DNA of 35,337 bases, taken from positions 1-35,337 of the forward strand of contig JAQBQB010000024.1 of NCBI GenBank assembly GCA_028287235.1, given 5' to 3'. This stretch comes from Gemmatimonadota bacterium. Lineage in GTDB: Bacteria > Gemmatimonadota > Gemmatimonadetes > Gemmatimonadales > Gemmatimonadaceae. Both the position numbers and the translations under genes were made by a program. Shown piece by piece: positions 1 to 35,337 of this stretch (the first letter of the stretch is position 1; every line of letters begins with the position of its first letter). The notes beneath the pieces are model-generated. The model did not search any database. It worked only from the letters and a program-made list of their open reading frames with translations, and was not told where the DNA came from.

Positions 1-1
1 T

Positions 2-829
2 CCTCGCCGCTCTTGCGTGATGCCGGTGAGCTCCGCCGTCGGTCACGCGATCACCACGATCGAGGGGATCAGTGCCACGCCAAGTGGCAGGAAGATCCAG
101 CAGGCATGGCTCGATCTCGAGGTCGTCCAGTGCGGTTACTGTCAGTCCGGCCAGATCATGGCCGCCGCGGCGTTGCTCGCGAAGATCCCCGCGCCCACCG
201 ACACGGATATCGATCAGGCCATGTCGGGCAACATCTGCCGGTGCGGGACTTACACACGGATTCGCGCGGCGATCAAGCGCGCCGCGCGTGCGCCATCCGT
301 CTCCCTCCTCCTTTTGCTCGCGGCTTTCAGCCACAGCGCCGCAGCGCAAACCGCACGCTCGACGCAGTTCGATCCGGTAGCGAGCGTCGTCATGCACGCG
401 CGATGCATGAACTGCCACCAGGACAATTCTCCAAGGCAGACGGATGCTGCCATCCTTCATCAACCACTCGTGGTCCGTGGGAAGGACGGCCACGGCGCGC
501 CCACCCAACAGTGTCAGGCATGCCACCAAGCGACGAACACAGCCGACGGTTTCGTTCCGGGCGTCGCGAGCTGGCAGTTGGCACCCTTGTCGATGAAGTG
601 GCAAGGGCTGACCAAGACGCAAATCTGTCAGGCAATGAAGGACCCAGCTCGGAACGGTGGCCGCCGGAGCGGAAAGCAGGTTATCGAGCACATGAAGAGC
701 GACCCTCTCGTGCTGTGGGCCTGGGCTCCGGGCGGCCATCGCACCACACCACCGCTCTCGCATGAGGAGTTCGTTAACGCGCTACAGGCCTGGCTGGCGG
801 CGGGCATGCCGTGCCCAAGGACTGGATAG
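2..829 (+). CDS. Molybdenum-hydroxylase [2Fe-2S] subunit (IorA-like, 5' partial) read in frame into a di-haem cytochrome subunit
   Basis: The frame is open at the left edge, so the true start lies outside. Numbering from the ATG at 17, residues 1-90 match the C-terminal half of the small electron-transfer subunit of isoquinoline 1-oxidoreductase/xanthine dehydrogenase-type enzymes, with the [2Fe-2S] ligands C39, C42, C74 and C76 (motifs QCGYCQSG and GNICRCGTY). The family normally ends close to residue 90. Here the frame continues into a hydrophobic stretch (95-110) ending in SAAAQ, which looks like a signal peptide. A periplasmic-type cytochrome with haem motifs CMNCH (130-134) and CQACH (166-170) follows; it resembles the small 'isoquinoline 1-oxidoreductase subunit' cytochromes that accept electrons from such enzymes. 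The parts are recognisable; whether one fused product or two proteins are made is unclear. Decayed genes downstream favour a locus in decline. Confidence 0.75.
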
Positions 830-863
830 CGCGAAGAATATCAACATTGCGTTCTCCATCGTT

Positions 864-929
864 CCAAGACCAACGACCATGAGGAATGCGCTTTCGAATC
901 GAGATAAGAGGCGTGCGGTGGGGTCATGA
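864..929 (+). pseudogene. Relic: C-terminal end of a tyrosine integrase
   Basis: Reading in frame to the TGA at 927-929 gives TMRNALSNRDKRRAVGS. This closely resembles the last residues of the integrase at 7469-8035, which ends TMRNALTNREERRAAAQ: 11 of 17 positions are identical and both stop directly after. No catalytic part is seen upstream, where the frame runs into the preceding gene. I infer the tail of a second, related integrase whose body has been lost. The match is short, so chance cannot be fully excluded, but same length, same position of the stop and a mobile-element setting support it. Confidence 0.6.
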
Positions 930-944
930 TTGCCCAACCGACCG

Positions 945-1251
945 GAGACGGCTCGGCTCCGCGTGTCGCGGTTCGTCAGCGTCATCAACGCGGGGCGCAT
1001 GATCAACGCGAAGCAGGCACGCAAACAGATCGAAGGAGCGGTGGTTGTCGGGATCGACATGGCGTTGTTCGAGTAGGCGCGATACGACAAGCGCTGTGGA
1101 GCCCCGATCAACAGCAACCTCGCCGACTACATCACGAGCACCAACGCCGATGCGCCGGCGATCGACGTGACGTTTCTCGATTACCCGGATACGGTGCTGA
1201 ACGCTCTCGGTGTCGCGCGGCGTCGGCGAGATCGCGCTGGCGGGGACGGGC
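945..1251 (+). pseudogene. Relic of a molybdenum-binding hydroxylase large subunit (YagR/xanthine dehydrogenase type)
   Basis: The frame from 945 encodes NAGRMINAKQARKQIEGAVV and, after an in-frame TAG at 1074-1076, INSNLADYITSTNADAPAID and VTFLDYPD. This is the C-terminal signature of the molybdopterin-binding subunit of YagR-type aldehyde/xanthine dehydrogenases (NPxxARxQIxGGxxxGIGMAL, NxNLADYxxPxxxD, GxGE). Near 1216-1219 the reading frame shifts by one, after which GVGEIALAGTG, the expected next block, is read. With one stop, one frameshift, no N-terminal ~600 residues and no C-terminal end, this cannot be functional. It lies downstream of the [2Fe-2S] subunit, so an old hydroxylase operon probably stood here. 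Confidence 0.8.
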
Positions 1252-1288
1252 CGAATCGACAGCAATCGACACCACGAATCGACAGCAG
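1252..1288. repeat. Short direct repeats CGAATCGACAGCA, left flank of the island
   Basis: CGAATCGACAGCA occurs at 1252-1264 and 1275-1287, with a degenerate unit (ATCGACACCAC) between. The same 13-mer occurs at 8050-8062, with a close copy at 8064-8076, just after the integrase gene. The pairing of copies about 6.8 kb apart around an integrase-bearing island suggests integrase arm sites or attachment-site remains; this is inference. Confidence 0.6.
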
Positions 1289-1580
1289 CTCGGTGGTCAA
1301 CCGACTTGATCGCAGTCGCAGCCAGCAAATTCCCGGGGGAACAGCGACAAGTCCGACCCTCAGAATCAGACCCCGACCTCACGCCCGTCAAGCGAGCGCC
1401 CTTGGTGAGGTGCGTGAGGTGCGTGAGGTGCGCGAGGTGCGCGAGGTGCGCGAGGTGCGCGAGGTCACGGCAACGATCACGCCGGTCCATCCAGCCGAAA
1501 GAGCAGCGCGGCCTAGAGTTGCTCTGGTGCACCAACAGTTGGCGGAATGCAGAATCCGAGCGCCCATATTCGGCGTAAGG
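1289..1580. other. Non-coding stretch without a supported gene
   Basis: Apart from the 9-bp tandem repeat at 1405-1465 I see nothing supported here. The open frames are short, overlap each other and resemble no family. It reads as eroded DNA between the hydroxylase relic and the tmRNA-like fragment. Confidence 0.6.
1405..1465. repeat. 9-bp tandem repeat (GTGAGGTGC / GCGAGGTGC)
   Basis: Three copies of GTGAGGTGC are followed by three of GCGAGGTGC and a partial seventh. The change from T to C at the second base divides the array into two blocks, as expected from stepwise slippage. It lies in non-coding, decayed DNA between the hydroxylase relic and the tmRNA-like fragment. No function is evident. 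Confidence 0.9.
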
Positions 1581-1655
1581 GGAGGCGCCGGGAATTGAAC
1601 CCGGTAACTCTACCTGACAGTGCCAGTGATACTTAGGACAATCGCCCTGATCTCA
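1581..1655 (-). pseudogene. tmRNA-like (or tRNA) 3'-end fragment: T-arm plus 3' acceptor strand
   Basis: Read on the minus strand, 1604-1588 forms a perfect T-arm, CCGGG-TTCAATT-CCCGG, followed by CGCCTCC, a typical 3' acceptor strand. About 30 nt upstream is GATTGTCCTAAGTAT, resembling the conserved GACTGACTAAGCAT that precedes the T-arm in tmRNA (ssrA). No 5' half with a matching acceptor strand exists: the space where it should lie is occupied by the DUF4238 gene starting at 1744. The piece therefore looks like a 3' fragment left by integration into an ssrA or tRNA gene. A degenerate class II tRNA is the alternative. No CCA is encoded, as in the tRNA-Ile of this window. Confidence 0.5.
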
Positions 1656-1743
1656 CCGGCGAGGAATGCCCCCCGGCGGTACCCCCAACCGCTCACCGCC
1701 GTAGGGAATGCCTCGGTGGGCGTCTCGGATTAATCTCAAGTGC

Positions 1744-2751
1744 ATGGCTGATCGCCAACATTACGTATCGCAGTTCCACCTCCGGAGCTTTGTGGACCCG
1801 GAGTCCGAGGCAACGCGCTCACCTTGGCTATGGGTCGGCAACTGCGCGACCGGGAAGGTTAAACGGAGGGCCCCGTCCAACATTGCGTGGGCGCGATCCC
1901 TATTCGATGGAGCGGGCGCGCTCGGCGACCGCGGAGCGAAGCTGGAAACGTACCTCGCCGACTCGGTAGAATCTCCCGCCGCAGCCGCGCTTCGCGAATT
2001 CTGCGGCAAGCCGGCTGGCAGGCGCGGCGAGATTCCGTCGACAATTATGCGCTACCTGGCGTGGGCCGCAGCGCGCAGCCGCACGATGTGGGCGCTGTAT
2101 CAATCCTGGATCGATGACATTGCGAATGACGATACGCCTCTTGCCGAGCCTCCGCCGCCCTGGCTGATGAACGCGACGGAGCGCGATGGAGTTCATCGCG
2201 TGGCGCATCCTCAACTGGGAACGAGGCTCGTTGGGGCGAGTGAGTATGAAGCGATGCGGTTTGCCGGATGGCGTTTTGTTGTGGAGCAGCCCGATTTTCT
2301 CGAATTGGCGCACGCGCAGGCGGCATACTTCTACGAGCGTTTCTTTCCGCGGCTGAACTGGATGATTCTCGACGCGCCGAGAGATCAGCACTTTGTGATC
2401 GGCGATCGGCCGGTTCTCTGGGGATTCCATGGTGCGATGGAACTACCTCCGGCCTATTTGAGACACGCGGCCGTCCAGCTAGTCGCACCGTTGTCACGAA
2501 CGGTCGCTCTCCTAGCCGGTCACGCGGCGAGCCCGTTTCCGGAGAGGGTCACCTCCATGCAGGTCAATCAGATCGTAGCAAATGGCGCAACCGAATGGAT
2601 CGCCGGTGCGACACGAAAGGGTGTCGAGGCCGCCCTCAATTCGCGGAACACTATTCGTAAGCCGCAGACCGACGAACCGGGTGATCGCCAAGCATCGGGT
2701 CCTCCGGAGAATACCTCGCAGTCGCCGCGTGTCGCTTGGCCTAAGGGATGA
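1744..2751 (+). CDS. DUF4238 domain protein
   Basis: The 335-aa product starts MADRQHYVSQFHLRSFVDP, the N-terminal hallmark of DUF4238 (QHYVPQFYLRNF). It later contains HFVIGDRPV, which corresponds to the family's conserved F-x-x-(S/G)D-x-PV block. I chose the ATG at 1744 because homology begins there; the frame is open to an ATG at 1708, which would add 12 unlikely residues. The biochemical role of the family is not established. No membrane segment is seen. The gene ends in an ATGA overlap with the next small membrane-protein gene, so the two are likely co-translated. It is the first gene of a mobile island that also carries restriction genes, so a defence role is possible but unproven. Confidence 0.75.
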   Translation: MADRQHYVSQFHLRSFVDPESEATRSPWLWVGNCATGKVKRRAPSNIAWARSLFDGAGALGDRGAKLETYLADSVESPAAAALREFCGKPAGRRGEIPSTIMRYLAWAAARSRTMWALYQSWIDDIANDDTPLAEPPPPWLMNATERDGVHRVAHPQLGTRLVGASEYEAMRFAGWRFVVEQPDFLELAHAQAAYFYERFFPRLNWMILDAPRDQHFVIGDRPVLWGFHGAMELPPAYLRHAAVQLVAPLSRTVALLAGHAASPFPERVTSMQVNQIVANGATEWIAGATRKGVEAALNSRNTIRKPQTDEPGDRQASGPPENTSQSPRVAWPKG

Positions 2752-3188
2752 GCATCACTCTCGTTGCATCGCTGATCTCGGCCGCGACCGCGCTCTTCGT
2801 GGCGGCGATGACGTACACTCTCAGCAAGCGCCGCGAGCGTGAAGCCGACTGGCGTAAGATTAAGCTGGAGCAATACCGGGAGTTTATTCTCGCGCTATCA
2901 GGGGTTACGGGGCGGCGCGCGACCGACGTGGATCAGCTTCGATACTCCGACTCGGTCAACACGCTCTCCCTTGTTGCGCCTGCTCCGGTGCTAGAGGCGC
3001 TGTATGCGTTCCAGGACGAAATTGGCGCTCGCAACACCAACAAATCACAACAGGCTCACGACGCAGCGCTGACCCGCCTTCTGATGGAGATCCGACGGGA
3101 TATACATCCGGCGACGAAAGCTGATGCCTCGTTCCAATTCAGGTTATACGACGCGCCATCGCCTAGAGTCACAGGGCCAAGTTCCTAG
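2748..3188 (+). CDS. Small single-pass membrane protein, unknown function
   Basis: The 146-aa protein begins with a hydrophobic helix (about residues 4-26), followed by a positively charged cytoplasmic-side stretch (KRREREADWRKIKLEQYREF) and a helical soluble domain. The topology is N-terminal anchor, soluble C-terminus. I recognise no family. Its ATG overlaps the stop of the DUF4238 gene (ATGA), a translational-coupling arrangement that suggests the two proteins work together. Its stop lies four bases from the stop of the convergent gene at 3193. The anchored architecture would suit the membrane half of a two-component defence or toxin pair, which is speculation. Confidence 0.65.
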   Translation: MSITLVASLISAATALFVAAMTYTLSKRREREADWRKIKLEQYREFILALSGVTGRRATDVDQLRYSDSVNTLSLVAPAPVLEALYAFQDEIGARNTNKSQQAHDAALTRLLMEIRRDIHPATKADASFQFRLYDAPSPRVTGPSS

Positions 3189-3192
3189 TCAC

Positions 3193-4503
3193 CTAGTCTC
3201 CCTGCGGAAAAACCGTTTCGCCGGTTCCGACGATCTGCTGCATCCGGGCGATTGCCACTTTCGCGGCGACATCGAGGCTCGAAACGTCCCCGGCCGTATC
3301 AATCGCCCGCCACCGGCCGGCCTCGTCGGGGCCAAGGATGGCGACCCCGTAACGCTCCTGCCCGTGCCATCGAAACACGGTGCCGATCAGACGACGTTCT
3401 GCGTCTGCGAACCAAGCGACTTCGCTGAAAGGAACCTCTCCCGATTTGTACGGAGGTCGCTTCGGTTGGAATGCGTCGAACTCGCGTCGCAGAATCGTTC
3501 CGACGTGGCCGCGTCGATCTTCAACCGGAGCGAGCGAATCGAGTTTGAGGGTCAGGCGCTGCGTGATCGAGACGAATGGAACGAATTGCTTAAGGAGCGA
3601 GACAGGAACTCCATCTTTGAGCGAAGTCTGAATCGCATCGTCAAAGAAGAACTCCGGCAGTGAATGCAGCGCGCGGGGATTTAGAAAGACCTCGACGCCG
3701 CTTCCCCAAGGCTCGGGCCCCGGGTCCTCGTCGAGGCGATAGCTGAACTGCGCGGCCTCTTTGGCATTGGGGTCAGGGTCCCACGCCGCACCACGCCGCG
3801 AAACCAACACGTTGCCGCGATGGAGCCCAGCCTGGTAACCCATTCGCGTGAACTTGCTGACGGCCGCGACATTCGTGTAGAGCACCGCGCTAATGTGCTC
3901 GGTTTCCGGTTGAGCGAAGAAGTTCGAGGGTATCTTCTTTTCGGCCAGTTGATGCTCCTCTACTTCCGCCGTGTCAATGACCAGTTTCCCTTGCTCGTCA
4001 TGACGGCCCGTCTGCCGGATGCCATACAGATATTGCGCGATGCCGGCCGAGCTGAAGAGCAAGGAATCGTGGCTGTAGAATGGTTGAATCGCGAGTACGA
4101 GCGCCCGTCCCTTCACGTGAGGCAGCTTCCAATACCGCTTATTGAGCTTGGAGTACAGGGCGCTCCCCAGTCGGATTGGCAATTCCTGCTGTGAACGCTC
4201 AACGCGTGCTTGTTCATCCTCGTCGACAAGCGCGCGAAGATCGACGCCCGTTATCAGCTTTGGCGTCTCGCCCGGCCGCTGCGTCGGATTGGCGGTGGTC
4301 GCCTCCACAGCGACCGTCGTCCCATTCCTACAAACCAGGTAATCGGGTCGTTCGGCCGCACGTTCGACGTCCGCGCCAATGCTCTTGAAATACGCGAAGA
4401 GAAACAGCTCGAATAGTCTCGCGTCGAAGCCGGTCGTCTGAAACTGCTCGACGAAATTGCAATCGAGATGCTCGCGACAGGCAGCGAAAACTTCCTCCAT
4501 CAT
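3193..4503 (-). CDS. Predicted PD-(D/E)XK-superfamily protein, unknown function
   Basis: The 436-aa product has an N-terminal nuclease-like block. E32 lies in ARLFELFLFAYF, PD at 53-54 in ERPDYLVC, and a strand VAVEATTANP follows with E67. This spacing (E ... PD ... 12 residues ... E-A-x-T) fits a PD-(D/E)XK fold in which the usual lysine is replaced. The same E-A-x-T pattern occurs in the BsuBI/PstI-type endonuclease domain encoded next door. The remaining ~350 residues match nothing I recognise. It is on the same strand as, and 139 bp downstream of, the methyltransferase-endonuclease gene and probably belongs to its transcription unit. A role as accessory nuclease is inferred from fold pattern and context only. 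Confidence 0.6.
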   Translation of the reverse strand: MMEEVFAACREHLDCNFVEQFQTTGFDARLFELFLFAYFKSIGADVERAAERPDYLVCRNGTTVAVEATTANPTQRPGETPKLITGVDLRALVDEDEQARVERSQQELPIRLGSALYSKLNKRYWKLPHVKGRALVLAIQPFYSHDSLLFSSAGIAQYLYGIRQTGRHDEQGKLVIDTAEVEEHQLAEKKIPSNFFAQPETEHISAVLYTNVAAVSKFTRMGYQAGLHRGNVLVSRRGAAWDPDPNAKEAAQFSYRLDEDPGPEPWGSGVEVFLNPRALHSLPEFFFDDAIQTSLKDGVPVSLLKQFVPFVSITQRLTLKLDSLAPVEDRRGHVGTILRREFDAFQPKRPPYKSGEVPFSEVAWFADAERRLIGTVFRWHGQERYGVAILGPDEAGRWRAIDTAGDVSSLDVAAKVAIARMQQIVGTGETVFPQGD

Positions 4504-4642
4504 CAGCCGCGTCGGCTCGGCTCCGGGATCGTTTCGGAGAAGCGCAACCGCTGGATGAAGGCGAGCAGGCGGAACGACAGGATCGAAGAGGATTGTAGCT
4601 CGCCTTGCCGAGGGTTTGTGAGGCTATCGTTCCCGCACTGGC

Positions 4643-7147
4643 CTATTCGTACGGACCTAGGAACCGTTCGCCGTTGAAATGAATCATGTGCGTCGGCGCA
4701 TCAGCGACCCACACCTCGGTTTCCCAAGCGATTTCGGTCATGTACTTATTCAACGCAGGTCGGTTGCGGAACGCCGTCACAAACACGAGCGGCGCAGACG
4801 ACGACTTGAAGAGTTCTTTCAGTTCGCCGTGGCGCTTCGCGTTTACCGGCCCGTGACTCGTCACCGCCTCAATCAAGATGAGCCAGTTCTTCTCCGTGAA
4901 GTGGACGACAACGTCGGGCATCTTGCCGTGCTCGTCCACCGTGACGCCAAGAGCCGACAGCGCGGCCTCATCGAAATAGCCCCACTTTTCGTCCGCGTCG
5001 CCAACGTAGATTGCGTTTGCACCCGGAGTAAAGCGCGGGCAGAACTCGTCTACAATCTCGCGGATCAGCTCATTCTGTCCGCCGGGAGATAGCGTGATTT
5101 CGAGCCCTTCGCGAATGCGAAGCGGAATCCGCTTCATCTGCCGCTCGCTGGCGTACTTCTCCGCAAGCGCCGGTGCCGAAACCAAGTAGTCGCCGAGTCG
5201 CTTCTCCCATTCCGGCGATCCCCACGAGCGCAATAGCTCCAGCGCGGTCTCAGGCACCTGGTAGCAGTATGCCGGGCTGTTGACCGGCCGGTCTTCTTTG
5301 TCCGGATTCGGAACAACCAAACCGGCGTCTTGAAATTGGTGGAGCGTGGAGCGACGAACCGTCTCGCGCGTATTCGGCTTCCATTGCTTGCCATAGTGTT
5401 CGGCCGCGAATTCCATAATCGGAGTCACGCCGCGCAGGGGCGCGCTTGCAGCAGACCACGGTTGCTTTGGCGTAAGGTCGAGAAGCGCCAATAGCGTGAA
5501 TCCGGCGCGCTCGTTGGTTTGCTCCTTCGGCAGGCCGAGTGCCTTGAGGATAGAGCAGGCCTCGACGACCCGCCGTTGGGCTGCCGTATTCTTCCGCGGT
5601 TTGTCAGGCAAGTCGATCAGTTCTCCTTCTACGATGTCATCCAGATCGGATTGGTCGCTGACACCGCCGACACGCTCCGAGATCCGCTCAAGCTGCTCGT
5701 CCGTCGGGTAGGGCAACTTCCGCAGATCAGTTGCGTTGACCTGAGTGTGTCCGTTGAACTGGCGAAAATACGAATCGAGCAGCGTCGAATTGAGGTACGC
5801 CGCGAGCCCATCCGCCAGCTTACGAGGGAGACTGTGTCCGCGGCGATGAAAGTAGTTCAGGTGGTTCTCGAACGCCACGAACTCTCCCGGTGCGGCCTCG
5901 GGCGTGAAGACCGCAGCCACGACGCGACGCTGCTCCTCCTTCGAGGAGAACCGCTTGACCAAGACATAGGTGCCCGTCGGATTCAGTTGGGCTTGAGTCT
6001 CCGGTGCGCGCTCGATTGCGTTCGGCTTCTTCGAGCCCACCCTTGGCCACTCGATCCGTCCATTCGAAAAATGGGTTGGATAGATCAGCGGTACTGTTCC
6101 CGTATCTGGTTCCGCACGGAGAAAGTCCTTCACGCGAAAATCAACCACGCGGCCCGTGGAGACCTGGACACCCAATGTTTCGATACTCCCGCGCAATCCT
6201 CGAACGATGTGCGCGATGCGCGCGTCCCACTCGTCCGGCGCGATGTGAATAAACGCGTCGGGATCACCCGAACGGACGACCTGTGAAAACGGAACCTCGC
6301 GCCGAGTGGTATGCTGGGCGTCGCCAGAGTCACTCCATTCGACTTGCACACAGTTCGCCTGCTCGTGTCCACGCTCGACGCGGAACACCACGTTTTCCTG
6401 GAGGACTTCGTCCTCGCCGAACGCCACGTCGCGCGAATCGAAAACGTGAACATGGGTTAGGCTGGCCAGACGAAGGAGATCTCGACGGAATGGCGTGAAG
6501 TACGGACCATTACAGAATGATCGTGGCGTGATCGCGATCAACTCGCCCCCCTCCGTGAGCGACCGCAGTGCCAACGAAACAAAGGCTGTGTAGAGATTGC
6601 TCGTCTCAACGCCAACCTCCCTCAACAGCCGACGTTCTGGCGAGTCGGTGCGAATCTTCCCGTATGGTGGATTCAAGATCACGACGTCGAACTGTGGCGC
6701 AGAGGTGCCGAAGAAACCGCCGGTCAACAACTCAACAGCGGAGCTGATAAAGTCTTCTTGCCGGATCTCAAACGTGACAGCAACGCCATGCTTCTGACCG
6801 TGCTCCTGGCAACCCTCAAGCACCGAAGTCAGCGCAGGAACTAGTTCGTCGTCCACCTCATACGCGACGATCTCAATACGGTTTGGGGGGCATTTGCCTC
6901 CGCAAGCCCTCGCGACCCACGCAGCAGCGAGAACTCCGACGCCCGCGCCGGGATCGAGCAGCCTTACCGTTCCGGTCTTGGGGGTGCTGAGGGAGGTCAT
7001 GAGGCGCGCAATAGCCGCCGGTGTGAAGAACTGCCCGAGGGCCGAGCGACGTTCCGGCTGAAGCCTCCGAGCGGCGTCGAGCCGAACGAGGTCCACGAAG
7101 TCGGTAAGGTCCGCAACGGCCGGCGACGGTAGCGTCTGCATGCTCAT
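4643..7147 (-). CDS. Fused N6-adenine DNA methyltransferase / BsuBI-PstI-type restriction endonuclease
   Basis: Numbering from the ATG at 7147 (834 aa), the N-terminal part is an Eco57I-class adenine methyltransferase: SAM-binding LLDPGAGVGVLA at about 63-74 and catalytic NPPYGK at 159-164. A target-recognition-like region follows. From about 525 comes a helical, winged-helix-like segment as in the N-terminal domain of BsuBI/PstI endonucleases, then the endonuclease domain with PD at 744-745 and NWLILIEAVTSHGP, the family's nuclease strand (E760). BsuBI and PstI use separate enzymes for cutting and methylating CTGCAG; here both activities sit in one chain, as in type IIG enzymes. The frame extends to an ATG at 7231, but the added residues look non-native and homology begins near LGQFFTPAAIARLM. 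Specificity cannot be read from the sequence. Confidence 0.88.
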   Translation of the reverse strand: MSMQTLPSPAVADLTDFVDLVRLDAARRLQPERRSALGQFFTPAAIARLMTSLSTPKTGTVRLLDPGAGVGVLAAAWVARACGGKCPPNRIEIVAYEVDDELVPALTSVLEGCQEHGQKHGVAVTFEIRQEDFISSAVELLTGGFFGTSAPQFDVVILNPPYGKIRTDSPERRLLREVGVETSNLYTAFVSLALRSLTEGGELIAITPRSFCNGPYFTPFRRDLLRLASLTHVHVFDSRDVAFGEDEVLQENVVFRVERGHEQANCVQVEWSDSGDAQHTTRREVPFSQVVRSGDPDAFIHIAPDEWDARIAHIVRGLRGSIETLGVQVSTGRVVDFRVKDFLRAEPDTGTVPLIYPTHFSNGRIEWPRVGSKKPNAIERAPETQAQLNPTGTYVLVKRFSSKEEQRRVVAAVFTPEAAPGEFVAFENHLNYFHRRGHSLPRKLADGLAAYLNSTLLDSYFRQFNGHTQVNATDLRKLPYPTDEQLERISERVGGVSDQSDLDDIVEGELIDLPDKPRKNTAAQRRVVEACSILKALGLPKEQTNERAGFTLLALLDLTPKQPWSAASAPLRGVTPIMEFAAEHYGKQWKPNTRETVRRSTLHQFQDAGLVVPNPDKEDRPVNSPAYCYQVPETALELLRSWGSPEWEKRLGDYLVSAPALAEKYASERQMKRIPLRIREGLEITLSPGGQNELIREIVDEFCPRFTPGANAIYVGDADEKWGYFDEAALSALGVTVDEHGKMPDVVVHFTEKNWLILIEAVTSHGPVNAKRHGELKELFKSSSAPLVFVTAFRNRPALNKYMTEIAWETEVWVADAPTHMIHFNGERFLGPYE

Positions 7148-7468
7148 TGTTGAGCAATCTACGGCTCGTGCGGAGCGCGCAGCACCCCGCGAGCGCAGGC
7201 GGCATCGATCTGTTTTGCTTAAGTCCCCCATCCGGACGCCTTCGCGATACCTGAGACGGCAGAGAGAGCCCTGCCGACTCTAGCGCCTCGCTGCGGACCC
7301 ACAACCGCCCAAGCTTGCAATGACCCGCTGGGACGCCGATCCGCCCCGAGGTCGCACGCCCGCGCCACGGCGCGGCATAAAGAGACTACGTGACGCGCCG
7401 TTCCGAGTGGCCGGGCGGGGGGCGAGGCGGGCACGCCCGGCGTCGAGGAGAACCCGCGTCGGCCGCTC
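7148..7468. other. Gap between restriction gene and integrase fragment
   Basis: No complete gene is supported. The frame of the integrase is open back to a stop at 7391-7393, and from about 7442 it encodes EENPRRPLVSEEQY, which looks like the linker preceding the integrase catalytic domain. Further upstream I find no core-binding domain in any frame. The promoter of the divergent restriction gene should lie here, but I cannot point to a clear one. Confidence 0.5.
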
Positions 7469-8035
7469 GTGAGCGAAGAGCAGTACATGGCGTTGCGGAA
7501 GATTGCACCGCAGGTTGACCCGACCTTCGAGCTGCTGCTCGTGTTGGCTCACGAGACCGGTCACAGAATCGGCGCGATTCGACAACTTCGGTGGTCCGAT
7601 GTGGACCTCAAAGAGAAGCGAATCACGTGGCGCGCCGAGAACGACAAGATCGGGATGGAGCACACGCCGCCGCTGTCGGTCGAGGCGGCACGGGTGCTCG
7701 ACGCGGCGTGGAAGAAGCGCGCGGCGATCGGAGACGGTTGGGTGTTTCCGTCGCCAGAGAACACGAAGGAGTCGTGTTCCCGGCATCTGATGCGGGATTG
7801 GTGGCAGCGAGCGGCGTCGCTTGCGGAGTTGCCATCGACGGCGCGCATGGGCTGGCACAGTCTGCGTCGCAAGTTTGTGAACGACTTGAAGGGCGATACA
7901 CCGATGGCCGACCTATGTCAGTTGGGCGGCTGGAAGAGCCCGTTGACGATCATGACGGTGTATCAGCAGGCCGACCAAGTGACGATGCGCAACGCGCTCA
8001 CAAACCGCGAAGAACGGCGCGCCGCGGCCCAGTAG
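7469..8035 (+). CDS. Tyrosine recombinase/integrase, catalytic domain only (N-terminally truncated)
   Basis: The 188-aa product is the C-terminal catalytic domain of a phage-type integrase. The active-site set is visible: R in HRIGAIRQLRWSDVD, a lysine in the beta-hairpin after TWRAENDK, H-x-x-R in WHSLRRKF, W in place of the second histidine in LGGWKS, and the nucleophile in MTVYQQAD. The usual ~170-residue arm- and core-binding N-terminus is absent, and a stop 75 bp upstream (7391) prevents a longer version in frame. The GTG at 7469 is the longest plausible start. The gene is either a decayed integrase or a solo catalytic domain; decay is more likely. It sits at the right end of the island, just before repeats also present at the left end. 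Confidence 0.82.
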   Translation: MSEEQYMALRKIAPQVDPTFELLLVLAHETGHRIGAIRQLRWSDVDLKEKRITWRAENDKIGMEHTPPLSVEAARVLDAAWKKRAAIGDGWVFPSPENTKESCSRHLMRDWWQRAASLAELPSTARMGWHSLRRKFVNDLKGDTPMADLCQLGGWKSPLTIMTVYQQADQVTMRNALTNREERRAAAQ

Positions 8036-8049
8036 CAGGGCCCGATCCG

Positions 8050-8076
8050 CGAATCGACAGCACCAATCGACAGCAG
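8050..8076. repeat. Short direct repeats CGAATCGACAGCA, right flank of the island
   Basis: CGAATCGACAGCA at 8050-8062 and CAATCGACAGCAG at 8064-8076 lie 15 bp after the integrase stop. They match copies at 1252-1287 on the other side of the island and may be recombinase sites or attachment-site remains. Confidence 0.6.
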
Positions 8077-8104
8077 AGCAATGTTCCGGGTCCGATACAG
8101 AAAT

Positions 8105-8131
8105 CCCGCCCACAGCGTCGCTGTGGGCGGG
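8105..8131 (-). terminator. Rho-independent-type terminator after tRNA-Ile
   Basis: An 11-bp perfect stem (CCCGCCCACAG / CTGTGGGCGGG) with a 5-nt loop lies 20 nt beyond the 3' end of the tRNA. On the minus strand it is followed by ATTTCTG, a weak T-rich tail. It could also stop transcription coming from the integrase. Confidence 0.7.
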
Positions 8132-8150
8132 GTAATGACTTCTGTGTTTA

Positions 8151-8224
<74 letters not shown>

Positions 8225-8260
8225 TTACGGGCTCGTACCCCCGAACCATCCGAGCCGGAA

Positions 8261-8289
8261 AAGTTAACCAACCCTCCCCCTCGGGTCAA
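8261..8289 (-). promoter_or_regulatory. Sigma-70-type promoter of tRNA-Ile
   Basis: On the minus strand, TTGACC (-35, 8289-8284) and TAACTT (-10, 8266-8261) are 17 bp apart. Transcription would start near 8254, about 30 nt before the tRNA 5' end. The match is good against the GC-rich background. Confidence 0.7.
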
Positions 8290-8380
8290 TCGAGCTAGCT
8301 TCGCCGTTCTCGATATGCCATGATAGGCCCACGCGTTTGCTCCGTCCGCTCGGTCGCCGCAGCCCGGTGAGGGTACGCTC

Positions 8381-9307
8381 ATGGCCATCGATATTCGCGC
8401 TCAGTTGCAGGGCAGCCTCGGTTCCGGATACCGACTCAGCCGCGAGCTCGGCGGCGGAGGCATGGCGCACGTCTTCGTCGCCGACGATCCGGAGCTCGCC
8501 CACCGCGTCGTCGTCAAAGTCCTCTCCCCCGACCTGAGCGCCGGCGTCGACGGCGAGCGCTTCAAGCGCGAGATCCAGCTCGCGAGCAGCCTCCATCACC
8601 CGCGCATCGTCCCAGTTCTCAAGGCGGCGAGCGCCGGCGACGTGTTGTACTACACCATGCCCTTCATCGAAGGCGATACGCTCCGCGCGCTCATCGCCGC
8701 CGGCGGCGAGCTCCCGGTGGAGCGCGCGCTTGCGCTCGTGCGCGACGTCGCCGAGGCGTTGGTCTACGCGCACGGCAAGAACATCGTCCATCGCGACGTG
8801 AAGCCGGAGAACATCCTCATCGAGCGGAGCACTGGACGAGCACTCGTCACCGACTTCGGCATCGCGCGCGCGATCGAGTGCGCCGCCGACGTTCAGAGCG
8901 TGACGACCACCGGACTCACGCTCGGCACGCCAACTTACATGAGTCCCGAGCAGGCGGCGGCCGAACGGCACATCGACGGCCGGAGCGACGTCTACTCGCT
9001 CGGCTGCGTGTTCTACGAGCTGCTTTCCGGCCTGCCGCCCTTCGCCGGCCCCACGGCGCGGGCGGTGATCGCGCGGCACATGACGGAGCCGCCGCCCAAG
9101 GTCCGCATCGTCCGGCCCGACGTGTCGGAGGACATGCAGCACGTCATCGAGCGCATGCTCGCGAAAGCGCCGGCCGCGCGCTTCACCGCGCCGCGCTTGC
9201 TCGATGCGCTCAACGGAAAGATGGTCCCCGAAGCCGACGAGCTGATCGCCGAGCGCCGCTCGACGATTCGGGAAGCGACGGCGCGACTGTTTCGTCTCTT
9301 TCGATAG
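8381..9307 (+). CDS. Soluble Ser/Thr protein kinase (Hanks type)
   Basis: The 308-aa protein is little more than a kinase domain. It shows the glycine loop LGGGGMAHVF (24-32), the ATP-binding lysine K46 in VVVKVL, the catalytic loop HRDVKPEN (137-144), DFG at 158-160, and the activation-loop end GTPTYMSPEQ. All catalytic residues are present, so it should be active. There is no membrane helix and no PASTA or other sensor domain; the C-terminal ~35 residues are charged and helical. It is monocistronic and convergent with the sensor-kinase gene, 13 bp from its end. Such kinases can regulate T6SS (PpkA), but no Fha or phosphatase partner is present and the T6SS operon is 5.7 kb away, so a link is speculative. 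Confidence 0.92.
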   Translation: MAIDIRAQLQGSLGSGYRLSRELGGGGMAHVFVADDPELAHRVVVKVLSPDLSAGVDGERFKREIQLASSLHHPRIVPVLKAASAGDVLYYTMPFIEGDTLRALIAAGGELPVERALALVRDVAEALVYAHGKNIVHRDVKPENILIERSTGRALVTDFGIARAIECAADVQSVTTTGLTLGTPTYMSPEQAAAERHIDGRSDVYSLGCVFYELLSGLPPFAGPTARAVIARHMTEPPPKVRIVRPDVSEDMQHVIERMLAKAPAARFTAPRLLDALNGKMVPEADELIAERRSTIREATARLFRLFR

Positions 9308-9320
9308 CTCGCACGAAAGG

Positions 9321-10442
9321 TCAGCGCGCGGGGTTGAACCAATCCAGCACGTCGAAGGCCTGCGAGAGCTGCATGGCGATCGCATGCCCGCCCTGCCCGT
9401 AGAAGCCGGGTGTGCCGGGACGGATCCACCACCGGTCGGCGCGCACCGACGCCTTGAGCAGCGTCGACGACGTGAGGCGGTACCCCACGCCCGTTTCGCC
9501 GTCGACGAAGTCGGTGAGCCGCGAGCTCCAGCTCACCGTTTGCGCGGGGCGAATGAACGGGTACTTGTTTCGCTCGAGACGCACCGCGACGAAGAGGCGC
9601 GGCGACAGCGTGTACTTCGCCTCGCCATAATACGTGTACCCCGTCAACCCGGTGGTTCGGCCGGGCACGTCGTAGTTTCCTCGCGCGAACTCCGCGTGCG
9701 TCTCGAGGTAGCCGCGTGAGAATGACGCGTCGAGGGCGAACACGCGCTGCTGGTATTCGGTCCAATCCGTGGCGCCGTACTGTGCGGCCGCGAGATCGCG
9801 ATTCAGATACGATCCGGCGGTGAACGATGCGCCGACGCGCAGGCCAACGAACGGCGTGATGCCGCCGCCGATGGCCGGCCGCAACCGCGGCGTCGGCGAC
9901 GGGACGTAGCCGACGTGATCGGCGGGAAGAGAGACCATCGCGGCTCGGTAGTCGAGATGTGTGGTCTCGCCGGAAATCTCGGCGCCAAGGGGATAGTCGA
10001 GCGAGTAGCCGTCGGGGAGGCCGATCAGCGGATTGCGCGTGGAGAAACGGCGCGACGCAAACGTTCCGATCACCGGCGTCAACCGCCCCACATCGATTAC
10101 GAGCGCCCGCGAGCTGGCATAGCGCACGCCGAACTGATTGCTGTACACGTCGTAGCGATCGGACTCGACGCGCGCAGGCCCTCCCTCGGCCATTCCCTGC
10201 GCGTAAAACACGAGACCGCGCACCGGTTCGTACGCCCCCCAGAGTTGTACCCGGCCCAACCCGGCCGGGCGGCCCTTGTTGCGCGTGAGCAGATTGGAGC
10301 TCGCGTTCGTCGACCAGAATTCGGCGTCGGCGACGCCCTGCAACAACACGCCACCCTGCGCGTGCACGCGTCTCGAGCCCGCGGCGAGCACGAGGGTCGC
10401 GAGCGCGAACTTCGCGAGCGCGTCGCGAATCGTGCGCGCCAA
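9321..10442 (-). other. Porin-like outer-membrane protein portion of the kinase frame, possibly a nested gene
   Basis: From the TTG at 10442 the frame reads [20 protein letters not shown] and then ends the leader with VHAQ, a textbook signal peptide whose N-region coincides with the last helix of the receiver. The following ~360 residues show alternating beta-strand-like segments, many aromatic residues, Gly/Asn turns ([14 protein letters not shown]-like pattern) and end in a terminal strand region close to FNPAR. This fits a monomeric or trimeric porin-like barrel. A GTG further upstream (TVFLRKPF) is another possible start. The porin would be the third product of the cupredoxin-kinase unit. 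I cannot tell a translational fusion from an internal start or a sequence error that removed a stop. Confidence 0.6.
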
Positions 10443-12794
10443 CGTCGCCGGCGTGAATGGTTTGCGCAGGAACACCGTGGCCGGATCGAGCTCGTACTGG
10501 GCGAGCGCTTCATCGGCGTAACCCGACATGTAGATCACCACCGGCGCCGGCCGCGTCGCGAGATATTCCGCGACGAGCTGCGGCCCGCTCGTGTGCGGCA
10601 TGACGATGTCGGTGAGCAGCACGTCGATCTTGCCCGCCATGCCGATCTCCAGCGCCTCCGACGCGTTGCGCGCGACGTAAACCGTGTAGCCGCGCTCCTG
10701 CAACGTTCGGCGCGCGAGGATGCGGACATCCTCTGCATCTTCGACGATGAGAATCGTCTCGGTGCCGCTCGGCAGCGTCTCGTCGCTCTCCGGCGTAAGC
10801 TCGAGTGCGCCGAGCGTTTCCGCCGTGGGCAGCGTGATGGTGAACGACGAGCCCGTGCCCAACTCGCTCTCCACGCTCACAGCTCCACCGGATTGGTTGA
10901 CGATGCCATACACCGTCGAGAGGCCGAGGCCGGTCCCCTTCCCCACTTCCTTGGTGGTGAAGAACGGCTCGAAGATGCGTTCCTTCACCTCGTTGCTCAT
11001 TCCGGTTCCGGTGTCGCTGACGACCAGCGCGACGGCGCACGCGTTCGTGCGTTCGGCATCGGCCGCGGCCGCGGGCTCGAGCACGTTGGTCGTCGCGATC
11101 GTGAGGATGCCGCCGCCGGTGCCGGCCATCGCGTCGCGCGCGTTCACCGCGAGATTGAGCAGGACCTGCTCGAGCTGCCCCCGGTCGGCGCGCACGCGCG
11201 CGAGCGGCGGCCCCGACTCGATGCGAAGCTCGATCTGCTCGCCGATGATGCGCCGCAGCATCGGGGCGATTCCCTTCACCACGTCGCCCAGGTCGAGCAC
11301 CGTGGGCTGCATCACCTGCTTGCGGCTGAAGGCGAGCAACTGGTGGGTGAGGTTCGCGGCGCGGTCCGACGCGTCGATCACCTGTCGCAGGTCTTCGGCT
11401 TCGGGGCTCGTCTTGTTGGTGCGCATCAGAGCGAGCTGGGTGTAGCCGGAGATGACCGTTATGAGATTGTTGAAGTCGTGGGCGATGCCGCCGGCCAGCG
11501 TGCCGATGGCCTCGAGCTTCTGCGACTGGCGCAGCTGCGCCTCGCTTTCCCGCAGCGCTTTCTCGATGCGGATGCGCTCCGCGATCTCGTCGGTGAGCAC
11601 GACGTTCGCCGCCGCGAGCTCGGCGGTGCGCTCCTCGAGCTGCCGCCGCTTTCGGGCAATCGAGTCCATGAGCTGATTGAACGAATCGTTCAGCGTGCGC
11701 ACTTCGAGCGCTTCGCGGTCGGCGTCGAACTGCGCCTGTCGCTGCTCCGACGCCGCGCCCGACCGCATGTGGCGCACGAACTTCCGAAACGGGCCGAGTA
11801 CCGTGCGTGCGACGAACGCCGTTCCGAATCCGGCGATCAGAACAGCCAGCCCGCCATAGAGCAGAAAGTCCCGGCGCAGCGGAGCCGTGAGCGCCGCCAC
11901 GCGCCGGGTGAGCGGCTGCAACATCCACAGACGTACGGCCTGATGATCCTGCGTCTCACCGATTGGGACCGCCGCCACGACGTACTCCGCGTCGCCGAGA
12001 CGCACGGTGGCGGCGCTCGAGTCGGCGGCGTGCGGCTCGAGTTGCGACCGCACGGCCGGTGTGCCCAGCGACTGGTCGCTCGCCGACACGACGGACGAGC
12101 CGACGGTGAGCACCACCTCGGCGTCCGACGCCGCGCGGGCCGTGGCGACGAACGCCGAATCGAGCCGGCGGCCGAGCACGAGCGCGCCGAGCGTGAAACC
12201 GTCCAGCACGAGCGGATAGACGGCGATCTCCAGTTCCCCGGAGTCGGTGCGAAGGACGGCGAGATCGCCGAAGTCCGCCGGCAGGTTGGGATCGAGGACC
12301 TGGCGCACGGCTTTGGACGCGAGGAGGCTCGTGCCGCGGGCGATCGTTGCGCCGCGCCGCCCGGCCGCGGCGAAGACGCGCGCGGAATCGTCGGTCACGA
12401 GCAGCACGTCGGCATCGACGCTGCGCAACCGCTTGCGCAGCTCGTCCTCGAGCGTGTTCACGAGATCGAGCCGTGCCTTCCCCGTCGAATTTTTTTCTAC
12501 TTTGTAAATACTAAGATCGTAATGAAAGCTCGGCGTCTGCGTGATGAGCGAAGCGGCGAACAGGAGCTGGCTCGCTTCGCGCGCCTGCAGCACCTGGAGT
12601 GTGCGCTGATTCTGCGCCAGCTGCGTCGCGAAGAGCTGGCGGGTGCTCGACTTGATCTCGGCGCTCAACGCCCAGAACGCGGCGAAGACGACCACCGCCG
12701 TCACGGCGGCGCCGAGCACGGCGAGCTTGGCGCTCAACGAGCTGCGGCGCGCGCGCGCGCGGAGGGTGCCGGTCCCCGGCGCCGTTGAGGTCAC
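9321..12794 (-). CDS. Hybrid sensor histidine kinase with receiver domain, continuing in frame into a porin-like protein
   Basis: From the GTG at 12794 the frame encodes 1157 aa. TM1 (about 24-44), a ~260-residue periplasmic sensor region and TM2 (about 308-331) lead into a HAMP-like linker. A HisKA domain follows with phospho-acceptor H439 in GGIAHDFNN, then HATPase boxes [16 protein letters not shown] and GKGTGLGLS, and a receiver with D729 in LLTDIVMP ending [16 protein letters not shown]. With no stop the frame continues into a signal-peptide-like segment and a ~360-residue beta-barrel-like protein. The GTG overlaps the stop of the upstream cupredoxin gene (GTGA), so translation is coupled; an upstream ATG at 12902 would overlap that gene by 112 bp and is unlikely. 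The single chain would need cytoplasmic and outer-membrane parts, so two products or a lost stop are likelier. Confidence 0.85.
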
Positions 12795-13564
12795 CGCGAC
12801 GCGTTCCCGCCCTGAGGGAGCGGGATGTTGAAATCCACCGAGATCGTCTGTCCCGCCGTCACATGCACGCGTCGCGTGATTGGTTTGATTCGCTCGTGCC
12901 ACCCGACGATGGTGTAGTCGCCTTCCGGCACGTCGTCGATCGCGAAGCGGTGGTCGTCGCCGGGGCTCGCGAAGAACGGATTCGCCAGCACGAGCACGAT
13001 GGCGCTCATGTCAGAATGAATGTGGCAGAACACCTGAACGGTTCCCGGACGAAGGAACGTCCACGCCTTCGACGAGCCGTTCGGGTAGCGGCCGAGATCG
13101 AATCCCTTGCCGCCCGGGGCGGCCGCACTCGACAGCGAGAAGACGTTGTGAAAGACGTCGTCTTCGTTCGGGAAGTTCACCGTGCCGCCGGCGACGATCG
13201 GCAGCACGTGCGGCACGAAGCGTTCGTCGCGCTGCGCGATGCTGCCGTGGCGGCGCGCGTCGATGCGTGCGTCGGACGCGGGCAAGTGCGCGGAATCGCC
13301 CTCGAGATACACCACCACGTTGTGCAGCTCGGCGGCGATCGGATCGCGCGCCGGCGCGGGCGGGAGCGACCCGGCGCCCGGATCGGAGTAGATCCGGAAT
13401 TGCGGGCGCCGGGCCGACAAAGTGCTCGAGATCTCGACCGTCCCCTCTATTCTGCCGGTGGCGCGCGCCGGGGTGGGCCGAAGCGCGCGGGCGCCGACTG
13501 CGCTCGAGAAAACGAGCGCGGTCGCGAGACGGCGGGCCGTGCGAGCCAAGGGTTGACGCGGCAT
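12791..13564 (-). CDS. Periplasmic cupredoxin-like protein (methylamine-utilisation/plastocyanin-like)
   Basis: The 257-aa product has a signal peptide (about 1-26, ending in AVGARA). It carries a cupredoxin-like domain with plausible type-1 copper ligands: H139 in DDVFHNVF, then C180, H183 and M186 in VFCHIHSDM. A C-terminal segment (PEGDYTIVGWHERIKP) resembles the carboxypeptidase-regulatory-like beta-sandwich often attached to these proteins. Related proteins are annotated as methylamine-utilisation or plastocyanin-like proteins; their partner is usually unknown. Its stop overlaps the start of the sensor kinase (GTGA), so the kinase may sense what this protein carries, for example redox state or copper. 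That link is inference from the operon. Confidence 0.8.
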   Translation of the reverse strand: MPRQPLARTARRLATALVFSSAVGARALRPTPARATGRIEGTVEISSTLSARRPQFRIYSDPGAGSLPPAPARDPIAAELHNVVVYLEGDSAHLPASDARIDARRHGSIAQRDERFVPHVLPIVAGGTVNFPNEDDVFHNVFSLSSAAAPGGKGFDLGRYPNGSSKAWTFLRPGTVQVFCHIHSDMSAIVLVLANPFFASPGDDHRFAIDDVPEGDYTIVGWHERIKPITRRVHVTAGQTISVDFNIPLPQGGNASR

Positions 13565-13585
13565 GGTGTTGCCGGAATCTGGGCT

Positions 13586-13624
13586 CTAGCGCGCGACCCG
13601 CGCAACGCCGCGAGAGAGCGCTAG
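13586..13624 (-). terminator. Possible stem-loop between the 357-aa gene and the cupredoxin gene
   Basis: CTAGCGC at 13586-13592 is complementary to GCGCTAG at 13618-13624, which contains the stop codon of the upstream gene. The loop is 25 nt and there is no T-run, so it may attenuate or process rather than terminate. Confidence 0.3.
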
Positions 13625-14694
13625 CGTCGCTTTACGGGCAACGACAACGGTGGCGGCGGCGCCGACGCACGGCCGCGGCCGTAGCCCGGCGCGGCGGTCT
13701 CGCCATTCTCGCCGGTGAGGACACCTCTGCTCCGTCCCCGCTCCGGACCCGCCACCGATCCGATGCCGGCCACGAAGTAGCCGGTTGCGATCGCGCAGGT
13801 GATGTGCGCGGCCAGGTGCGTCGCGCCGCCCGACTGTGCGGGCGCCCTGAAGACCGGATCGGCGATGGGCTTGTAGGTGCGCGTCATGATTTTGAGGCCT
13901 CCCTTGGTGTACCCCGAGTCGTACGCCGACTCGAGGACATTGAGCACGGCGTCGGGGAGGCAGGTGCGCAGTTGCGTCTCGTAGTTCACGTAGACCTTCT
14001 GCACCGCGTCGAGCCGTGTCTGCATGGAGTCGATGTAGTCGCGAATCTGCACCAGGCTCACATTGAGCGACGACGCCGCCTGGCGGACCTTGAACACCGA
14101 CTTCGGGAAGGTGACGATCTCCTGAAAGCTCGTGAGCTTGCTGGGCATCGTGGTGATGTGCCGCCCGATCAGCTTGTACTGCTCGAGCGCGGTCTTCATC
14201 GCCTCGGCGGCGACTTCGTCGCTCGTGAACAGCTTGCGTACCTCGGCGCCGCTCGACGCGGTCACGCGGGCATCGGCTTCATTGAAGGCGCGCGTCCGCA
14301 GCTCGGTGACGGCCGCGCCGCCGGCGAGCTCCAACAGCTTGCCGACCGCGGTGCCGACGAGCGGAACGGGGATCTTGTCGGCGAGGGACTTGAGCGCATT
14401 GACGGCCATGGGGATGGCATCGGCGGCCAGGTCGTTGGCGCCGGCGAGCATCAGGCTGGACTGCGACCGGACTTCGCGCTCGAACATGACGGTGAATTTG
14501 TCGCGCGATTCGGCGGTCATCGACGCCCAGCTGTCCCGCCCCTGATCGAGGTAAGCCGTGGCAGTGCCCATGTTTGCGCGCGCCATGCGGTCCATCAGAC
14601 TGCGAACCCCGGTGTCGAGCGCTTCCGTGTAGTACTCGCATAGCTTGTCGACGAGCGCGGCGCGGTCGGTGTCGGAAATCGGGTAGTTGGGCAT
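13621..14694 (-). CDS. Unrecognised 357-aa helical protein, divergent from the T6SS operon
   Basis: I do not recognise this protein. It has no signal peptide. The first ~270 residues are predominantly helical, with an amphipathic/hydrophobic stretch at about 94-130 (PMAVNALKSL, VPLVGTAVGKLLELAGGAAV). A second hydrophobic patch lies near 297-317 (THLAAHITCAIATGYFVAG). The last ~40 residues are Gly/Arg/Pro-rich and look unstructured. The start is supported by AGGAG about 10 bases upstream of the ATG. It is transcribed away from tssJ from a shared 342-bp intergenic region, and it is followed after 56 bp by the cupredoxin gene on the same strand. It could belong to that unit, or be a T6SS cargo or accessory protein; neither is shown. 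Confidence 0.7.
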   Translation of the reverse strand: MPNYPISDTDRAALVDKLCEYYTEALDTGVRSLMDRMARANMGTATAYLDQGRDSWASMTAESRDKFTVMFEREVRSQSSLMLAGANDLAADAIPMAVNALKSLADKIPVPLVGTAVGKLLELAGGAAVTELRTRAFNEADARVTASSGAEVRKLFTSDEVAAEAMKTALEQYKLIGRHITTMPSKLTSFQEIVTFPKSVFKVRQAASSLNVSLVQIRDYIDSMQTRLDAVQKVYVNYETQLRTCLPDAVLNVLESAYDSGYTKGGLKIMTRTYKPIADPVFRAPAQSGGATHLAAHITCAIATGYFVAGIGSVAGPERGRSRGVLTGENGETAAPGYGRGRASAPPPPLSLPVKRR

Positions 14695-14742
14695 GTGCGA
14701 CGCTCCTACGCGGCGTAGTGCTGTTAAGGATGGACGGCAGCG

Positions 14743-14762
14743 ACAGAGCGCTCACAGAGCGC
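14743..14762. promoter_or_regulatory. Tandem 9-bp direct repeat, candidate operator
   Basis: ACAGAGCGC occurs at 14743-14751 and again at 14754-14762, one helical turn (11 bp) apart. It lies between the start of the 357-aa gene and the divergent T6SS promoter. Such spacing suits two protomers binding the same DNA face, but the repeat is short. Confidence 0.35.
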
Positions 14763-14892
14763 ACGCCAACGGCAGGGCCGCAATCCTACGACGCGGGCCG
14801 CTCGTCGGCAAGTCGCATCGCGATCGTTCACTAGCGCACAATTCGGCGCGCGCAATCAGGTAACGTACACGCCACGACGCGCCTCATCGTTC

Positions 14893-14920
14893 TTGCGGGC
14901 CGTCACGCCGACGCTATATT
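14893..14920 (+). promoter_or_regulatory. Candidate sigma-70 promoter of the T6SS operon
   Basis: TTGCGG (14893-14898) and TATATT (14915-14920) are separated by 16 bp, giving a start near 14927 and a leader of about 110 nt before tssJ. The -10 stands out in GC-rich DNA. No -24/-12 element for sigma-54 was seen. The rest of 14695-15036 shows nothing beyond the 9-bp direct repeat. Confidence 0.55.
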
Positions 14921-15036
14921 CGCCCTCCCGACGTCGGAGTAACCACCGTTTTCCCGCCTTGCTGCAGTCCCTCCCAAATGTGTTGTCATCACGCCAGTTG
15001 CTGTTCACGCAACTCGATACCGGCCCGTCTGGCGTC

Positions 15037-15507
15037 GTGACCGAGCGATCGTACGGGTTTTTCGACATTGCGCGGCGCGGAATTGTCGCGCTGCTGCTCC
15101 TGAGCGGGACGAGCGCGTGCTTTCTGCGCCGCGGTCCTGTCCGTACCAACGAGATGCAAATCGTGGCGACGGCCGCGGCAAACGACAACAGTCCGACAGC
15201 CGTAGAGGCAGTGATGGTCTACGATGCGACGCTGCTCAAGACGTTGCTCACCATGAGCGCGGCCGACTGGTTTGGCGCTCGCGACCAACTTCGCAACGAT
15301 TTTCCCGATGGCTTCGACTCGCGCGCCTGGGAGATCGTTCCCGGCCAGCAGCTCGATCTCCGCAAGCTTCCGTTTCGCAAAGGCGACGCCCTGCTCGTGT
15401 TCGCAAACTTTCGTTCGCCGGGCGCGCATCGCGCCCGGCTGGATGCGCGCTCGCATGCACGTATCACGTTGACTGATCGTGACTTCACCGTCACGGAGCT
15501 CAGATGA
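15037..15507 (+). CDS. tssJ: T6SS outer-membrane lipoprotein TssJ
   Basis: From the GTG at 15037 the product has 156 residues: a short charged N-terminus, a hydrophobic core and the lipobox LLSGTSAC, so Cys would be lipidated. The mature part shows the TssJ beta-sandwich pattern, with VEAVMVYD, LLKTLL, WEIVPGQQLDLRKLPFRKGDALLVFANFR. TssJ sits in the inner leaflet of the outer membrane and binds the periplasmic part of TssM. The frame is open to an ATG at 14893, but that start would overlap the -35 box and add residues unlike a signal peptide; the GTG places the leader correctly. It is the first gene of the operon and overlaps tssK (ATGA). Confidence 0.85.
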   Translation: MTERSYGFFDIARRGIVALLLLSGTSACFLRRGPVRTNEMQIVATAAANDNSPTAVEAVMVYDATLLKTLLTMSAADWFGARDQLRNDFPDGFDSRAWEIVPGQQLDLRKLPFRKGDALLVFANFRSPGAHRARLDARSHARITLTDRDFTVTELR

Positions 15508-16841
15508 CGCGCGTGGGTGACGTTCCGGATGCTGTGCAGTGGCACGAGGGAATGCTCCTCGCGCCGCAGCATTTTCAGCAGCTCGCCCTGCGCTCCGACG
15601 CGCTGTTGCAGTACCACATGCTCGCGGCGGCTCCGTTTCATTGGGGCGTGCGGCGCCTGCGGATCGACACGAGCCTGCTGCTCGACGGCACCTACCGCAT
15701 CATCGAGCTCGAGGCGGTGATGCCCGACGGGTTGAGCGTGTCCTACCGCGACGGCGATCCAATCGACCTCTCGGTGAGCCTCGCCGGCAAGCCGATGGAC
15801 CGGAACGCGTCCGTCGCCGTGCACCTGGCCGTTCCGGCCGCGCGCGGCTCCGCGACGGCGGCCGGCCACTTCGCCCGCTATGCCTCGTACGACGGCTCGC
15901 CGGTGCCCGACCTGAACACGGGCGAAGGCGAGCTCCCGGTGCCGCGGCTGCGACCACGCATCTCGCTGATCGTCGGCGACACGCCGCCGGACAAGTTCGT
16001 CAGCATTCCGCTCGCCCGCGTGTCGTATCGTGATGAGCGCTTCACACTTGCCGACTTCGTTCCGCCGCTGCTGCAGGTGTCGCAGCAGGACGAGCTCGGA
16101 AAGATGAGCGCGCACGTGCTGAAGCGTATTCGCGAGAAGGCGGTGTTCCTGGCCGACCGCGCGCGCGCCGCCGCGGCCACGGCAAAGCGGCCGTTGGTGC
16201 TCGAGACGCAGCTCATGGCGCAGAACCTCTCCTGCGCGCTGCCCCCCGTCGAAGCGATGCTCCGCACGGGCGTCACGCATCCGTTTCCGCTTTTCCTCGG
16301 CTTCTGCGGCATCGTGGGTCACGTGGCCGCCGTGGGAACGGCGCTCGTTCCGCCGGTGATCGAGGCGTACGACCATCTGAACTTGTACGGGTCGTTTCAG
16401 TCGATCTTCGGCTACGTCGAGGGCGTGCTCGACGGGATTCAGGAGGCGTATCGCCCAGTGCCGTTTCGCCTTTCGACGAACGGCACGTTCGAGCTCGCGA
16501 TCGATCCGGAATGGCTCCAGGGCGGCCGGCTGGTACTCGGTGCGGTGGCACCCGTCGGCGTGTCGGACGCCGATCTCGCGTCGTGGCTGGAGAGTTCCCT
16601 CATTGCGTCGAAGACGAAAATGACGTCTCTTCGCGAACGGCGAGTGCGCGGCCCCGCCAGGTCGCGCGTCGATGCGCCGGACAGCTTGGGCGTCGCGCCC
16701 AGGCGTGGCGAAGTGCTGATGACTGTGGGAACTGACGCACAATACGTCGAAGGCGGCGAAGTGCTGCAGGTGCTGAACCCGGGCGACGCGGAACGCGGCC
16801 GCCCCGATGAGGTGGTTTTGTATGTTGCAACTCGGGCTTGA
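15504..16841 (+). CDS. tssK: T6SS baseplate protein TssK
   Basis: The 445-aa product matches TssK along its length. It opens with VQWHEGMLLAPQHFQQ, the family's N-terminal signature, and continues with FHWGVRRLRID and a central helical part. TssK forms trimers that dock the baseplate (TssE/F/G/VgrG) to the TssL/TssM membrane complex in the cytoplasm. The length is as expected. The ATG overlaps the tssJ stop (ATGA), and the gene ends 20 bp inside the start of tssL. Confidence 0.96.
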   Translation: MTRVGDVPDAVQWHEGMLLAPQHFQQLALRSDALLQYHMLAAAPFHWGVRRLRIDTSLLLDGTYRIIELEAVMPDGLSVSYRDGDPIDLSVSLAGKPMDRNASVAVHLAVPAARGSATAAGHFARYASYDGSPVPDLNTGEGELPVPRLRPRISLIVGDTPPDKFVSIPLARVSYRDERFTLADFVPPLLQVSQQDELGKMSAHVLKRIREKAVFLADRARAAAATAKRPLVLETQLMAQNLSCALPPVEAMLRTGVTHPFPLFLGFCGIVGHVAAVGTALVPPVIEAYDHLNLYGSFQSIFGYVEGVLDGIQEAYRPVPFRLSTNGTFELAIDPEWLQGGRLVLGAVAPVGVSDADLASWLESSLIASKTKMTSLRERRVRGPARSRVDAPDSLGVAPRRGEVLMTVGTDAQYVEGGEVLQVLNPGDAERGRPDEVVLYVATRA

Positions 16842-17754
16842 ACGAGACGGGCGCCTCGCGCCGCCGCCGCGCGATCCGATGCGCGATTCGCTCGCCGCAC
16901 CGGTGACGGATTCGCACGATCTGGACATGCTCGCCGACGGTCCCTCGCCCGATGACGGCGTGGACGGCGGCGCCTACGATCCGCAGCGATCGTTTCTGCT
17001 CGCGAGCTTTCGGGGGTTCTACGCCGAGGTCATTCGGCTGCGCGAGGCCGCGGTGCGCGACCCGGGACAGCTGTTGCCGACCGACGCCGCCGAATACACG
17101 CCCGACCATGGCACCGCGCAGATCGCGCGAGCGATCAGCCACCGTCTGCAAAATCTCCTCGAGCAGCTCGCCCTCGATGCCGGCGCTCGGTCGGGCGAGT
17201 ACGGCGCGTCGGTCTTCAGCGAAGCGCAGTACGTCATGGCCGCCGCGGCCGACGAAGTCTTTCTCACGACCGACTGGTCCGGCCGCGAGGCGTGGCTCGC
17301 GTTCCTGTTGGAGCGCGCGCTCTTCAGAACGCAGATTGCCGGCGAGGAGATCTTCCGCCGAATCGACAAGCTGCTGACGACGCGCACCGGTGTGGCCGCG
17401 GAGCTCGGCTCCGTGTACTTCATGGCACTCGGCGCCGGTTTCGAGGGTCAGTACCGCGGCACCGGCGATCCGGCACTGCGCGATTACCGCCAACGGCTGT
17501 ACCGCTTCATCTTCCGCCGCGACGCGCGGCGGACGAGCGGCGCGCTCATGCCGCAGCCGTACGATCACATTGCGCCGCCTACTCGCGCGACGCGCTTGCC
17601 CCTCGTCCAGCGGTGGGCCCTCGTGCTCGGCGTGACGATCGTCACCTACCTCACGGTATCGCACATCGTCTGGCGCAGCGTGACCCAGGATCTGCGCGCG
17701 ATTCACGCCGACATTCGGCGGGTGATCGCGGAATCGGCGCAGGACGTCCCATGA
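16822..17754 (+). CDS. tssL: T6SS inner-membrane protein TssL (DotU family)
   Basis: From the ATG at 16822 the protein has 310 residues. The cytoplasmic DotU/IcmH domain is clear (FYAEVIRLREAAV, QYVMAAAADEVFL, LFRTQIAGEEIFRRID, LGAGFEGQYRG). A single C-terminal membrane helix (about WALVLGVTIVTYLTVSHIVW) and a short periplasmic tail follow. There is no C-terminal OmpA-like peptidoglycan-binding domain, so wall anchoring must come from elsewhere. An ATG at 16807 in the same frame is possible, but 16822 gives a more usual N-terminus. The stop overlaps the tssM start. Confidence 0.94.
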   Translation: MLQLGLERDGRLAPPPRDPMRDSLAAPVTDSHDLDMLADGPSPDDGVDGGAYDPQRSFLLASFRGFYAEVIRLREAAVRDPGQLLPTDAAEYTPDHGTAQIARAISHRLQNLLEQLALDAGARSGEYGASVFSEAQYVMAAAADEVFLTTDWSGREAWLAFLLERALFRTQIAGEEIFRRIDKLLTTRTGVAAELGSVYFMALGAGFEGQYRGTGDPALRDYRQRLYRFIFRRDARRTSGALMPQPYDHIAPPTRATRLPLVQRWALVLGVTIVTYLTVSHIVWRSVTQDLRAIHADIRRVIAESAQDVP

Positions 17755-20700
17755 GCTTCGCGTCGCTGTGGCCCTGGGCGATCGCGGCGGCGATCGTCGG
17801 TGTGGTGATCTGCGTCGTCATCGCCGTGCTGGTGTTGCGCGCGTCGCGGGCGAAGATGCCGATGGTTCCGGCGAGCGCCGTTCCGGCCGCCGGTGTTCCG
17901 GGCGACGCGCCCACGGGCAACGTGCACGCGAGCGGGATGACCGCGGCGCTCGGCCTGCGGAAGTCGTTCAGCGACGCGCACCGCGCCTTCCGCGCTCAGA
18001 CGCACGGCGCCGCGGACCGGTTGGCGATCCCGTGGGTCCTGTCGGTCGGCGAAGTGGGCTGCGGAAAGACGACGATGCTGAATGCGTTGACGCTTCCGCG
18101 CCTCCCGGGCGTTCCGCGCGAGGGGGACAGCTCCGTCGAGCCTGCGTGCAACTGGAGCTTCTTCGAGCAGGGCGTCGTGCTCGACATCGCCGGCGCGCTG
18201 CTGGTCGATCCCACTCGCACGCACGCCGACGACCGCGCGTGGAACGCGCTCGTGACCCAGCTGCAGAAGTACCGCCCCGAGCGCCCGCTCGACGCCGTGG
18301 TGTTGTCGATTCCCGTCACCGACCTCGTCGGAACGAGCCGCCTCACCCGAGACGCGCTCGGCGCCAAGGCGGGGCGGATCGGCGATCGGCTCGCGGAGCT
18401 GCAGAACGCGCTGTCGCTTCGGCTACCCGTGTACGTCGTCGTCACCAAGTGCGACTCCGTGCCCGGGTTCGGCGCCTTTTGCCGCTCAATGCCGGCGAAG
18501 CGACTCGACGACATGCTCGGCTGGTCGTCGCCGTACAGCGTGGACGCGGCGTTCGTGCCCGCGTGGGCGGACGAGGCGATGGACTCGGTGCTGCGCGGCG
18601 TGCAGGAAGCGGAGTTCGCGGCGCTGGCGCGCGAGGACGTCCCCACGGAAGGCGGTTCACTCTTTCTCTTTCCGCTGCATCTTGGACGCGTGCGCTCGCC
18701 GCTGCGCGAATATCTCCACCGCATCTTCCGGCCGACCACCTACGAGCGCGGATCGTTCTTCCGCGGCGTCTTCTTCACCGGCGACCGCAACGCACGTGCG
18801 GTCGCGGGCGAGCTCTCGACCGCGCTCGCCTCCGCCGCGCCCGTGGCGCCCCGCCTCACCGCGTTCCTCGGTGAAGCGTTCGGCTCGACCGCGGAGTTCG
18901 CGTCGCTTCCGCCGATCGCGCCAGCCGAATCGAGCACCGAACGGCCGGCGTTCATCAACGACCTGTTCGGCGAAAAGATCTTCTCGGAGCGCGGCCTGGC
19001 ACAGCCGGGCGCGCGCGTATTTCCGTCGAAGAACAAGATCGTGGCGCGCATGCAGATCGCCGCCGCGGCGATCGTGCTGCTCGGACCGCTCGCGCTCTAC
19101 GCCGCCATGAACGGCGTGCGCATCGGCGCGTGGCGACCGTCGCGCGGGATCCGCGCCGAAACGGCGGACATCAAGCCGCTGCTGCAGAACATCGACGTCG
19201 CCGTGCGGCAGATGGAGACGCGCCGCAAGGTGTTCCGCGCGGCGATCAACGACGGCGCGCAGGAAGTCAGCGTGTTTCAGCTGCTCGACAACATGGCGAG
19301 CCTGAGCACGAACCATCTGTGGTCGGTGTTCCTCCCCGGCACGCTCGTGAGCCCGCTGCACCGCGACATCACCGACGCCATCGGGCTCTCGTTTCAAACG
19401 ATCATCCTGCCGGAGTTCCGCGACCGGCTTCAGTACCGCACGCGCCGGTTGGTCGATCCCGAGAACACGCGCCCCGTACGCGGCGACGAGCGCTTCGGCG
19501 CCAACTTGTCGCTGCCGCAGTATCTGTCCGAAGTCAACGCGCTCGGGACGAACATCGCGAAGTTCAACTCCCTCGCGGAACGCGACAAAGGAAGCCTCGA
19601 GGATATCGCGGCAATCGTGCACTATCTCTATGGCGAGGAAGTCGCACCGGGCTTTCTCGACGACGCCGATTACTACCGCGCGGCGTTGGCAACGGCACAC
19701 TCCCGGCCGATCGCCATCGACACCGTGGTCGACGTGCACGCGCTGCGCCGCGCCGGCGATCTGACTCGAAGCTCGTACGTCGCGCTGCTTCGCCGCCTGA
19801 GCGGAACGCAGATCGGCGCCGACTCCGCCGCGCAGGTGTCGGAATCTCGCGCCGACGTCGAAGCGCTCGCCGGACTGCGCGCGTTCCTCGACACCGCCGG
19901 CCCGGTCGAGCGCACCCTCTCGGCGATTCGCCCGCCGTTCATGTTCGGCGACGACTTCGCGCCGAAAGTGCGCGACACGCTCACCTTCTATACCACACAG
20001 CTCACGGGACAGGTGCTGCCGCGGTACACCGACGCGGCCCACTCCTCGGACGCTGTGCTGCACGCGCTCGACGCGCTGCTTCGCCAGCCCTTCATGCAGG
20101 CGCCGGCGACGCGCACGCTCGTCGCCGAGCAGAGCGCGGGAACCGAAATTTCGTGGGACGTGGCGCGGCTCGACGAAGTGATCGCGCTGCACGCGAGCTT
20201 CGACGCGTTCATGGCGCACGGACTCGATGCCCTGCCCGACGTATTGCGCAACCGCGTGCGCCGGCTGGCTACGGTGCAAGTGGGCGCCGCGATGACCGAC
20301 GGCATTGCGTCGGCGGAGCACTTGCGCGCCTCGCCCATGCTGCTCGCCGATCGCGACCGCGATCTCACGGCGAAGATTACCGCCTTCGATCAGAGCGCCA
20401 CGCGCATTGCCCAGCTCCTCGAGAAGTTGGACGCGATGGGCGCGACGACGACGTACGACGCGCTGCTCGACCTCACGTCGGCGAACGCCACGGCGCTACT
20501 CGCGCGCGTCGACGCGCAGCTCGATCTCGGCAACCGCTATCGCCTGCCGCCCAGCGCGGTGGGCGCGTGGAACGGACACGCGCCGTTCTCGACCACCGGC
20601 TTCGGTGGACGGCCCGGCGCGCTCGACGATTTTCTCGCCGGCGAGCAGGAGGCGTTCCGCTCGTCCGCGCAACTCGCGCGGCCGATGGTCGGGTTCCTGC

Positions 20701-21752
20701 GCACCCACGCCGACGACGCGTCGCGCCGCTCGGTGTCGCTCCGGAACTGGGACGTCATTCTTGCGGCCGTCGACCGCTTGGACAAGAAGCCGGCGAGTGG
20801 ACCGATCGCCGCGCTCGAAGCCACGATTCGTTACGAGCTCGATTCGATCGACACGCGCACCTGTGCGCGCCGCGCTGCGCGCCCCGCGGCCGCGAACGAC
20901 TTGTTCGCCCAGCGCGCCGATGCCATGTGGAGTGCCGTGTGGCGCCGCTGCGCCGACATCAGCAGCCGCGATCTCATGGTCGCGTACGGCCGCTTGCAGT
21001 CGGCATTCAGGACGAAGCTCGCGGGGCGTTTTCCCTTCTCCACGCCCGACGCCCAACCCGAGGCGACCGCCGCCGACATCGCCGATTTCCTGCGCAGCTA
21101 CGACGCGTTCGTCGCCGTGGCGCGGCAGTCGGGGCCGTCGGACGATCCCTTCGGTCTGCTGGGCTCGCGCGTCGACGCGTTCGTCACGGAGATGGCGCGC
21201 GTGCGGACCTTCTTCCAGCCGTACCTCGACAGCGCCGCCGTGGGGCGGCTGCCGACGTATGACTACCAGATCGATTTCCGCGTGAACCGCTCGCACGAGA
21301 CGGGCGCGAACCAGATTGCCGAATGGACGGCCGACGTCGGCGACCAGCACGCAATGGCCGGTGCGCCGGTCGCATCGCGCCGCGGGCGGTGGCGCGCCGG
21401 CGACGACATTCGCGCGCAGATGCGCTGGGCAACCGGTTCGCAAGTCGTGCCGACCGATCCGGCTCCCGCCGGCTCAGCGGCCGGCGATGCGGTGGTGACC
21501 TTCTCGACGTCGGGCCAGTGGTCGCTGCTTCGACTGCTGCGGCAGTATGAGAGCGACATTCCCGATCCGGACGGGGGCCAGACGCTCAAGTTCACGGTGC
21601 GCACGGCGCGCCGCGGCACGTCGGCCGACGCGTCGAGCGCGGCACGCGCGTACCTGCGCCTGCGTCTCTACAACCCCGACACCAAGGCGGAGTTGACGCT
21701 GCCCCACTTCCCCGGCGCAGCGCCCGATCTCGGCGCGGACGACCGTCGATGA
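17751..21752 (+). CDS. tssM: T6SS inner-membrane protein TssM (IcmF family)
   Basis: The 1333-aa product is a full-length TssM. A first membrane helix (about 6-29), a cytoplasmic NTPase-like domain with Walker A GEVGCGKT (100-107) and LDIAG near 150, a second helix (about 434-455) and a ~880-residue periplasmic part follow in order. The periplasmic part includes the helical core, the beta-rich C-terminal domain that meets TssJ, and WSLLRLL near the end, typical of the family. Only one N-terminal helix precedes the NTPase domain, where many TssM have two. The start is set by the ATGA overlap with tssL; the frame stays open 460 bp upstream, but that extension lies in another frame of tssL and is not real. 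Confidence 0.96.
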   Translation: MSFASLWPWAIAAAIVGVVICVVIAVLVLRASRAKMPMVPASAVPAAGVPGDAPTGNVHASGMTAALGLRKSFSDAHRAFRAQTHGAADRLAIPWVLSVGEVGCGKTTMLNALTLPRLPGVPREGDSSVEPACNWSFFEQGVVLDIAGALLVDPTRTHADDRAWNALVTQLQKYRPERPLDAVVLSIPVTDLVGTSRLTRDALGAKAGRIGDRLAELQNALSLRLPVYVVVTKCDSVPGFGAFCRSMPAKRLDDMLGWSSPYSVDAAFVPAWADEAMDSVLRGVQEAEFAALAREDVPTEGGSLFLFPLHLGRVRSPLREYLHRIFRPTTYERGSFFRGVFFTGDRNARAVAGELSTALASAAPVAPRLTAFLGEAFGSTAEFASLPPIAPAESSTERPAFINDLFGEKIFSERGLAQPGARVFPSKNKIVARMQIAAAAIVLLGPLALYAAMNGVRIGAWRPSRGIRAETADIKPLLQNIDVAVRQMETRRKVFRAAINDGAQEVSVFQLLDNMASLSTNHLWSVFLPGTLVSPLHRDITDAIGLSFQTIILPEFRDRLQYRTRRLVDPENTRPVRGDERFGANLSLPQYLSEVNALGTNIAKFNSLAERDKGSLEDIAAIVHYLYGEEVAPGFLDDADYYRAALATAHSRPIAIDTVVDVHALRRAGDLTRSSYVALLRRLSGTQIGADSAAQVSESRADVEALAGLRAFLDTAGPVERTLSAIRPPFMFGDDFAPKVRDTLTFYTTQLTGQVLPRYTDAAHSSDAVLHALDALLRQPFMQAPATRTLVAEQSAGTEISWDVARLDEVIALHASFDAFMAHGLDALPDVLRNRVRRLATVQVGAAMTDGIASAEHLRASPMLLADRDRDLTAKITAFDQSATRIAQLLEKLDAMGATTTYDALLDLTSANATALLARVDAQLDLGNRYRLPPSAVGAWNGHAPFSTTGFGGRPGALDDFLAGEQEAFRSSAQLARPMVGFLRTHADDASRRSVSLRNWDVILAAVDRLDKKPASGPIAALEATIRYELDSIDTRTCARRAARPAAANDLFAQRADAMWSAVWRRCADISSRDLMVAYGRLQSAFRTKLAGRFPFSTPDAQPEATAADIADFLRSYDAFVAVARQSGPSDDPFGLLGSRVDAFVTEMARVRTFFQPYLDSAAVGRLPTYDYQIDFRVNRSHETGANQIAEWTADVGDQHAMAGAPVASRRGRWRAGDDIRAQMRWATGSQVVPTDPAPAGSAAGDAVVTFSTSGQWSLLRLLRQYESDIPDPDGGQTLKFTVRTARRGTSADASSAARAYLRLRLYNPDTKAELTLPHFPGAAPDLGADDRR

Positions 21753-22969
21753 CGACGCCCGAGCTGCACATCGCCGCGTTGCGCGCCAGCTTGAGCGCGG
21801 GAGTCGCCACGTCGGAGCGCCTCGCGCTCGTCGATCTCGGAACGCTGCTGGCGCCGATCGACGCAACCGCGCCCGCGGGCGCATGGCTGCGCTACGAGCC
21901 GGTGTTCGACGTGTTGCGCGAGGCGCGCCGCGAAGACGACGCCAGCACACCACAGGGCATCTGGACGCGCGATCTCAAGCGCGCCGATTGGGTCGCCGTG
22001 CACACGCTCGCGTCGGACTTGCTATCGCACCGCACGAAGGATCTGCAGATCGCGGCGTGGTTGCTCGAGGCGTGGATCCGGATGCACGGCTTCGCCGGTG
22101 CGCGCTTGGGCTTCGAGCTTCTCGGCGCGATGTGCGAGCAGTACTGGAACGATCTGTATCCCTTGCCCGACGGCGACGATCTCTCGGCGCGCACGTCGAC
22201 GATCGAGTGGATCAACGAGCGGCTGCCGCTTCGCCTGCTCGACGTGCCGGTCACCAAGCCCACCGATCTCGACGCGCGCTCCTTCACCTGGGGCGATCGG
22301 GTCGAGGCGCTGCGCCGCGAGGCGATGGCGAAGCGCGCAGGCAAGAGCACGAAAGCGGCACCCGCCGCCGACGACTGGCTCACGGCCCCAAAGTTCGCGG
22401 CCAGCGCCGGCTCCACGCCGCTGCCGTTTCTGCTGGAATGGGAAGACGACCTCACGGCGGCGATCGGCTTCGCGCGATCGCTCGAGGAGTCACTCGACCG
22501 GCGCTGTGGCTCCGCCGCGCCGAGTCTCTCGAAGATCACCGAGTTGATGAGCGAGATCCGCCGCTACCTCGGCACCGTGATCGACGAGCGGACGCGCGCG
22601 AGCGGCGCGCCGGCGCGCGGTTCGATTGCCGCCGCCGCTCCCGCTCCCTCGCCGGGGACTGCGATACTCACGGCGGCCCAACCGCCTTCGATCCTGGATG
22701 CCGTCATGCAACAGACTTCGAGTCCGGCGTCGGCGTCAGCGCCCGCACAGGCGATGATCGATCCGTCGGCGGCGCGCACCGAGGCCTACCGGAAGCTCGC
22801 CGAAGCGGCGGAAACGCTGATGCGCATCGAGCCGCATAGCCCGACACCGTATCTCGTACAGCGCGCCATCGCGTGGGGCGGAATGAGCCTCGCGGAGCTG
22901 ATGCGCCACTTCATCGACAGCGGCTACGACCTCAAGTCGCTGTACTCCATGCTGGGCATGGGCGAATGA
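21749..22969 (+). CDS. tssA: T6SS cap/baseplate protein TssA
   Basis: The 406-aa protein has an N-terminal ImpA_N domain (LRYEPVFDVLREARREDD, WLLEAWIRMHGFAGARLGFELL, YWNDLYPLPD). An Ala/Pro-rich linker follows, then a C-terminal domain (EAYRKLAEAAETLMRIEPHSPTPYLVQRA, cut here as EAYRKLAEAAETLMRIEPHS). TssA proteins sit at the baseplate and at the tip of the growing sheath and coordinate tube/sheath polymerisation. This C-terminus is of the short TssA type rather than the long dodecameric one. The start overlaps tssM (ATGA). A 224-bp gap follows before tssB. Confidence 0.93.
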   Translation: MTTPELHIAALRASLSAGVATSERLALVDLGTLLAPIDATAPAGAWLRYEPVFDVLREARREDDASTPQGIWTRDLKRADWVAVHTLASDLLSHRTKDLQIAAWLLEAWIRMHGFAGARLGFELLGAMCEQYWNDLYPLPDGDDLSARTSTIEWINERLPLRLLDVPVTKPTDLDARSFTWGDRVEALRREAMAKRAGKSTKAAPAADDWLTAPKFAASAGSTPLPFLLEWEDDLTAAIGFARSLEESLDRRCGSAAPSLSKITELMSEIRRYLGTVIDERTRASGAPARGSIAAAAPAPSPGTAILTAAQPPSILDAVMQQTSSPASASAPAQAMIDPSAARTEAYRKLAEAAETLMRIEPHSPTPYLVQRAIAWGGMSLAELMRHFIDSGYDLKSLYSMLGMGE

Positions 22970-23129
22970 ACGTCGTCGCCCGCGTCCGCCCGTCCGCGTG
23001 GTTCTGCACGATCCCCAGCCCCCGGCATCGACGTCGATGGACGCGGCTCTCCCCTGAGGACGACCTTTTCCGACCGGCGAGGACAGCGGCGCCGATGGAG
23101 GCTAGCGCCCTGCCGTAGACCGTTGCCCT

Positions 23130-23147
23130 CGGCGACACGCGTCGCCG
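23130..23147 (+). other. Inverted repeat upstream of tssB
   Basis: CGGCGAC (23130-23136) and GTCGCCG (23141-23147) form a 7-bp stem with a 4-nt loop in the 224-bp gap between tssA and tssB. No convincing -10/-35 pair is visible in the gap. The element could be an operator or an mRNA stem separating the membrane-complex genes from the sheath genes. Confidence 0.4.
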
Positions 23148-23193
23148 CCTGTAGTCCCCGAACTGCCTTCTCCAACCCATACCGGGAGTTACG

Positions 23194-23703
23194 ATGCCGG
23201 AAAGCACGCAACACAAGCTGGATCGAGTACGTCCCCCCCGCGTTCAGATCACGTACGACGTCGAAGTCGGCGGCGCCATGCAGAAGCGCGAGCTGCCGCT
23301 GGTCGTCGGCATCCTCGCCGATCTGTCGGGCAAGCCGACCGACGCGCCGGCGCCGTTGAAGACGCGCGGATTCGTGAGCATCGATCGCGACAACTTCAAC
23401 GACGTGATGACGTCGATCGCGCCGCGGCTCGCGTTCCAGGTCGACAACAAGATCGCCAACGACGACAGCAAGCTGAACGTCGAATTGAACTTCAAGACGA
23501 TCGACGATTTCGAGCCGGTCGCGCTGATTCAGCAGGTGTCCGCGTTGCGCAAGTTGTACGAGGCGCGCCAGCGCCTGTCTGATCTCCTGACGAAGCTCGA
23601 CGGCAACGACGAGCTGGATCACCTCCTCCAAGAGATCGTGCAGAACACCGACGGGCTGAACGAGCTGAAGGCCCTCGGCGCCGGCACTCCGGCGGTCAGC
23701 TGA
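23194..23703 (+). CDS. tssB: T6SS contractile sheath small subunit TssB (VipA)
   Basis: The 169-aa product fits TssB in length and sequence: RVQITYDVEVGGA near the start, ELPLVVGILADLSG, then FVSIDRDNFNDVM and the C-terminal helical SALRKLYEARQRLSDLLTKL. TssB pairs with TssC to build the sheath around the Hcp tube. GGGAG precedes the ATG by about 5 bases. The gene follows a 224-bp gap, so it may start its own transcript as well as be read from the operon promoter. Confidence 0.97.
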   Translation: MPESTQHKLDRVRPPRVQITYDVEVGGAMQKRELPLVVGILADLSGKPTDAPAPLKTRGFVSIDRDNFNDVMTSIAPRLAFQVDNKIANDDSKLNVELNFKTIDDFEPVALIQQVSALRKLYEARQRLSDLLTKLDGNDELDHLLQEIVQNTDGLNELKALGAGTPAVS

Positions 23704-23716
23704 CCAACGCCTTGTA

Positions 23717-23748
23717 GGACGCCGCCGGACAATTACCGGCCGACGTCC
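23717..23748 (+). other. Intercistronic stem-loop between tssB and tssC
   Basis: GGACG...CCGG and CCGG...CGTCC form an interrupted hairpin in the 74-bp tssB-tssC spacer, followed some bases later by CTTTTTGG. It may tune or partly terminate transcription, or protect the mRNA. The tssC ribosome site, GGAGGAG at 23763-23769, is the strongest in the operon and complements the CCTCC end of the 16S rRNA in this window. Confidence 0.4.
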
Positions 23749-23777
23749 GCCATCAACTTTTTGGAGGAGCCGGACCA

Positions 23778-25271
23778 ATGCCTGCGAATCAAACCGAAAG
23801 CGCCACGGCGACTGCCACGGCGACGTACGCTCCCGAGCCCGGGAGCTTGCTCGAAAAGATCATCAGCGAAGGCCGCATGACCCGCGACCCCGTGCAGAAC
23901 ACGCACGCCCGCGACCTCATCGCCGAATTCGCCTCCCAGGTGCTCGACGAGGGCATGACCATCAGCAACGATACCGCGGCGATGATCAACGCCCGTATCG
24001 CGCAGATCGACGAGTTGATCAGCGCGCAGCTGAACCAAGTCATGCACGCCCAGTCGTTCCAGAAGCTCGAAGCCTCGTGGCGCGGGTTGCACTTCCTCGT
24101 CATGAACACCGAGACCAGCACGCGCCTCAAGCTGCGCCTCCTCAATGCGTCGCGCGACGAGCTGCAGAAGGATCTCGAGAAGGCCGTCGAGTTCGACCAG
24201 AGCGTGTTGTTCAAGAAGATTTACGAAGAGGAATACGGCACGTTCGGCGGTCACCCGTTCAGCGTGCTGATGGGCGATTTCGAGTTCGGCCGTCATCCGC
24301 AGGACATCGCGTTCCTCGAGAAGATGTCGAACGTGGCCGCCGCGGCCCACGCGCCGTTCCTCGCATCCGCGAGCCCCAAGCTGTTCGACATGGGCAGCTT
24401 CACGGAGCTGAGCGTGCCCCGCGATCTCGCGAAGTCGTTCGAGAGCTCGGAGCTCGCCAAGTGGCGCTCCTTCCGCGACTCGGAAGACTCGCGCTACGTG
24501 TCGCTCGCGCTGCCGCACATTCTCATGCGTCTGCCCTACGGCCCGGACACCAAGCCGACCGAAGGCGTGACGTTCGTGGAGGACGTGGACGGTACGGATC
24601 ACTCCAAGTATTTGTGGGGCAACGCCGCGTATGCGCTCGCCCAGCGCATCACGAGCGCCTTCGCCCAGCACAGCTGGTGCGCCGCGATCCGCGGCGTGGA
24701 AGGCGGTGGTCTCGTCGAAGGCCTGCCGACCCACACCTTCAAGACGGATCAGGGCGACATCGCCCTCAAGTGCCCCACCGAGATCGCGATCACCGATCGC
24801 CGCGAAAAGGAGCTGAACGACCTCGGCTTCATCTCGCTCTGCCACTGCAAGGGCAGCGATTTCGCCGCGTTCTTCGGCGGCGCCACGGCGAACAAGGCGA
24901 AGCAGTACAACACGAACGACGCCAACGCCAACGCGCGCATCTCGGCCATGCTCCCGTACGTGCTCGCGGCCTCGCGCTTCGCGCACTACCTCAAGGTCAT
25001 CATGCGCGACAAGATCGGCAGCTTCATGACCCGCGGCAACGTGGAGCAACTGCTGAACAACTGGATCGCGGACTACGTGCTGCTCAACGACGACGCCCCG
25101 CAGGCGGTGAAGGCGAAGTATCCGCTCCGCGAAGCGCGCGTCGACGTGACGGAAATTCCGGGCAAGCCGGGCGCGTACAACGCCACCGTCTTCCTCAAGC
25201 CGCACTTCCAGCTCGAGGAGTTGTCGGCGTCGATTCGGCTGGTGGCCGAGCTGCCGCAACCGGCAGCCTGA
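23778..25271 (+). CDS. tssC: T6SS contractile sheath large subunit TssC (VipB)
   Basis: The 497-aa protein is a standard TssC: INARIAQIDELISAQLNQVM and KLEASWRGLHFLV in the N-terminal half, LMGDFEFGRHPQDI, LRLPYG-type block LMRLPYGPDTKP, the WGNAAYALAQRI segment and a C-terminal LEELSASIRLVAELP. It forms the body of the contractile sheath with TssB and carries the contacts released on contraction for ClpV access. The strong GGAGGAG site nine bases ahead suits a major structural subunit. Confidence 0.98.
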   Translation: MPANQTESATATATATYAPEPGSLLEKIISEGRMTRDPVQNTHARDLIAEFASQVLDEGMTISNDTAAMINARIAQIDELISAQLNQVMHAQSFQKLEASWRGLHFLVMNTETSTRLKLRLLNASRDELQKDLEKAVEFDQSVLFKKIYEEEYGTFGGHPFSVLMGDFEFGRHPQDIAFLEKMSNVAAAAHAPFLASASPKLFDMGSFTELSVPRDLAKSFESSELAKWRSFRDSEDSRYVSLALPHILMRLPYGPDTKPTEGVTFVEDVDGTDHSKYLWGNAAYALAQRITSAFAQHSWCAAIRGVEGGGLVEGLPTHTFKTDQGDIALKCPTEIAITDRREKELNDLGFISLCHCKGSDFAAFFGGATANKAKQYNTNDANANARISAMLPYVLAASRFAHYLKVIMRDKIGSFMTRGNVEQLLNNWIADYVLLNDDAPQAVKAKYPLREARVDVTEIPGKPGAYNATVFLKPHFQLEELSASIRLVAELPQPAA

Positions 25272-25327
25272 TTCTGTCGCGCGTGATCGTGTCGCTTCCC
25301 ATTCCCTCTCACTAGCACGAGGCACCA

Positions 25328-25825
25328 ATGTCTGAACAAATCCTGATGAAGATCGGCGACGGCACCACCGTTCCCGGCGAAAGCAAGACCAAGGACCACC
25401 TGAACGAGATCGAGCTCCTCTCGTTCAGCCACAACGTCTCCATGCCGATGACCGGCGACCCGAGCAACACGAAGCGCACCTCGGGCACGGCGATGGTCAG
25501 CGAGTTCGTCGTCAGCAAGCTGCTCGACAAGGCGACGCCGGTGCTGAACCAGAAGTGCTGCCAGGGCCAGGACCTCGGCGAGATCACCGTCTCGCTGTAC
25601 CAGAACGATCAGGGCACCGTGATTCCCCTCATGGTCTACACGATGACGAACTGTCTGGCGTCGAGCGTGTCGATCGGCGGCTCGGCGGGCGGCGGCATTC
25701 CCGTGGAGACGGTGACGTTCAACTTCACGAAGATGAAGTGGGACTACAAAGCTCAGAAGGCCGAAGGCGCGCAGGAAGGTACTGCGGCCGCGGTGTGGGA
25801 CCTCGCCGCCAACTCGGCGACGTGA
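25328..25825 (+). CDS. hcp: T6SS inner-tube protein Hcp (TssD)
   Basis: The 165-aa product is an Hcp: MSEQILMKIGDG at the start, HLNEIELLSFSHNVSMPMTG, SEFVVSKLLDKATP and the C-terminal ETVTFNFTKMKWDYKAQ block. Hexameric rings of Hcp stack into the expelled tube, which can also carry small effectors in the lumen. There is no C-terminal toxin extension. GAGG precedes the ATG. Its stop overlaps the GTG start of tssE (GTGA). Confidence 0.97.
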   Translation: MSEQILMKIGDGTTVPGESKTKDHLNEIELLSFSHNVSMPMTGDPSNTKRTSGTAMVSEFVVSKLLDKATPVLNQKCCQGQDLGEITVSLYQNDQGTVIPLMVYTMTNCLASSVSIGGSAGGGIPVETVTFNFTKMKWDYKAQKAEGAQEGTAAAVWDLAANSAT

Positions 25826-26292
25826 CCTTCACCCCGGTGAGCCCCGGAGCCGACGCCTCGCGAGCCCTGTTGTTCGACAGGCTCGTGGACGTCGCTCCGG
25901 GCGCACCGTCCGGACACATCATCTCGCGCGCCGAGCTCCAGCTGTCGGTGGCGCGCGAGATCTCCGCGATCCTCAACACGCGGATCGACCCGGCGATCGA
26001 CGCCATCGAGCCTCGTGAGCGTACGGTGATCGAATATGGTCTGCCCGATTTCACCGCGCTCTCGGCGGCGAGCGGCGACGACGTGTCGCGTCTCGCCCGC
26101 GCCGCCGAACGCGCGATCGTGGCCTTCGAGCCTCGGCTCGCCCGGCCGCGCGTGGAGATCGTCACCGAGGAGACCCGCCGCGATTCGGTGGGCTTTCTCA
26201 TCACCGGCATTTTGCATGTGAACGGAGCGCCGGAGAGCTTCACCTTCCCCGTCGACCGCGGCCCACTCTCCGAGCAGGCCGATGCCGGCTGA
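25822..26292 (+). CDS. tssE: T6SS baseplate protein TssE
   Basis: From the GTG at 25822 the product has 156 residues and resembles gp25-like TssE: LLFDRLVDV, LQLSVAREISAILNTR, VIEYGLPDFTAL and FEPRLARPRVEIV are in the family order. TssE is a cytoplasmic baseplate wedge subunit that starts sheath assembly. The open frame extends far upstream inside hcp, but the GTGA overlap gives the correct length. It overlaps tssF by 11 bases. Confidence 0.93.
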   Translation: MTFTPVSPGADASRALLFDRLVDVAPGAPSGHIISRAELQLSVAREISAILNTRIDPAIDAIEPRERTVIEYGLPDFTALSAASGDDVSRLARAAERAIVAFEPRLARPRVEIVTEETRRDSVGFLITGILHVNGAPESFTFPVDRGPLSEQADAG

Positions 26293-28099
26293 CGCCAACT
26301 CCGAGCTCCTGCAGTACTACCGCGAGGAGCTGAGCTATCTGCGCCGCATGGGCGGCGCATTCGCCCAGCGCTTCCCCGCCGTGGCCGCACGGCTCGAGCT
26401 CGGTCCCGACGTCGTCGCCGACCCGCACGTCGAGCGGCTGATCGAATCGTTCGCGTTTCTCACGGCGCGCATCCGCCGGAATCTCGATGCGTCGCTTCCC
26501 GAGATCACGACCGCCCTCCTCGAGCTGCTCTACCCGAACTACGTCGCGCCGCTCCCATCGATCACGGTCGCGCGCTTCGACGTCGATCCGAAGCAGGGTA
26601 AGCTCACTGCCGGCTATCTGCTGCCCAAGCACACGCCCGTATTCGCCGAGAGCACCGAAGGCGGACCGGCGCCGCGCACGCTGCGCTTTCGCACAGGGTA
26701 CCCCGTCACGCTCTGGCCGATCGAAGTGGAACAGGCGTCGTTCCTCTCGCCCGCCGACTTCGATTTCCTCGACTACGCCACCGACGTGGCGAGCGTGCTG
26801 CGCATTCGGCTCCGCTGCACCGCCGGAAAGTTCAGCGATCTGGAATTGCGCGATCTGCGCTTCTACCTGAACGGCGACGCCAAGGTCGTGAGCACGCTGT
26901 ACGAGCTGATCTTCGCGCACGCGCGCGGCGTGGCCATGGTCGGCGATGCCGGCGGGCCGACGCTCCGCCGGCCGGCGTCGGCGCTCGAGGCGGTCGGCTT
27001 TGGCGCCAACGAAGAAATCCTCCCCGTCGCGCCGAGCTCGCACCCCGGCTACTGGCTGCTGCAGGAGTATTTCGCCTTTCCGGCGAAGTTCAACTTCGTC
27101 GACGTCACCGGCATCGACCCGTCGATCGCCAGTGAGCGCATGGACCTGCTCATCCTTCTCGACCGCGCGCCCGCCGACCGCACGCCGATCGACGCCGAAT
27201 CGTTCGTGCTCGGCTGTACGCCGATCGTGAATCTGTTCACGAAATCGGCTGAGCCGATTCGCATCGATCATCTGCGCCCCGAGTACCGCGTAGTTCCGGA
27301 CCAGCGGCGCGAGAGCTCCACGGAGATTCATTCGATCCTGCGCGTCGCCGCCCAGCCAGACGGCGCCGCCGAATCGATCCGCTTTCAGCCGTTCTTCTCC
27401 TTCCAGCACGACGCGCAGGCGAGCGACGTACGGGCGTTCTGGCATGCCCGCCGTCAGGCGAGCGGCCGTGCGAACGTACCCGGCTCCGACACGATGCTCT
27501 CGCTCGTCGACCTCGACTTCAACCCGCGCTTGCCGGGCACACAGTCCGTCTACGTCCACGCGTTGTGCACCAACCGCCATCTCGCGCAGCAACTGCCTAC
27601 CGGCGCGCAGCTACAGGTCGAGATCTCGGCGCCGGTCGCGCGCATCACGGCGCTGCACAAGCCCACGCCGCAGCTCGACTCGCCGCTCGGCGGCGCGAGC
27701 CACTGGAAGCTCGTCTCGCACCTCACGCTGAACCATCTCTCGCTCGAGGGCGAACAGGGCGTGCGCACGCTGCGCGAGATGCTCCGCCTCTACGCCGGCG
27801 ACGATCCGCTGGCGCTGCGCCAGATCACCGGCGTGCGCCGGGTCGAGACGCGCCGGGTCATGCGCCGCGTGGGCCACGACGCCTGGCGCGGCTTCTGCCG
27901 CGGGCTCTCCGTGAGCCTCACGCTCGACGAGCAGGAGTTCCTCACGAGCAGCCCCTACTTGTTCGCGTCGGTGCTCAATCGCTTTTTCTCGATGTACGCG
28001 GGCGTGAATTCGTTCGTGCAGTTTCGTGTGCTCAGTGAGCAGCGCGAGGGAGTCTGGAAAGAATGGCCACCGAGCGCGGGCGAACAGATCGTAGCGTAG
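26282..28099 (+). CDS. tssF: T6SS baseplate protein TssF
   Basis: The 605-aa product is a full-length TssF. It begins with the family pattern LLQYYREELSYLRRMGGAFA and AARLELGPDVVADPHVERLI, continues with FAFLTARIRRNLD and LLELLYPNYVAPLPS, and carries the typical DLDFNPRLP and FFSMYAGVNSFVQF blocks. TssF with TssG forms the baseplate wedge around the VgrG spike. The last 37 bases overlap the start of tssG. Confidence 0.97.
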   Translation: MPADANSELLQYYREELSYLRRMGGAFAQRFPAVAARLELGPDVVADPHVERLIESFAFLTARIRRNLDASLPEITTALLELLYPNYVAPLPSITVARFDVDPKQGKLTAGYLLPKHTPVFAESTEGGPAPRTLRFRTGYPVTLWPIEVEQASFLSPADFDFLDYATDVASVLRIRLRCTAGKFSDLELRDLRFYLNGDAKVVSTLYELIFAHARGVAMVGDAGGPTLRRPASALEAVGFGANEEILPVAPSSHPGYWLLQEYFAFPAKFNFVDVTGIDPSIASERMDLLILLDRAPADRTPIDAESFVLGCTPIVNLFTKSAEPIRIDHLRPEYRVVPDQRRESSTEIHSILRVAAQPDGAAESIRFQPFFSFQHDAQASDVRAFWHARRQASGRANVPGSDTMLSLVDLDFNPRLPGTQSVYVHALCTNRHLAQQLPTGAQLQVEISAPVARITALHKPTPQLDSPLGGASHWKLVSHLTLNHLSLEGEQGVRTLREMLRLYAGDDPLALRQITGVRRVETRRVMRRVGHDAWRGFCRGLSVSLTLDEQEFLTSSPYLFASVLNRFFSMYAGVNSFVQFRVLSEQREGVWKEWPPSAGEQIVA

Positions 28100-29085
28100 C
28101 GGAGCGGCTCGAGTCCGAGCCGTACCGCTTCGATTTCTACCAGGCCGTATCGCTCATCGAGCGTATGCGGCCCGACGCGGCGTCGGTCGCGTCGGGGGTG
28201 GACAGCACGCGCGAGGCGATCCGCTTCTCGTCGGCCTCGGGGCTCGACTTTCCGCCCAGCGAAGTGGAGAGCATCGAGTCTCCGCAGACCGCGGCCGCGC
28301 CCTGGCACATGCGCGTCGCCTTTCTCGGGCTCGCCGGCGTGCAGGGCCCCATGCCGCGCGCGTTCACCGAGCGGCTCCTGGGACGCAAGTCGCGCAACAT
28401 CGCGCTGCGCGAGTTCCTCGACATCTTTCATCATCGCCTCGTCGCGCTCATGTATCGCGTGCGGCGAAAGCAGCGCATCGGCGTCGACGGCCTGCCCCCC
28501 GAAGGGAGCACCGCGGCTCCGATGCTCGCGTCGCTCGCGGGCCTCGGCATGGACGGGCTTCAGCAGCGCGTCGCGGTACCCGACCGCTCGCTGCTTCGCT
28601 TCTCCGCGCTGCTCGCGCAGCGGCCGCGGTCGGCCGTGGGCCTCGAGCGTTTGCTCACGGGCTACTTCGGCGTGCACACGCGCGTGCGGCAGTTCGTCGG
28701 CAAGTGGCGCCCCATCGAGTCCGACGACGTCACGCGACTCGGCCGCTCGGGGCAATCGCAGATCCTCGGCGAGAGCGCCGTCCTCGGCTCGCGCGTGTGG
28801 GACCAGCAGGGTAAGGTCGCGCTCGTGGTGGGACCGCTCGACTTTGGCCGTTACCGGGATTTTCTCCCCACCGGCACCGGCCTCGCACCGCTGCGCGACT
28901 TGGCGCGATTGTACCTCGGCCCCGAAACCGAGTTCGACGTTCAGCTCGTCGTGCGCGCCCGGCAGGTGCCGGTCGCGGCACTCGTCAGTGCCGATCCCCC
29001 ACAGCTCGGGTGGACGTCGTGGCTCGCGAGCACGCGTCCGCGCACGCACAATCCCCACGTCGCGCCGACCGGAGAGGCCTCGTGA
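28063..29085 (+). CDS. tssG: T6SS baseplate protein TssG
   Basis: The 340-aa protein shows the TssG order: YRFDFYQAVSLIER, IRFSSASGLDFPPSEV, MRVAFLGLAGVQGPMPRAFT (the conserved FxGLxGxxGxLP-type turn), REFLDIFHHRLVALMYR, and YFGVHTRVRQFVGKW. It is a baseplate wedge subunit acting with TssF, TssE and TssK. The start overlaps tssF by 37 bases and the stop overlaps the GTG of clpV (GTGA). Confidence 0.96.
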   Translation: MATERGRTDRSVAERLESEPYRFDFYQAVSLIERMRPDAASVASGVDSTREAIRFSSASGLDFPPSEVESIESPQTAAAPWHMRVAFLGLAGVQGPMPRAFTERLLGRKSRNIALREFLDIFHHRLVALMYRVRRKQRIGVDGLPPEGSTAAPMLASLAGLGMDGLQQRVAVPDRSLLRFSALLAQRPRSAVGLERLLTGYFGVHTRVRQFVGKWRPIESDDVTRLGRSGQSQILGESAVLGSRVWDQQGKVALVVGPLDFGRYRDFLPTGTGLAPLRDLARLYLGPETEFDVQLVVRARQVPVAALVSADPPQLGWTSWLASTRPRTHNPHVAPTGEAS

Positions 29086-31826
29086 GCAACGATCTGTCGA
29101 CGCTCATCTCCAAGCTCAACCCGATCTGCCGCCGCGCCCTCGAGGGCGCCGCCTCGCTCTGCGTCAATCAGACGCACTACAACGTCGAGATCGAGCATCT
29201 GCTCCTCAAGCTGCTCGAGGAAGACGGCACGGATCTGCTCGCGATCCTCCACTACTTCGAGCTCGACCCGAGCGTCGTCGTGACGGAGCTGACGCAGGCG
29301 ACGGAGCGGTTCAAGCGCGGCAACGGACGCACGCCCGCGCTGTCGCCGCACCTGTCGCGGCTCATCGAGTCCGCGTGGTTGCAGTCGTCGCTCACGCTCG
29401 AGGAAGGCGTGATCCGGTCGGCCGCGCTGATGCTCGCGCTCTCGATCGACGATTCATTGCGCGGCCTCGTGCTCGCCTCGTCGCTGACGCTCCTGCGCCT
29501 GCCGAGCGAGACGCTGCGGCTGAACGCGCGCGACATCATCCGCGGCACCCAGGAACAGGTCAATCGCCGCCGCGGCGGCGAGCGCGGCTCGACCGACGCA
29601 CGCACTGCTGCCGCCAACTCGCGCGAGCGCCGCACCACCGCCACACCGAGCCTCGACCAGTACACCATCGACCTCACGGCGCTCGCCGCCGAGGGGAAGA
29701 TCGATCAGGCCATCGGGCGCGACAACGAGATTCGGCAGGTGGTCGACATCCTCCTGCGCCGGCGGCAGAACAACCCCATCCTCACGGGCGAAGCGGGTGT
29801 CGGCAAGACGGCGGTCGTCGAAGGGTTCGCCGATCGCGTGGCGCGCGGCGACGTGCCGCCGTTGCTTCGCAACGCGTCGGTGCGCACGCTCGACCTCGGA
29901 CTGCTGCAGGCAGGCGCCGGCGTGAAGGGCGAATTCGAGCATCGTCTCAAGACGGTGATCGAAGAGGTGAAGTCCTCGTCGCGGCCCATCATCCTGTTCA
30001 TCGATGAGGCGCACACGATCATCGGCGCCGGCGGCCAGGCCGGTCAGGGCGACGCGGCGAATCTGCTCAAGCCGGCGCTCGCGCGCGGCGAGCTGCGCAC
30101 GATTGCCGCCACCACCTGGGCCGAGTACAAGAAGTACATCGAGAAGGATCCTGCACTCGCCCGCCGCTTTCAGGTCGTGAAAGTCGAGGAGCCGAGCGAG
30201 GAGTCGGCCATCGCGATGCTGCGCAGCGTCGCGAGAAAGTTGGAGACGCACCACGGCGTGCGCATTCTCGACGAAGCCGTGAAGGACGCGGTCGCGCTGT
30301 CGCACCGCTACCTTCCCGACCGCCGCCTGCCCGACAAGGCCATCAGCGTGCTCGATACCGCGTGCGCGCGCGTGGCAGTCGGCCAGAACGGTACGCCGTC
30401 GGCGATCGAAGATGCGCGCCGGACCGTCGAGGAGCTCGCGGTGGAGCTGCGCGTGGCTCGCCGCGACCAGCTCACCAACGGCGCGCCGAGCACGCGCATC
30501 GCCGACGTCACGCGAACGCTCGCGTCGGCGCGCGCGCGTGTCGCCGAGCTCGAGGACCGGTGGAAGGAAGAGGCGGCGGCCGTCGCCGAGATTCATGCGG
30601 TCCACGATCAGCTCGACGGTTTACTCGAGAGCGAGCACACCGACGAAGCGGAGCGCGAGCGGCTCAACCGCGTGCTCGGCCGGCTCGAGAAAGGACTCGA
30701 GGCGATCCAGGCCGACTTTCCGATGATCCCCACGAGCGTCGACTCCGAAGTCGTGGCGTCGGTGATCTCCGGATGGACGGGAATTCCCGTCGGCCGCATG
30801 ATGACCGACGAGATTCACACGATCCTCACGCTACGCGAGCGGCTCGGCGAGCGCGTCGTGGGTCAACCCGAGGCGCTCGACTCGATCGCCAAGCGCATTC
30901 GCACCTACCGCGCGGGGCTCGACGACCCTGGCAAACCGGTCGGCGTGTTTCTGCTGGTGGGTCCCAGCGGCGTCGGTAAGACGGAAACCGCCGCGACGTT
31001 GGCCGAGGTGTTGTTCGGCGGTGAGAGAAATCTCATCACCGTCAACATGTCGGAGTTCCAGGAGGCGCACACGGTGTCGTCGCTCAAGGGAGCGCCGCCG
31101 GGCTATGTGGGCTACGGCACGGGCGGCGTGCTCACCGAAGCCGTGCGCCGCCGTCCGTACAGCGTCGTGCTCCTCGACGAAGTCGAGAAGGCGCACCCCG
31201 ACGTGCTCGAGCTGTTTTATCAGGTGTTCGACAAGGGGAACATGGAAGACGGCGAGGGCGTCGCGGTGGATTTCAAGAACACCGTGATTCTTCTCACGTC
31301 GAACGTGGGATCGGACGAGATCATTCGCGCCTGCCGGCCCGACGTGCGCCGGCCCACGGCCGACGAGCTGGCGGCGCTCATCCGGCCGGAGCTCGTGGCG
31401 CGCTTCAAGCCCGCGCTGCTCGGCCGTATGGTGATCGTTCCGTATTTGCCGTTGCGCGACGTCGAGATCCGCGAGATCGTGAAGCTCAAGCTGAACAAGA
31501 TCGAGCGGCGGGTGCGCGAGCAGCATCTGGCGGCGCTGACGTACACGCCGCAGGTGGTGGAGCTGATCACGCAGCGCTGTACGGAAGTGGATACGGGCGC
31601 GCGCAACGTCGACCACATCGTCACGCACTCCATGCTCCCCGAGCTGTCGGCGCGCGTGCTCGATCTCGTGGCGCGCGGCGACCGGCTCGGGAGCGCGCAC
31701 CTCTCGGTGGACCTGGCGAGCAACTTCGTCTTCGACCTCCTCGCCGCCGACGCGCTCGAGCGCGAGCAGCGCGATCTTCGGCAACTGCTCAGTGAACCGC
31801 CCGCCACCACCCAGGGACTTGCATGA
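29082..31826 (+). CDS. clpV: T6SS sheath-recycling AAA+ ATPase ClpV (TssH)
   Basis: From the GTG at 29082 the product has 914 residues with a Clp N-domain (about 1-160), a first AAA+ module with Walker A GEAGVGKT (236-243) and Walker B ILFIDEAH, a helical middle domain, and a second module with Walker A GPSGVGKT (627-634) and [14 protein letters not shown]. ClpV disassembles contracted TssB/TssC sheaths for reuse. It differs from housekeeping ClpB in its N-domain ([20 protein letters not shown]), typical of the T6SS branch. The frame is open to an ATG at 29010, but the GTGA overlap and homology support 29082. Confidence 0.96.
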
Positions 31827-33868
31827 CGGTCGGCTACACGCAGGCGAACACGTATCTCAGCATCGCCACGCCCTTCGGAGCGGACACGCTGCTGCTGCGC
31901 GCCTTCCGCGGCGAAGAGACGCTGTCGGCGCCGTTCCATTTCTCCGTCGACCTGCTCTCCGAGCAGGCCGATCTCGACTTTTCGACGATCGTGGGCAAGG
32001 GCGTCACGATCTCGATCACGGCGAGCGGCGGCACCACCCGGTATCTGCACGGCATCATGACGCGCTTCGTGCAGGCCGGCACCTCGGGACGCCTCACCGC
32101 GTACTTCGGCGAGATCCGGCCCTGGTTCTGGCTCATGACGCTGTCGTCGGACCAGCGGATCTACCAGGCGAAGACCACGCTCGAGATCGTGAAGGCGTTG
32201 TTCGCCGAGCTCGGGTTCAGCGATTTCCGCGACGCCACCACCGGCACCTACACGGCGCGCGACTACTGCGTGCAGTACAACGAGTCGGCGTTCGACTTCG
32301 TGTCGCGCCTGCTCGAGGAAGAAGGCATTCACTACTTCTTCGAGCACGCGAACGGCAAGCACACGCTCGTGCTCGCGGACGACGCCGACGCGCACACGGC
32401 CATCGCGGCGCCGGCGGCCATCAAGTACGCCGTCACCGGCTCCGATCGCGTGAAGGACGACGTGATCCTGTCGTGCACCATCGAGCAGCAGGTCATTCCG
32501 AACAAGTACGCGCTCGACGACTACGAGTTCACCACGCCGGCCACCGATCTCGCCGTCAGCGTCGACGGCGCCGACGACGGATTGCTGCGCCGCTACGACT
32601 ATCCGGGCGGCTATGCGGTGAAGGATCGCGGCGAAGCGCTCGCCAAGCTGCGCATCGAAGCGCACGAGGCCGACGCCAAGGTGATTCGCGGCGACAGCAG
32701 CGTGCGCACGTTCCTGCCGGGGTACACGTTCGCGCTGACCGATCATCCGCGCAGCGACGTGAACGCCACCTATCTCCTGCGCACAGTGTCGCACTCGGCG
32801 ACCACCGACGAGTACGGCAATCGCTTCGAGGCCATTCCCTCGACCGTCGCGTTTCGCCCGCGGTGCACCACGCCCAAGCCGCGCATCCACGGCGCGCAGA
32901 CGGCGATCGTGGTCGGCAAGAGCGGCGAAGAGATCTGGACCGACCAGTACGGCCGCGTGAAGGTCCAGTTCCACTGGGACCAGAAAGGGACGAACGACGA
33001 GAACAGCTCCTGCTGGATTCGCGTGGGGCAGGGCTGGGCCGGCAAGAGCTGGGGCACGTTGTTCACGCCGCGCATCGGCACCGAGGCGATCGTGAGCTTC
33101 GTCGACGGCGACCCCGATCGGCCGCTGATCACCGGCACGGTGTACAACGCCACGCAGACGGTGCCCTACACGCTCCCCGACGACCAGACGAAGAGCACGA
33201 TCAAGACGATGTCGTCCAAGGGCGGAACGGCGGGCAACGAGATCCGCTTCGAGGACAAGAAGGACAGCGAGGAGCTCTACCTCCACGCGCAGAAAGACAT
33301 GACGGTGTTGGTCGAGAACGATCGTACCACGACGGTGACGAACGCCGACACGCTCACGGTGAGCAAGGCGAACAAGAGCGTCACGGTGTCGGAGGGCGAC
33401 GAGAGCCTGACCGTCACCAAGGGCAAGCGCACCGTCACGGTGACCGCGGGCGACGAGACGCACACTGTCGGCGGCAAGCGCACCGTCAAAGTCACCGGCG
33501 ACGAGACGCACACCGACGAGGCGAAGTTCACGCACAACGTGACGGGCGACTACGTCCTCAAAGTGAACGGCAACCTCACGATCGAGGCGGGCGGCACGAT
33601 CTCGATCAAGTCGGGAACGACGTTCGCCAACGAGGCCGGCACCGCGATGACCAACAAGGCCGGCAGCGATCTGACGAACGAGGCAACCTCGGCGCTCAAG
33701 AACAAGGGCATGACGGTGGCCAACGAAGCGTCGACGGAGCTGACGAACAAGGGCGTGACGGTCACCAACGACGCCAGCGGGCAGCTGAACAACAAGGCCG
33801 GCGGGATGCAAAACGTCGAGGCGAGTGGTATCCTGGTGTTGAAGGGATCGCTCGTGAAGATCAACTAG
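31823..33868 (+). CDS. vgrG: T6SS spike protein VgrG (TssI) with repeat tail
   Basis: The 681-aa protein has the gp27-like hub in its first ~370 residues (PFHFSVDLLSEQADLDFSTI, YNESAFDFVSRLLEEEGIHY). The gp5-like OB fold follows (DQYGRVKVQFHWD, CWIRVGQGWAGKSWGT, GTEAIVSFVDGDPDRPLITG), then the start of the beta-helical needle. From about 500 the chain is repetitive: Thr/Val-rich units (SVTVSEGDESLTVTKGKRTV), then eight-residue units of the N-(E/K/D)-(A/G) type (NEAGTAMT, NKAGSDLT, NEATSALK) up to the end. It has no recognisable enzymatic extension, so it is a structural spike. It overlaps clpV (ATGA) and is followed by a PAAR-like gene. Confidence 0.96.
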   Translation: MTVGYTQANTYLSIATPFGADTLLLRAFRGEETLSAPFHFSVDLLSEQADLDFSTIVGKGVTISITASGGTTRYLHGIMTRFVQAGTSGRLTAYFGEIRPWFWLMTLSSDQRIYQAKTTLEIVKALFAELGFSDFRDATTGTYTARDYCVQYNESAFDFVSRLLEEEGIHYFFEHANGKHTLVLADDADAHTAIAAPAAIKYAVTGSDRVKDDVILSCTIEQQVIPNKYALDDYEFTTPATDLAVSVDGADDGLLRRYDYPGGYAVKDRGEALAKLRIEAHEADAKVIRGDSSVRTFLPGYTFALTDHPRSDVNATYLLRTVSHSATTDEYGNRFEAIPSTVAFRPRCTTPKPRIHGAQTAIVVGKSGEEIWTDQYGRVKVQFHWDQKGTNDENSSCWIRVGQGWAGKSWGTLFTPRIGTEAIVSFVDGDPDRPLITGTVYNATQTVPYTLPDDQTKSTIKTMSSKGGTAGNEIRFEDKKDSEELYLHAQKDMTVLVENDRTTTVTNADTLTVSKANKSVTVSEGDESLTVTKGKRTVTVTAGDETHTVGGKRTVKVTGDETHTDEAKFTHNVTGDYVLKVNGNLTIEAGGTISIKSGTTFANEAGTAMTNKAGSDLTNEATSALKNKGMTVANEASTELTNKGVTVTNDASGQLNNKAGGMQNVEASGILVLKGSLVKIN

Positions 33869-33888
33869 GGCTGGAGCGGAGAGCGACG

Positions 33889-34281
33889 ATGGGACAGTGC
33901 GCGTGCATGACGGCGCAGATCCAGTGCAGCTTCGGCGCGGCTCCGGCCGTGCTGAGCGTCATTCCCAAGGGGCCGCCGGTGCAGGCGAACAGCCTGATGG
34001 CCGCGACGATCATGGACAACATTCCGATGGCGAACATTCCGGCCTTCGGCACGTGCAACTCGATGAGCAATCCCGTCGTTGCCGCGGCGACCGCCGCGGC
34101 TCTTGGGGCGATGACGCCGATGCCATGCATCCCCGCGACCGTTGCGCCCTGGGCGCCCGGCTCGCCGACCGTGCTGATCGGCGGTATGCCCGCGCTCAAC
34201 AACTCGTCTAAGTTGAACTGTATGTGGGGCGGGGTGATCCAGATTCTGAATCCCGGCTCGACCACCGTGCAGGTCCCGTGA
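33889..34281 (+). CDS. DUF4280 PAAR-like spike-tip protein
   Basis: The 130-aa product matches DUF4280 throughout: C-x-F-type opening IQCSFGAAPAVLSVIPK, AATIMDNIPMANIPAFGTC, NPVVAAATAAALGAMTPMPC, PWAPGSPTVLIGGMPALNNS and CMWGGVIQILNPG. DUF4280 proteins are PAAR-like and cap the VgrG needle, often with a fused toxin; here the domain stands alone without any extension. GGAGAG precedes the ATG. It lies 20 bp after vgrG, so the two tip components are made together. Any effector would have to bind it non-covalently or be encoded elsewhere. Confidence 0.93.
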   Translation: MGQCACMTAQIQCSFGAAPAVLSVIPKGPPVQANSLMAATIMDNIPMANIPAFGTCNSMSNPVVAAATAAALGAMTPMPCIPATVAPWAPGSPTVLIGGMPALNNSSKLNCMWGGVIQILNPGSTTVQVP

Positions 34282-34297
34282 GGACACGGAGCGCACC

Positions 34298-35008
34298 ATG
34301 AAGATGCACACATTTTTTCTGAGCGGTAAAGCGATCGCCATCGTGGGCGTTGCCGCCGGCGCATGCGGCATGCTGCTGTTCGTGAGCGGTGTGCTGGTCG
34401 GCGTTCGCGTGCAGTTCTCGCCGATCGCTCCCGCCACGGCGTCGCGCGCGCCGGCGGCTCCGGCCTCGCCGGTGACCGCCGCTCCCCTGCCCGCTTCGAC
34501 GGTCGTTCCAGCCGGCACCACCGCGCCGACTCCCGGCATTGCCCAAGCGGGAACGCCGGCGCCGACCGACGGCACGTGGCCGTTCAGCGCGTCTGGCTAC
34601 AGCGTGCCGGAGGCTGCGGCGCAGGCCACGCCGATGCCAGCGCCGACCCAACCCGCCGCGCCCGAAACACCCGCGGCTCGTCGCGCGAGTGGACGGATCT
34701 CGACCATCGCCTACGTTCCGTCGAGCCTCGCGGAGCCGGCGCCGGTTCAGAACCCGGCGCCGGTGCGCGACACTGCATCGTATCTCGTGCAGGTCGGGAC
34801 GTTCCGGGTCGAGCAGCACGCGCGCGAGTTGGCGGACCGGTTGACGAACGCCGGCTACAAGACGACGGTGTCGGTGCGGCAGGAGGGCGATCGCTCGCTG
34901 CACGTGGTGCGGGTGGGGCGGTTCACCGGCCTGGATGCCGCGGAGCGTGTGGCGGCGAAGATCGGCGGGTCGGAGCAGCTGGTGGCGTCGGTGGTGGCGT
35001 CGCGCTGA
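34298..35008 (+). CDS. Membrane-anchored SPOR-domain protein
   Basis: The 236-aa protein has one N-terminal membrane helix (about 11-36, IAIVGVAAGACGMLLFVSGVLV). A ~120-residue Pro/Ala/Thr-rich, probably flexible periplasmic linker follows, then a SPOR domain at about 161-234 (SYLVQVGTFRVEQHARELAD, VRVGRFTGLDAAERVAAKIG). SPOR domains bind glycan strands stripped of stem peptides, mostly at the septum. The gene lies 16 bp after the DUF4280 gene with its own GGAG site and ends the operon. In a T6SS operon whose TssL has no peptidoglycan-binding domain, it may attach the machine to the cell wall; it could instead be an unrelated cell-envelope gene. Confidence 0.9.
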   Translation: MKMHTFFLSGKAIAIVGVAAGACGMLLFVSGVLVGVRVQFSPIAPATASRAPAAPASPVTAAPLPASTVVPAGTTAPTPGIAQAGTPAPTDGTWPFSASGYSVPEAAAQATPMPAPTQPAAPETPAARRASGRISTIAYVPSSLAEPAPVQNPAPVRDTASYLVQVGTFRVEQHARELADRLTNAGYKTTVSVRQEGDRSLHVVRVGRFTGLDAAERVAAKIGGSEQLVASVVASR

Positions 35009-35010
35009 GG

Positions 35011-35059
35011 CGTGGGGCGTGGGGCGTGGGGCGTGGGGCGTGGGGCGTGGGGCGTGGGG
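35011..35059 (+). repeat. 7-bp tandem repeat CGTGGGG x7, G-quadruplex-capable
   Basis: Seven perfect copies of CGTGGGG begin two bases after the SPOR stop codon. They place seven GGGG runs separated by three-base CGT loops on the plus strand, a classical G-quadruplex pattern, in the 3' untranslated part of the T6SS transcript. The length of such arrays is usually variable between strains. Confidence 0.95.
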
Positions 35060-35088
35060 CGATTGATGATCGACGACTGATGGACGTG

Positions 35089-35125
35089 CAAATGCCCCGC
35101 GGCTCAAAGAGCCGCGGGGCATTTG
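35089..35125. terminator. Strong bidirectional terminator between the T6SS operon and 16S rRNA
   Basis: A perfect 16-bp stem (CAAATGCCCCGCGGCT / AGCCGCGGGGCATTTG) with a 5-nt loop lies between the convergent SPOR gene and the 16S rRNA gene. The A/T-rich outer base pairs give ATTT at the 3' side in both directions, so it can stop transcription from either side. Confidence 0.85.
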
Positions 35126-35216
35126 AATATGGAAATCGAGTGTGTGTCGTGCGGATGGCTGCGACTACAGGAATTTTTCAGTCACCGCGTGGTGCTGGTG
35201 ACCTACTCAGATCCGT

Positions 35217-35337
<121 letters not shown>

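Follow-up and report, generated by a model that had tools for sequence, protein, structure and literature searches.

The window, i.e. the complete stretch of 35,337 nucleotides from a Gemmatimonadota bacterium analysed here, contains on its minus strand a single open reading frame (9321..12902, 1193 amino acids from stop to start, no internal stop codon) in which a Cache sensor, a histidine kinase and a receiver are followed, without an intervening stop, by a signal peptide and a porin. Its likely start codon, judged from the sequence, is the GTG at 12794, where the frame overlaps an upstream cupredoxin gene by 4 nt, the TG of the GTG being part of the cupredoxin's TGA stop. The features of this module are:

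12791..13564, minus strand: secreted cupredoxin-like (type-1 copper) protein, first gene of the module; candidate ligands His139, Cys180, His183 and Met186
9321..12794, minus strand: fused sensor kinase-receiver-signal peptide-porin frame, 1157 amino acids plus stop from the GTG at 12794
11811..12722, minus strand: first transmembrane segment (TM1, 12722-12666), periplasmic dCache-like sensor and second transmembrane segment (TM2, 11867-11811), from hydropathy and a dCache_3 match (E = 4e-4) below cut-off
10821..11504, minus strand: HisKA (His at 11480, in HDFNN) and HATPase_c, from Pfam and sequence reading
10428..10754, minus strand: receiver domain with the Asp of LLTDIV and the Lys of RKPF, from Pfam and sequence reading
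10359..10442, minus strand: predicted internal signal peptide with LARTIRDAL (receiver end and n-region), h-region and SRRVHA c-region, from junction reading and the A|Q motif
10440..10442, minus strand: candidate nested TTG start (rival model), without a Shine-Dalgarno-like sequence upstream; CTC or CTG in eight of nine relatives
10397..10421, minus strand: direct repeat GCGCTCGCGA (copies at 10412-10421 and 10397-10406), a possible footprint of a fusing deletion
9324..10358, minus strand: mature 16-strand beta-barrel porin, 345 amino acids, from AlphaFold and VIA-align; without a Pfam or NCBIfam family

Within the fused frame, Pfam recognises HisKA (E = 4.6e-9), HATPase_c (E = 7.6e-20) and Response_reg (E = 3.9e-17). 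With the histidine of HisKA, the ATPase domain and a receiver that retains both the phospho-accepting aspartate and the lysine, the N-terminal part is a hybrid sensor histidine kinase. The periplasmic sensor is matched by dCache_3 under the family cut-off. In the cupredoxin encoded upstream, the four candidate ligands of a type-1 copper site (H139, C180, H183 and M186) are invariant in all eight aligned sequences, and relatives of this protein match PF00127/PF13473. Directly upstream of the module lies the gene for a 357-residue protein without a recognised family (13621-14694, minus strand). Elsewhere in the window, a tyrosine recombinase (PF00589, E = 1.6e-15; 7469-8035, plus strand) adjoins a tRNA-Ile(gat) gene (8151-8224, minus strand), an arrangement that resembles a tRNA-associated integration site.

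At the junction of the two halves, the last helix of the receiver, LARTIRDAL (10442-10416), reads on without a stop into the signal peptide and then into the beta-barrel, which bears out the first-pass annotation in its proposal that this helix doubles as the signal-peptide n-region. Signal peptides were called here from hydropathy and motif, and all such calls are to be read as predicted. Signal peptidase I is predicted to cut at VHA|Q, between Ala 10361-10359 and Gln 10358-10356. The A|Q site is invariant across the 11 rows of the porin alignment, and the motif is common to fused and unfused porins. Judged by hydropathy and motif, the frame thus contains an in-frame internal signal peptide with a signal peptidase I site, as in an FbcH-like polyprotein. 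Of the membrane segments, which number three, the internal signal scores lowest in a 19-residue hydropathy scan (1.25, versus 2.36 and 2.02 for the other two), and it is also outscored by one segment of the Cache domain and one of the receiver. Only about 10 residues separate its hydrophobic core from the first barrel strand. The two GCGCTCGCGA copies at the junction lie 15 nt apart and are two of the three copies in the window, with 2.1 expected in the whole window; as a trace of a deletion this repeat is suggestive only.

An AlphaFold2 model of the mature porin (pLDDT 79.9) forms 16 strands and aligns by VIA-align to OmpC/OmpF-type porins with Z 23 and an rmsd of 3.2 over 287 residues at about 10% identity, which places it in the 16-strand outer-membrane porin fold. 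At the level of sequence, the window porin gave no Pfam match at E up to 1 and no NCBIfam match at E up to 0.01, and a PDB sequence search returned nothing meaningful. The open frame, the domains and the barrel together uphold the central claim of the first-pass annotation, i.e. a sensor kinase-receiver in frame with a porin that has its own signal peptide. Compared to unfused relatives of the same genus, identity is 68-71% for the kinase, 61-62% for the full porin and 64-66% for the mature porin. The porin tree groups the window sequence with its congeners and gives it the shortest terminal branch of the genus (0.19 versus 0.28-0.36), and the ratio of porin to kinase branch lengths (FastTree) is about 1.3, versus 2.0-2.3 in four unfused congeners. 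Given this short branch and low ratio, the window porin is without sign of decay.

Within the order, the porin is present in 17 of the 288 genomes searched, most of which show the gene order cupredoxin, hybrid kinase, porin; at one locus (L029) no kinase was detected next to the porin. Across order and class, we compared 18 other Gemmatimonadota loci, two of them near-identical, in which the kinase directly precedes the porin. All 18 are unfused: the porin is shifted by +1 or +2 against the kinase frame and starts on its own close to the stop of the kinase gene, either overlapping or a few bases off. Nine junctions were read base by base, and in each the kinase tail runs for 4-21 codons past the receiver helix and then ends in a stop. 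The distance between receiver helix and signal peptidase site is 83-178 nt in the relatives and 57 nt in the window, which hence lacks 26-121 nt, namely the kinase tail with its stop, the start of the porin and the n-region. In more distant members of one other family (L089, L094 and L095, family f11), porin, cupredoxin and kinase follow each other in this order, all as separate genes.

The kinase-type fusion is therefore a singleton, seen in one genome and one assembly versus 18 unfused loci. A one-base assembly error was considered as its cause and is disfavoured, since a kinase read on in either alternative frame would meet its first stop only after 105 or 466 further codons, versus tails of 4-21 codons in relatives. 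The first-pass annotation had named, as grounds for rejecting the fusion, relatives with a stop after the receiver together with an indel in this assembly. The outcome of this check is mixed: the stop is indeed present in the kinase-type relatives, but what sets the window apart is a net loss of tens of bases and not a one-base indel, and conserved sensor-porin fusions of independent origin occur elsewhere. The fusion is probably real. It goes beyond chance in that the frames differ in 18 relatives with the same neighbours, and the porin part is 62-66% identical to those of congeners over its full length.

Searching the whole phylum, we found porin matches in other families that lie within reading frames at least about 1000 residues long. 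There, a Cache-HAMP-adenylate/guanylate cyclase (PF00211 and PF00672 as family matches, the Cache-type label of the periplasmic part being our own reading) is in frame with the porin, and the same cupredoxin lies upstream. At least twelve such fusions are full-length (L080, L081, L084, L085, L086, L087, L091, L092, L109, L111, L129 and L130; families f4, f5 and f6); with a partial thirteenth (L097, nominally f1) they span four nominal families and about ten genera, in genomes of variable completeness. Eight of them were aligned over 1111 columns with identity to the first row as low as 41%; they keep the cyclase residues and the internal hydrophobic segment, and nearly all keep the Ala-Gln cut motif. 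The linkers measure approximately 38-118 codons and are in frame every time. The conserved absence of a stop, for which the first-pass annotation had proposed to inspect homologous loci, is thus not found at the 18 kinase-type loci but does occur in these cyclase-porin fusions. In the porin tree, the split between cyclase-fused and kinase groups is strongly supported, and the window is placed deep among unfused kinase-type porins, from which it follows that the two kinds of fusion arose independently. Sequence comparison hence indicates that the sensor-porin fusion was apparently invented twice, and that the cyclase-porin fusion is its old, conserved counterpart across the phylum.

To account for these data we favour, with moderate confidence, a fused precursor born by deletion and cut by signal peptidase I at the internal signal, yielding sensor and porin one to one. 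A lineage-specific deletion would have taken out the stop of the hybrid kinase and the start of the overlapping or abutting porin gene, so that both would then be translated as one precursor. This precursor would enter the inner membrane with TM1, the periplasmic Cache domain, TM2 and the cytoplasmic kinase and receiver, and the former porin signal peptide would act as a third, internal signal in N-in/C-out orientation. The topology agrees, since the N-terminal side of a signal peptide has to lie in the cytoplasm, where the receiver is. Cleavage at VHA|Q by signal peptidase I would free the porin into the periplasm for insertion into the outer membrane and leave the cut signal on the sensor as a C-terminal membrane anchor; the outcome would be a fixed 1:1 production of sensor and pore. 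The observed basis is the open fused frame, the conserved domains and cut motif, the separate kinase-type genes and the conserved cyclase-porin fusions; from these we infer the deletion event, the cleavage, the localisation and the stoichiometry. Against this reading count the singleton state of the kinase-type fusion, the nested TTG that could start a separate porin, and the low hydropathy of the internal signal. A bolder version, in which the processing of this polyprotein class, formed at least twice, might also report the status of envelope export to the sensor, with the uncut precursor and the cut sensor signalling differently, appears improbable to us.

The main alternative, raised by the first-pass annotation, is that two proteins are made from one frame, i.e. 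that ribosomes additionally start at the TTG at 10442, or at a GTG further up in the receiver, beside the fused protein. The TTG does exist, a peptide started there would have plausible n-, h- and c-regions, and the kinase and porin genes of unfused relatives, which overlap or abut, may be translationally coupled. However, TTG is an ordinary leucine codon in this frame (24 of 210), eight of the nine relatives compared have CTC or CTG at its position, and no Shine-Dalgarno-like sequence precedes it; a conserved internal start with a ribosome-binding site, as expected of a nested in-frame gene pair, was not found at this position. Moreover, in the cyclase-porin homologues L084, L086 and L129 the 45 codons that precede the hydrophobic core of the signal include no in-frame ATG, GTG or TTG. 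With the usual start codons, these loci therefore cannot yield a porin that is initiated on its own and still has its whole signal, and the signal must work from within the precursor. Due to these cyclase fusions without a possible start, the shared cut motif and the short distance from core to strand, precursor cleavage is favoured as the general model, and we regard a nested start in the window as unlikely.

Less likely still is an assembly artefact in which tens of bases between separate kinase and porin genes were collapsed. This is the sole genome with a fused kinase-porin and a short direct repeat lies at the junction, both as an artefact might produce; yet it would have to drop 26-121 nt exactly between two domains that are both intact, bring the frame back into register and happen to yield a plausible signal peptide, and homologous fusions occur in many other assemblies. 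It is very improbable that the fusion is real but stems from a recent damaging deletion that abolished porin export: although it is a singleton and its n-region is now borrowed from the receiver helix, the signal core, the A|Q site and the porin frame are intact and the porin branch is the shortest in its genus. Finally, one uncleaved protein spanning from the cytoplasm to the outer membrane, which the first-pass annotation saw as a consequence of a single product, can hardly exist despite the continuous reading frame, as about 10 residues between signal core and barrel strand 1 cannot cross the periplasm and the signal peptidase motif is conserved.

The closest known parallel to the cleaved precursor is the FbcH cytochrome b/c1 precursor of Bradyrhizobium, in which an inner-membrane protein and an in-frame exported protein are separated when signal peptidase cuts an internal signal peptide. 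Here as there, one gene encodes an inner-membrane part and then an exported part with an internal signal, the cleavage in the window being predicted from sequence. In contrast, both FbcH products remain in one inner-membrane complex, while the window pairs a signalling enzyme with an outer-membrane porin. The unfused Gemmatimonadaceae operon encodes the same three proteins (cupredoxin, hybrid kinase and porin) in the same order, but with kinase and porin as separate, out-of-frame, abutting or overlapping genes. The cyclase-porin fusions likewise join a sensor in frame with a homologous porin via an internal signal, but their sensor is an adenylate/guanylate cyclase, and they are old, conserved and of separate origin. 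With the general porins of the OmpC/OmpF type the window porin shares the 16-strand barrel (Z about 23), but identity is about 10% and Pfam and NCBIfam match none of it. To our knowledge, few bacterial polyproteins are cut at an internal signal peptide, and we know of none whose two halves go to the inner and the outer membrane, respectively. A literature search on FbcH, bacterial polyproteins, and porins or cupredoxins with sensors returned nothing on such fusions. A conserved and apparently twice-invented sensor-porin fusion implies that the pore and the adjacent sensor function as a pair. It offers a direct genetic lead to the signal sensed by the cupredoxin-sensor-porin module, and a natural substrate for studying how signal peptidase and the barrel-assembly machinery treat an internal signal.

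A scan of contigs with the single window porin protein returned no relatives, and an alignment-based scan returned eight, all from Gemmatimonadota records; beyond this phylum, the contig scan used two peptide patterns only. Among plasmids, no relative of the L084 porin half was found. Several further cyclase loci deserve mention. At related loci (L132, L133/L137, L134 and L135) the porin lies elsewhere or is convergent. One fused locus (L131, 4425-6674, genome G464) carries a TAG within the cyclase domain, which may reflect a broken gene or a sequence error. The partial fusion L097 comes from a genome (G080) of the window's own family, while its porin groups with that of another family, pointing to transfer or mis-binning. 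Lastly, at L129 (3283-9696, genome G472) a HAMP hybrid kinase, a cupredoxin and a cyclase-porin fusion form one gene run; thus both sensor types can share one locus.
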